Shown here: positions 1 to 48,381 of the stretch, in pieces
Numbering within the stretch: the first letter of the stretch is position 1
How the letters are laid out: every line of letters begins with the position of its first letter
Source of the DNA: Bacillota bacterium
GTDB lineage: Bacteria; Bacillota; Bacilli; Alicyclobacillales; SLC66
DNA length: 48,381 nucleotides
Direction of reading: 5' to 3'
NCBI GenBank assembly: GCA_021846285.1
Contig: JAJZCB010000017.1
Coordinates: forward strand, 1-48,381
Made by a program: the position numbers and the translations under genes
Notes under the pieces: generated by a model
The model's input: only the letters and a program-made list of their open reading frames with translations
Databases searched by the model: none
Told to the model about the DNA's origin: nothing

Positions 1-84
1 TGAAGACGACAAGGTAGATCGGTCCGGTGTGGAAGTCCTGTGAGGGATGGAGCAGACGGATACGAATCGGTCGAGGGCTTATCC
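1..84 (+). rRNA. 23S ribosomal RNA, 3' end (partial)
   Basis: The first 84 bases match the conserved end of bacterial 23S rRNA: the segment with GTGTGGAAG, then GGAGCAGACGGATACGAATC, then GGTCGAGGGCTTATCC, which corresponds to the usual ...CUAAU.GGUCGAGGGCUUAACC terminus. Only the 3' tail is in the window; the rest lies upstream, so the window begins inside an rRNA operon read on the plus strand. The exact 3' end (about 84) is by analogy. The usually conserved ACUAAU reads ACGAAT here. Confidence 0.85.
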
Positions 85-97
85 TACAAGCAAAGAA

Positions 98-153
98 GTA
101 CGACAGTACGACCGTACAGCAGTACAGCGGTACGGCAGTACGGCAGTATACCA
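98..153. repeat. octamer tandem repeat between 23S and tRNAs
   Basis: Seven consecutive 8-base units of the form GTACRRCN (the last, GTATACCA, degenerate) start at 98, 106, 114, 122, 130, 138 and 146. Each carries the self-complementary GTAC. The tract lies in the 23S-tRNA spacer, where a 5S gene is normally close by. No function can be assigned. Confidence 0.85.
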
Positions 154-222
154 CTCATGATTCGCATCTAGTTGTGAAGGAGCCAGATGATATCGGTCTG
201 CTGTCGCTTCCTCAATGTGCGC

Positions 223-306
223 GGAGGGGTACCAAAGTGGCCAACTGGGGCGGACTGTAAATCCGTTGCGAAAGCTTCGTAGGTTCGAATCCTACCCCCT
301 CCACCA
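223..306 (+). tRNA. tRNA-Tyr (GTA)
   Basis: Cloverleaf with acceptor GGAGGGG/CCCCTCC, anticodon GTA in the loop CTGTAAA, a long variable arm (type II, as expected for bacterial tRNA-Tyr), T-arm GGTTCGAATCC and an encoded CCA. First of six tRNA genes after the 23S gene. Confidence 0.95.
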
Positions 307-312
307 AAATAG

Positions 313-387
313 TGGGGAGTAGCCAAGTGGTAAGGCAACGGACTTTGACTCCGTCATTCGTAGGTTCGATCCCTACCTCCCCAGCCA
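313..387 (+). tRNA. tRNA-Gln (TTG)
   Basis: Acceptor TGGGGAG/CTCCCCA, anticodon stem ACGGA/TCCGT around CTTTGAC giving anticodon TTG, T-arm AGGTTCGATCCCT, discriminator G and encoded CCA. It lies 6 bases after tRNA-Tyr, so the two are surely co-transcribed. Confidence 0.95.
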
Positions 388-400
388 GGCAGTCAGTAAC

Positions 401-476
401 GCTCCCATAGCTCAGTCGGCAGAGCGCATCCATGGTAAGGATGAGGTCACCAGTTCGATTCTGGTTGGGAGCTCCA
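401..476 (+). tRNA. tRNA-Thr (GGT)
   Basis: Acceptor GCTCCCA/TGGGAGC, anticodon stem ATCC/GGAT around the loop ATGGTAA giving anticodon GGT, T-arm CAGTTCGATTCTG, discriminator T and encoded CCA. Confidence 0.94.
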
Positions 477-481
477 GACAT

Positions 482-557
482 AGCGGGGTGGAGCAGTTGG
501 CAGCTCGTCGGGCTCATAACCCGAAGGTCGCAGGTTCAAGTCCTGCCCCCGCAACCA
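482..557 (+). tRNA. initiator tRNA-fMet (CAT)
   Basis: Anticodon CAT with the three consecutive G:C pairs (GGG/CCC) at the base of the anticodon loop that mark initiator tRNA. Positions 2-7 GCGGGG pair with CCCCGC, leaving position 1 (A482) opposite A553, the unpaired 1:72 end expected of an initiator. CCA is encoded. Base 1 is A, whereas the common bacterial base is C. Confidence 0.94.
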
Positions 558-608
558 ATGCATACTTAGGATGTTCGATTGAATCGAAACGCCGTCGATA
601 CTTACAAT

Positions 609-684
<76 letters not shown>

Positions 685-687
685 TAT

Positions 688-762
688 GGCGCCATAGCCA
701 AGTGGTAAGGCCAGGGTCTGCAAAACCCTCATTCCCCGGTTCGAATCCGGGTGGCGCCTCCA
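688..762 (+). tRNA. tRNA-Cys (GCA)
   Basis: Acceptor GGCGCCA/TGGCGCC, anticodon stem AGGGT/ACCCT around CTGCAAA giving GCA, T-arm CCGGTTCGAATCCGG, discriminator T and encoded CCA. Last tRNA of the cluster. Confidence 0.95.
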
Positions 763-820
763 GAGCGGTTTAGACTCGAGACAGCCGACTTGTGAGTTGC
801 TTTATTGCGATTTATTTGTT

Positions 821-844
821 GATGCCTGATGAGGGCGTCTTTTT
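821..844 (+). terminator. Rho-independent terminator of the rRNA/tRNA operon
   Basis: Stem GATGCC/GGCGTC (one G-U) with a 7-base loop followed directly by five T. It lies 58 bases after tRNA-Cys and before the next gene. Confidence 0.75.
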
Positions 845-943
845 GCGTTCTATTGGACCTTCACTATGGGTTGGTCAATGCGTTGCCCGTCATCCTCATC
901 CCCGTGCGAATGTACTGTATAGGGGGAGAAGGGGTGGAAACGT

Positions 944-1897
944 ATGGCGATTCACGCGTATGCAGGGAAGCAACTGTGGATTTGGGAAATCAGTCAGTCG
1001 CTCGGCGGAAACATTGAGAGCATTGTCAGCTTGGGCAAGGACTTGGGAGTGTCCGGATTTTTGGTGAAAGCGCATGATGGCCGTGCGGTTTGGCCACAAT
1101 TCCAACAGGTGCTGGGTCCGCTCAAACAGGCTGGATTTCTCGTGGGGGCTTGGGGATATGTCTACAGTTCGGATATTGCCGGCGAGGCTGACGCAGCGCA
1201 AACGGTGATCGATGCGGGAGCGGATTGGTACGTATTTGACGGGGAGAGCAGTTTTAACGGAGCGGCTGCAGCAGCTGATCAACTGGGTGGGATGATACGG
1301 AGGAAGAATCCGAATCTGACCATTGGGTATGCGCCGTTCGCTTTGCCCAATGATCATCCCAATTTCCCGTACGCTGAGTTCAGTAAGTACTGTGAGGTGT
1401 GTCTGCCTCAGGTGTATTGGTCGGAATTCGGGATTAGCGCTGCAGAAGCCGTCACTGAGAGCGTACATCAGCTCAGCGGGTTTGGACTCCCCATTGCGCC
1501 GATTGGTCAGGCCTATGGGTCTGCGACCAGTGCAAGTATCGGTCAGTTTGCGGCATCCGCGCGGGCGCACGATTGTGTCGGCGTGAGTTTCTGGGATCTC
1601 CAGTCGGCGAATACGCGGCAATTGCAGGCCGTCAAAAACATTCGGGAATTTGTCACCGTACCGACAGGAGCGCAAGCGGGGAATCCGCAGGCCGCCGGGA
1701 ACGCAACGGCGTTGGGTGGGGGTATGCCTGCAGATGTGAAGGAGAGCGACTGGTATTACGGGGCGGTGCATGATCTCCTGGGGCGGGGGATTGTGACCGC
1801 GTATCGTGATGGACTGTTTAAACCTGATGAAGCGATTTCACGGGCTCAGGCCACTGATTGGCTGAATCGACTGAGAATCGATCTGGAGAAGGGATGA
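944..1897 (+). CDS. putative TIM-barrel glycoside hydrolase with a single C-terminal SLH-like domain
   Basis: 317 residues, ATG preceded by a purine-rich GGGGTGGAAA. Residues about 8-235 read as a TIM barrel of the lysozyme/glycosidase kind: alternating hydrophobic strands such as GFLVGAWGYV, an acidic strand end DWYVFDGESS, then LTIGYAPFA, CLPQVYW and VGVSFWDLQ. After a Gly/Ala-rich linker, residues about 265-310 (WYYGAVHDLLGRGIVTAYRD, then FKPDEAISRAQA) match one S-layer homology unit. SLH units usually occur in threes and on exported proteins; here there is one, and no signal peptide is visible. The family is inferred from fold-like features only. The last codons and stop lie in a perfect inverted repeat (1880-1930). 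Confidence 0.6.
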   Translation: MAIHAYAGKQLWIWEISQSLGGNIESIVSLGKDLGVSGFLVKAHDGRAVWPQFQQVLGPLKQAGFLVGAWGYVYSSDIAGEADAAQTVIDAGADWYVFDGESSFNGAAAAADQLGGMIRRKNPNLTIGYAPFALPNDHPNFPYAEFSKYCEVCLPQVYWSEFGISAAEAVTESVHQLSGFGLPIAPIGQAYGSATSASIGQFAASARAHDCVGVSFWDLQSANTRQLQAVKNIREFVTVPTGAQAGNPQAAGNATALGGGMPADVKESDWYYGAVHDLLGRGIVTAYRDGLFKPDEAISRAQATDWLNRLRIDLEKG

Positions 1898-1930
1898 CGC
1901 GGAATCATCGCGTCATCCCTTCTCCAGATC
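1880..1930. repeat. perfect 22-bp inverted repeat over a stop codon
   Basis: Arms 1880-1901 and 1909-1930 are perfectly complementary, with a 7-base loop. The left arm encodes the last residues and the TGA of the upstream gene. It would make a very strong hairpin in RNA and could act as a 3' stabiliser or transcription stop, but there is no T-run after it. Confidence 0.8.
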
Positions 1931-1993
1931 GCACGCGTATTGCGTGTGGACAGCCTCAGGCCTTACGTCAACCGTCGCTCCGATGACATTAAT

Positions 1994-2151
1994 AGAGGTT
2001 GTTCAAAAAGGGTCGAGAACTCTGCGGCGCAGGGCTTCGGCTTGTGCTGGACATGCGTGCTCATGTACCTCCTTCGTACACTCCGCGCGCATGTCCAGAC
2101 AACACCCAACCCCTGCTTGCATCTTACCTCAACCCTTTTTGAACAGGCTCT
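1994..2151. mobile_element. MITE-like element with about 20-bp terminal inverted repeats
   Basis: The left end (1994-2013, containing TGTTCAAAAAGGGT) and the right end (2132-2151) are inverted copies matching at 18 of 20 bases. They are bordered on both sides by AAT (1991-1993, 2152-2154), which fits a 3-bp target duplication. Inside is a second inverted repeat, CTGGACATGCG with CGCATGTCCAG. No transposase ORF fits in 158 bp. It lies between two convergent genes, and its A/T runs beside GC arms could also work as a bidirectional terminator. The element reading is inference. Confidence 0.5.
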
Positions 2152-3322
2152 AATGCATGGTGGTGAAAAAGTGACCGATACGCCTCGCGGCGTCTTGCAG
2201 CACCCCGGCGGGATGTACTAAAGCAAATCTGACGAACCCCTCGCCATGTGCGCCGAATCCTATGCCAGGAACACAAGCAACACCCGTGTTCTCCAGCAAC
2301 CGCCTGGCAAACAGACGGGAATCCCTGTCGCCAGGAATTGGCGCCCACACGAACATGGTTGCTGCCGGTGGATCCACATGCCAGCCCGATTCCGCCAGTG
2401 TCGAAATGAATATGTCGCGGCGTGACGCGTACTGCTGTCGCATGGCGACAATGGTCTCTTCGGCGCCGTTAAGAGCCGTTTCACCAGCCGCTTGAGCTGC
2501 GCGAAAAACGCCATAGTCGATATTGGATTTGAGCGTTTGTAAAGCACTGAGAATATCCCGGTTTCCCGCAGCAAACGCGAGGCGAGGACCCGCGAAATTG
2601 AACGTTTTGGACAGCGAGTGCAGTTCAATGCCCACGTCAGTGGCGCCAGGAGTCGCGAGAAACGACGGAGATCGGGCACCATCAAAGACGAGTTCAATGT
2701 AGGCGGCGTCATGAACGACGGCGATTTCATGCCGTCGCGCCACATCGATCACTGTGGTGAAAAAGTCCTGAGGAGGAATCGCTGTTACAGGATTGCCCGG
2801 GTAATTGAGGATCATCATCCTGGAGCGCCGCAGTACATCATGCGGCACCGCTTCAAAATCTGGCAGGTATCCGCGCTCTGCAAGCAGCGGCAGGTGATAG
2901 GGAATACCGCCTGCCAGATGGACGGAGACCTCGTAAATCGGATAACCGGGATCAGGGATGAGCACGATATCCCCTGGGTTGACTAAAGCCAGGGCCAAGT
3001 GAGCCAGGCCGTCTTGGGCGCCCATGAGAGTCAGGATCTCATGGGCCGGATCCAGTGATACACCGTAGCGGGCAGACACAAAATGACTGGCTGCTTCTTT
3101 GAACGACGCGGTTCCTTGCGTCGTGGGATAGCCATACACGCCCCGCTGCGACAACGCCTGTGAGAATGCCTGCTGCACATGTGCGACAGGCGGCATGTCG
3201 GGCGACCCGATTCCCAGATCAGTCACGGGAATTCCACGCTGGGTGAGTTCCTGTTTGACTGCTTCAAGTTCGTAAAACACGGCAGAAGATATATGCTGTA
3301 ATCGGTCGGCTCGTACGATCAT
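2150..3322 (-). CDS. PLP-dependent aminotransferase, class I/II (LL-DAP/aspartate aminotransferase-like)
   Basis: 390 residues, the usual length for fold-type I aminotransferases. Visible landmarks: GIGSPD near residue 37, substrate-loop YGYPTTQG (63-70), NYPGNPVTA with Asn173, Asp205 and Tyr208 in the cofactor strand, and the Schiff-base lysine Lys239 in SLSKTFNFAGPR. The overall pattern is closest to the LL-diaminopimelate/AatA-type subgroup; the substrate cannot be told from sequence. It stands alone on the minus strand, divergent from the flavoprotein gene. Its TAG stop falls on the end of the MITE-like element. Confidence 0.85.
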   Translation of the reverse strand: MIVRADRLQHISSAVFYELEAVKQELTQRGIPVTDLGIGSPDMPPVAHVQQAFSQALSQRGVYGYPTTQGTASFKEAASHFVSARYGVSLDPAHEILTLMGAQDGLAHLALALVNPGDIVLIPDPGYPIYEVSVHLAGGIPYHLPLLAERGYLPDFEAVPHDVLRRSRMMILNYPGNPVTAIPPQDFFTTVIDVARRHEIAVVHDAAYIELVFDGARSPSFLATPGATDVGIELHSLSKTFNFAGPRLAFAAGNRDILSALQTLKSNIDYGVFRAAQAAGETALNGAEETIVAMRQQYASRRDIFISTLAESGWHVDPPAATMFVWAPIPGDRDSRLFARRLLENTGVACVPGIGFGAHGEGFVRFALVHPAGVLQDAARRIGHFFTTMH

Positions 3323-3430
3323 GGAAATCGTCCTCTCCCTATGACAATGAACTCAATAGATGTTTCTAATGATGAGACATGATACCATCACTGCAGGACA
3401 GTCTCAAATCCACGGAACGAGGTGCCCGGT

Positions 3431-4750
3431 TTGACAAGTGTATCCGCCGATCTGCCAGTGGTCGTCATCGGTGGCGGACCTGCCGGCCTTATGGCCGCGA
3501 TTGGCGCCGCTCGGCAAGGGATTCATACCGTGTTACTGGAAAAAGGCGATCGTTTGGGAAGAAAGCTGCTCATTTCTGGAGGCGGCCGGTGTAATGTAAC
3601 CAATGCTCGCGGCACGGAGCATATCATCGCGAACATTCCCGGAAATGGAAGATTCCTCTACAGTTCATTGGCAAAGTGGTCAAGCGATGATATCATTTCC
3701 TTTTTCACAACACTTGGCGTACAACTGAAGGAAGAGGACCGTGGGCGCATGTTTCCGGTCACCAATAAGGCGATGACTGTCCTAAACGCCTTGCTTGGGG
3801 AACTGTCCGACCTGGACGTCGATGTGCGGTTGCTTTCCCCAGTCAGTGCGTTGGACTACGAGGAGGGCGGAGGCGTTTATCGCATTGACCTGCATGGGAA
3901 CGGCTACCTAAGAGCCAACGCTGTCATAGTGGCCTCTGGCGGCTGCTCGGCGCCTGAAACGGGGTCGACGGGAGATGGTTACGCGTTTGCGCAAGGGTTC
4001 GGACACACTCTCGTGCCTCCTTATCCGACATCGGTTCCGCTCGTTTCCAGCGATCCTCTCATCACCGCCAGACATCTTCAGGGTGTGTCACTGCGGGACA
4101 TTGTGCTGACCCTTTACGATCCCCGCGGCAAGGTCGCGACTCGCGAGGAGGGGGACATGATATTTACCCACTTTGGTCTATCGGGACCAGCCGTTCTTCG
4201 GGTGAGTCAGTATGCCGTGAAACTCTTCCAAAAGCATCCGGACGCAAAGCTTAAACTCGCGATTGACATCATGCCTGCCGTTACCCGCGAACAGTTTCTC
4301 GAAAACGTGTGGGGCCGGATCGAGGAACACCCCCGTCGGGGATTCAAGACAATCATGAAAGACGTGGCGCCGGAGCGCCTGGTTGAGGCCGCGTTGCGCA
4401 TTATGGGATTCGCTTCAGACCAGCTTGCGGCCGAGGTTGGGAAAAAACAGTTGGAAGCCTTATACGAGTTCCTCAAAGAATTTCCCGTGGCCATATCGGG
4501 TACGCTTGGGCTGGAGCGGGCCACGGTGACTGGAGGAGGAGTCGGTCTCCAGGGGATCGATCCCCGGACCATGCAATCAAAACTCGTTCCCGGGTTGTTT
4601 TTCGCTGGTGAAATCATGGACGTACACGGCCATACGGGAGGATACAATATCACCGTGGCGTTTTCAACGGGTTATGTGGCGGGAGCGGCGGCAGCAGACT
4701 ATGTACGGGTGGGAAGGGCGGCAAACACATGTCCGACAAAATCTTTCTGA
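3431..4750 (+). CDS. NAD(P)/FAD-dependent oxidoreductase, BaiN/HI0933 family
   Basis: A flavoprotein of about 439 residues. Near the N-terminus is the dinucleotide fold VVIGGGPAGLMAAIGAA, followed by LEKGDRLGRKLLISGGGRCN, the signature of the HI0933/YhiN/BaiN family. Near the C-terminus GLFFAGEIMDVHGHTGGYN closes the FAD site. Family members are soluble; some reduce bile-acid-type substrates, but the function here is unknown. I prefer TTG at 3431 because AGGTG lies six bases ahead; a GTG at 3422 is also in frame but sits inside that ribosome binding site. The end overlaps folB by 22 bases, so the two are probably co-translated. Confidence 0.85.
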   Translation: MTSVSADLPVVVIGGGPAGLMAAIGAARQGIHTVLLEKGDRLGRKLLISGGGRCNVTNARGTEHIIANIPGNGRFLYSSLAKWSSDDIISFFTTLGVQLKEEDRGRMFPVTNKAMTVLNALLGELSDLDVDVRLLSPVSALDYEEGGGVYRIDLHGNGYLRANAVIVASGGCSAPETGSTGDGYAFAQGFGHTLVPPYPTSVPLVSSDPLITARHLQGVSLRDIVLTLYDPRGKVATREEGDMIFTHFGLSGPAVLRVSQYAVKLFQKHPDAKLKLAIDIMPAVTREQFLENVWGRIEEHPRRGFKTIMKDVAPERLVEAALRIMGFASDQLAAEVGKKQLEALYEFLKEFPVAISGTLGLERATVTGGGVGLQGIDPRTMQSKLVPGLFFAGEIMDVHGHTGGYNITVAFSTGYVAGAAAADYVRVGRAANTCPTKSF

Positions 4751-5094
4751 CTGGCATGTCCTTTTTTGGACGCCACGGAGTATTTGACGAGGAGACAAAG
4801 CTTGGGCAGAGGTTCATGGTGACTGTGGAGTTGTATTTTGACTTGCGGAAGGCCGCTCGAGCGGATGATCTGGCGCTTACAGTGAACTATGGAGACGTGT
4901 ATAATAGAGTACGAATAGTGGTAGAGGGACCTCCCAGGAAACTGGTAGAGACAGTTGCCGAGGACATTGCTGCCATTTTGCTCCGGGAATATGTCATGAT
5001 CGATCGATTACGTGTACGCGTCGAGAAACCAGGCGCGCCCATAGCAGGCGTATTTGACACTGTCGGGGTTGAGATTGAACGTTCACGGAGTTGA
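4729..5094 (+). CDS. folB: dihydroneopterin aldolase
   Basis: 121 residues, the normal FolB length. The start (IFLTGMSFFGRHGVFDEE, with the conserved HGV.xEE), the central VNYGDVYNRV, the helix KLVETVAEDIA and the C-terminal VRVEKPGAPI are all family hallmarks. FolB cleaves 7,8-dihydroneopterin to 6-hydroxymethyl-dihydropterin in folate synthesis. It overlaps the flavoprotein gene, and no folP or folK is adjacent, so the usual folate operon is not present here. Confidence 0.93.
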   Translation: MSDKIFLTGMSFFGRHGVFDEETKLGQRFMVTVELYFDLRKAARADDLALTVNYGDVYNRVRIVVEGPPRKLVETVAEDIAAILLREYVMIDRLRVRVEKPGAPIAGVFDTVGVEIERSRS

Positions 5095-5169
5095 CCGGAC
5101 AGTATTGACCGGGAGCGGTGACCTGTGCAAGATTTCAAGACTACAAATGCTGATCATGAGGGGTTAGAC

Positions 5170-5667
5170 ATGGACGGTAAGCGCGTGAGCGAATCACGTA
5201 CATTTATGACGGATCTGGTGTTGCCGCCTGACATAAACTCTCATGGCACCATTTTTGGCGGTCGGGTTATGGCTTATGTGGACAAGATCGCCAGTATTAC
5301 GGCCATGCGCCATTGCCGTATGCCGGTCGTCACCGCTTCCAGTGACAGTTTTGACTTCCTGGCCCCGATTAAACTGGGCGAGGCGGTACAGTTGGAGGCA
5401 TTTGTGACATGGACGCACCACACGTCCATGGAGATTTTTTGCAGAATCCAGTCAGAGAATCTTCTGACTGGCGAGAGACGGCTTACCGGCACATCGTATT
5501 TGACTTTCGTGGCGCTTGGCGAGGATGGGAAACCTGCGTTGGTGCCGACGATTGTTCCAGAAACCGAGGAGGAGTTGTGGCATTTCAATACTGCGCCCGA
5601 TCGCCGCGACATACGTCTGAAACGACGCAAAGAACGTATTGATTCGGACCGCAGGCACGGACGATAG
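5170..5667 (+). CDS. acyl-CoA thioesterase (hotdog fold, YkhA/ACOT type)
   Basis: 165 residues from ATG 5170, which has GAGGGG upstream; an in-frame GTG at 5125 would add 15 residues. The protein has the single hotdog domain of acyl-CoA hydrolases: LPPDINSHGTIFGGRVMAYVD (active-site N.HGT.FGG), then VVTASSDSFDFLAPIKLGE and the strand MEIFCRIQSEN. It hydrolyses CoA thioesters, probably of medium or long acyl chains, in the cytoplasm. The C-terminal 20 residues are highly charged. It follows folB by 75 bases and precedes the PASTA gene by 28. Confidence 0.87.
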   Translation: MDGKRVSESRTFMTDLVLPPDINSHGTIFGGRVMAYVDKIASITAMRHCRMPVVTASSDSFDFLAPIKLGEAVQLEAFVTWTHHTSMEIFCRIQSENLLTGERRLTGTSYLTFVALGEDGKPALVPTIVPETEEELWHFNTAPDRRDIRLKRRKERIDSDRRHGR

Positions 5668-5695
5668 ACTCTGGTTCGCAAGAGGAGGACGCGAC

Positions 5696-7222
5696 GTGAT
5701 CAGACTGACGGAGCGGTACTCGGCAGAAAATCTGGAGCCGCTCTGTGATGGTTGGAAGATGGGGATTGGCTACGACGCACGGTTGGATCGATCTGTCGTA
5801 ATCCTGTCCATGTCCCTGTCCTCTGTCGACCATACAGGGTTTGACGCTTGGTTGGCTAAACGCGTGACCGTTTCTCATCCCTACACCACCGAATTACTCG
5901 ATGGGGCGGCGCTGGAGAGCGACTTCATCTGTGTTTTTGAAGGTGCGGGGAGCACCCGCGCCGGTCTTCCCGATATGCCTCGACAAGAGTTGCTCTCGGC
6001 GTGCCTGTGCGTTCTTCGGGGCGCAGAGGCGCTCCATGGGCAGGGAGTCGGATATCACTTTTCTGCCGGGCAGGTCCTGTGGGACGGCAAGGAACCCCGC
6101 GTGTTGGGCTTGATGCCTGCCGATGGAAAGCAAGTGGACGAGTCGCAACCGAAGCTGGCGCGCAATTTGGGGCTTTATTTCGGGCATCTGTGTCAATGGA
6201 ATGTGAGTTCACAGATACAGAGCGGGAACGATCCGCAAATGTCTCCACTGTTTCGGTTGGGACTGGAGAAGTTGCTCGGTCAGGGAAGCGGCGGTTGCGC
6301 CAGCTTTGCCGAGGTCAGCACAACACTTCAGGCGATGCTCATGGAGGATGGGCACATCGCAGGGTCTGCGCCTACAGGCAGGCGCGAAGATGGCGCTTTG
6401 TCTCACGCTGCCGGGAATCCAGCAGTGCTGTCTGACGAGGCGCGTCGCCAGGCGCGCTTTGATGACGCGCGTGCAGGGAGAACGTCGGTCGACGCTGGAA
6501 TGGACGCGGCGGGTCTCCGTAACGAAATGGATGATGGCGCGGTCGATGACGACGATTGGGTAGACGACCAAGGCGAGAGTTCCGGAACCTTGCGGCGTTC
6601 CCTCATCGGCGGCGTCCTGATTGCAGGGGCTCTCCTCGTTGGAATCGTCGCCGTGAATCAATGGAAGACCGTGGCTCAAGGCACAGTGGCCGCGGGTTCC
6701 GGTTCGGCCGGGCAGTCATCCTCCGCAGGCCAACAAACGCAGACGCCCGGCTCCAAGGGAGCATCTGGCGGGTCGCCCGGAAGCACTCCTTCATCCGGCA
6801 GTTCCCAACCCCAGAGCGGAACGATTCCAAACGTGGCGGGCATGACACCCCAATCAGCCATTTCGCAATTGGTTGCCGCGGGTATTGCCAAGACTCGCAT
6901 TGGGGTGGAGTCGATCGCCGGGTCCGGTGCAGCGGGTCGGGTGACAGCCACCATGCCAACGGCAGGGAGTTCACTGCAAAGCGGACAATCCGTAGTGATG
7001 CAGGTCGACGTTCCCGCTGGCGAGCAACTGGTTCCAAATCTGGTCGGTTTGCCGTTGAAGACGGCGGAAAACACATTGTTGCAGGACAAATTTCATTTTG
7101 CCTACACGGATCACAGCGAGTCCGGGTCGGCGGTGGGAACGGTGTACAGCCAGACGCCTCTGCCCTATTCAATCGCGGCGCCCTGGACCAATGTCCATTT
7201 TGTTGTAGCAAGTCACTATTAG
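5696..7222 (+). CDS. membrane PASTA-domain protein with degenerate kinase-like N-terminal domain
   Basis: 508 residues from GTG 5696 with an excellent AGAGGAGGA ahead. Residues about 1-220 follow the secondary pattern of a PrkC/PknB Ser/Thr kinase (RYSAENLEPL; ICVFEGAG; ACLCVLRGAEALHGQGVGYH; SAGQVLWDG; RVLGLM), but the signature residues are lost: no Gly-rich loop, the VAIK lysine is Ser, HRD reads GYH, and no DFG is present. There follow an acidic linker, one membrane helix at about 302-323 (IGGVLIAGALLVGIVAV), a Ser/Gly/Pro-rich stalk and two PASTA domains (about 375-439 and 443-508). PASTA modules bind muropeptides or beta-lactam-like ligands outside the cell. The kinase relation is my alignment by eye; the PASTA part is firm. 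Confidence 0.78.
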   Translation: MIRLTERYSAENLEPLCDGWKMGIGYDARLDRSVVILSMSLSSVDHTGFDAWLAKRVTVSHPYTTELLDGAALESDFICVFEGAGSTRAGLPDMPRQELLSACLCVLRGAEALHGQGVGYHFSAGQVLWDGKEPRVLGLMPADGKQVDESQPKLARNLGLYFGHLCQWNVSSQIQSGNDPQMSPLFRLGLEKLLGQGSGGCASFAEVSTTLQAMLMEDGHIAGSAPTGRREDGALSHAAGNPAVLSDEARRQARFDDARAGRTSVDAGMDAAGLRNEMDDGAVDDDDWVDDQGESSGTLRRSLIGGVLIAGALLVGIVAVNQWKTVAQGTVAAGSGSAGQSSSAGQQTQTPGSKGASGGSPGSTPSSGSSQPQSGTIPNVAGMTPQSAISQLVAAGIAKTRIGVESIAGSGAAGRVTATMPTAGSSLQSGQSVVMQVDVPAGEQLVPNLVGLPLKTAENTLLQDKFHFAYTDHSESGSAVGTVYSQTPLPYSIAAPWTNVHFVVASHY

Positions 7223-7265
7223 TGCCAGAAGGCGGATAGGGTCAAAAAACGGGGGAGACGAGCCC

Positions 7266-8282
7266 ATGGCGGTTGTCGTAGCAGAATTATGGAGAGGCGG
7301 TTATCGGGAATCTGTTCACAGCGGCAATGTCGCGGTGGTCGACGCGCGAGGTCATTTGCTGGCTGCGGCAGGCGATCCACACGGCTTCACATTTCCCCGA
7401 TCGGCGCTAAAGCCAATCCAGACACTGGCCGTTCTCGAATCGGGAGCGGCCGACGCGTTTGCCTTTACCGATGCGGAGATAGCGCTTTGTACAGCGTCAC
7501 ACAGCGCGGAAGCACATCACATCAGCGGCGTCACAGCCATGCTCGCCAAAGCGGGCCTTGATCCTGCACATCTTCGCTGCGGGGCACATCCGCCCTATCA
7601 TATGCCGTCGGCCATTCAGCTTTATGAACAGAGAGAGCAGCCCCAGGCGGTGCACAACAACTGCTCCGGGAAACACACGGGCATGCTGGCGACTGCCAAG
7701 CATCTTCAGGCGCCTCTGGATTCGTATCTGGATATTGATCATCCGGTGCAGCAACTGATTCTGGACGCGCTGTGTGAGATTGCCGAGGTGAACCGCGAGG
7801 AAGTAGCTGTGACAGTGGACGGATGCAGCGCGCCCGCATTTGGGATACCGCTGACTGCCCTGGCGTTGATCTTCGCGCGGTTGGCGAACCCGGACACGGC
7901 CCCGGAGCGTCATCGTCAGGCGTTGCGGCGAGTGCGCGACGCGATGCTTGCGCATCCTGGCATGGTAGCTGGCACCGACTGCTTTTGTACCGATTTGATG
8001 GTGACTGGCAATGGCCGAATCGTGGCCAAAGCCGGTGCAGAGGGCGTGTATGGAGTAGGTTCCCTGGACGATGGCTTCGGACTCGCCGTGAAGGTGCTGG
8101 ACGGGAACAAGCGAGCCGCTGAACCGACAGTTGTCGCTGCGTTGGATCAGTTGCATGCGCTGACCGAGACCGCGCGAGGAGCGCTTGCCTGTTACGCGCA
8201 CCCCATCGTGCGCAATGTCGCCAATATCGATGTTGGGGAGATCAGATCTACTGTAATGCTCAGGCACGATCCTAACGCGTAA
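7266..8282 (+). CDS. L-asparaginase, Rhizobium ReAV-like family (Asparaginase_II)
   Basis: 338 residues of the family typified by the inducible Rhizobium etli asparaginase, unrelated to the EcAII fold. Hallmarks: FPRSALKPIQ with the Ser46/Lys49 pair, TASHSAEAHH, NNCSGKHTGM (Cys133, Lys136) and DGCSAPAFGIP (Cys187). In the R. etli enzyme the equivalents are a Ser-Lys tandem and a Cys/Lys/Cys zinc site, all kept here. It would deaminate asparagine in the cytoplasm. ATG 7266 follows GGGGGAGACGAG. It lies 43 bases after the PASTA gene and is probably in the same transcript. Confidence 0.88.
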   Translation: MAVVVAELWRGGYRESVHSGNVAVVDARGHLLAAAGDPHGFTFPRSALKPIQTLAVLESGAADAFAFTDAEIALCTASHSAEAHHISGVTAMLAKAGLDPAHLRCGAHPPYHMPSAIQLYEQREQPQAVHNNCSGKHTGMLATAKHLQAPLDSYLDIDHPVQQLILDALCEIAEVNREEVAVTVDGCSAPAFGIPLTALALIFARLANPDTAPERHRQALRRVRDAMLAHPGMVAGTDCFCTDLMVTGNGRIVAKAGAEGVYGVGSLDDGFGLAVKVLDGNKRAAEPTVVAALDQLHALTETARGALACYAHPIVRNVANIDVGEIRSTVMLRHDPNA

Positions 8283-8312
8283 CCGCGAACCAATGACAGC
8301 GCCGTCTTTCTA

Positions 8313-8333
8313 GTAATATCCCTTTAATATTAC
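8313..8333. promoter_or_regulatory. AT-rich palindrome upstream of the glucosaminidase promoter
   Basis: GTAATAT and ATATTAC form a perfect 7-bp inverted repeat with a 7-base spacer. It ends 10 bases before the -35 box of the next gene, a position suited to an activator or repressor site. No regulator can be named. Confidence 0.4.
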
Positions 8334-8343
8334 ATTTCTGCGA

Positions 8344-8373
8344 TTGACAGAGTTCCCCCGCCATCTACATAAT
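8344..8373 (+). promoter_or_regulatory. sigma-A-type promoter of the glucosaminidase gene
   Basis: Perfect -35 TTGACA (8344-8349), 18-base spacer, -10 CATAAT (8368-8373). The start codon is 24 bases on, after the ribosome binding site GGAGGGG. Confidence 0.7.
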
Positions 8374-8396
8374 AGGGGCTGGAGGGGAACGCAAAC

Positions 8397-10706
8397 ATGA
8401 TTCGACATCGATCAACAATTTTGGCGCTGGTCATTGCGAGCGCTCTGATGCCTTTTTCTCAGGCATTCGCTCAGGCTGCCTCCTCCCCAGGACCAAGCGC
8501 TGTGCAGTGGCGATGGGCCGCGCAGCAGACTCATGGCGCAAACCGCAGCGGGAACAGCGCGGCGTCCGATGCGCCCTATCTCGTTACATACCCGAACACG
8601 ACAGAAACCTTGCCCAAGCTGTTCGCCGAGTTGAGTCAGGCGCTCGCCTTCGCCGGAAACCGGAAAGATACGATCATTTTGGACGAGAACACAGGAACCA
8701 TCGTGTACACCACTATTCAGAATCCATACGAAGTGATTGCACAACCCGCCGCTGGCTTATCCGGCAATTCCCCGGGCGCGTCTACGAACCAACCCGTCTA
8801 CTACAAGACTGCCGATCAGGCCATTGCGGCCGCTGAGTCCAACGTGAAACAGGTTGTTGTCGATCGTTTGACGGGGGCGATTATCTGGAGCAATGGAGAC
8901 AACTATGAGGTTTCCGGTTCGTCTGGACAAGCTTCTTACCAGACGTATTCCGCCGCACTGTCCGCCGCCCGCTCAATGACTTCAGCCACAGTCGCCGCAG
9001 GTTCCACGGGCGCCGTGCTATGGCAAGCCGATTACACTGTTATGGTAAGCGGCCAGTTTTCTCAGTCCTTCTCCACACTGGCAAACGCTACGGCATACGC
9101 CCAGCAAAAATCCTCCAGTGAAGTCATCGATATCGCCACGGGGAAAGATGTATGGAACAACATCCCACAGTTCGACGTGTACCAGAACGGTATTTTGCTT
9201 AAGCAGTTTGCTTCGGAGAGTGCAGCGATCCAGTTCGCCGAGACACTGACCAACGTGTCAGTGGTGCAAATCTCCAATCAAACAACGGTGTACTCCAATG
9301 TTCCTGCTTACGTTGTCGAGGTCGGATCGAAAATCATTAAAACATTCGTACAGGAAGCTCATGCGATCGCTTTGGCCAAGACTCTGCCTGGTTCGGTGGT
9401 TATTCAGATCAGCAGCAATCAGGTCGTCTGGTCGTCGGGCGGCGCATACGGGGTCTATCGGTATCTGCAACTCGTTCGCACATTTAACTCGCTGACTGAC
9501 GCCATTGCGTTTGCCAAAACGCTGACGGACGTTCAGGTGATTGACACTGCGACAAGCGCGGTGGAGTATTCCAACTATCCTGCGACAGTCAAGAGCCCCT
9601 ACGGCGACACATTTACCGTCGAAAATGGGATGATCGTCGATCACTGGGGAAAGAACAACATCGTCCTTGCTCCCGCCCCTGCTTTCATGACATCAGGACA
9701 GACGTATGTATCGAATGATTATGCTCACTGGTACGAGGTGCAGTCGTCAGGGGATGTCTATGTGGGGCAATGGGAGAATCCGTATCAGACGATGAACCTC
9801 GAGACAGCGTCCACATTGACGGCCGCACAGATCAACGCCTTCTTCGCGGCCAACGCCTCGCCGTCGAGTGTGTTGCAAAACTCGGGTCAGTATTTTGTCG
9901 AGGCCCAGCAGACTTATGGAGTCAATGCGCAGTATCTTGTGGCGCATGCCATCATCGAGTCGGCATGGGGAACATCCTATTTTGCCGAAAATCGCAACAA
10001 TCTGTTCGGGTATATGGCTTACACCAACAATCCCAATGCTGCTGCGACCTTCCGCTCGGTTGAGTACGACATCAATTTTCAGGGCTGGTTCGTTCGCAAC
10101 TCTTATCTGGACGCCAACGGACCGTTTTACAATGGCCCGAATCTCGACGGCATGAACGTCGATTATGCAACCGACCCCTACTGGGCCAACAGCATCGCAC
10201 GGGTGATGAGTGAAATCGCCCCTTACTCGGATACAATCGGCAATCAACCTCCGCTCGGGGAACAGGCGAACAGAAAGGTCTTCCCGTATCCAGCGGGAGC
10301 CATGGGGAAGGCGACTGTGGACGCTACCGTCTATTCGAGCCCGACTGACGCCACGACCGCGGCGCCGACCGCCATTGGGACCATTGCGCAGGGAACGGAT
10401 TTTCCTGTGCTTGGGGATTGCCCGGGGTGGGATCAAGTTAAACTGCCGGGCGGACAGACTGGATTTGTGAACTGGAACGACGTCAGCCTGCAAAATATGC
10501 TGACAGTGACCAATATAAACTATGGGAGCTTTCTCGCCGTCAACTCTGTCGCCAATCCGACGTCCACCACGGATACGATCGACAAACTGACAAACGGCGC
10601 ATACATCGTCCTCCTTAAGGCTCCGGGGAACGGTTGGGACTATATTGCAGACGGCAACGGAAAGGAGGGATGGGTCAGTACACAGTATGTTCAGGTGATT
10701 CATTAG
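8397..10706 (+). CDS. exported endo-beta-N-acetylglucosaminidase with N-terminal repeats and C-terminal SH3 domains
   Basis: 769 residues. A signal peptide (basic MIRHR, hydrophobic core, ending near SQAFAQA) sends it out of the cell. Residues about 55-400 contain some seven degenerate repeats of 40-50 residues, each with an alternating helix/strand pattern like SAAIQFAETLTNVSVVQISN or DAIAFAKTLTDVQVIDTATS. Residues about 490-611 are a glucosaminidase (GH73-type) domain with AQYLVAHAIIESAWGTSYFA and the likely catalytic Glu521, then NNLFGYMAY. Two SH3-like modules end the protein (about 625-695 and 698-768). It would cut glycan strands of peptidoglycan during growth or cell separation. It has its own promoter at 8344. 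Confidence 0.85.
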   Translation: MIRHRSTILALVIASALMPFSQAFAQAASSPGPSAVQWRWAAQQTHGANRSGNSAASDAPYLVTYPNTTETLPKLFAELSQALAFAGNRKDTIILDENTGTIVYTTIQNPYEVIAQPAAGLSGNSPGASTNQPVYYKTADQAIAAAESNVKQVVVDRLTGAIIWSNGDNYEVSGSSGQASYQTYSAALSAARSMTSATVAAGSTGAVLWQADYTVMVSGQFSQSFSTLANATAYAQQKSSSEVIDIATGKDVWNNIPQFDVYQNGILLKQFASESAAIQFAETLTNVSVVQISNQTTVYSNVPAYVVEVGSKIIKTFVQEAHAIALAKTLPGSVVIQISSNQVVWSSGGAYGVYRYLQLVRTFNSLTDAIAFAKTLTDVQVIDTATSAVEYSNYPATVKSPYGDTFTVENGMIVDHWGKNNIVLAPAPAFMTSGQTYVSNDYAHWYEVQSSGDVYVGQWENPYQTMNLETASTLTAAQINAFFAANASPSSVLQNSGQYFVEAQQTYGVNAQYLVAHAIIESAWGTSYFAENRNNLFGYMAYTNNPNAAATFRSVEYDINFQGWFVRNSYLDANGPFYNGPNLDGMNVDYATDPYWANSIARVMSEIAPYSDTIGNQPPLGEQANRKVFPYPAGAMGKATVDATVYSSPTDATTAAPTAIGTIAQGTDFPVLGDCPGWDQVKLPGGQTGFVNWNDVSLQNMLTVTNINYGSFLAVNSVANPTSTTDTIDKLTNGAYIVLLKAPGNGWDYIADGNGKEGWVSTQYVQVIH

Positions 10707-10711
10707 GGCTG

Positions 10712-10720
10712 TGTTATAAT
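10712..10720 (+). promoter_or_regulatory. extended -10 promoter of the envelope operon
   Basis: TGTTATAAT is a perfect extended -10 element (TGN-TATAAT); no good -35 lies upstream, as is common for this class. It begins 6 bases after the glucosaminidase stop and 33 bases before the next ATG. Confidence 0.6.
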
Positions 10721-10752
10721 AATGCGGAATTTAGAAAGTCTGGGGTGAGACA

Positions 10753-11973
10753 ATGGGTGACAGCGTACTGCCGTCCAAGCTAAAATGGCCTTTATACATG
10801 CTTGCGGCATTTCCGATCGTCGATTACTTTTTGCGCATCTATCCATGGGGGATTGTCGGCAAGGCATGGTATGAAATTATCCTGATTTTGTTTGGGTTTT
10901 ATGTGATTCGCGCCCGTCTGTCCGGTGTTCGACGGACATTTTATCCTACGCAGAAATTCGTCATATACATGCTTGTCCTTGGGCTGGCGTATATCCTGAT
11001 GGACGTCGGTTACTTGGCGGTGGCGTTTGCCGGATGGCGCATCGATTTTATGTATATGCTGTACGCTTTGATACTGCCTTATGTCGTGGACAAAGAGGAT
11101 GTCGTGCCGCTCCTGAAATTTATGGTTCTGGCGGGATTTCTGATGGCGATTCACGGTGTGTATGAGTACATCGTGAAAGTTCCTATTCCCAGTTACTGGC
11201 TCAGCCTGGGGGAACATGTGCGTACACGGGTCTATTCGCTGTATGGCAGCCCCAACATTCTGGGATCGTACATGGCGTTCATCGCTCCGACGGCGTTCGG
11301 CATTGCCCTCTATGAAAAGAAGCGGGGTCCGCGGCTGTTTTATGGAGCCGCAGCGGCGGTGAGTTGCATGACACTGCTCTTTACCTACACGCGCGCCGCC
11401 TGGATTGCCTGTTTCATCGGACTGCTTGTGTTCACCTGGTTGATCGACAAACGATTGACGATCCTGACCATTGCTGTCACCGTGCTGGCCGTGCTGTTTG
11501 TGCCGCCTATTCACTCGCGGGTCGCGCTGTTTCTGTCGCCTGTGTACTGGGTCCAGACGGTGCAGAGCGGACGCATCGCACGGTGGGGCAACGCCTACAA
11601 CCAGATGCGCACCAATCCATTGTTTGGAGTCGGGCTCGGTCGTTATGGCGGCGCCGTTGCCGCCCAGTACTTTGGCATCACCTATGTGGACGGCGAGTAC
11701 TTCAAGACACTGGCGGAGATTGGACTTGTCGGACTGATCAGCTTCCTGGGTCTGTTGGTGGTCTATTTGCGCGATGTCTGGCGAGTGATCCACAAAACGA
11801 TGGACAAGCGGATGCGGTACCTGATGATCGGCGTATTTTCGTCTTTAGTCGCCATCATCTGTCATAATGCTGTGGAGAACGTGTTTGAGGACCCTGCCGT
11901 CAACTTCCTGTTCTGGATGGCGGGAACTCTGGTGCTCATCTACGGTGCGGAGGAGGCGGCGGACCGTGGCTGA
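10753..11973 (+). CDS. O-antigen ligase/polymerase-like (Wzy_C/RfaL type) membrane protein
   Basis: 406 residues, ATG after GGGGTGAGACA. About ten hydrophobic segments span the length. The large loop RVYSLYGSPNILGSYMAF and the later segment RWGNAYNQMRTNPLFGVGLG, then DGEYFKTLAEIGLVGLISF, match the Wzy_C pattern of O-antigen ligases and polysaccharide polymerases. It probably joins or polymerises a lipid-linked glycan at the outer face of the membrane. In a Gram-positive this would serve a secondary wall polymer, capsule or glycoprotein glycan; the substrate is unknown. It overlaps the next gene by 8 bases and leads a three-gene operon. Confidence 0.8.
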   Translation: MGDSVLPSKLKWPLYMLAAFPIVDYFLRIYPWGIVGKAWYEIILILFGFYVIRARLSGVRRTFYPTQKFVIYMLVLGLAYILMDVGYLAVAFAGWRIDFMYMLYALILPYVVDKEDVVPLLKFMVLAGFLMAIHGVYEYIVKVPIPSYWLSLGEHVRTRVYSLYGSPNILGSYMAFIAPTAFGIALYEKKRGPRLFYGAAAAVSCMTLLFTYTRAAWIACFIGLLVFTWLIDKRLTILTIAVTVLAVLFVPPIHSRVALFLSPVYWVQTVQSGRIARWGNAYNQMRTNPLFGVGLGRYGGAVAAQYFGITYVDGEYFKTLAEIGLVGLISFLGLLVVYLRDVWRVIHKTMDKRMRYLMIGVFSSLVAIICHNAVENVFEDPAVNFLFWMAGTLVLIYGAEEAADRG

Positions 11974-13627
11974 GTCGAAACTTCTTCGCATGCTGAAGAC
12001 CCCGTTTATGATCGTCTATGCGCTGTGGGCAGTGCTTTTCTACCAATTGACGTTCACAGCGTGGACGCTGGAATATTCGCTGCTCGGAGTTCTGTTCGTG
12101 CTTGCGGCCAGTGTGGCGTTTATCTATGCATTCCCGCGCGGCGACCGCAAGGTGGTGGTCCGGTTTACACTGTTTAGTGTAATGACCAGCGTGGGGATTG
12201 CCAGCTTTGCCAGCGAGCCTCTTGTGTGGCGAATTATTGATTTTGTCGTGTTTCTGGTGTTGGCGCTGATTCTCGGAGGATTTCTGGTAGGCGTCAAGAC
12301 GCGGCGTCTCTTCGTGGTCATCATTGCTATTACACTGTTGCAAGTGTGGGTGCCTTTAGGCGATCTCAGTACACTCGCCTACTTCGATATTCGCTACATC
12401 GGCCACCTGGCCAGTCCTGATTCGCAGGTTCCGAGTCTTCCAGTCGTGGCGATGCCGGATCCTACCCGCCCTGGGCTGCAGGAGATCATCACCCTGCGCG
12501 GGCACAGGCCCGTCAAGAGTGAGGCGCAGGATCTGATCGATATGGCCAATGCCGATCCAGCCCAAGCAACCAGCATCCTGAACGCTCTCAAAGAATTGCA
12601 GAACTCGTATGATGTGATTGCCATTCGTCCTGGTCGTCTGAGATTGATCACCCACTATGCTACGACTCAAGAACTGAGCCAATTGCCATTCTCGTCTCTG
12701 GGATTGGTTGATTTCCCATTTACCACGACCCACTTCCTCAATGTGGCGAACCGCACCAGGATGTACTTATCTCTTTCGGCGGGTCCGGGTTCGCTGCTCT
12801 CCATGTTGATGAGTCCGGGCACAGTGGCGACGTCGATTGCGAACCTCAGCTTGCAGACGGTGACGGCCGAACAGAGCAATTGGAAAAGCGTCACCGGTCA
12901 TTCTGTTGATCAGACAGACGGACTCAGCATTCAGAACGGATATCTGACAGGCACATTTAATGGCGTGCCTGTGCATTTCCGGACTGCCGGCGTCGCTGTG
13001 CTCGGCGTGCATCATATGCTTCCGCTCTCCGTTGGCGGCGGTTCCCAGGCGGTGGTGGAAGGGAACAACACGATACAGGTCGTAGCCCTCCCGCCTGCCA
13101 GGCCCCATGTCATTGCCACGATGCAGGGATCCTACCTGCATCCATTGACGATGGATGTCGTGTTTGCCGATCTGACCGGTTCGCATCAGGATGCGCTGTT
13201 GGTCAACACAGTTCCGGCGCAGATCTTCCAACTGTCATCGACGGGGTCCTGGCAACGCCTGTGGGTGAGCGGACGAGACTCGTTCCGCTTTGAAACAGCA
13301 TTCAAGAGACCAGGCGGCGATCTCCTGATCGCCAATTCCCCGAGCCTCATGAATGCGGCCAAAACGCGCTACCTGGGTGGGTATCTGTACAGGAATGGGC
13401 AACTGGTTCGCGTGTTTCGCGTGTACCATGGCAATTTTGTCGACTTGCATACCGTACATGTGTCTTCCGCATCACAGACGGAACTCCTGACATCTGTATA
13501 TTCTCATCAGGAGATCATGTTGCTTGGACCGCAGGTTCTGCCCTGGCTGTTGTTGGTGGAGGCCGGTTATGGTTTGGCCCTTATCGTGGGCATCGTGCGG
13601 CGAGTAAAGGGGAGGCGGTCCGCGTGA
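11966..13627 (+). CDS. uncharacterised multi-pass membrane protein with large exported domain
   Basis: 553 residues from GTG 11966, chosen because AGGAGG lies nine bases ahead and the start overlaps the upstream stop; the reading frame extends further upstream only as a shadow of the previous gene. Five hydrophobic helices occupy residues about 14-130, then an exported domain of about 390 residues, and one more helix near the C-terminus (LPWLLLVEAGYGLALIVGI). The segment VVFADLTGSHQDALLV resembles an FG-GAP/VCBS-type beta-propeller blade, but a family cannot be assigned. The position between a Wzy-like protein and a lipoprotein suggests a role in surface-polymer assembly (inference). Confidence 0.72.
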   Translation: MAESKLLRMLKTPFMIVYALWAVLFYQLTFTAWTLEYSLLGVLFVLAASVAFIYAFPRGDRKVVVRFTLFSVMTSVGIASFASEPLVWRIIDFVVFLVLALILGGFLVGVKTRRLFVVIIAITLLQVWVPLGDLSTLAYFDIRYIGHLASPDSQVPSLPVVAMPDPTRPGLQEIITLRGHRPVKSEAQDLIDMANADPAQATSILNALKELQNSYDVIAIRPGRLRLITHYATTQELSQLPFSSLGLVDFPFTTTHFLNVANRTRMYLSLSAGPGSLLSMLMSPGTVATSIANLSLQTVTAEQSNWKSVTGHSVDQTDGLSIQNGYLTGTFNGVPVHFRTAGVAVLGVHHMLPLSVGGGSQAVVEGNNTIQVVALPPARPHVIATMQGSYLHPLTMDVVFADLTGSHQDALLVNTVPAQIFQLSSTGSWQRLWVSGRDSFRFETAFKRPGGDLLIANSPSLMNAAKTRYLGGYLYRNGQLVRVFRVYHGNFVDLHTVHVSSASQTELLTSVYSHQEIMLLGPQVLPWLLLVEAGYGLALIVGIVRRVKGRRSA

Positions 13628-14361
13628 AACGACATTCCCTGATTTGGACGGGCGTGGTCCTGTGTTCGGCTCTGCTCACGGGATGCAACTTGCCCTCGGA
13701 TCCCAGTCTGCTGACGCAACTGGCGGTACAGAGGCAACCCGATCCGACGGGCGCCCAAAAGGTGATGACGGCTATTCAGAACATGAATGATGTGTCGACC
13801 TACCAACTGAAGGCGAACATTCAGGTGGCGAGCGGACGATTTGTGCGCACGGTTGACTTTTACGGTTCGGTTCAGCTGCCCAATATTGTGTACATGGATG
13901 AAACCATAGGCGGCGCAAACTACCTGGTATACCAAAACGGCAGTTTTGCTTACCAGAACACAAGTGGAAAGTGGCGGCCCATGCAACCGATCACGGATTT
14001 GGCGCCGTGGCATTCCATGGCCAACCTACTGGTCACTGATCCTCCGAAGGTTGTTTACAAGCTTCCTGATCAAACGGTGGTATCGTGGTATTGCAAAGTG
14101 TATCAGTTTCAAACTGCCGCCACTTCGGCCGTGATCGGCGCTCCCGGAACGCCTGCGCACTCGACGCCTCACCAGGCGCTGTACACAGTATGGGTGGATG
14201 CGCACAGCGGGAAACTGCGGCAAATCGAGGTGCAGTCCACGGTCGGAGTGCCGGGCCTGGGCACCGCCTCTATCGATGCTACCCAACTGTACTTCGGTCG
14301 TAATGGGAAATTGAACATGGTAGCTCCCAGTGATCTGGTGACGCAGATCGAACGCCCGTAA
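13624..14361 (+). CDS. lipoprotein, LolA/LppX-like fold possible
   Basis: 245 residues. GTG 13624 overlaps the upstream TGA by four bases (GTGA), a sign of coupled translation. The N-terminus is a clear lipoprotein signal: basic MKRHS, hydrophobic core and the lipobox LLTGC with Cys21. The mature part begins DPTGAQKVMTAIQNMNDVST and continues with beta strands (YQLKANIQVASG; RTVDFYGSVQLPN; ANYLVYQNGSFAYQ), a pattern like the half-barrel of LolA/LppX-type lipid-binding lipoproteins, though the family is uncertain. It would sit on the outer face of the membrane, beside the products of the two genes before it. Confidence 0.75.
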   Translation: MKRHSLIWTGVVLCSALLTGCNLPSDPSLLTQLAVQRQPDPTGAQKVMTAIQNMNDVSTYQLKANIQVASGRFVRTVDFYGSVQLPNIVYMDETIGGANYLVYQNGSFAYQNTSGKWRPMQPITDLAPWHSMANLLVTDPPKVVYKLPDQTVVSWYCKVYQFQTAATSAVIGAPGTPAHSTPHQALYTVWVDAHSGKLRQIEVQSTVGVPGLGTASIDATQLYFGRNGKLNMVAPSDLVTQIERP

Positions 14362-14450
14362 TACATGCAGCAGGAGTCACTCCTGCCATTCGGCGGATGG
14401 CCGGTCGCGCAGTCGAATCACGCGCTGCGCCTGGTGTCGCGCTTTCGCAC

Positions 14451-14479
14451 TGGCTTTTCCGGGAGTGTTGTGGTACACT
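14451..14479 (+). promoter_or_regulatory. candidate rplS promoter (extended -10)
   Basis: TGGTACACT is an extended -10 (TGN plus TACACT at 14474-14479), with a weak -35 TGGCTT (14451-14456) 17 bases away. It leaves a leader of about 65 bases before rplS. Confidence 0.45.
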
Positions 14480-14549
14480 GTCTAGCGGTATCAGGGCGGT
14501 CCTCTGTCGATAACTGGATACGAACGCCTGTCGGGAGGAGGTTTTCCAT

Positions 14550-14894
14550 ATGCATCCATTGATTCGTGAGATTTCGCTGCAACAGTTGCGCCAGGATCTT
14601 CCCAAGTTTCGTCCGGGCGATACAGTTCGAGTTCACGTGAAAGTCAAGGAAGGCGCCCGTGAACGCGTCCAGATGTTTGAGGGCGTTGTGATCAAGCGGC
14701 GGGGCACGGCCGTCAGCGCCACATTTACAGTGCGCAAGATTTCCTACGGCGTTGGAGTGGAGCGGACTTTCCCTCTGCACACGCCCAAGATTGACAAACT
14801 CGAAGTTGTCAAGCGCGGGAAGGTACGTCGGGCGAAACTCTACTACTTGCGCAAGTTGCGCGGTAAAGCGGCCCGGATCAAAGAGATCAGATAG
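14550..14894 (+). CDS. rplS: 50S ribosomal protein L19
   Basis: 114 residues, standard for L19. The protein shows [52 protein letters not shown] and the basic C-terminus [19 protein letters not shown]19 lies at the 30S-50S interface of the large subunit. AGGAGG stands ahead of the ATG. In most Bacillota rplS ends the rpsP-rimM-trmD-rplS operon; here trmD is absent and the upstream neighbour is an envelope operon, so rplS has its own promoter and terminator. Confidence 0.97.
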
Positions 14895-14901
14895 CGCCAG
14901 A

Positions 14902-14934
14902 AGGGAACTTGGTCAGACCAGGTTCCCTCTTTTC
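14902..14934 (+). terminator. Rho-independent terminator after rplS
   Basis: GGGAACTTGGT pairs with ACCAGGTTCCC (one G-U) across a 3-base loop, followed by TCTTTTC. It separates rplS from rbgA only partly, since rbgA starts 19 bases later and may be read by run-through. Confidence 0.7.
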
Positions 14935-14952
14935 TATTTGGGGGTTGCCAAG

Positions 14953-15807
14953 GTGAGCATTCAGTGGTTTCCCGGCCACATGGCGAAGGCCCGTCGTGAG
15001 GTCGTCGAGAGTTTGAAGTTGGTGGACGCGGTGCTGGAGGTCGTCGATGCGCGCATGCCCGAGGCGAGCCGCAATCCTATGATGGCTGAGTTGACCCAGG
15101 GCAAACCGCGGGTGGTGGTTCTTGCGAAGGCGGACCTTGCCGATCCGGCTGTCACTGCAGAGTATGTGCGGTTATGGAGTACTGAGAGCACGGTGCATGC
15201 GGTGGCGGTCGATGTTCTGCGTGGAACGGGGTTATCGCAGGTCGCTCGCGCCGCCCAACAGGTCACGTCCGAAAAATTCGCCAGACTTGCGCGTAAGGGA
15301 ATCAAACGGCACACCATTCGAGTGGTTGTTGTCGGCATTCCCAATACGGGAAAGTCATCGCTGATCAATCGTCTGGTAGGCAAAAACGTGGTCAAAACCG
15401 GGGATCGCCCTGGGGTGACGCGGCGTCAGCAATGGATTCGCGCTGGCGGCAAGTTGGAACTGCTCGATACACCGGGTATCCTCTGGCCGAAGTTCGAGGA
15501 TCCGACAGTGGCTCTGAAACTGGCCTGGTCCGGGGCGATCAAGTCAACCTTGGTTCGCAGCGAAGAAGTGGCGGTTGAGTTGTTGCAGTGGCTGTCGCTG
15601 TTTTATCCAGAGCGATTGCAGGATCGTTACGGGGTCGTTGCAGAGGGCGACGATCTGGACGGGGTTCTCCCGCAAATCGCGCGCCGACGCGGGGCGATTC
15701 GGGCAGGGGGAGAACCGGACGTCGGTTTGGCGGCCGAATTGGTTTTGCGTGATGTGCAGACGGGCCTGCTCGGGCCGATTAGTTTCGATCGACCCGCTGA
15801 TCTCTGA
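14953..15807 (+). CDS. rbgA: ribosome biogenesis GTPase RbgA (YlqF)
   Basis: 284 residues from GTG 14953, with GGGGG ahead. The GTPase motifs come in the circularly permuted order of the YlqF/YawG family: G4-like VVLAKADL (55-62) first, then G1 VGIPNTGKSSLINRL (127-141), the GDRPGVT region, and G3 LLDTPGI (170-176). The N-terminus IQWFPGHMAKARRE is the family signature. RbgA is essential for late 50S assembly in Bacillus. It keeps its usual place after rplS. Confidence 0.95.
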   Translation: MSIQWFPGHMAKARREVVESLKLVDAVLEVVDARMPEASRNPMMAELTQGKPRVVVLAKADLADPAVTAEYVRLWSTESTVHAVAVDVLRGTGLSQVARAAQQVTSEKFARLARKGIKRHTIRVVVVGIPNTGKSSLINRLVGKNVVKTGDRPGVTRRQQWIRAGGKLELLDTPGILWPKFEDPTVALKLAWSGAIKSTLVRSEEVAVELLQWLSLFYPERLQDRYGVVAEGDDLDGVLPQIARRRGAIRAGGEPDVGLAAELVLRDVQTGLLGPISFDRPADL

Positions 15808-15936
15808 CGCAGTCATGGCCTGACGGCCGCCGGCAGATGTACGCAAAATTGCCAGGAGGAAAAGACGGACGATTTTCGCATAAAACGCAGGAATTTACAT
15901 GATCTCTGGCGAATTCGAATCAATGGAGACAAACGA

Positions 15937-17052
15937 TTGCGACGTCAACACACGGGGAAAGGATTAGGCCCCATGTCGAAGAGGAACCACAGGGTAGAGA
16001 CGGACAGGCAGGCGGCGTACATCGCCGCGTGGCAGTATGATCAGGCCGTGCGCGCGGAGTTCGGATCGGTGATCGGCGGGGTCGACGAAGCAGGGCGTGG
16101 ACCCCTGGCGGGACCAGTGGTGGCGGCCGCGGTCATTTTGCCGGACGGTCTGCGCGGCTATTCCCTCTATGACTCTAAAAAATTGTCGGCGGCTGACCGA
16201 ACGGCCACTTACGAGCTCGTTACAGAGCAGGCGATTTCTTATGGGATCGGAGTTATTGACCACGCGTATATCGATCGGTACAATGTGTTGCAGGCTACTT
16301 ATGAAGCCATGCGCCAAGCGGTAGCCGCTTTGCGGGTTCCACCGGATGTCCTGCTGGTTGATGGCGCGCTGATTCCCCGGATGCCCCATGTGCAGCGAAA
16401 AATCGTGCGCGGCGACCAGATTAGTCAAAGTATCGGCGCCGCGTCGATTCTGGCGAAGGTGACGCGCGATCGACTGATGGAGCAGATGGACGGGATGTTT
16501 CCCGAGTATGGATTTGCCAAGCATATGGGATATGGAACTCCACAGCATCTGCAGGCGCTCGCGACCTACGGTCCATGCTCGATTCATCGCCTGACGTTCG
16601 CGCCGGTCCGAGAGGCGTTTTTGCGGCATCGGGGAACCGTACAGGCGGCAGGCGGTGCGCCGTCGACGCCTGCGCAGGGAGATGCTCGCCACGCACAGGG
16701 CTTGAGAGGGGAAGACGTGGCTGTGGCGGCGCTCGTAGCCAAGGGGTATCGGCTACTCGAAAGAAACTGGCGCGTGCGGGCGGGAGAGATCGATGCAATC
16801 ATGGCTGACGGCGATGTGCTCGTCTTTGTCGAAATCCGGTCGCGCTCTGACCTGGACAGCGAAGCGGCGTTGCTGGCAGCGGTCGACTCGGTCAACGGTC
16901 GCAAACGCAATCGCTTGCGCTATTTGGCTCAGGTGTACGAGACGTTCAACACCGCGCCGCCAGGCCTTCATACCCGTTTTGATGTCGTGGCCGTAAGTTT
17001 CAGCGCCCGTTTGGGCGAGCCCGTTGTGGAACACTACATTGATGCTTTTTGA
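15937..17052 (+). CDS. rnhB: fusion of ribonuclease HII and a YraN (UPF0102) nuclease-like domain
   Basis: 371 residues in one uninterrupted frame. Residues about 45-232 are RNase HII, with GGVDEAGRGPLAGPV (Asp50, Glu51), LLVDG (Asp142) and GAASILAKVTRD (Asp178), the four acidic metal ligands that cut RNA in RNA-DNA hybrids. After a linker (about 233-252), residues 253-371 are a complete YraN-like domain: GLRGEDVAVAALVAKGYRLL, RAGEIDAIM and VFVEIRSR, the restriction-endonuclease-like core with EIR in place of the usual EVK. The two are usually separate adjacent genes. TTG 15937 has GGAG ahead; ATG 15973 is an alternative start. Confidence 0.92.
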   Translation: MRRQHTGKGLGPMSKRNHRVETDRQAAYIAAWQYDQAVRAEFGSVIGGVDEAGRGPLAGPVVAAAVILPDGLRGYSLYDSKKLSAADRTATYELVTEQAISYGIGVIDHAYIDRYNVLQATYEAMRQAVAALRVPPDVLLVDGALIPRMPHVQRKIVRGDQISQSIGAASILAKVTRDRLMEQMDGMFPEYGFAKHMGYGTPQHLQALATYGPCSIHRLTFAPVREAFLRHRGTVQAAGGAPSTPAQGDARHAQGLRGEDVAVAALVAKGYRLLERNWRVRAGEIDAIMADGDVLVFVEIRSRSDLDSEAALLAAVDSVNGRKRNRLRYLAQVYETFNTAPPGLHTRFDVVAVSFSARLGEPVVEHYIDAF

Positions 17053-17072
17053 TTACCGGTAAAGGAGAGTTA

Positions 17073-17354
17073 ATGACTATGCAGTGGGTTTTTCTCGCAA
17101 TTGGCCTGGTTGTTGGCTTGGTGGGCGGATTCTTTGGCGGTGCGTGGTTCTTGCGCCGCAGCATGTCAAAAATGCAGTGGGAAGACAAAGATATTGCGCA
17201 GATGGCAAAACGCATGGGGATGAACCTTAACCCGCGCCAATTGCAAATGGTCAAGCAGCAGATGAAAAAGACAAGTGAAACTCCTGCGCCGCTATTTGGG
17301 AAGAGGAAGAAGACGAAGACAACGAAGACGACTCCCCAGGCGAAAAAACGCTAG
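17073..17354 (+). CDS. YneF-like (UPF0154) small membrane protein
   Basis: 93 residues from ATG 17073, five bases after AAAGGAG. A single N-terminal membrane helix (WVFLAIGLVVGLVGGFFGG) is followed by the family motif region WEDKDIAQMAKRMGMNLNPR and KQQMKK. YneF proteins are usually near 72 residues; this one carries an extra Lys/Thr-rich tail of about 25 residues (GKRKKTKTTKTTPQAKKR), probably cytoplasmic and able to bind nucleic acid or acidic lipids. Function unknown. Confidence 0.8.
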   Translation: MTMQWVFLAIGLVVGLVGGFFGGAWFLRRSMSKMQWEDKDIAQMAKRMGMNLNPRQLQMVKQQMKKTSETPAPLFGKRKKTKTTKTTPQAKKR

Positions 17355-17363
17355 TCTGTACGA

Positions 17364-18248
17364 TTACGAGGGTGAGTGGGAGCGCAGCGCATGGGCCAGT
17401 GAGTCTATGCGCTCTTTCGTGTACTCATAACCGCGTTCCGCTACAGAAATCAGACGGGGAAAATCAAGCGCGCCGACGGGTCCGACCGATGGCGCCAGAA
17501 AGGCGTCTGCGTTCAGGGCGCTCAGTGCCGCGTGTCTGGCCAGCCCGATGTTTACAATCTGTTGCAAGAGACTGCGAACGCGCAGCGGCAGTGTGCCTTT
17601 CAGGCGAAGAAACGGGGTGATTGTATCGACGGCGATCACAAAGTCTGCGCCGAGGGCCCGAACCGGTTCCACGGGGCAGTTGTCGACCAAGCCTCCGTCG
17701 GCAAGGATCATGTCTTCCCAGTGTAACGGCTGAAATACGAAGGGGATGCTGATGCTGGCCCGTATCGCTGTGGCCAGGGGCGCATGCTGCACGGTGCGCC
17801 ATAAGGACAACTGCCTGTCATCATCCAGTATGCGAACCACAGGCGATGGGCAGGACTGCGATGCAAATACGACTTCCCTGCCTGTTTGCAGATCGGTCGC
17901 CACGACTGCCAGGGGTATCTGGACCGCGGACATGTTTCTGTCGTTCACGGCGTCTTTGATGAACTTGTGAAGTCGGTCGCCGCGCACCAGGCCCCCGGTG
18001 TACTGACGTCGCAGCAGGCGCGGGAACTGACTGAAATCGACGTCAATCTGTTTGCGTGTGAGGGAGGGAAGCAGTGTCAACATTTGGCTTGTAGAGACGC
18101 CGGCGGCGTAAAGTCCTGCCACCACCGCCCCGCTGCTTGTTCCACCTATGACGCTAATTTCGATGCCAGCTTCCTCCAGCGCTCGGATTACCCCCACATG
18201 AGCGCCCCCGGAAGCACCTCCCCCGGCTAAGGCCAACCCGATCTTCAC
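17364..18248 (-). CDS. patatin-like phospholipase (RssA/YlbK family)
   Basis: 294 residues. The N-terminus KIGLALAGGGASGGAHVGV is the patatin oxyanion-hole Gly-rich stretch; the nucleophile elbow GTSSG places Ser38 and the DGG motif gives Asp184, together the Ser-Asp catalytic dyad. Family members are esterases or phospholipases near the cytoplasmic face of the membrane. The gene is convergent with the YneF-like gene, ending 9 bases from it, and 143 bases separate it from comM upstream on the same strand. The ribosome binding site AGGAGG is visible on the minus strand. Confidence 0.9.
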   Translation of the reverse strand: MKIGLALAGGGASGGAHVGVIRALEEAGIEISVIGGTSSGAVVAGLYAAGVSTSQMLTLLPSLTRKQIDVDFSQFPRLLRRQYTGGLVRGDRLHKFIKDAVNDRNMSAVQIPLAVVATDLQTGREVVFASQSCPSPVVRILDDDRQLSLWRTVQHAPLATAIRASISIPFVFQPLHWEDMILADGGLVDNCPVEPVRALGADFVIAVDTITPFLRLKGTLPLRVRSLLQQIVNIGLARHAALSALNADAFLAPSVGPVGALDFPRLISVAERGYEYTKERIDSLAHALRSHSPS

Positions 18249-18391
18249 GGAACTCCTCCTCTTTCTGACAGTGATCGTTCTGGCGAGTCATTGCCATTCC
18301 GTCCATGGTGCTGCGCAGCAGTATGCGCTTCTACGCAAAGTATAGCGGTTAGACAGCCTCTGTCGCCAATGCTGGCGCGTGTTATTGGGCG

Positions 18392-19933
18392 TCAGGTGTA
18401 GGAACGATACTGAAACGCTTCTGCGATGTGAGTTTCAGTCACCTGAGTCGAACTCTCCAGATCAGCGACCGATCGTGCAACCTTTGCCACCTTGTGCAGG
18501 CTGCGAATCGATAACTGGAGCGACTGGGCGCCGCGAAACAGCATCTCCGCGGCTCCTTGCGCAATGTCATTCGAACGGAGCCAACCGGCAGGATTTCGCG
18601 GCAGGCCGTGTGTCGTTTCTTGCAGTCGACCTTCCCTCTCCAGTCTGAACGCCCGGGCGGCAGTGACCCGGGCGCGCATGAGGGAAGACGAATCTGCACT
18701 GGGAGTGCGATGGTGTTGCAGCAGCAAGTGCTGTGAGTCTATCCCCTCAATCCATAGTGTCATGTCGATGCGATCAAGCAGCGGACCCGACAACTTGGCG
18801 CGGTAACGTTCGCGATCGCGGATGCTGCATCGGCAAGTGTCGTGGTTGCCCGAACCTGAATAGCCGCAGGGGCAGGGATTCATCGCCGCCACAAATTGAA
18901 ATTGACTCGGAAACGTGCAGGAATACGCTGCCCTGCTGACAGTGATCGCGCCTGTCTCCAGCGGCTGGCGCAACCCTTCAAGCGCCGATCGCTGAAACTC
19001 CGGAAACTCGTCCAAAAACAACACGCCGTGGTGCGCAAGGCTAACTTCTCCAGGGTGTGGGTGCGTGCCGCCCCCCAACATCCCTGTTGCGGTTACGGTG
19101 TGGTGTGGAGCGCGAAAGGGGCGGATACCGCGCACTGGTGGATGGATGCCCGCTACACTGAAAATGCGCTTCACCTCAGCAGCTTCTGATTCGCTCATGA
19201 GCGGAAGTATGCTGGGCAAACGCGCAGCCAGCATACTCTTACCGGAGCCCGGCGGCCCATACATCAAAAGGTGATGCGAACCCACTGCGGCTATCGTGAG
19301 CGCGCGCTTGGCCTGCTCGTGCGATACAACATCCGCAAAATCCAGTTGCGTTGGGGCTGTGGCGGCGAGTGAAGCGGCTTCATAGTCACTGATGGGTATG
19401 CGTTCGACGGTCTTTGGCGTCGATCGCCCCAGCAGCAGGTCGAGCGCCTCTTGCAGGGATGATGCAGGCAGCAGACGCGCACCCGTTTCAGTGGGAGGTG
19501 GATCAATCTCTGAATGCAGAGGCAGGACGATGGACTGAGCCTGTAGATAGTAGGCAGCCTGCGTCGCCGCCCAAACTCCGCGAAATGCTCTGAGGGTTCC
19601 GTCGAGTGCGAGTTCCCCGAGCAAGATGGCGTTGCGTCCAACGGGGGGCACTTGCTCGGATGCGATGAGCAGGGCTACTGCGATCGGCAGGTCGAGTCCA
19701 CTGCCCTCTTTTCGCCAGTCCGCAGGGGAGAGGCTGACAGTGATGCGGGCCCGCGGCCAGACCAGTCCGCTGTTTACGATTGCGGAACGCACTCGCTCTT
19801 TCGCTTCGCGAACTGAAGAGGCAGGCAGCCCTACGATTTCAAAATTGGGCAGTCCAGTATGAATGTCAGCTTCTACCCCGACCGCGAACCCTTCCAACCC
19901 ATATAACGCGATACCCTGCACGCTGGCGTACAT
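18392..19933 (-). CDS. comM: YifB/ComM family magnesium-chelatase-like AAA+ ATPase
   Basis: 513 residues from the ATG complementary to 19931-19933, with AGGAGAGGGG ahead; the longer reading has no support. The N-terminal LonC-like domain (VQGIALYGLEGFAVGVEADI; LPASSVREAKERVRSAIVNS) is followed by the AAA+ core with Walker A YGPPGSGKSMLA, the Walker B FLDEFPEF and MNPCPCGY, and the C-terminal Mg-chelatase helices. ComM proteins are hexameric branch-migration helicases that help integrate incoming DNA in transformation. dprA, another transformation gene, is 4.6 kb away. Confidence 0.93.
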   Translation of the reverse strand: MYASVQGIALYGLEGFAVGVEADIHTGLPNFEIVGLPASSVREAKERVRSAIVNSGLVWPRARITVSLSPADWRKEGSGLDLPIAVALLIASEQVPPVGRNAILLGELALDGTLRAFRGVWAATQAAYYLQAQSIVLPLHSEIDPPPTETGARLLPASSLQEALDLLLGRSTPKTVERIPISDYEAASLAATAPTQLDFADVVSHEQAKRALTIAAVGSHHLLMYGPPGSGKSMLAARLPSILPLMSESEAAEVKRIFSVAGIHPPVRGIRPFRAPHHTVTATGMLGGGTHPHPGEVSLAHHGVLFLDEFPEFQRSALEGLRQPLETGAITVSRAAYSCTFPSQFQFVAAMNPCPCGYSGSGNHDTCRCSIRDRERYRAKLSGPLLDRIDMTLWIEGIDSQHLLLQHHRTPSADSSSLMRARVTAARAFRLEREGRLQETTHGLPRNPAGWLRSNDIAQGAAEMLFRGAQSLQLSIRSLHKVAKVARSVADLESSTQVTETHIAEAFQYRSYT

Positions 19934-19974
19934 ACGACTGACCCCTCTCCTGAACGCGTACAATCGAAGAATGT

Positions 19975-20004
19975 CAAAACAAAAAGCCGCCATCCAGGCG
20001 GCTT
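19975..20004 (-). terminator. Rho-independent terminator on the minus strand
   Basis: On the minus strand AAGCCGCC pairs with GGCGGCTT over a 5-base loop and runs into TTTTTGTTTTG. It is 130 bases after the stop of the small Cys-rich gene (20134-20556) and ahead of comM. Confidence 0.75.
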
Positions 20005-20133
20005 GTCGGTCGGGCGCGAGAAGCTGTAACGTGTACGGCAAATATCGTTTGCCGATTGCGCGGATTCCCGTTTTGAAGGCGGGTCCGCCTGTAGAGACAG
20101 TATACGTCGAGGGTTTTCATGGCGCCATCGCGT

Positions 20134-20556
20134 TTAGGATTGTGTTTGTAACTGTTGTGTTTGCAATCGAACCTGACGCAGAAGGAGCAGGGTGTTTTTC
20201 ACATCCTCAATCCAGGCCGTGTCACCGATCTGCGCGGCAAAATTCCATACGTCCAGCATGTGATCAATCTGTTCAATGGTAGCGATGGAATGTGGGATGT
20301 CAGTTGGTCCTGGGTACTCCTCAAGTACGGCCTGGATCTTTTCACGGTTCACCACATCACAAAGACTGGCCTGCTTGACGCCGTCTGTATCGCAATAGTG
20401 AGTGTACATAGAGACGTCAAATTCTACAGCAGGCGCAACAACTGTGTGTCCGCAAGTCAGGCAATACAGGAAGGGAACATCTGTCAGCTGTGCGCCCCCG
20501 TCCGTCTGAAGTGGTGCCAACCGTGCTGTCATTGTGGTGCCGCAACAGAAGTCCAT
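20134..20556 (-). CDS. hypothetical protein with Cys-rich (zinc-binding-like) N-terminal half
   Basis: 140 residues, start ATG behind GGGAGGGAAGG. The first 70 residues hold MDFCCGTT, FLYCLTCGHT (a CxxC) and YCDTDG, suggesting a small metal-binding knuckle. The second half is helical (IEQIDHMLDVWNFAAQIG; IEDVKNTLLLLRQVRLQTQQ). I do not recognise a family. It is transcribed alone from a good minus-strand promoter and ends in a terminator, so it is likely a real monocistronic gene. Confidence 0.65.
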   Translation of the reverse strand: MDFCCGTTMTARLAPLQTDGGAQLTDVPFLYCLTCGHTVVAPAVEFDVSMYTHYCDTDGVKQASLCDVVNREKIQAVLEEYPGPTDIPHSIATIEQIDHMLDVWNFAAQIGDTAWIEDVKNTLLLLRQVRLQTQQLQTQS

Positions 20557-20580
20557 AAATCCTTCCCTCCCCTTTTTTGT

Positions 20581-20608
20581 AGTATAACAGGTTGACTCTG
20601 AAATACAA
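20581..20608 (-). promoter_or_regulatory. sigma-A-type promoter of the Cys-rich gene
   Basis: On the minus strand: -35 TTGTAT (20603-20608), 16-base spacer, extended -10 TGTTATACT (hexamer 20581-20586). The ATG follows about 25 bases on. Confidence 0.6.
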
Positions 20609-20786
20609 TCGGTTTGGCTGTGAAAAGACGAAGAAGTGTGATTTTACATAACATTTATTATAGTGTGAGAGATGCGTGTTGCGTCTTCCCTGTCATGCGA
20701 GTCTATGTCCGCGATATCCGCAGGATGCTCAATTGTTTCAGCAGCTCGACACAGTTACAATGAACTTTGGCAAGGAGGGTACACCT

Positions 20787-21998
20787 TTGTACGTCGTCGA
20801 GTATTGGCGTCGAGTCCGCAGTCTGCCTCCCCCGATGCTGAGATTTTTGTGGACTGACGGGATCTATGGACTGAGCGTAGGAATCATCGGCGTGTTGTTC
20901 AATCTTCATCTGAGCGCGCTGGGGTATTCCTCATCGGCGATTGCCTTTGTGACTTCCATCAGTCCGTTTCTTACGACGGTCCTCTCCGTGGCCATGGGCC
21001 GCCTGGCCGATCGCTACGGGCGCAGTCGGATGCTTTTGCTTGGAACAACGCTGGTCGCTCTTGGAGCGCTGTTGCAGCCGCTGTTTCAGAGCATTGTGCG
21101 GGTTACCCTGGCGCAAGTTCTGTTTTCACTTGGACTGGTGATGATAGGAGCCACTGAGTTTGCGATCGTGGCGGCTTACGTGGAACCCGAAGAGCGGGCA
21201 TTTGCGATTTCTGTGATCTTCGCCAATTTCATGCTGATGATTGGTGTCGGCAGTGTGTTGGGCGGCGTCTTGCCGAGTCTGCTGCCGGTCATGCGTACAC
21301 CGTATGAGTCAACCCTGATTTTGTCGGGAATCATATTTCTCATTGCTCCCCTCGGGCGAATCACAATGACCCCGGTCAAGCAAACCGCCGCAGCGCCCCG
21401 CATCACAGGCGGATGGTTCAGGCGCCCTTCGCGGGCAGTGACGTTGTACGGGGTATTTGCGTTGCTCTCGGGCATGTCCTACGGCTTTACGATTCCCTAT
21501 CTGAATCTCCTGCTGGCTCGGCAGTTTGGGCTTTCTGCCCCTGTCATTGGCGGTGTGCTGGCTGTGAACGAGGGAGCCCTCTTCCTGGGCTCGTTCTTTA
21601 CACCTCTGATCATGGATCGGACTGGGGCCGAAAAAATTCTCGGGCCGCTCCTGATGATCGTCTGTCTGGCCAACGCCGCGCTGGCGACATCTTTGGACTT
21701 GATCGCCTTCGTGGCGCTGCTGCTCATTCGTTCAGCGGCCAATATGGTGTACGCGCCCACGTTCGACAGCAGGGCGCTCGGATCGGTGCCGGACGCCGAC
21801 CGCGCCACCATGCAGTCGTTTCGCGCATTGATGCGCGGTATTGGAAGCATTGTGTCGGTATGGGGAGGTGGATTCTTTCTGACATGGCGCGCCTACAGAC
21901 TGGCCTTCGCGGCGACAAGCGCCGTGATGCTCCTGATGTTCGTGTTTTACCACGTTTGGCTGCGATCAGTGTCGCACGATGGAACCGAACCTGCATGA
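20787..21998 (+). CDS. MFS transporter
   Basis: 403 residues from TTG 20787, seven bases after AAGGAGGGT; upstream in-frame starts lack such a site. About twelve membrane helices are seen. The loop between helices 2 and 3 carries MFS motif A (GRLADRYGRSR). The C-terminal half has a matching segment (IMDRTGAEKILGPLLM). Substrate unknown; the general look is of a drug/proton antiporter or efflux pump. A large hairpin-forming repeat starts 13 bases after the stop. Confidence 0.85.
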   Translation: MYVVEYWRRVRSLPPPMLRFLWTDGIYGLSVGIIGVLFNLHLSALGYSSSAIAFVTSISPFLTTVLSVAMGRLADRYGRSRMLLLGTTLVALGALLQPLFQSIVRVTLAQVLFSLGLVMIGATEFAIVAAYVEPEERAFAISVIFANFMLMIGVGSVLGGVLPSLLPVMRTPYESTLILSGIIFLIAPLGRITMTPVKQTAAAPRITGGWFRRPSRAVTLYGVFALLSGMSYGFTIPYLNLLLARQFGLSAPVIGGVLAVNEGALFLGSFFTPLIMDRTGAEKILGPLLMIVCLANAALATSLDLIAFVALLLIRSAANMVYAPTFDSRALGSVPDADRATMQSFRALMRGIGSIVSVWGGGFFLTWRAYRLAFAATSAVMLLMFVFYHVWLRSVSHDGTEPA

Positions 21999-22010
21999 TC
22001 CGCTTGGGGA

Positions 22011-22081
22011 GGAGTCATATATTGCGCCCGTCGCGAGTTTAGCGACAGCGGTGTCTGAGCAGGGGCGCAATATATGACTCC
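22011..22081. repeat. perfect 19-bp inverted repeat with an inner hairpin
   Basis: Arms 22011-22029 and 22063-22081 (beginning GGAGTCATATATTGCGCC and its complement) are perfect. The 33-base interior holds a second hairpin GTCGC/GCGAC. No T-run follows, so it is not a classic terminator; it may be a transcript-end structure, a mobile repeat or a cruciform protein site. Confidence 0.75.
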
Positions 22082-22163
22082 GACCGGCAGGGACCATCGT
22101 CATCATCGGCTGAACATCTGTTTCGCCAAGTAAAACTGCGTCTTACCAAGCGAAAGTGAAAAG

Positions 22164-22192
22164 TTGAATTCCGTTACCTAGTAGTCTATCTT
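22164..22192 (+). promoter_or_regulatory. candidate sucC promoter
   Basis: -35 TTGAAT (22164-22169), 17-base spacer, -10 TATCTT (22187-22192). Predicted start near 22199, about 90 bases before sucC. Confidence 0.45.
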
Positions 22193-22196
22193 TAGA

Positions 22197-22236
22197 ACTG
22201 TGCGCATGCCGACAGGACTGTGCGTATGCCGTTGGC
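22197..22236. repeat. 20-bp direct tandem repeat at the sucC transcription start
   Basis: Two adjacent 20-base units begin ACTGTGCGCATGCCG and ACTGTGCGTATGCCG (14 of 15 identical). They sit just after the predicted -10, a place where a repressor could bind; GCGCATGC is also partly palindromic. Confidence 0.5.
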
Positions 22237-22288
22237 GTTCCGGTTGAGCTTGTGCTCAGGACGCCTGAACAGGTTGGGAGGATGCATC

Positions 22289-23446
22289 ATGAACATTCAT
22301 GAATACCAGGCAAAGGCGATTTTACGCAAGTATGGGGTCGCCGTGCCAGACGGAGAAGTGGCATTCAGCGCGGATGAAGCGGTCAAAGTGGCCGAACGGT
22401 TCGGCGGCAGGGCCGTTGTCAAGGCGCAGATTCACGCTGGCGGACGGGGCAAGGCAGGCGGCGTCAAATTGGCGAAGTCGCTGGACGATGTTCGGGGCTA
22501 TGCGAATGAACTGCTTGGGAAGACGCTCGTGACACACCAGACCGGACCAGAGGGTAAAGTGGTCAAGCGTCTGTTGATTGAATCGCTGACCGCCATTCAG
22601 AAGGAATACTACGTCGGCCTGGTGGTGGACCGTAGTGCGGGCCGCGTGGTCATGATGGCCTCTGAGGAAGGCGGCATGGAGATTGAGGAGGTGGCGGCGC
22701 ATTCACCCGAGAAGATCGTGCGCGAGACCATCGATCCAGCTGTGGGGCTGCGCCCCTTCCAGGCGCGGAAATTGGCGTATGCCATACATATTCCGGACGA
22801 ATTGATCAATAAAGCGGCCGCGTTTATGTCAGCGCTCTATCGGGCCTTCGTGGACAATGATTGCGCGATCGTCGAAATCAACCCGCTCGTGGTGACGGGC
22901 GACGGGAACGTGTTGGCCCTCGACGCTAAGCTGAACTTTGACGCCAACGCGCTTTACAGGCACAAGGACATACTGGCGTTGCGCGACCTGGATGAAGAGG
23001 ATCCGCGAGACGTCGAAGCGTCCAAGTTCGATTTGACGTACATCGCCTTACATGGCAATATCGGGTGCCTGGTCAACGGCGCCGGACTGGCCATGGCCAC
23101 CATGGATACGATCAAGTTCTACGGTGGGGAGCCCGCCAATTTCCTCGATGTCGGCGGCGGGGCTTCAGAAGAAAAAGTGACGGAAGCATTCAAGATCATA
23201 TTGTCGGACAGCGGCGTCAAGGGCATTCTGGTGAATATTTTTGGCGGCATCATGAAGTGTGACGTCATCGCCAACGCAGTCGTCGCCGCATCGCGCCAGG
23301 TAGAGTTGGATCGCCCTCTGGTGGTGCGCCTGGAGGGAACAAACGTGGACCTGGGCAAGCAGATCTTGCAGGCATCCGGGCTCAAAATCGCTTCAGCGGA
23401 CTCACTGGCGGAGGCCGCCCAAAAAATCATCGAGCTCGTGAAGTAG
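22289..23446 (+). CDS. sucC: succinyl-CoA ligase (ADP-forming) beta subunit
   Basis: 385 residues from ATG 22289, with GGGAGGAT ahead. Standard Suc[18 protein letters not shown], the ATP-grasp loop [30 protein letters not shown], and the C-terminal [17 protein letters not shown]. With SucD it makes ATP from succinyl-CoA in the TCA cycle. It keeps the Bacillus position ahead of sucD and dprA. Confidence 0.97.
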
Positions 23447-23458
23447 GGGGAGTTTTCC

Positions 23459-24358
23459 ATGAGTATTTTGGTCAACAGGGACACACGTGTGATTACCCAG
23501 GGTATCACCGGGGCGACCGGCCTGTTTCATACCAAACAAGCGATTGAATACGGAACCAACATGGTGGGTGGCGTGACCCCCGGCAAAGGCGGCAGCACCG
23601 TCGAAGGCGTTCCTGTGTTTGACACAGTGGAGCAGGCTGTCAGGGCGACTGACGCAAATGCGTCCGTCATCTACGTGCCGCCGGCCTTTGCGGCGGATGC
23701 CATTATGGAGGCTGCGGACGCTGGCGTAGAACTGGTCATCTGCATCACAGAGGGAATCCCGATCCTCGATATGGTGGCGGCCAAGCGGTATCTGGAAGGC
23801 AAGGGAACGCGGTTGATTGGCCCCAATTGCCCCGGAGTCATCACCCCTGGCGAATGCAAAATCGGCATTATGCCGGGCTATATCCACAAACGCGGTCATG
23901 TCGGTGTGGTCAGCCGCAGCGGCACCTTGACCTATGAAGCGGTATATCAGCTCACAGTGCAGGGAATCGGTCAGTCAACGGCGGTCGGCATCGGCGGCGA
24001 TCCGGTCAATGGCACCAATTTCGTCGAGGTGCTCAGGATGTTCAACGAGGATCCTGACACAGAGGCGGTCATCATGATCGGTGAAATCGGCGGCAGCGCG
24101 GAGGAAGACGCCGCGGCCTACGTCAAGGAACACATGAAAAAGCCGGTGGCCGGTTTCATCGCCGGAAGCAGCGCGCCTCCTGGGAAACGCATGGGCCACG
24201 CCGGAGCCATTATTTCTGGCGGCAAGGGAACCGCAAGCGAGAAAATCGCCGCCATGCAGAACGCTGGCATCAAGGTCGCCAATACGCCGTCAGAGATGGG
24301 CGCCACATTGGTCAAAATGCTGGAAGAGCGAAACCTTCTTGCCAAGTGCCGGGGCTGA
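23459..24358 (+). CDS. sucD: succinyl-CoA ligase (ADP-forming) alpha subunit
   Basis: 299 residues. The CoA-binding Rossmann fold starts [42 protein letters not shown] and the phosphohistidine loop [10 protein letters not shown] with His247 are intact. It follows sucC by 12 bases with GGGGGAG as ribosome binding site, and ends ahead of a strong hairpin. Confidence 0.97.
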
Positions 24359-24426
24359 ACCGATCGCGCGCAGGACAGGCGATGACCGGGTGCACCGAGT
24401 GCGTGCAAGTTAATCGATGACAGAGT

Positions 24427-24455
24427 GAGTCGACTCCTTCGGGAGTCGACTCTTA
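24427..24455 (+). terminator. UUCG-capped hairpin after sucCD
   Basis: GAGTCGACTCC and GGAGTCGACTC form a perfect 11-bp stem capped by TTCG, followed by only a short TT. It ends the sucCD unit, 84 bases ahead of dprA. Confidence 0.65.
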
Positions 24456-24538
24456 ACGGTATTGTTTCACTTTCGGAGTGGCGCGCACCATGCAGCTCTG
24501 GCACAATGCTAGGGGGTGTTGGGAGAGGAGTGTGGATC

Positions 24539-25654
24539 GTGCGTCGCGAACAGTTGCTCTATTGGATCACTCTCCTTGAGACGCCCGGCATTGGGCTGCA
24601 CAGGGCGCGCAGACTGCAGGTGTCCATGGCGACATGGGAAGCTGCCAGGGAGTGCGCGGAGCGGGACTGGCAGGCGCTTGGACTTTCCCCAGAGTCTGTC
24701 CGCAGTCTGTGCGGCGCATTGCGAGACGCCAGGTACTTGCGAGACGTGGAGCGCGTCGAGGCTTCAGGCGTGATGTACGTGCTTGACACGGATGATGAGT
24801 ATCCGCCGCTGTTAAAGGAGATCGCGACTCCTCCGCCATTTTTGTTCTATCGTGGGGTATTTACGGCTCCGTCGAGCGGTGTGGCTGTCGTAGGCACGCG
24901 CAAGTGCACTTCCTATGGTCGCAAAGTCGCATTTGACATTAGTCGCGCGTTAGCGCAGTCTGGTATGCAGATTGTCTCAGGTCTGGCTCGCGGGGTCGAC
25001 CAAGCAGCGCATGAGGGAGCGCTGGCCGCTGCGGGATGTACGGTGGCGGTGCTCGGCTCTGGGGTGAACCGCGTGTATCCCCCGGAAAACCAGAGACTGG
25101 CGGATCGAATTGCTGGAGAGGGAGGAGCCGTGCTGAGTGAGTTTCTTCCTTGGGTCGGTCCCGACAGGTATCATTTTCCGCAGCGCAACCGCATAATCAG
25201 TGGTTTATGCGGGGCAGTGGTAGTGGTGGAAGCAGACCGCCGGAGCGGGTCTCTCATCACGGCCGCTTTCGCGCTCGACCAGAATCGCGATGTGTACGCC
25301 GTACCGGGTTCGATCTTCAGCGCGACTTCCAGGGGCGCCAATGAACTGATTGCAGCGGGAGCGACACCGGTGTTGTCCACAGAGGACATCACGACGCAAC
25401 TGAGCGGTCGCGCGCGGTCGTCTGATCCGTCCGCGCCGACAGCCGTCAGAAGCGGTTCGCCTGTTTCCGCCGTCGATGCGGAACTGTTGCGGGAACTGGG
25501 AACCGGAACCCAATCCGTCAGTGATCTTCTTGCGGCGCCTGCCTTTGCCCACCTGACTGCGGCTGAGCTCGGCGCGCAACTGACGATGCTGGAACTGCAG
25601 GGATCAATCAGGCGCGGCGTTGATGGACGATTTTTTCTGGGGGGCAGTCACTGA
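24539..25654 (+). CDS. dprA: DNA-processing protein DprA (Smf)
   Basis: 371 residues from GTG 24539, eight bases after GGAGAGGAG; another GTG at 24530 overlaps that site. Order of domains: N-terminal SAM-like helices (TLLETPGIGLHRARRLQ), the Rossmann-like DprA core (GVAVVGTRKCTSYGRKVA; IVSGLARGVDQAAHEGAL; LGSGVNRVYPPENQRLA; FPQRNRIISGL) and a C-terminal winged helix (about 310-371). DprA loads RecA on incoming single strands in transformation. An extended -10-like TGGCACAAT lies at 24499. Confidence 0.95.
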   Translation: MRREQLLYWITLLETPGIGLHRARRLQVSMATWEAARECAERDWQALGLSPESVRSLCGALRDARYLRDVERVEASGVMYVLDTDDEYPPLLKEIATPPPFLFYRGVFTAPSSGVAVVGTRKCTSYGRKVAFDISRALAQSGMQIVSGLARGVDQAAHEGALAAAGCTVAVLGSGVNRVYPPENQRLADRIAGEGGAVLSEFLPWVGPDRYHFPQRNRIISGLCGAVVVVEADRRSGSLITAAFALDQNRDVYAVPGSIFSATSRGANELIAAGATPVLSTEDITTQLSGRARSSDPSAPTAVRSGSPVSAVDAELLRELGTGTQSVSDLLAAPAFAHLTAAELGAQLTMLELQGSIRRGVDGRFFLGGSH

Positions 25655-25700
25655 GGAGCGCAGGCGCCAAACTGTTGGTGGATGCCTCAGAAGCAGCTGT

Positions 25701-25730
25701 TTGCATACTCTTTGCGGAGAGTGATAAGAT
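25701..25730 (+). promoter_or_regulatory. topA promoter
   Basis: -35 TTGCAT (25701-25706), 18-base spacer, extended -10 TGATAAGAT (hexamer 25725-25730). The topA ATG lies 33 bases on. Confidence 0.6.
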
Positions 25731-25762
25731 GTGGTGAATTCAGGAAGGCGAGGAGGGGAACG

Positions 25763-27853
25763 ATGGCAGAGTATCTAGTCATCGTCGAGTCGCCGGCAAA
25801 AGCGAAGACGATTGGGAAATATTTGGGTAGCCGCTATCTGGTTAAAGCATCCATGGGCCATGTTCGCGATTTGCCGAAGAGCCAACTCGGCGTGGACGTC
25901 GAACACGAATTTGAAGCAAAGTACATCACGATTCGCGGCAAGGGCGATGTTCTGAAGCAACTGCGCGAGTCAAGCCGGAAGGTGAAGGCGGTGTACCTGG
26001 CGGCTGACCCGGATCGCGAAGGGGAAGCGATCGCATGGCATCTGGCCCAGAGCCTTGAACTCAATCCTGAAAGACCATGTCGTGTGGTGTTCAACGAGAT
26101 CACGAAAGAGGCCGTCAAAGATGCCTTTAAACACCCTCGCGCCGTCAACATGGACCTTGTCCACGCTCAACAGGCGAGACGGATTCTCGATCGCTTGGTC
26201 GGGTACCGCATCAGCCCGCTGTTATGGAAGAAGGTTAAGCGGGGGTTGTCAGCCGGGCGCGTGCAGTCTGTAGCGGTGCGTCTGGTTGTGGATCGCGAAC
26301 GGGAGATTCGGGGATTTATTCCTCAGGAATACTGGTCGGTTACCGCTCTTTGTCAAGCGAACGACGAGAAGTTTCAGGCTGGATTTTTCGGGTATGGAAA
26401 GGGCAAAGCGGAGCTTCATACGCAGGCGGAAGTCGAGGAACTGTTGGCGCGGATTGGCGATGCGGAGTTTGTGGTAAGCGCCGTCAAGGCGAGCGAACGA
26501 AAACGCAATCCGTCTCCGCCATTTACAACGAGCAGCTTACAGCAGGAAGCGGCGCGCCGAATCTCCTTTCGCGCGCAAAAGACGATGTCGATCGCCCAGC
26601 AACTCTATGAAGGGGTTGATTTGCCCAAGGAAGGATCGGTTGGGCTGATCACCTATATGCGGACCGATTCCACCCGGATTTCGGAGACCGCTCTCGCGGA
26701 GGCGCGTGAATACATTTCGGCCGTATATGGAACGGAGTATGTTCCGCCGAAACCGCGTGAGTACAGTGTGAAGAAAAATGCCCAAGATGCGCATGAAGCG
26801 ATCCGTCCTACCTCGGTGTCGCGTCATCCGGATTCTCTCAAGGAAGTGCTCAGTCGCGATCAGTGGAAATTATATCGACTGATCTACGAGCGCTTTATAG
26901 CCAGCCAAATGGCTTCAGCAGTGCTCGACACGATGACGGTTGACATTGCCGCAGGGCAGGCGCTGTTTAGAGCGAATGGGTCGAAGATCAAATTTCCCGG
27001 TTTTATGAAACTTTACATTGAGGCCACTGATGAACAGCAAGATGAAGAAGGATATCTGCCCGAGCTTCAGGTAGGCCAGGTGCTGCAACCGCGACCACGG
27101 CTCAAGCCGGAACAGCACTTTACGCAACCGCCTCCCAGGTACTCCGAGGCGCGGCTCATTCGCTCCATGGAGGAGCTTGGCATCGGTCGACCGAGTACGT
27201 ATGCCCCGACCATCGACACGATCCAAAAACGCGGATATGTCCTGTTGGAGGAGAAGCGGTTTGTGCCGACTGAACTCGGCGAAATTGTCGTTGATCTGAT
27301 GAAGGAATTCTTCCCGACGATTGTGGATGTGGACTTTACTGCCCATCTCGAACAACAGCTCGATGATGTGGAAGGCGGATCGAGCAATTATGTTCATATG
27401 CTGGGGGACTTCTACCATAACCTGGAGGGGTACCTGACAGTCGCAGAGAAGAGCATGGAACACATTCAGCTCGAAGAGGAATATGCGGATGAACACTGTG
27501 AAAAATGTGGTCGCCAGATGGTCTATAAGCATGGGCGGTTCGGCAAGTTCCTGGCCTGTCCTGGCTTTCCGGAGTGTCGCAATGCAAAACCCATCCTAAA
27601 GGAGATTGGCGTCAATTGCCCTCGCTGTGGGAAGCATCTTGTGGAGCGACGGGGGAAAAAACGCAGGCAGTTTTTCGGGTGCACAGGCTATCCGGACTGC
27701 AACTATGTGTTGTGGGATGCTCCTGCGGGATTCGACTGCAAGGTATGCGGAGAACCGATGGTCAGGAAACGGCAATCCAAGACAGGCCAGGAAGTGCTGG
27801 CGTGTTCCAATCCACAGTGCAAGCACCAGGAGATTGCGCAGGATGCGCGCTGA
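25763..27853 (+). CDS. topA: DNA topoisomerase I
   Basis: 696 residues from ATG 25763 with AGGAGGGG. Toprim domain at the start (LVIVESPAKAKTIGKYLG; LAADPDREGEAIAWHL), type IA core with the active-site Tyr298 in LITYMRTDSTRIS, NAQDAHEAIRPTS, and EELGIGRPSTYAPTI. The C-terminus has three C4 zinc ribbons (CEKCG...CPGFPEC, CPRCG...CTGYPDC, CKVCG...CSNPQC). It relaxes negative supercoils. Same neighbours as in B. subtilis. Confidence 0.97.
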   Translation: MAEYLVIVESPAKAKTIGKYLGSRYLVKASMGHVRDLPKSQLGVDVEHEFEAKYITIRGKGDVLKQLRESSRKVKAVYLAADPDREGEAIAWHLAQSLELNPERPCRVVFNEITKEAVKDAFKHPRAVNMDLVHAQQARRILDRLVGYRISPLLWKKVKRGLSAGRVQSVAVRLVVDREREIRGFIPQEYWSVTALCQANDEKFQAGFFGYGKGKAELHTQAEVEELLARIGDAEFVVSAVKASERKRNPSPPFTTSSLQQEAARRISFRAQKTMSIAQQLYEGVDLPKEGSVGLITYMRTDSTRISETALAEAREYISAVYGTEYVPPKPREYSVKKNAQDAHEAIRPTSVSRHPDSLKEVLSRDQWKLYRLIYERFIASQMASAVLDTMTVDIAAGQALFRANGSKIKFPGFMKLYIEATDEQQDEEGYLPELQVGQVLQPRPRLKPEQHFTQPPPRYSEARLIRSMEELGIGRPSTYAPTIDTIQKRGYVLLEEKRFVPTELGEIVVDLMKEFFPTIVDVDFTAHLEQQLDDVEGGSSNYVHMLGDFYHNLEGYLTVAEKSMEHIQLEEEYADEHCEKCGRQMVYKHGRFGKFLACPGFPECRNAKPILKEIGVNCPRCGKHLVERRGKKRRQFFGCTGYPDCNYVLWDAPAGFDCKVCGEPMVRKRQSKTGQEVLACSNPQCKHQEIAQDAR

Positions 27854-27887
27854 AGCCACCGATTGAGCGGTTGTGGGGTGTGTGACG

Positions 27888-29201
27888 ATGCTACAAAGAG
27901 TGGTGGTCGTGGGCGGAGGATTGGCAGGTTCTGAAGCCGCGTGGCAGATTGCCAGAACAGGGGTTTCGGTCACTCTCTATGAGATGAGAGGTGTTAAGAG
28001 AACCCCTGCTCACCGTGGCTCCGACTTTGCGGAACTTGTCTGTTCGAACAGCTTGCGCGCAGCGAGTCTTTCCAATGCTGTCGGTCTCTTAAAAGAGGAG
28101 ATGAGGCGGCTCGATTCGCTCATCATGCGCGCGGCGGATCAGACGGCCGTACCCGCTGGGGGCGCGCTGGCTGTCGATCGCGAAGCGTTTTCGCGGGTCG
28201 TTACGGACATCCTTGAACACCACCCGGGCATCGAAGTGAAGAGAACGGAGATATCGGATGTACCGTCCGACTGTATCGCCGTTGTCGCGACCGGTCCCTT
28301 GACGTCAGAAGCCCTGAGCGCTTCCATCCAGGCGTTTACAGGTGCTGAATCGTTCTATTTTTACGATGCCGCCGCGCCGATCATAGAGCGATCGAGTATT
28401 GACGATGCCAAAGTGTATGCGGCGTCACGGTACGGCAAAGGGGAGCCGGCGTACCTGAACTGCCCACTGACTGAAGAACAGTTCGACACGTTCTACCACG
28501 CCTTGATTGAAGCGGAAACTGCTCCGCTTCATGAGTTTGAAAAGGAAATCTATTTTGAGGGCTGCATGCCTATAGAGATCATGGCGAAACGCGGTCCGCG
28601 CACCATGCTGTTTGGCCCGCTCAAACCGGTGGGCCTGCCGGATCCCCGTACGGGCCGCAATCCACACGCGGTGATTCAATTGCGCCAGGATAATGCCGCG
28701 GCGACGCTGTATAACATCGTGGGTTTTCAGACGCACCTGACATGGGGGGAGCAAGCTCGCGTGTTTCGGCTGATCCCCGGACTGGAGCAGGCAGAGTTCG
28801 TTCGCTATGGCGTCATGCATCGCAATTCGTACCTCAATTCGCCAAAGGTGCTTCAGCCAACTTATCAAACTAAGCAGCGAGCATCACTATTCTTTGCAGG
28901 ACAGATGACGGGCGTCGAGGGGTACGTGGAGTCAGCGGCGTCCGGACTTGTCGCAGGCGTCAACGCGGCGCGGATCGCAAGGGGTCAGAGTCCTGTCATA
29001 TTTCCGCCGACCACTGCGATTGGCAGCCTCGCTCATTACATCACAAGTGCTGACGCGCGTTATTTTCAGCCCATGAACGCTACGTTTGGCCTTCTTCCGG
29101 CGCCGGACAGAAAGTTCCACAACAAAAAGGAAAAAAATGAATGTATTGTGACAACGGCGATTGATACAATTCAGAATTTTATGCAGATCGAAGGTTTGTA
29201 G
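27888..29201 (+). CDS. trmFO: methylenetetrahydrofolate-tRNA-(uracil-5-)-methyltransferase
   Basis: 437 residues from ATG 27888 (GGGGTG seven bases ahead; in-frame GTGs at 27873 and 27882 are less likely). FAD-binding [29 protein letters not shown], and [11 protein letters not shown] with Cys52, equivalent to the nucleophile region of B. subtilis TrmFO, and the later [17 protein letters not shown]. It makes ribothymidine at position 54 of tRNAs using methylene-THF and FADH2, fitting the tRNA-rich context of most Gram-positives. Confidence 0.96.
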
Positions 29202-29292
29202 CTTGCGACTGCTCAATGTGACGTGTTACGATACGTTTGCCGTTGTACGGTTGACCTGCAACGTGTTCTTTGGCAAAGGAGTCAGGAACCCC

Positions 29293-30201
29293 ATGGACGA
29301 TTCGCTCAAGACAGAGTTGCCTTGGGAGTGGCAAGCGGCCATTGAGGCGTTCGACGCATACCTCAATATGGAACGCGTGGTGTCTCAGCACACGGTGTCG
29401 GCCTACCTGAACGACGTCGCATCATTCGCGGCGCATGTCAGAAGCGCGCCAAGCGCGGTTACACCGACCGTGATTCGTCACTATCTTGGACATCTCATGG
29501 AACTTGGCCTGAGTCGAAGCACCATGGCAAGAAAGCTGAGTGCCATACGCACCTTTTATCGGTTTGAGGTGCGATCAGGCAGGCTGCAGGGATCGCCTGC
29601 CGTTGCCGTAAGGGCGCCGCGCATGGGCCGTCGATTGCCCGCGTTCCTTTATGTTGAGGAAATGATTCATCTCCTGGCGGCGCCTGACGTCACGAAACCG
29701 CTGGGAATGCGTGATCGCGCCTTGCTGGAGTTTCTCTATGCGTCCGGATGCCGGATCGCGGAGTGCGTGGCGCTGGAGGTCGCTGATATTCGTGTGTCTG
29801 CGGGAGCAGTTCGAGTTATCGGCAAGGGTAATCGCGAGCGTATTGTGCTGTATGGCACAGCAGCCCAGCTTGCCTTGCGTTCGTATCTGGAGCATGCGCG
29901 CCCAGTGCTTGCCAAGCGCAATGAAGACGCTTTGTTCGTCAACAGTCGCGGAACACGACTGACTGATCGGTCTGTGCGGCGGATGATTGACCGGTACGTG
30001 CAGCAGTCTGCAGTCGGAAAACACGTAACGCCGCATACGTTTCGTCATTCTTTTGCGACCCACTTGCTCGAAGGCGGCGCGGATCTCCGCGTTGTGCAAG
30101 AACTGCTGGGACATCGAAGTCTGTCATCGACCCAGATCTACACACACACGGCCAAGGAACATCTGTTGCGGGTATATGAGGCGACTCATCCGCGCGCGTG
30201 A
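29293..30201 (+). CDS. xerC: tyrosine recombinase XerC (CodV-type)
   Basis: 302 residues from ATG 29293. N-terminal SAM-like core-binding domain (YLNMERVVSQHTVSAYLNDV; HLMELGLSRSTMARKLSAIR) and catalytic domain with Arg154 in SGCRIAE, Lys in GKGNRER, HTFRHSFATHLL, LLGHRSLSSTQIYTH with Tyr283. With XerD it resolves chromosome dimers at dif. The place between trmFO and hslV matches codV of B. subtilis, so it is the housekeeping enzyme, not a mobile integrase. Confidence 0.95.
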   Translation: MDDSLKTELPWEWQAAIEAFDAYLNMERVVSQHTVSAYLNDVASFAAHVRSAPSAVTPTVIRHYLGHLMELGLSRSTMARKLSAIRTFYRFEVRSGRLQGSPAVAVRAPRMGRRLPAFLYVEEMIHLLAAPDVTKPLGMRDRALLEFLYASGCRIAECVALEVADIRVSAGAVRVIGKGNRERIVLYGTAAQLALRSYLEHARPVLAKRNEDALFVNSRGTRLTDRSVRRMIDRYVQQSAVGKHVTPHTFRHSFATHLLEGGADLRVVQELLGHRSLSSTQIYTHTAKEHLLRVYEATHPRA

Positions 30202-30246
30202 TTTCGCCGGTCGTGATGCAAATTTGCCGAAGTTGGGGAGTATTCT

Positions 30247-30783
30247 ATGGATGCCTTTCATGCGACAACGATATTCGCGATCAAAACAGAACAGGGCGGG
30301 GCCATGGCGGGCGACGGTCAGGTCACGTTTGGAAATGCCATGGTCATGAAGGCTACCGCGAAGAAAGTGCGGCGTCTGTACCATGGCGAGGTCATTGTTG
30401 GATTTGCGGGGAGTGTGGCAGACGCGTTTGCTCTGTCCGAACGCTTCGAACAAAAACTCGAGGAGTTTCACGGAAATGTACCCCGCGCCGCTGTGGAACT
30501 GGCGAAAATGTGGCGTACGGACCGCATGCTGAGCAAACTGGAAGCGATGCTGCTCGCTTTGTCGAAAGACCATTTGCTTCTGATATCCGGAACAGGCGAA
30601 GTGATCGAACCGGATGACGGCGTATGCGCCATCGGTTCGGGAGGCGCATACGCGCTTGCCGCCGGACGGGCGCTCGTCCGCCATACGACCTTGGCGCCGC
30701 GGGAAGTAGCCAATGCAGCGCTGGCGATTGCCAGTGAGATCTGTGTGTTCACCAACGATCAGATTGTGGTCGAAGAGATTTGA
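30247..30783 (+). CDS. hslV: ATP-dependent protease subunit HslV (ClpQ/CodW)
   Basis: 178 residues. N-terminus [18 protein letters not shown], then [31 protein letters not shown] and [15 protein letters not shown] are typical HslV. As in Bacillus CodW, a 5-residue extension precedes the TT pair; but where CodW begins MSSFHATT with a Ser reported as nucleophile, here residues 2-3 are Asp-Ala, so Thr7 after processing is the likely nucleophile. HslV forms the peptidase double ring under the HslU unfoldase. The stop overlaps the hslU start. Confidence 0.95.
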
Positions 30784-32180
30784 CTGTCACAAGGGGCGAT
30801 GCGGTCGTGCAAAATCTGTCTCCCAGCCAGATTGTGGTGGAACTTGACAAATATGTAGTAGGCCAAAAGGACGCCAAACGCGCGGTGGCCATTGCGCTCA
30901 GAAACCGGTACCGGCGATCCAGACTACAGGCCGAATTGCGAGAAGAAGTCACACCAAAAAACATTTTGATGATCGGCCCGACCGGTGTTGGCAAAACGGA
31001 GATTGCGCGGCGCATCGCCAAACTGACCGGCGCCCCTTTCGTAAAGGTGGAAGCGACCAAGTTCACGGAAGTCGGGTACGTGGGCAGAGACGTTGATTCG
31101 ATGATCAGGGATCTCGTTGAGACCGGGATTCGCACCGTCAAGAATGAGCGCCTCCAATCTGTGTCGGGCCAAACGGAAGCACGCGTCACGGAGCGCATTC
31201 TCGAAGCGCTGGTGCCCGATCCTGCCCGCGATCGCACGTTTCGCAATCCGCTTGAGATGCTGTATCAGTCCCACTCTGATCGCCGGGAAGTGTCCGATGA
31301 TGTAGGGAGAGAACGCGCTCAGATCAAGAGGGATCTGGATGCGGGGCTGTTTGATGATCGTGTGATCGAGATTCAGGTTGAGGATCAGAACGTTCCGGCG
31401 CTCGATTTCATGCCGGGAATGGGCGCTGAGGGGCTTGGCAACTTGCAGGAGATGTTGGGGAACTTCATGCCAAAGCGTAAAAAAAACCGCAAGGTGACTG
31501 TATCTGAGGCGCGCAAGTTGCTGTCCCAGGAAGAGGCTCAGAAACTCATCGACATGGACGAAGTGGTGTCCGAAGCGGTGCGCAGGGCTGAGGAAGCGGG
31601 TATCATCTTTATCGATGAGTTTGACAAGATCGCGACCAAAGAGGGGCGGGGAGGCGCAGATGTGTCGCGTGAAGGGGTGCAACGCGACATTTTGCCGATT
31701 GTTGAGGGATCCACCGTTATGACGAAGCACGGTCCTGTCAAGACTGATCATATCCTCTTCATTGCAGCAGGGGCGTTCCACATGTCGAAACCATCGGACT
31801 TGATTCCAGAACTTCAAGGTCGCTTTCCCATTCGCGTCGAACTATCCAGTTTGACGGCGGAGGACTTTGAACGCATTCTGACCGAACCGGAACACGCGCT
31901 GCTCACTCAGTATATCGCCTTGCTCGCGACCGAAGACGTGATCGTTTCGTTTCTCCCGGAGGCGGTGCGCAGGTTGGCGGAAATTGCGACAGAGGTCAAC
32001 GCCAGCACCGAGGATATCGGCGCGAGACGCCTGCATACGCTGGTGGAGCGCGTACTCGAGGATCTGCTGTACGCGGCGCCTGATATCGGTGCAACGGAAG
32101 TTGTCATCACCCCGGAGTACGTGGAAGAAAAGCTGGGCTCAATTGCCCGCAATCGGGATCTGAGCCAGTTTATATTGTGA
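30780..32180 (+). CDS. hslU: ATP-dependent protease ATPase subunit HslU (ClpY)
   Basis: 466 residues. Walker [17 protein letters not shown], the pore loop/sensor region [18 protein letters not shown], a charged I-domain (about 110-240), Walker [12 protein letters not shown], and the C-terminal NRDLSQFIL tail that docks in HslV. TTG 30780 overlaps the hslV stop (TTGA); GTG 30807, behind AAGGGG, is a possible shorter start. It unfolds proteins for HslV. Confidence 0.96.
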
Positions 32181-32195
32181 CAGGGAGGCTTACTT

Positions 32196-32975
32196 ATGGA
32201 TCTTATCGCTAAGAGCAGGCGTATTAACCGTCTCTTGCAACGAGCTGGTCAGTTTGTTGATTTTATGGAAATGGCTGAAGTTATGCGCGACGTAATCGCG
32301 GCAAACATCTTTGTCGTATCGCGCACGGGGAAAATTCTCGGGTACGCGATCGTGCACGAATTCGAACCCGCTGTAACCAATGAAGACGTTCTCAAGCAGA
32401 GGGTGTTTCCGCGTGACTACAACACCGATCTGTTGCGCCATGACACCACGGCCGCCAATATTGCCGATGAGGATCCCTTCTGTCTGTTTCCAGACGACAT
32501 CACCCGAAGGTTTGATTTGAAGTATACCACCGTTGTTCCGGTCATTGGCGGGGGCGATCGCTTCGGAACGCTGATCCTTGCTCGATTCAACCAACAGTTT
32601 ACGGAAGAAGATCTGCTGCTCGGTGAGTACGGCGCGACGGTTGTGGGCATGGAAATTCTGCGCTCACGCGCCCATGAGATCGAAGAAGAAACAAGATCCC
32701 GGGCGGTCGTGCAAATGGCTGTGGACTCTCTGTCGTACAGCGAACTGGAGGCCATTGAACACATTTTCGAAGAATTGGATGGACGCGAAGGACTCCTTGT
32801 CGCAAGCAAAGTGGCGGATCGTGTGGGGATCACGCGGTCTGTGATCGTAAATGCGCTGCGCAAACTGGAGAGTGCAGGTGTCATCGAATCGAGGTCTCTT
32901 GGCATGAAGGGAACGTATATTAAGATTCTAAACGATAAATTGCTGCCGCAACTTGATAAGGTGCGCCATCGTTAA
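32196..32975 (+). CDS. codY: GTP-sensing transcriptional pleiotropic repressor CodY
   Basis: 259 residues, the canonical CodY length, ATG behind GGGAGG. GAF domain that binds branched-chain amino acids ([36 protein letters not shown]), long linker helix, and winged helix-turn-helix [20 protein letters not shown] with [11 protein letters not shown]. CodY represses nutrient-starvation genes, including, in B. subtilis, the fla/che operon, which also directly follows it here. Confidence 0.97.
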
Positions 32976-33044
32976 ATCGTCGCGAGTTTTGTGTGCGTCT
33001 CGTTCCTGGAGTGCGGGTGCGGTTGCATCGGCGTCGTGTGTCGC

Positions 33045-33083
33045 AAGGATCGTCTGTGTGCTTTCTGGGCGCAGACGATCCTT
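33045..33083 (+). terminator. hairpin after codY
   Basis: AAGGATCGTCTG and CAGACGATCCTT form a perfect 12-bp stem, extendable by three pairs with G-U, 69 bases after codY. The tail (CTGTATT) is a poor T-run, so termination may be partial and codY may feed the flagellar operon. Confidence 0.55.
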
Positions 33084-33095
33084 CTGTATTGGCGG

Positions 33096-33120
33096 GGTCG
33101 AATTTTGTCATCTTTCGACC
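33096..33120. promoter_or_regulatory. palindrome in the flgB upstream region
   Basis: GGTCGAA and TTCGACC form a perfect 7-bp inverted repeat around an 11-base centre that contains the -35-like TTGTCA. A regulator bound here could control the flagellar operon. Further down, AATTTTGTTGAAT (33144-33156) is a weak CodY-box-like stretch and GATAAT (33157-33162) a -10-like box. Confidence 0.35.
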
Positions 33121-33194
33121 TTCGGATATGCAGGGGATTGGCGAATTTTGTTGAATGATAATAGATAACTCGACAGAGAGGAGGGCATGCCCGT

Positions 33195-33611
33195 TTGTCG
33201 ACACTCGATTCGCTTTACATGACGTCGCTCCAGTCGGCTCTTAACGCTGGTCAACTGCGGCAACAGGTGTATGCGAACAACATTGCCAACGTGAACACCC
33301 CTGGGTACAAGCGCGAGGTGGTTCACTTCAACAGCCTGTTGCAGGCTCGGCTGGCTGCTTATGGGCTTACATCAACGCCCGGCCTGCAGATGTTCGCCAA
33401 TAGTGCGCGCGACCTGGGCGGTGCGACGCCGTTTTCGAGCGTGAATCCGGTTGTCGCGACAGATGCGGCGACTCAGGTTAGCGGGAATGGCAACAACGTC
33501 AACATCGATGCGGAGATGAGCGCCTTGGCTCAAAATCAGGTCGATTATGGGGCCTTGGTCCAGGATTTGCAGGATCAATTTGCGACCTTGCGCACCGCAA
33601 TTACGGGATGA
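33195..33611 (+). CDS. flgB: flagellar basal-body rod protein FlgB
   Basis: 138 residues from TTG 33195, nine bases after AGGAGGG. The rod-protein signature NNIANVNTPGYKR lies at residues 28-40, and the C-terminal helix MSALAQNQVDYGALVQDL closes the coiled pair. FlgB is the proximal rod, exported by the flagellar type III system. First gene of the flagellar operon. Confidence 0.95.
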   Translation: MSTLDSLYMTSLQSALNAGQLRQQVYANNIANVNTPGYKREVVHFNSLLQARLAAYGLTSTPGLQMFANSARDLGGATPFSSVNPVVATDAATQVSGNGNNVNIDAEMSALAQNQVDYGALVQDLQDQFATLRTAITG

Positions 33612-33707
33612 CGCGCATTCGTTGCGTCGAGGGAATAGGGGAACATACTCCTGTTTTCCTCGTACAAACTGCTTGACAGCACCAGATTAGGCGGGGAGCT
33701 GATTACT

Positions 33708-34151
33708 TTGGGACTATTTGGCGGGATGTCCATCAGCGCATCTGGCCTCACGGCTAACCGTACGTGGCTGGATGTCATCGCGAATAACATCGCCAACGCC
33801 AACACGGCGCGAACTCCGCAAGGAGGTCCTTATCGGGCCGAGCAAGTGGTATTTAGCCCGATTACTTCTGGCAGCTTTGGCACGACGCTGTCAGGCGCGC
33901 TGACAGCCTCACAAGGCGGCGCGACTCAGGGCGTTCAGGTCAGCGCGATTGTTCAGAGCTCTGCTCCATTCAAGCTCGTGTACGACCCTGCCAATCCAAA
34001 CGCCGTAAACGGATATGTGCAGATGCCAAACGTGGACATCGCGACTCAAATGCTCGATATGATCGCGGCAACGCGGGCGTATCAGGCGAACGTAACCGCG
34101 TTTGGCGCGGCAAAGGCCATGGATGTGCAGGCGATTAATTTAGGGAAGTAG
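33708..34151 (+). CDS. flgC: flagellar basal-body rod protein FlgC
   Basis: 147 residues from TTG 33708, nine bases after GGGGAG. FGGMSISASGLTANRTWLDV, ANNIANANTARTPQGGPYR and the C-terminal VDIATQMLDMIAATRAYQAN are FlgC hallmarks. Proximal rod protein. A 96-base spacer parts it from flgB, longer than usual in this operon and without a clear terminator. Confidence 0.95.
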   Translation: MGLFGGMSISASGLTANRTWLDVIANNIANANTARTPQGGPYRAEQVVFSPITSGSFGTTLSGALTASQGGATQGVQVSAIVQSSAPFKLVYDPANPNAVNGYVQMPNVDIATQMLDMIAATRAYQANVTAFGAAKAMDVQAINLGK

Positions 34152-34159
34152 GGTGACAG

Positions 34160-34459
34160 ATGGTCATTCAACCCACTCAGAACCCGCTCCTGACGCCAGT
34201 TGCGACAGGCGGCGCCGCAAGTGCCAACGCTTCCGCTCCGGGCGGATTTGGTTCCTTGCTGGAGCAGGCGCTCGGTTCGGTCAATCAATCGGTGGCAAAC
34301 AGTATGCAGCAGGGGTTGTCTTTGGCGAGCGGCACCGCTCCGAACATTGCGAATGTCATGATTTCCGCGACGCAGGCTCAACTGGCGGTCGACCTGACGG
34401 TGCAAGTGCGTGATCGCGTCATTGGCGCCTACAATCAGATCATGAGTATGCAAGTATAG
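34160..34459 (+). CDS. fliE: flagellar hook-basal body protein FliE
   Basis: 99 residues, typical. FGSLLEQALGSVNQSVANS, GTAPNIANVMISATQAQLAV and the ending VRDRVIGAYNQIMSMQV match FliE, which joins the MS ring to the rod. It follows flgC by 8 bases. Confidence 0.94.
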   Translation: MVIQPTQNPLLTPVATGGAASANASAPGGFGSLLEQALGSVNQSVANSMQQGLSLASGTAPNIANVMISATQAQLAVDLTVQVRDRVIGAYNQIMSMQV

Positions 34460-34486
34460 ATGAGGGCGTTAAGGTGATGGAATCGA

Positions 34487-36022
34487 ATGAACCCAACTTT
34501 AGCCTCGTGGCTGAAACGCTTCAGGTCCTACTATGAAGGGCTTGAGTCACGACAGCGCAGGAACCTGCAATTAATTGCCGCTGTCGGCATTGTCACCGCT
34601 TTGGTGCTGTCGCTTGTGTTTCTGAATCCTGATTATCAGGTAGTGTTTGCGAATCTCGGGGCAAAATCGGCTGGCCAGATTACGCAAAAGCTGCAGCAAA
34701 TGAAAATACCCTACGAGTTGCAAGGCAATACGATTCTGGTGCCTGCGGCGCAAGCGGACCAAGTCAGGATTGACATGGCGATGGTCGGAATGCCGGCAAG
34801 CGGCACTGTGGAATACAGTTCCATTTTCCAACAGGGAAGCCTGCTGGGCATGACGTCGCAGGAACTCAATCTGCAGGTGCTTGGCGTACTGGAACAACGG
34901 ATTGGACAATCGATTCAGTCGATCAATGGCATCGAGAATGCGCAAGTGAACATCGTGATGCCGCAACCTCAGACATTCCTGGATCCCACCACCAATCTGG
35001 GCGCCAAGGCCTCGGTCGTTTTGACCGTGGGATCTGGCGTGACACTGGCGCCCGGCCAAATCTTCGGAATTCAGGAACTGGTTTCCCATGCCGTGCAGGG
35101 ACTCAGTTCGCAAAATGTCAGTGTCGTCGATCAATACGGGAACGCCCTGTCGAGTTCTCAAGTTTCCGGCGCGGGTGTCGGGCTTGCTTCGCAACTGCAA
35201 AATGAACTGAATCTTCGACAGCAGTTGGAAACGTCTTTGGCGAGTCAGTTGAAAGCAAGCCTGATCAAGCTGGTCGGGCCGGGCAACGTCGAAGTCGTGG
35301 TGGATGCCAACGTGACATTCAACCGGGAGACGCAGCAGAAACACATCGTATCGCCGGGCCCTGCATTGTCCAGTCAAGCCAACTCCCAATCGAGCACCGG
35401 CGGCGGAACGGTTGGAGGCATCGGGGGTCAAGCGACGCAGAATATCAATACTCCCACTTATGGCGCGACTGGAACTGGCGGCGGAGGATCATCATCGAAT
35501 CGTTCCACAACAACCAACTACGATAATAGCTACACCAATACTGCCACCACTTTTGATCCGATTCAGCTTAAGGGATATACGGTCAGTGTCATGGTCAACT
35601 CAACGGCAGTTCCGCTTACCGCACAGCTTTCCCGTGAAATCCAGTCCTACGTGCTAACCGCGGCCGGGCAACGGGCGACTGGGGCGGCAGCGCCTAGCGT
35701 GACCGTGCTTGGCATCCCGTTTGCGCCTGCCACAGCGGTTGGCGGAACAGCGGGAACATTCTTTGGCTCGCCGTTGGCGGTCGGTGCTGTGACTGCATTG
35801 TTGGTTGTAGGAGGCGGAGCGGTGGCGGCCTTCCTTGTTCTTCGGCGGCGCAACCGCAAGCAGGTGACGGATGAGGCTCTCGATTCGCTGTCTCTTGCAT
35901 CGCTTGTTAATATGCCGCCTGAACCGCAGGACCTGGCGGTTTCGCGACAACTAAAAGAACTGGCGTCACGACGCCCCGAAGCGTTCGCTTCACTAGTGCG
36001 TTCGTGGCTGTCACAGGAATAG
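34487..36022 (+). CDS. fliF: flagellar M-ring protein FliF
   Basis: 511 residues. N-terminal membrane helix about 27-46, then YQVVFANLGAKSAGQITQKL, ILVPAAQADQVRIDMA, ALVEQRIGQSI-like QVLGVLEQRIGQSI and ENAQVNIVMPQP of the ring-building motifs. A Gly/Ser/Thr-rich stretch at about 302-358 is the low-complexity periplasmic-loop segment, followed by the second membrane helix (about 424-448) and a C-terminal FliG-binding tail. It forms the MS ring that houses the export gate. Confidence 0.95.
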   Translation: MNPTLASWLKRFRSYYEGLESRQRRNLQLIAAVGIVTALVLSLVFLNPDYQVVFANLGAKSAGQITQKLQQMKIPYELQGNTILVPAAQADQVRIDMAMVGMPASGTVEYSSIFQQGSLLGMTSQELNLQVLGVLEQRIGQSIQSINGIENAQVNIVMPQPQTFLDPTTNLGAKASVVLTVGSGVTLAPGQIFGIQELVSHAVQGLSSQNVSVVDQYGNALSSSQVSGAGVGLASQLQNELNLRQQLETSLASQLKASLIKLVGPGNVEVVVDANVTFNRETQQKHIVSPGPALSSQANSQSSTGGGTVGGIGGQATQNINTPTYGATGTGGGGSSSNRSTTTNYDNSYTNTATTFDPIQLKGYTVSVMVNSTAVPLTAQLSREIQSYVLTAAGQRATGAAAPSVTVLGIPFAPATAVGGTAGTFFGSPLAVGAVTALLVVGGGAVAAFLVLRRRNRKQVTDEALDSLSLASLVNMPPEPQDLAVSRQLKELASRRPEAFASLVRSWLSQE

Positions 36023-36034
36023 GGGTGACAGTCC

Positions 36035-37045
36035 ATGCGCGGTGGCGGGATTCTGAATTACAAGCAGAAGGCCGCGATCCTGCTGATCAGTCTAGGGCCA
36101 GAGGTGGCCGCAGGTGTGTACAAGCATCTGCGCGAGGACGAGATTGAACAGTTGACGCTCGAGATTGCCACGGTGAATCGAGTGACGACGCAGGATCGCA
36201 CGGGAATTCTACAGGAATTCCATGAATTGGCAATCGCTGAAGAGTATATTGCGCAGGGCGGCATGGAGTATGCGCGCGACGTCTTGCAAAAGGCGCTTGG
36301 AACAGAGCGGGCCGTGTCCATCATCGAACGTTTGACAGCGTCGCTGCAGGTGCGACCGTTTGAATTTGCCCGCAAGGCAAGTCCCGGTCAAATCTTGAGC
36401 TTCATTCAAAATGAACATCCACAGACGATTGCCCTGGTTCTCTCCTATTTGGACGCCCCGCAGTCTGCGGCTGTTCTCAGCGAGTTGCCGACGGCTTTAC
36501 GGGCTGATGTGGCGAGGCGCATCGCGGTCATGGACGTAACCACTCCAGAGGTTGTGAACTCGGTGGAACGCATCCTGGAAAACAAGCTGTCCTCCTCCAG
36601 TTCCGTCGATGCGATGTCCGTGGGTGGGCTTGACGCGATCGTGGCCATCATCAACGGCGTGGATCGCGCTACAGAGCGCAGCATCCTGGAGAGTCTGGAA
36701 CTGTCGGATCCGGACTTGGCCGAGGAAATCAAAAAGCGGATGTTTGTCTTTGAGGACATCGTCTTGCTTGACAACCGCGCCATCCAGAGAGTGATTCGCG
36801 ACATCGACCAAGCCGATCTCATGTTGGCACTGCGGACGGCCAGTGACGACGTTCAGGCCGCAGTGTATCGCAACATGTCAAAACGCATGGTGGAAACCTT
36901 CCAGCAAGACATGGAGTTTGCGGGGCCGGTGCGCCTGCGCGACGTGGAAGAAGCCCAGCAACGCATCGTCGCTCAGATCCGTCAGCTTGAGGAGATCGGA
37001 GAAATCGTGATCGCGCGCGGCGGGGGAGATGACATCCTTGTCTAG
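36035..37045 (+). CDS. fliG: flagellar motor switch protein FliG
   Basis: 336 residues. LNYKQKAAILLISLGPEVAA, the EHPQT motif in FIQNEHPQTIALVLSYL, LPTALRADVARRIAVM and the torque-helix FVFEDIVLLDNRAIQRVIRD with charged residues facing MotA. It forms the top of the C-ring. ATG 36035 has GGGGTGA ahead. It overlaps fliH by 17 bases. Confidence 0.97.
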   Translation: MRGGGILNYKQKAAILLISLGPEVAAGVYKHLREDEIEQLTLEIATVNRVTTQDRTGILQEFHELAIAEEYIAQGGMEYARDVLQKALGTERAVSIIERLTASLQVRPFEFARKASPGQILSFIQNEHPQTIALVLSYLDAPQSAAVLSELPTALRADVARRIAVMDVTTPEVVNSVERILENKLSSSSSVDAMSVGGLDAIVAIINGVDRATERSILESLELSDPDLAEEIKKRMFVFEDIVLLDNRAIQRVIRDIDQADLMLALRTASDDVQAAVYRNMSKRMVETFQQDMEFAGPVRLRDVEEAQQRIVAQIRQLEEIGEIVIARGGGDDILV

Positions 37046-37832
37046 GATATGGCGCAGTGTGGCGGAACACATTCCAGATCGACAGCTCTCGTTTCCGTTC
37101 GCGAGTTCCATGGAGCAACAATTGCCGGTGGCGGAAGCGATCGACCTGGGAGCGACGTTGCAGAGAAACATCCTTGAACTGGAACGGGAGATCAGCCACA
37201 AGAAGGAGATTCTTGAAGCGATCAAGGACGAAACTCTGCGCATTGTGGTAACTGCCCAGGAGCATGCGGAACAGCTTCTGGAACAGGCCAGGCAAGAGTC
37301 TGTCCGGCTTGCGGAGGAAGCGACCTCGGTTGGACATCGGGAAGGCTTTATGGCTGGCGTCGAAGCCGCTCGACAGGAGTGCGACGGTCAGGTGCAATAC
37401 GCTGGCACCGTTGTCAAGCAGGCGGAGATGGAGCGGCGCGAACGAATCCGTACGGCAGAGGAAGCGATCGCGGAACTGGCTCTCAGCGTCGCCAATCGCA
37501 TTGTGGAGCGTGCGCTGGACAGTGACGGTGAATACGTGCTGCGCGTTGTACAGTCGGTGTTGACCGAAGTAGAGCGGGCGCCAAAGGTAGAATTGCTTGT
37601 GGCGTCTGTTGATTATGGCAGCGCGCTTTCCCGAAGATCCGAGTTTGAACGGGCGTTGGCGCCGCAAACGCAACTGGTCATTGCGCCCGATCACACTCTG
37701 TCACAGGGTGACGTGCTGATTGTCAGCGAATATGGCACGCTCGACGGCAGAGTGGCCACCCGGTTAGAAGAGGCCGGAAGAACACTGCGCGACATTGTCA
37801 AGGAGTGGATTGCCAGTGCTCATGACCGATGA
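37029..37832 (+). CDS. fliH: flagellar assembly protein FliH
   Basis: 267 residues. A long helical, Glu/Gln-rich N-terminal half (about 45-140) with the GHREGF-like turn and a C-terminal V/A-ATPase-E-like domain (AIAELALSVANRIVERAL; LRVVQSVLTEVERA). FliH dimers hold and restrain the export ATPase FliI at the C-ring. The start overlaps fliG. Confidence 0.9.
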   Translation: MTSLSRIWRSVAEHIPDRQLSFPFASSMEQQLPVAEAIDLGATLQRNILELEREISHKKEILEAIKDETLRIVVTAQEHAEQLLEQARQESVRLAEEATSVGHREGFMAGVEAARQECDGQVQYAGTVVKQAEMERRERIRTAEEAIAELALSVANRIVERALDSDGEYVLRVVQSVLTEVERAPKVELLVASVDYGSALSRRSEFERALAPQTQLVIAPDHTLSQGDVLIVSEYGTLDGRVATRLEEAGRTLRDIVKEWIASAHDR

Positions 37833-39150
37833 CCGTCGCCAACAGCTGACCCAGCGGTTGCGCGGCGCCAGGCTGTATCGCGTGTACGGCCGAGTGGAGA
37901 AAGTGGTCGGATTGACGATTGAGGCGCGCGGACCTTCGGCTCGCATCGGAGAGGTATGCATCATCCGCTCTGGAGACGGGCAGGAGTCGTTGTGTGAGGT
38001 GGTGGGGTTTCGGCACGATCTGGTCCTTCTGATGCCTCTGGGACCTATTGAGGGACTTGCACAAGGCAGTCTGGTTCAGGCGACTGGCGATTCTCTGCAC
38101 ATACGCGTCGGGAACGATCTGCTTGGACGAGTCGTCGGAGGGCTCGGGGAGCCGCTTGATTCGCTTGGTCCCTTAACCGGTCGGGAGTCGGCAAGAATTC
38201 ACAGGGATCCTCCCCCGCCTCTTGGCCGTCCGCGCATTGACACGCCACTCCCAACCGGAGTGCGCGCCATCGATGGATTGCTCACACTTGGCGTGGGCCA
38301 GCGGGTGGGACTGTTCGCAGGCAGTGGCGTCGGCAAGAGTACACTGCTTGGGATGGTGGCGCAAAGCAGTGAGGCGGACGTCAACGTGATTGCGCTCATC
38401 GGGGAACGTGGTCGGGAAGTTCGGGAGTTTATCGAACGCGATCTGGGGCCGGATGGTCTGCGCCGCTCTGTCGTTGTGGTTGTCACCTCGGATCAGCCGC
38501 CGCTCGTTCGAGTCAAGGGCGCGTTCGTGGCGACCGCCATTGCGGAGTTTTTCCGCGATCAGGGTCGCAGTGTTGCGCTGATGATGGACTCAGTGACACG
38601 CTTCGCCATGGCGCAACGGGAACTGGGGCTGGCAGTTGGCGAGCCGCCGACCGCTCGCGGGTACACGCCGTCAGTGTTTGCCTCACTGCCCAGGTTATTG
38701 GAACGGGCCGGGCGCTCGCAATCAGGGTCTATCACTGGCATATACACTGTTCTGGTCGACGGAGACGATCTTCAGGATCCAATCGCGGATGCTGTTCGCG
38801 GCATTCTCGATGGTCATATTGTTCTGAGCCGTGAACTCGCCAATCGCGGACAGTTCCCCGCCATAGATGTACTGCAAAGCGTAAGCCGCTTGATGAACGA
38901 TCTTGTCGGGCATGAGCACTACCAGGCTGCAGGCCACCTGCGAGCACTGATGGCAGCGAAACGCGACGTTGAGGATTTGATTCGCATTGGGGCCTACAAA
39001 CCGGGAAGTGACCGTTTGGCCGATGAGGCCATTGCCATCGAACGGGATTTGCTGGAGTTTCTGCGCCAGGGGGTGTCCGACAAGACCGTGTTTGAACAGA
39101 CACTGAGCGCGATGAGTGAGTTATCCAAGGGAGGCCGCACAACACCTTGA
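37822..39150 (+). CDS. fliI: flagellum-specific ATP synthase FliI
   Basis: 442 residues from ATG 37822, overlapping the fliH end; TTG 37810 and GTG 37816 are in-frame alternatives nearer AAGGAG. Beta-barrel N-terminus, Walker A GLFAGSGVGKSTL (about 163-175), IALIGERGREVREFIERDLG, Walker B VALMMDSVTRFAMAQRE and the C-terminal FLRQGVSDKTVFEQTL. It energises type III export of flagellar proteins. Confidence 0.97.
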   Translation: MTDDRRQQLTQRLRGARLYRVYGRVEKVVGLTIEARGPSARIGEVCIIRSGDGQESLCEVVGFRHDLVLLMPLGPIEGLAQGSLVQATGDSLHIRVGNDLLGRVVGGLGEPLDSLGPLTGRESARIHRDPPPPLGRPRIDTPLPTGVRAIDGLLTLGVGQRVGLFAGSGVGKSTLLGMVAQSSEADVNVIALIGERGREVREFIERDLGPDGLRRSVVVVVTSDQPPLVRVKGAFVATAIAEFFRDQGRSVALMMDSVTRFAMAQRELGLAVGEPPTARGYTPSVFASLPRLLERAGRSQSGSITGIYTVLVDGDDLQDPIADAVRGILDGHIVLSRELANRGQFPAIDVLQSVSRLMNDLVGHEHYQAAGHLRALMAAKRDVEDLIRIGAYKPGSDRLADEAIAIERDLLEFLRQGVSDKTVFEQTLSAMSELSKGGRTTP

Positions 39151-39173
39151 AAGACACCAAACGGAGTGGGCGT

Positions 39174-39596
39174 ATGCAGCGGATCTATGCGCAACTGCAA
39201 AAACTGCGTGAACTGGAGCAGCGCATGGCGGTATTGGAAGTGGACAGCGCCCAGAAACACCTGGACGGGATTCACAGGATGCAAAGCGAGGCTGAAATGG
39301 AAACCGGACATCATCTCGCTGTGGCAGGTGATACTGTGGCATGGCATCGCTATCAGTCGCTGCTTGGAAAGGCGGCGGATCTTCAGACCACTGTGGTGGA
39401 TGAATGCACTCAGCAGTTGAACGATGCTCGCGACCTGACGAGAGAGGCGTACACCCAGGCTGAAACATGGGGGCGCCAATGCAGCCTGTTGGAGGAAGCG
39501 GAGCGCCGTTTGCGGCAAGGCATCGACTTGCGAAGCGGAGACGAACTGGCCGTCACGCGTTCGATGTGGCGCAGGCAGAATCATGAATCTCCCTAG
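39174..39596 (+). CDS. fliJ: flagellar export chaperone FliJ
   Basis: 140 residues from ATG 39174, chosen because MQRIYAQLQKLRELEQRM aligns with the normal FliJ N-terminus and GGAG lies ahead; TTG 39147, overlapping the fliI stop, would add nine residues. The whole protein is charged alpha-helix that should form the FliJ coiled coil, and it sits in the FliJ slot after fliI. FliJ is the central stalk of the export ATPase. Sequence similarity in this family is low, so position weighs heavily. Confidence 0.82.
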   Translation: MQRIYAQLQKLRELEQRMAVLEVDSAQKHLDGIHRMQSEAEMETGHHLAVAGDTVAWHRYQSLLGKAADLQTTVVDECTQQLNDARDLTREAYTQAETWGRQCSLLEEAERRLRQGIDLRSGDELAVTRSMWRRQNHESP

Positions 39597-39769
39597 CCCA
39601 GGGTGTCTGTACTCCAGAGGTTTATGGCGGCATACGCACGTCTTTCGGTTTGACCCGCGGACTTTCGTCTGGAAGTCGCGCGCGTTGCATGAATATCCGA
39701 TTTGATCGAAGCATCGATCTCTTGGACAAGGCAGGTTAACTCGGATTTAAAGGTTGGGAGTGATTGGGT

Positions 39770-40339
39770 GTGGCGGTCAAGGAGAGACGCGCCCGGCCGA
39801 TGTCTTGGATCATATATTACTTCCTGCTGCCCATACTGGCTTCCGCGCTGTTCGCAGGAATCGCCCTGCAGATTGTGGGCATCAACGTTCTCGGCAAGAT
39901 CACGACCGCGACCGATCAGATACCCGCCGTCCGTCACATGTTGGGGCAGTCGCCATTGGCGCCGCCAGTACCGGAGCAGGTGGCCGCATTGACACGTCAA
40001 TTGCATCAAAAGACAAATGAGATCACACGCCTCAAACGGTCTGTGGTGTCGTTGGAAGCAAAGGTGGCGGCAGACCAGGCGCATCTGGTCGTACTCTCCA
40101 GGCAGGCGCAAGCAAGACTGTCGCAGGTTCACAAGACGGGTATGGTTGCGCAAAGCGCAGTTAAGCAGGCCAAGGTATACATGGATATGTCACCGAATCA
40201 AGCGGCTGTGATCTTGACACAACTGTCCTTTGCGGAACAGGTTCTGGTCTTGCGCGCGATGGATTCTGCGGATGAGGCGTCCATTCTTGCAGACATGGCG
40301 CCTAAGCAGGCAGCAAAGCTTTTACAGGCGGGCGCATGA
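39770..40339 (+). CDS. YlxF/MotE-like flagellar-operon protein
   Basis: 189 residues from GTG 39770, nine bases after GGTTGGGAG. One membrane helix (about 14-36: YFLLPILASALFAGIALQIV), a coiled coil (about 75-125, QLHQKTNEITRLKRSVVSLE) and a C-terminal MgtE_N-like domain with AKVYMDMSPNQAAVILTQLS and DEASILADMAPKQAAKLL. It holds the place of ylxF between fliJ and fliK. MotE proteins chaperone motor assembly in some bacteria; here the role is inferred. The 167 bases before it hold only very short frames and a GATCGA/TCGATC hairpin. Confidence 0.8.
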   Translation: MAVKERRARPMSWIIYYFLLPILASALFAGIALQIVGINVLGKITTATDQIPAVRHMLGQSPLAPPVPEQVAALTRQLHQKTNEITRLKRSVVSLEAKVAADQAHLVVLSRQAQARLSQVHKTGMVAQSAVKQAKVYMDMSPNQAAVILTQLSFAEQVLVLRAMDSADEASILADMAPKQAAKLLQAGA

Positions 40340-40396
40340 CAGTTGGCGGACAGACCGCTGGATGACCGGCGGGGAAGCCAGTTGCATGAGGAGGTG

Positions 40397-40462
40397 ATGC
40401 CGCAAACGTCAGCATTGCGCCCGAAAGGGTCAGGCCTCCGAGGAAAGGAGGAAGCCAGTTGA
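40397..40462 (+). CDS. possible 21-residue leader ORF of fliK
   Basis: ATG 40397 opens a frame (MPQTSALRPKGS...) of 21 residues whose TGA (40460-40462) overlaps the fliK start TTG as TTGA. AGGAGG lies only two bases ahead, closer than normal, so translation is uncertain. If made, its translation would open the hairpin on the fliK ribosome binding site. Confidence 0.3.
   Translation: MPQTSALRPKGSGLRGKEEAS
40435..40451 (+). promoter_or_regulatory. hairpin over the fliK ribosome binding site
   Basis: CCTCC (40435-40439) pairs with GGAGG (40447-40451), the Shine-Dalgarno of fliK, over a 7-base loop; a CCC-GAAA-GGG hairpin lies just upstream (40420-40429). It could hold down fliK translation. 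Confidence 0.4.
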
Positions 40463-42276
40463 GTGTTGAACTTTCACCGTCAGAACTGTCATCCGGAAAG
40501 ACGCAAACGCGCACGGGCGCTCCCAGGCGGCATATCAATGCTGGACAAAAGGAGCAGGTCAAGTCGCATGGCGGGCATGCCGGTCAACCCACAGGGTTGG
40601 TCGCCCAAGGGCCAGGGATCTTTTTGTCTTGGCTTGCCATAGAGAAACAGCGAACTGCGCAGGTTCCATCCCAGAGTGGCTTTAGTGCGTACCGCGCGGG
40701 TACGGCTGCAGGGCGCAGCGGCGCAGCAAACTCTCCCGGGCATGGGGAGACGACAGCGAACGCCGCGGTGGGCGAGACGGGGCTCGCTAGGCTGGGAGCG
40801 ATAACGCCGGGGAGATCTTCAACAGAACCGATCGTCCTGAGTAAACACCCGCCTGGTGTGCAGACGATTGAGCAACGGGGCAGCGAGGGTGCTCAGACGG
40901 TGTTGTCGTCAAGGGGCCGCGGGGTCTTGACTGGAACTTCGTACATGCGAATCGCTGTCCGCGGCCCATCTGGACTGGGTTTAGTACGCGCGGAATCAGG
41001 ACTGGCGCGCAGTAATTTGGCCACAGTTATTGACACACAGCAAACTCAGCGATCGTCGGTTCGGGAACTTGCTGTGGCGGGGTCAGGCGTACGCAGTCAT
41101 GCATCCCCAGGCAGCGATGCCCTGTCGGCAGCACCGGGAAGCGGCTCGACCGCTGCACTGAAGGCAGCACAGGGAAACGGCTCGGCCGCTGCACTGAAGG
41201 CAGCACAGGGAAACGGCTCGGCCGCTGCACTGAAGGCAGCACAGGGAAACGGCTCGGCCGCCGCACTGAAGGCAGCACCGGGAACCGCGTCTCCCGCCGC
41301 ACTTTTGGCAGACAGGCGCTCCCTACAGGCTCCTATGGTCGTTGCTGCGACAGGCAGTAGGTCGCCGCTCTCCGTACTGACTGCAACTGCGCAACGAACA
41401 GCGGGGACTGCTTCTACCGTCGGCGCTCCTGCGTCCGCTTCTCGAGGTGTCGCTTCTGTCCAAAATCTAACGTTTTCCGCATCCCACGGGCGCGGAAAAC
41501 CGATCAATGCTTTGTCTGTCAGAGGCGCTTCCCAGGCTGCGCGCCTTCTCTTGCGGGGTTCCGCTGCACAAATGCAAACGGGTTTTCGCAAGGCGGGCGC
41601 TCGCGGTCAGGGAAAGCCGCGGATTCACACTGGTGTTCCAGCAGGCGCCCCTGCAGGAGCGCAGGAGTCCATAGTTACTCCGAACGCGACGATGGTTCCT
41701 CCTGGGGTGGGCGGAGCGTCAGTTTCCAGTCAGTTTCACCAAGGCCGGTCGCACACGAGCGGATCTCTGTCGCCTGGTGAAGGCAGCCTGGCGGCAGCCA
41801 ACGCGAATGAGTCATCGGGGCTTGCTGTTCCCGCGCTTCAGAGTTTGCTGATGCAGCGATTTGCTCCAGACGTGGCCGGATGGCTGATGCGACAAAGTGC
41901 GCAAATGCTTGGCAGCGGTTTTTCCGCCATCGAATTGACCCTCGTTCCCGGGCATCTGGGGAAACTTCGGGTTACCGTGACAGGTGACAAAGTGACAGGA
42001 TTGCGAGTCCGATTTGCGTTAGCGAATCAGGAGGCGCAATCCCTGGTCCAGTCACAACTGCCCGAATTGCGCCAGCTTCTTCACGCGGGCGGATACGGAT
42101 CTGTCGCCATCGATGTCGGTGCTGACAGTGGGCATTCTTCCTTGAAGGGCGAGCAGAACCACAAGCAACCGCTGAACGCTCATGCCCTGAGGGGCAGTGT
42201 GTCGATCGGTCGGTCCGAGAGTCCGTATGCAGCGCAGCGCGATTTTGATCACGCGGGATTCACCGCGCGAGCATGA
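40459..42276 (+). CDS. fliK: flagellar hook-length control protein FliK
   Basis: 605 residues from TTG 40459, seven bases after AAAGGAGG. The first 440 residues are low-complexity, rich in Ala, Gly, Ser, Gln and Thr, as in the extended ruler part of FliK, and contain a 12-residue tandem repeat at about 223-282. The C-terminal domain (about 475-560) has IELTLVPGHLGKLRVTVTG, LRVRFALANQEAQSLVQSQL and ELRQLLHAGGY, the conserved Flg_hook switch domain. FliK is exported and measures the hook, then turns the export gate to late substrates. Confidence 0.92.
   Translation: MSVELSPSELSSGKTQTRTGAPRRHINAGQKEQVKSHGGHAGQPTGLVAQGPGIFLSWLAIEKQRTAQVPSQSGFSAYRAGTAAGRSGAANSPGHGETTANAAVGETGLARLGAITPGRSSTEPIVLSKHPPGVQTIEQRGSEGAQTVLSSRGRGVLTGTSYMRIAVRGPSGLGLVRAESGLARSNLATVIDTQQTQRSSVRELAVAGSGVRSHASPGSDALSAAPGSGSTAALKAAQGNGSAAALKAAQGNGSAAALKAAQGNGSAAALKAAPGTASPAALLADRRSLQAPMVVAATGSRSPLSVLTATAQRTAGTASTVGAPASASRGVASVQNLTFSASHGRGKPINALSVRGASQAARLLLRGSAAQMQTGFRKAGARGQGKPRIHTGVPAGAPAGAQESIVTPNATMVPPGVGGASVSSQFHQGRSHTSGSLSPGEGSLAAANANESSGLAVPALQSLLMQRFAPDVAGWLMRQSAQMLGSGFSAIELTLVPGHLGKLRVTVTGDKVTGLRVRFALANQEAQSLVQSQLPELRQLLHAGGYGSVAIDVGADSGHSSLKGEQNHKQPLNAHALRGSVSIGRSESPYAAQRDFDHAGFTARA
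41125..41304 (+). repeat. five tandem 36-bp repeats inside fliK
   Basis: Units start at 41125, 41161, 41197, 41233 and 41269. The units at 41161 and 41197 are identical, that at 41233 differs by one base, and the outer two are diverged. Each codes for 12 residues of the type KAAQGNGSAAAL. The near identity points to recent duplication. Confidence 0.95.
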
Positions 42277-42290
42277 GAGGAGGGATCGGT

Positions 42291-42728
42291 TTGTCCAGTA
42301 TCAGCGTGCAGCCTGCGAGTGGACAGGGAAACTCGCAAGTGCCTCAACCGTCGTCTGTTCCCGGTGGGTCGCTCGGCCAGAATGCGTTCTTGCAACTTCT
42401 GGCGATGCAGATGCAGTACCAGGATCCTCTGGCGCCGCAGTCAAGCAGTCAGTTTGTCGCTCAACTGGCGCAGTTTTCCACGCTCGAACAGATGACCAAC
42501 GTGTCGTCAGAGGAACAGACCCTAATCAACGCCATGGGCGGTCTCACAGCGTCCAGTCAGATGGCTTCCGCGACGGGGCTGCTCGGCGATACGGTGACTG
42601 TCTCGAGCAATGGCGGGAGTCCAGTCACCGGTGTAGTCACGTCGATAGCCAGTCAGAATGGGCAAGTCATGCTCACCGTGTCTGGTACCCCGTATCCGTT
42701 GAGTGCGATCACGTCCGTAGCGAAGTAA
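42291..42728 (+). CDS. flgD: flagellar hook capping protein FlgD
   Basis: 145 residues from TTG 42291, with GAGGAGGG ahead (ATG 42273 sits inside that site). LGQNAFLQLLAMQMQYQDPL and QFVAQLAQFSTLEQMTN are the FlgD N-terminal signature; the short C-terminal beta domain (GLLGDTVTVSSNGGSPVTGV) is of the Bacillus length, lacking the larger Ig-like part of enterobacterial FlgD. It caps the growing hook. Confidence 0.93.
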   Translation: MSSISVQPASGQGNSQVPQPSSVPGGSLGQNAFLQLLAMQMQYQDPLAPQSSSQFVAQLAQFSTLEQMTNVSSEEQTLINAMGGLTASSQMASATGLLGDTVTVSSNGGSPVTGVVTSIASQNGQVMLTVSGTPYPLSAITSVAK

Positions 42729-42749
42729 ATTCGCTCGACCGGGAGCATT

Positions 42750-42881
42750 GTGTTGAATGAACAGGATTTTCTCTGGTTTCTGTCGAATGTAAGAGAGTCA
42801 GGACGGACTGCGGAACTGTCTGAGGGTTGCCGCCCTCAGACAGGGTGCAGGTTCCAGTCCAGTGCGGCGTTGCCAGCGTAA
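42750..42881 (+). CDS. possible 43-residue ORF in the flgD-flbD gap
   Basis: GTG 42750 (or TTG 42753) starts a frame with LNEQDFLWFLSNVRESGRTA and ends at TAA 42881, with GGGAG five bases ahead. No similarity is recognised. It fills the place where flgE normally lies and may be a remnant, a small flagellar protein or chance. Confidence 0.3.
   Translation: MLNEQDFLWFLSNVRESGRTAELSEGCRPQTGCRFQSSAALPA
42816..42843. repeat. perfect 11-bp hairpin between flgD and flbD
   Basis: CTGTCTGAGGG and CCCTCAGACAG flank a 6-base loop. No T-run follows. It might damp read-through or stabilise RNA ends inside the operon. Confidence 0.6.
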
Positions 42882-42898
42882 GGGGGTGGGGAAACCGA

Positions 42899-43129
42899 GT
42901 GCTCACTTTGACGCGCATCAGCGGCGCCCCATTTTCCGTCAATGCGACGATGATAGAGTTGGTTGAGGCCACGCCAGACACGGTAATTTCATTGTTCTCC
43001 GGCCGCAAGTACGTAGTCCAGGAAGAAGCGGCTGAGGTCAACAGATTGATTACCGAATACTACCAACAGATTGGATTGCTAGGCGTACGCGCAGCACAGT
43101 GGGGGATTCAGGAGAGACATGAATCGTAA
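42899..43129 (+). CDS. flbD: FlbD (SwrD-like) flagellar protein
   Basis: 76 residues from GTG 42899, eight bases after GGGGTGGGG. LTLTRISGAPFSVNATMIEL and EATPDTVISLFSGRKYVVQE match the FlbD family exactly in pattern. In B. subtilis SwrD raises motor torque. It overlaps fliL by 11 bases. Confidence 0.92.
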   Translation: MLTLTRISGAPFSVNATMIELVEATPDTVISLFSGRKYVVQEEAAEVNRLITEYYQQIGLLGVRAAQWGIQERHES

Positions 43130-43538
43130 ACGTGGTTCACTCATCATCATTGGAGTTTTGGCCGTGGTTGTCATCGGCGGCGCACTCGTGTATCAATTTG
43201 TAATAAAGCCGCAAGCGCATCAACCGCCATCCGCGGCCGCGCTGCAATCGTGGCAGTATGCCATGAGTCAGATCACTACCAATCTGCAGGGGAGCAGCGT
43301 CATTCAGATTCAATTGACGCTGCAGGCGCCAAACGGCGCCGTCGCCACGGAGCTCACGGAGCGTCAGGCGCAGGTGGCTGACGCTGTCATCGGAGTCCTC
43401 CACAGTCTCTCTGCAACGCAGATCATGATGTCGGGCGGTCGCGAACTCATCAAGCAACTGGTCATGAAGCGTATCAATTCGTTCCTGGTTACCGGAAAAG
43501 TCGTGGCGGTTTACATCGATTCCCTGATCGTGCAGTGA
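43119..43538 (+). CDS. fliL: flagellar basal body-associated protein FliL
   Basis: 139 residues. Single membrane helix at about 7-27 (SLIIIGVLAVVVIGGALVYQ), then a small exported domain, ending with REL-IKQLVMKRINSFL, VTGKVVAVYIDSLIVQ as in FliL. It stabilises stators beside the rotor. ATG 43119 has AGGAGAG ahead. Confidence 0.92.
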   Translation: MNRKRGSLIIIGVLAVVVIGGALVYQFVIKPQAHQPPSAAALQSWQYAMSQITTNLQGSSVIQIQLTLQAPNGAVATELTERQAQVADAVIGVLHSLSATQIMMSGGRELIKQLVMKRINSFLVTGKVVAVYIDSLIVQ

Positions 43539-43550
43539 GGAGGGTGGAAA

Positions 43551-44549
43551 ATGCCGGACATATTGTCGCAAGGCGAGATTGACGCGCTCCTGTCTGCGCT
43601 CAGTTCCGGGGAAGTGTCAGCCGAAGACATTCGCCGGGAAGACAGCGCCTTACGCATCCGACCGTATGACTTCAAGCGCGCCATGCGATTCTCAAAAGAG
43701 CATTTGCGCACCATCTCGCGCATTCACGAACTCTATTCACGATTACTCGCCACGTACCTGTCTGTCCAGGCCCGAACAGTTGTGCAGGTTTTGGTCGCTT
43801 CCGTCGATCAGGTGCCTTACGAAGAGTTCGTGCGCTCCATACCCGAAGTGACAGTACTGCACGTCATTGATGTGAAGGCGTTGGGTGGAAAGTTTTTGGT
43901 GGAGATGGGCAGTAACGTAGCGGCCGCGATGCTTGATCGACTGCTTGGCGGTTTGGGTCACAAAATCGACATCGACCATCGACTTACGGATATCGACATT
44001 CTTGTCATGGAGCGGCTGTTTACGCGTTCGTTGCCCTCACTGAGCGCCGCCTGGGCCGGTATCGCAGATCTGCAGTTTACTTACGATGGTTTGGAGATCA
44101 ATCCGCAATTTATACAAATTGCCAACCAAAATGATGTTGTTCTTGTCGTATCACTGGCTGTGTCCATCGGTCCTGTCTCCGGTCTGATCAATCTGTGCAT
44201 GCCGCACGTTGTGCTTGAAACGGTCATGCCCAGGCTCAGCAATCGGTTTGCGTTTGCCACGCCACAGAGAAACGTCGTCGACGCTGACGCGCAATCACGG
44301 GTCCTCTCAAGACACATGGGCAGTGTCGAAGTGGGACTCAGGGCGGAGGTCGGACAGACACTCATTCGCGTAGACGAGTTCCTTGGCCTGAAGGAGGGCG
44401 ACGTCATCGCCCTCGAACAGCCGATAGATCGTCCGCTGACCATTCGGGTGGGAGAAGAACGAAAGTATTGGGGTTATCCAGGCACGGTGCGGGGGCGTTA
44501 CGCTTTGAAGATCTCGCAAGTGGTGGAAGAAGGTGCAGAGTTTGAATAA
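43551..44549 (+). CDS. fliM: flagellar motor switch protein FliM
   Basis: 332 residues. The N-terminal LSQGEIDALLSAL is the CheY-P binding motif; the middle domain has PYDFKRAMRFSKEHLRTISR, FLVEMGSNVAAAMLDRLLGG and DIDILVMERLF; the C-terminal SpoA domain ends the protein. It forms the middle of the C-ring and reverses rotation. AGGAGG precedes the ATG. The stop overlaps the region of the fliY start. Confidence 0.96.
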   Translation: MPDILSQGEIDALLSALSSGEVSAEDIRREDSALRIRPYDFKRAMRFSKEHLRTISRIHELYSRLLATYLSVQARTVVQVLVASVDQVPYEEFVRSIPEVTVLHVIDVKALGGKFLVEMGSNVAAAMLDRLLGGLGHKIDIDHRLTDIDILVMERLFTRSLPSLSAAWAGIADLQFTYDGLEINPQFIQIANQNDVVLVVSLAVSIGPVSGLINLCMPHVVLETVMPRLSNRFAFATPQRNVVDADAQSRVLSRHMGSVEVGLRAEVGQTLIRVDEFLGLKEGDVIALEQPIDRPLTIRVGEERKYWGYPGTVRGRYALKISQVVEEGAEFE

Positions 44550-45729
44550 AGACTTTTTGTCTCAAGAGGAGATTGATGCGTTGATGGCTGACGGACAGGG
44601 TTATCCGGCGCTGAATCCGGATGACCATCTCTCGCTGTTTGACCGTGACGCTTTGGGAGAAATCGGGAATATCTGTTTTGGAACGGCGGCCACCACGCTG
44701 TCGACGTTGTTGCGGCAGAAGGTAACCATTACCACGCCGGAGGTCTCTCTTTTGCGCAAGGAAGATGTGTGCAAAGAGTTCCCCATTCCCCATGTGGCTG
44801 CCCACGTTTTGTACACGCAAGGGCTTGAAGGCAGCAATGTGCTGGCGATTCGCGTGAATGACGCCCAGATTATCGCAGATCTGATGTTGGGCGGCGATGG
44901 CACGTCTCCGTCGCAGGAACTCAATGACCTGCATCTTAGCGCAGTTGCGGAGGCGATGAACCAGATGATGGGTTCCGCCGCCACCTCGATGTCGACCATG
45001 GTAAACCGTACGATCAATATATCCCCTCCTACGGTGCGCGTCGTTGATCTGGCTCAAGAGGTGGACGATGTGCTTCGTCCGCGGTCTGACATTCTGGTCA
45101 AAGTATCGTTTCACCTTCAGGTTGGCGCCGTCATCGATTCCCACATCATGCAACTGTATCCGCTGGGGTTTGCGCAATCGCTCGTGGAGATGCTTGTCGG
45201 CCCGCAGGGGATGGAGACATACACCGAAATCAGCCCCGAACCAGTGGTCAGCGACGCCACGGGCCCTCCGATCACCCAACGGGAGCAGGCCGTTTCTGAT
45301 CCGCGCCTGCAGGTTGCGGCGACCAAGGCTGCCACCGCATACGCCAGTTCAGCAGCGCTTGCAGACCACCGCGTTCACGCGGTATATGGCCAGTCAGACA
45401 CGTCAGAACCAGTCGTGGAACGAGCGGTGTTTTCAGCGTTTGATGAGACAGGGCCGATACAAACCAACGGACAAAACCTCGACCTGCTGCTTGACATCCC
45501 GCTGTCCGTGACGGTAGAACTCGGTCGGGCGAAACGCCTCATCAGGGATATTTTGAACCTGGCTCCTGGGGCCATTCTGGAACTTGACAAACTGGCCGGT
45601 GAACCGGTTGATATTCTTGTCAACAACAAATTGATCGCCCGGGGTGAGGTTGTGGTGATTGATGAAAACTTCGGCGTTCGGGTCACCGATATTATAAGTC
45701 CGGCGGAGCGTGTCAAACGTCTGCAGTAA
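44542..45729 (+). CDS. fliY: flagellar motor switch phosphatase FliY
   Basis: 395 residues from TTG 44542 (six bases after AAGGTG). FLSQEEIDALM at the start is the CheY-binding peptide. The CheC-like phosphatase domain has both active sites intact by the D/S-x3-E-x2-N-x22-P pattern (DALGEIGN and SAVAEAMN). A linker of about 100 residues leads to a FliN-type SpoA domain (LLLDIPLSVTVELGRAKRLI). It dephosphorylates CheY-P at the switch. Confidence 0.95.
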   Translation: MNKDFLSQEEIDALMADGQGYPALNPDDHLSLFDRDALGEIGNICFGTAATTLSTLLRQKVTITTPEVSLLRKEDVCKEFPIPHVAAHVLYTQGLEGSNVLAIRVNDAQIIADLMLGGDGTSPSQELNDLHLSAVAEAMNQMMGSAATSMSTMVNRTINISPPTVRVVDLAQEVDDVLRPRSDILVKVSFHLQVGAVIDSHIMQLYPLGFAQSLVEMLVGPQGMETYTEISPEPVVSDATGPPITQREQAVSDPRLQVAATKAATAYASSAALADHRVHAVYGQSDTSEPVVERAVFSAFDETGPIQTNGQNLDLLLDIPLSVTVELGRAKRLIRDILNLAPGAILELDKLAGEPVDILVNNKLIARGEVVVIDENFGVRVTDIISPAERVKRLQ

Positions 45730-45785
45730 GTCAAGTGGTGTTGATGTTGATGCCGTTTTAAACCAGCAGGTAAAGGAGAATGACA

Positions 45786-46148
45786 TTGGCACATCGCATT
45801 TTGGTCGTCGACGACGCTGCATTCATGCGTATGATGATCAAGGAGATTTTGACCAAGAATGGGTATGAGGTGATCGGAGAGGCCAGTGATGGTCTGCAGG
45901 CGCTCGAACGCTTTCGGGAATTGAAACCGGATCTGATCACCATGGACATCACGATGCCCGAAATGGATGGCATCCAAGCGCTCAAGGAGATTCGCGCCGT
46001 GGACTCGTCGGCCAAAGTTATTATGTGTTCGGCAATGGGGCAGCAGGCGATGGTCATCGATGCGATTCAGGCCGGTGCGCGGGACTTTATCGTAAAGCCG
46101 TTTCAGGCGGACCGGGTTGTCGAAGCGATCCGCAAAGCGCTGGGATAG
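45786..46148 (+). CDS. cheY: chemotaxis response regulator CheY
   Basis: 120 residues from TTG 45786 (seven bases after AAAGGAG; ATG 45780 is too close), giving MAHRILVVDDAAFMRMMIKE as in B. subtilis CheY. Acidic pocket Asp9/Asp10, phospho-acceptor Asp54 in LITMDITMPEMDG, the switch Ser in MCSAMGQQ and the Lys of IVKPF are intact. CheY-P binds FliM and FliY. Confidence 0.97.
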   Translation: MAHRILVVDDAAFMRMMIKEILTKNGYEVIGEASDGLQALERFRELKPDLITMDITMPEMDGIQALKEIRAVDSSAKVIMCSAMGQQAMVIDAIQAGARDFIVKPFQADRVVEAIRKALG

Positions 46149-46151
46149 TGT

Positions 46152-46661
46152 ATGAACGGATTTTCCAGCGTGTTTGAGCTCATCGTCAGCCTATTACTCA
46201 TCTGCGCTCTCGCCTATGTTTCGATTCGATTGCTCGGCAAAAGAGCTGCCGGATTTGGTTCCAATCGCTTGGTGCGCATTACGTCGGCAACGTCACTGGG
46301 GCAACACAAGAGTTTGCAGACCGTCGTTGTTGACGGCAAGACAGTGTTACTGCTTGGGGTGGGGTCCCACGTGGAATGCGTGGCGCGATTCGATGATCCG
46401 GATTTGGCGGAGCGGCTCCTGCGCGGCGGCGGAGATGACGCTGCGTTGGCGTTGGTGAAACCGGCTTTCAGTTGGCTGCTCTCTCTACGCGCGAAGAAGT
46501 CCATAGGTCGGGATAACGGTCAACCGTTTGAAAACCAGTTGCTTGATCGGCTGGAGACTTTGAAAACCAGGCGGCAACAGGTGTATCGAGAAGCGACCCG
46601 GGATGGTCAGGACTTCGGTTCGGACGATGACGGTTCAGACAGGAACGGGCGCCCAGTATGA
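46152..46661 (+). CDS. fliO: flagellar biosynthetic protein FliO (FliZ)
   Basis: 169 residues. One N-terminal membrane helix (about 8-28, FELIVSLLLICALAYVSIRL), a small beta domain with SATSLGQHKSLQTVVVDGKT and LLLGVGSHVECVARFDDPD, and an acidic, probably disordered C-terminus. It assists FliP oligomer assembly. It overlaps fliP by 4 bases. Confidence 0.88.
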   Translation: MNGFSSVFELIVSLLLICALAYVSIRLLGKRAAGFGSNRLVRITSATSLGQHKSLQTVVVDGKTVLLLGVGSHVECVARFDDPDLAERLLRGGGDDAALALVKPAFSWLLSLRAKKSIGRDNGQPFENQLLDRLETLKTRRQQVYREATRDGQDFGSDDDGSDRNGRPV

Positions 46662-47422
46662 ACAGGAAGCTGTTGCGCATCACGCCGTTCTCTGGTTTAC
46701 TGGCTATCGCGTTGTGGCCGGGAATGGCCTTGGCGAGCACAGGAGGTTCACTGCCTGCAGTGTCCTTCGCAATCACACCGGCGGGTGGTCCACAGGGTGT
46801 GGTTAGCGCTGTGCAGATCATTGTCCTTCTTTCAGTGCTCAGTCTCGCCCCTGCGATCTTAATCATGATGACCGCTTTTACACGAATTGTAGTGGTCCTG
46901 GCGTTTGTGCGCGGCGCTCTGTCGCTGCAGCAGTCGCCTCCGAACCAGGTTCTTGTCGGGCTTGCCCTCTTCTTGACTCTGTTTGTCATGAGTCCGACCC
47001 TGAACGCGGTCAATCACAATGCGATTCAACCCTATCTGGCGGGCAAGATCGGGCAGACAGTCGCCATTGATCAGGCAGAACTCCCCTTTAAGGAGTTCAT
47101 GGCGAAGCAGACCCGCATTCAGGATGTAAACCTGTTTTTGGCCTATCGCCATGAGAAACCGACGGCCTCCTTGGCGCAACTGCCTCTGACAACACTGGTT
47201 CCCGCGTTTGCCATCAGTGAGTTGCAGACAGCCTTCCAGATCGGATTCATGATTTACATTCCATTTTTGATCATTGATCTGGTGGTTGCCACGACACTGA
47301 TGTCCATGGGAATGATGATGTTGCCGCCGGTGCTGATCTCCCTACCGTTTAAATTGCTGCTGTTTGTCATGGTTGACGGATGGTATCTGGTCGTCAAGTC
47401 ACTGTTGGCCGGCTTTCACTAA
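46658..47422 (+). CDS. fliP: flagellar type III export gate protein FliP
   Basis: 254 residues with signal-like N-terminus, as FliP often has, and four membrane helices. VLSLAPAILIMMTAFTRIVV, QSPPNQVLVGLALFLTLFVM, FMAKQTRIQDVNLF, VPAFAISELQTAFQIGF and MGMMMLPPVLISLPFKLLLF are family blocks. It forms the export gate pore with FliQ and FliR. Confidence 0.97.
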   Translation: MNRKLLRITPFSGLLAIALWPGMALASTGGSLPAVSFAITPAGGPQGVVSAVQIIVLLSVLSLAPAILIMMTAFTRIVVVLAFVRGALSLQQSPPNQVLVGLALFLTLFVMSPTLNAVNHNAIQPYLAGKIGQTVAIDQAELPFKEFMAKQTRIQDVNLFLAYRHEKPTASLAQLPLTTLVPAFAISELQTAFQIGFMIYIPFLIIDLVVATTLMSMGMMMLPPVLISLPFKLLLFVMVDGWYLVVKSLLAGFH

Positions 47423-47470
47423 CGGGGGCTCTCCTCGCCCGGAACACGCAGCTAACGAAGGAGAATGGAT

Positions 47471-47740
47471 ATGAACGGCAACTTTGTGATCGGACTTGGG
47501 CAAAGTGTCATGCTTCTGGTGCTGGAACTGGCGGGACCTCTGTTGTTGGCGGGCTTGCTTGTTGGTCTGATCATAAGTGTCTTTCAGGCTACGACACAGA
47601 TCCAGGAACAGACACTGTCGTTTATCCCGAAAATTGTGGTCGTTGGAATCATCCTTGCATTGACAGGCCCCTGGATGCTTCAGCAGATCATGGCATTTAC
47701 GGTCAACATTCTAGGCAACTTGCAGAATTTCATCCGTTAG
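47471..47740 (+). CDS. fliQ: flagellar type III export gate protein FliQ
   Basis: 89 residues from ATG 47471 (seven bases after GAAGGAG; ATG 47465 is too close). Two membrane helices with LLLAGLLVGLIISVFQATTQ and IQEQTLSFIPKIVVV, the FliQ hallmark. It follows fliP by 48 bases. Confidence 0.96.
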   Translation: MNGNFVIGLGQSVMLLVLELAGPLLLAGLLVGLIISVFQATTQIQEQTLSFIPKIVVVGIILALTGPWMLQQIMAFTVNILGNLQNFIR

Positions 47741-47743
47741 GCC

Positions 47744-48381
47744 ATGACGATCACGCCTGCCCTGTTAGTATTTTTGCTTGTGTTTGTGCGCTGTCTTGGT
47801 CTCATGTCTACGGCGCCTCTCTTTGGTAACTCGCAGGTGCCAGCCCTGTTTAAGATTGGGCTGGGATTCTATCTGGCGCTTGTTGTTTATTCTGCCTCGC
47901 CGTTGTCGGAACTGGCCGGACGTCACGTCACAGTCTCGCTGGGATGGTTTGTCACCCACTTGGTGATCGAATCTCTAACTGGAATAGCCATTGGTCTCGT
48001 CGCCGGTTTCGTTTTTGCGGCCGTTCAATTTGCAGGGGGGATGCTGGACTTGCAAATCGGCTATTCCGTAGCAGCGATCGTGAATCCGGGGTTCGGGGCG
48101 CCGGTAGGGTTGATATCTAACTTTTGGTATACCTTATTCGCTCTGTTCTTTTTAAATTTGGGGGGTCAATATAGCATTTTGCTTGCCGTGCTCCAAAGCT
48201 ATCACTATGTGCCTATCGGCGCGGCTGTTTTTGGCGCTTCTGTGGCCGACGTATTTTTAAGAGCGCTTGTGACAGTGTTTGTCCTTGGTGTTCAATTGGC
48301 GGCGCCGATAACCATGGCCGTATTTCTGACCAACGTTGCGCTTGCCATCGCTTCTCGCGCTGTGCCGCAGATGAATGTGTT
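47744..48381 (+). CDS. fliR: flagellar type III export gate protein FliR (partial)
   Basis: ATG 47744, three bases after fliQ, opens a frame that runs without a stop to the window end (212 codons). MTITPALLVFLLVFVRCLGL, PLFGNSQVPALFKIGLGF and AAVQFAGGMLDLQIGYSVAA with NPGFGAPVG are typical of FliR. About 40-50 C-terminal residues are likely to lie beyond the window. Confidence 0.93.
   Translation, partial: MTITPALLVFLLVFVRCLGLMSTAPLFGNSQVPALFKIGLGFYLALVVYSASPLSELAGRHVTVSLGWFVTHLVIESLTGIAIGLVAGFVFAAVQFAGGMLDLQIGYSVAAIVNPGFGAPVGLISNFWYTLFALFFLNLGGQYSILLAVLQSYHYVPIGAAVFGASVADVFLRALVTVFVLGVQLAAPITMAVFLTNVALAIASRAVPQMNV

Follow-up and report, generated by a model that had tools for sequence, protein, structure and literature searches.

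Contingency loci are simple-sequence repeats in which a change in repeat number switches expression or the reading frame; they are hypermutable and yield selectable steps. In-frame minisatellites (arrays of the VNTR type) consist of tandem near-identical units of roughly 10–100 bp, more alike than chance would give and varying in number from strain to strain.

FliK proteins of the Salmonella type are secreted, gauge the hook and switch export. In Salmonella, the length of the hook-length control protein FliK sets the length of the flagellar hook, with 0.2 nm of hook added per inserted residue over FliK lengths of 363–785 residues, and motility halos shrink when FliK has 363 residues or fewer or 520 or more, the wild type having 405 (PMC6126814). 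Residues 1–207 of this protein are described as the ruler, 208–267 as a flexible linker and 268–405 as the switch domain, a fully extended chain corresponds to 0.37 nm per residue, and wild-type hooks vary in length with an SD of 4.5–6.5 nm (PMC6972891). Plasmid-borne linker deletions of 10–30 residues left motility near normal, with one 10-residue deletion slightly reduced, and the authors cautioned that over-expression from the plasmid may mask deletion effects; a chromosomal 30-residue linker deletion was slightly less motile and had looser length control, and five-residue linker deletions gave hooks about 4 nm shorter, which is beyond prediction, with motility fully restored (PMC6972891). 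Both FliK and YscP were predicted to be largely random coil in a 2005 paper (PMC1084347).

The closest published parallel found for the array described below is the phage tail tape-measure protein, for which variable numbers of 11-residue units have been documented (PMC3271669). Among the titles and abstract openings listed in literature searches outside the subscription journals, which also covered repeats and needle length in YscP, none dealt with variation in FliK repeat number, and the excerpts of PMC10956519, PMC5015957, PMC2743711, PMC6127512, PMC4468381 and PMC1084347 contain nothing on FliK repeats.

The FliK described here shares with the Salmonella-type protein (PF02120) the C-terminal Flg_hook domain, an extended N-terminal and central part predicted to be of low order and a gene position next to flgD. 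It differs in having 605 residues instead of 405 and an Ala/Gly/Ser-rich centre, predicted to be of low order, which carries a tandem array. Like the phage tape measure, it is a length-setting protein with short in-frame tandem units that are duplicated and lost, but the two proteins are unrelated, and the unit number, variable in the tape measure, is equal in the only pair of FliK sequences compared.

The fliK gene and its 36-bp array

The window, which is the whole stretch of DNA analysed (48,381 nucleotides, contig JAJZCB010000017.1 of assembly GCA_021846285.1), contains the following features at and around fliK.

39764..40339, + strand: neighbouring gene 5′ of fliK, taken to be MotE-like; it matches MgtE_N (Pfam PF03448, 26.1 bits; cut-off 25.9)
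40444..40451, + strand: Shine-Dalgarno-like AAAGGAGG, 7 nt 5′ of the fliK TTG, recognized by eye
40459..42276, + strand: fliK, hook-length control protein, 605 aa, TTG start (ORF and Pfam PF02120)
41125..41304, + strand: five in-frame 36-bp units within the fliK ORF, FliK residues 223–282
41125..41160, + strand: repeat unit 1, SAAPGSGSTAAL; five base differences from unit 2
41161..41196, + strand: repeat unit 2, KAAQGNGSAAAL
41197..41232, + strand: repeat unit 3, KAAQGNGSAAAL; same DNA as unit 2
41233..41268, + strand: repeat unit 4, KAAQGNGSAAAL; one synonymous base off units 2 and 3
41269..41304, + strand: repeat unit 5, KAAPGTASPAAL; eight base differences from unit 2
41150..41261, + strand: perfect period-36 tract of 112 bp
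41890..42135, + strand: Flg_hook (export-switch) domain, FliK residues 478–559 (PF02120)
42273..42728, + strand: flgD, hook cap, directly 3′ of fliK (Pfam PF03963, E 2e-18)

Judged from its sequence, the gene is a true fliK, as the initial annotation had proposed, because its Flg_hook match (E 3.9e-12, 46.2 bits) lies above the curated cut-off of 29.8 bits and the hook gene flgD adjoins it. The remaining ORFs around fliK, named from their sequences, presumably form a standard flagellar cluster.

Alignment of the units bears out the earlier description of five 12-residue repeats, two of them identical in DNA and a third differing by one base. Tandem Repeats Finder gives the array a score of 281 with a period of 36, 4.4 copies and 95% matches, and the 112-bp perfect tract arises from 76 consecutive bases, each identical to the base 36 positions further on. 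Among 2000 codon shuffles of the window FliK, a score of at least 50 was reached in 25 and the maximum was 69. The array consists of tandem near-identical units beyond chance, as in a minisatellite, with the caveat that a short-read assembler could miscount identical units containing a 76-base exact repeat. Across the 3.89-Mb assembly of 164 contigs the array was found at this site only, the two other matches being trivial (E 0.33 and 0.61).

The array sits in a low-complexity, Ala/Gly/Ser-rich spacer about 195 residues N-terminal of the switch domain. This position, past the N-terminus and short of the switch domain, corresponds to the part to which work on Salmonella (PMC6972891) assigns the ruler and linker, in line with the initial assignment to the length-setting part of FliK. 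An AlphaFold model, built on an alignment of only three sequences, has a mean pLDDT of 34.4, with values of 27–30 across the array and above 50 almost exclusively in the Flg_hook fold; this low confidence outside Flg_hook fits a disordered spacer, as weak evidence, and the model is of insufficient quality for a fold search. Separately, DNA structure was considered as the reason for the array and rejected, the single-strand folding of its 180 bases being no better than that of dinucleotide shuffles (z 0.19), and an antisense ORF running across it (41097–41591) was regarded as a likely by-product of the high G+C content of the repeat.

The array in congeners

A Flg_hook match was present in 13 of the 18 genomes of the family, the other five being 60–83% complete, and the 13 include two congeners, G001 and G002; a contig scan for further carriers of the array gave the same two congeners only. 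The FliK of the sister species G001 (a MAG titled Bacillota bacterium, JAJZEE010000061.1) is 84% identical over 463 residues, corresponding to residues 143–605 of the window FliK, as the G001 contig ends at residue 143. It has five 12-residue units in register with those of the window, each species being represented by one genome, and the two sequences differ in length within the overlap by a single codon near 40936, which is not part of the array. On this comparison the array is older than the split of the two species, since G001 also has five units.

Despite the equal unit number, the sequence of the array is not conserved: 34 of its 180 bases differ between the two species, compared with 115 of the 1209 bases that make up the remaining overlap (Fisher p 0.0004), and it is no less diverged than any 60-codon stretch of the overlap. 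Units 2–4 of the window lie 0–1 base apart from one another, but differ from the G001 units at the same positions by 5, 4 and 8 bases, a pattern that probably reflects copying among these units since the divergence from G001. The single change seen in their 108 bases compares with about four to six predicted for the window lineage from the divergence of the flanks (P 0.02–0.07, an estimate that assumes a uniform ancestral array). Of the initial annotation's view of the repeats as recently expanded, the recent origin of the near-identity of units 2–4 stands, and the array itself predates the split.

Unit 5 of G001 is nearest to its own unit 1 (three differences), and unit 5 of the window is nearer to unit 4 of G001 (eight differences) than to unit 5 (eleven). 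From these affinities, each lineage may have gained and lost units, with the changes cancelling and the count returning to five. The equal number, resting on one species pair, could also be coincidence; in a pair of Xanthomonas strains, repeat number was equal by convergence in five of six satellite loci, which have shorter units (PMC4468381).

The third congener, G002 (JAJYTO010000001.1), has a 569-residue FliK without a clear array, its 36 missing residues being the net result of several gaps instead of the exact removal of three units.

We hold with reasonable confidence that the array is an in-frame minisatellite in the Ala/Gly/Ser-rich spacer of an ordinary FliK ruler, undergoing turnover at a held length and serving as no switch. 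Its units would be copied, lost and homogenized through replication slippage or recombination between repeats. The unit number would stay at five while the sequence turns over because, as we infer, such copying and loss are tolerated in a spacer without a fixed fold and net ruler length is kept by selection on hook length. Such an ordinary case suggests that a length-setting protein can change its sequence fast at constant length.

FliK arrays across the phylum

A set of 142 distinct FliK ORFs was assembled, comprising 51 from the order (in which 51 of 59 genomes have a match) and 91 taken from 246 further genomes of the phylum with a match; the latter were mainly the best-scoring ones, with some rows skipped by hand, and are not a random sample. 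Several of the 91 are close to the end of a contig or have a short frame, and 7 of the 142 ORFs are truncated on their upstream side by the end of the available sequence. Arrays with a score of at least 100 were found in 13 of the 142 FliK ORFs, in none of the 142 flanks (247,232 bases) and in none of 20 rounds of codon shuffling; at a score of at least 50, the counts were 29 ORFs, 10 flanks and a mean of 2.9 in the shuffles. Two of the 13 ORFs with strong arrays are those of the window and G001, and five come from the order. Relative to general genome samples, drawn from the order only, strong arrays are in threefold excess in FliK (13 in 219,732 bases against 25 in 1,270,330, p 0.002), and the length and low complexity of FliK alone could raise the rate.

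The one-contig genome G339 (G339:C1:1301500-1304900) has a FliK of at least 1000 residues with 12 near-identical units of 48 residues (144 bp, 97% matches), and its hook would be very long if the ruler scales as in Salmonella. Its congener G359 has a 506-residue FliK frame without such an array. Within the same family as the window genome, G012 (contig C5) carries a 240-bp in-frame duplication in fliK (97% identity, 80 residues), which was not found in its congeners G005 and G016. In the three congeners G071, G151 and G180, a five-residue FliK unit is present in about 8.7 copies, in 3.2 copies (weak, score 54) and in no detected copies, respectively, and the FliK C-termini of G071 and G151 are 92% identical.

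Going by these cases, FliK length elsewhere in the phylum differs by repeat units between related species and is not always held. It is possible, though we put it forward only tentatively, that FliK is a repeat-prone ruler throughout the phylum, in which hook length evolves via duplication and loss of in-frame units, much like a phage tape measure, the window FliK re-copying its units at constant number. Were this true, G339, G012 and the trio G071, G151 and G180 would form a natural hook-length series. The 13 FliK ORFs with strong arrays point to natural ruler-length variants for testing unit-wise evolution of the ruler.

An unlikely alternative is adaptive lengthening, in which the FliK of the genus grew by unit duplication and thereby set a longer hook, in the manner of phage tape measures. 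The 36-residue shorter, array-free FliK of G002 would agree with it, as would the restriction of strong arrays to FliK ORFs as opposed to flanks and shuffles, the duplication in G012 and the 12 copies in G339. However, the G002 difference is a net of several gaps, the excess over the genome samples is just threefold with the window and G001 accounting for two of the 13 ORFs, and a long, low-complexity FliK could by itself raise the array rate.

Arrays in other genes and the effect of one unit

Forty stretches sampled from the window genome, 556,870 bases in total, contain nine arrays with a score of at least 100 (16 per Mb). The period is a multiple of 3 in seven of these arrays, three of which have period 36, whereas the other two have periods of 26 and 32. 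Six relatives, sampled at 60–172 kb each, have 14–40 arrays per Mb. Period 36 was considered as special to the window genome on the strength of the three of nine strong arrays and rejected, one 36-bp array being present also in G037. The arrays located in other genes, with gene names from Pfam labels in the first four cases, are as follows.

L189:16178-16328: SpoU-type methylase, N-terminal extension, 36 bp, 4.2 copies
L177:3625-3706: ribulose-phosphate epimerase frame, 36 bp, 2.3 copies
L178:12709-12791: CobQ-type amidotransferase linker, 12 bp, weaker (score 98)
L180:7672-7741: ABC transporter ATPase tail, 9-bp units
L178:17307-18269: DUF6385 protein, fourteen 12-residue units in higher-order 108-bp repeats

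Like that of FliK, the methylase, epimerase, CobQ-type and ATPase arrays are made of near-identical units in linkers or terminal extensions. Unlike that of FliK, the methylase and epimerase arrays differ in length between the window genome and G001, the former by one 12-residue unit and the latter by 8 residues, while the CobQ-type linker differs by 1 residue and the FliK array by 0. Array length has thus changed in two of the three non-FliK arrays compared and not in FliK, the numbers being small. No match to the DUF6385 protein was found in G001; a related DUF6385 array occurs in G002 at a contig edge. The epimerase frame has start codons at residues 11, 13 and 18, but also at residue 54, after the array, so that from the position of these codons the array may lie before the true start and hence outside the translated part. 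The confidence placed in the reading as an ordinary minisatellite is slightly lowered by this choice of epimerase start points and by the convergence seen in Xanthomonas.

A 28.5-kb contig of G001, C169, breaks off within a methylase array (G001:C169:3-149): 49 residues there are 100% identical to the methylase of the window genome and are followed by the break, and the other methylase copy of G001 is 87% identical over residues 1–63. This contig may reflect a mixed bin or an assembly that broke at the array.

That the true number of units in the window FliK is not five, identical units having been collapsed or expanded by a short-read assembler, is very improbable. Such an error would be favoured by the 76-base exact internal repeat in a draft genome of 164 contigs, and the break of C169 occurs inside an array of like kind; against it, the reading frame is unbroken, units 1, 4 and 5 can be told apart by their bases, and the independent G001 assembly has five diverged units.

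The Salmonella figures come from another phylum and are carried over to the window FliK by inference; on them, one 12-residue unit is predicted to correspond to 2.4–4.4 nm of hook, which is less than the wild-type SD. The initial annotation had proposed a possible contingency device for motility, in which slippage by 12 residues shifts hook length stepwise. As a contingency locus, the array would change its unit number at a high rate within populations and give motility variants open to selection. This reading scarcely survives: the array resembles contingency loci as a tandem DNA repeat inside the gene of a surface organelle, its 112-bp perfect tract could plausibly undergo slippage, FliK length in Salmonella does set hook length with smaller halos at extreme lengths (PMC6126814), and the effect of about 4 nm of five-residue deletions leaves room for a 12-residue step larger than simply estimated (PMC6972891), but a 36-bp unit, being a multiple of 3 inside an ORF, keeps the frame and leaves no on/off switching, the predicted step lies below the wild-type scatter, the Salmonella deletions of five residues were fully motile and those of 10–30 residues near normal (PMC6972891), the unit number is the same in G001, and similar arrays occur in genes unrelated to motility. 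Although a contingency switch of this kind would be new, the evidence argues against one.

Elsewhere in the window, an imperfect 8-bp repeat, AGTACGGC, is present at 97–148 in 6.5 copies with 84% matches and lies upstream of a six-tRNA gene cluster (223–762).
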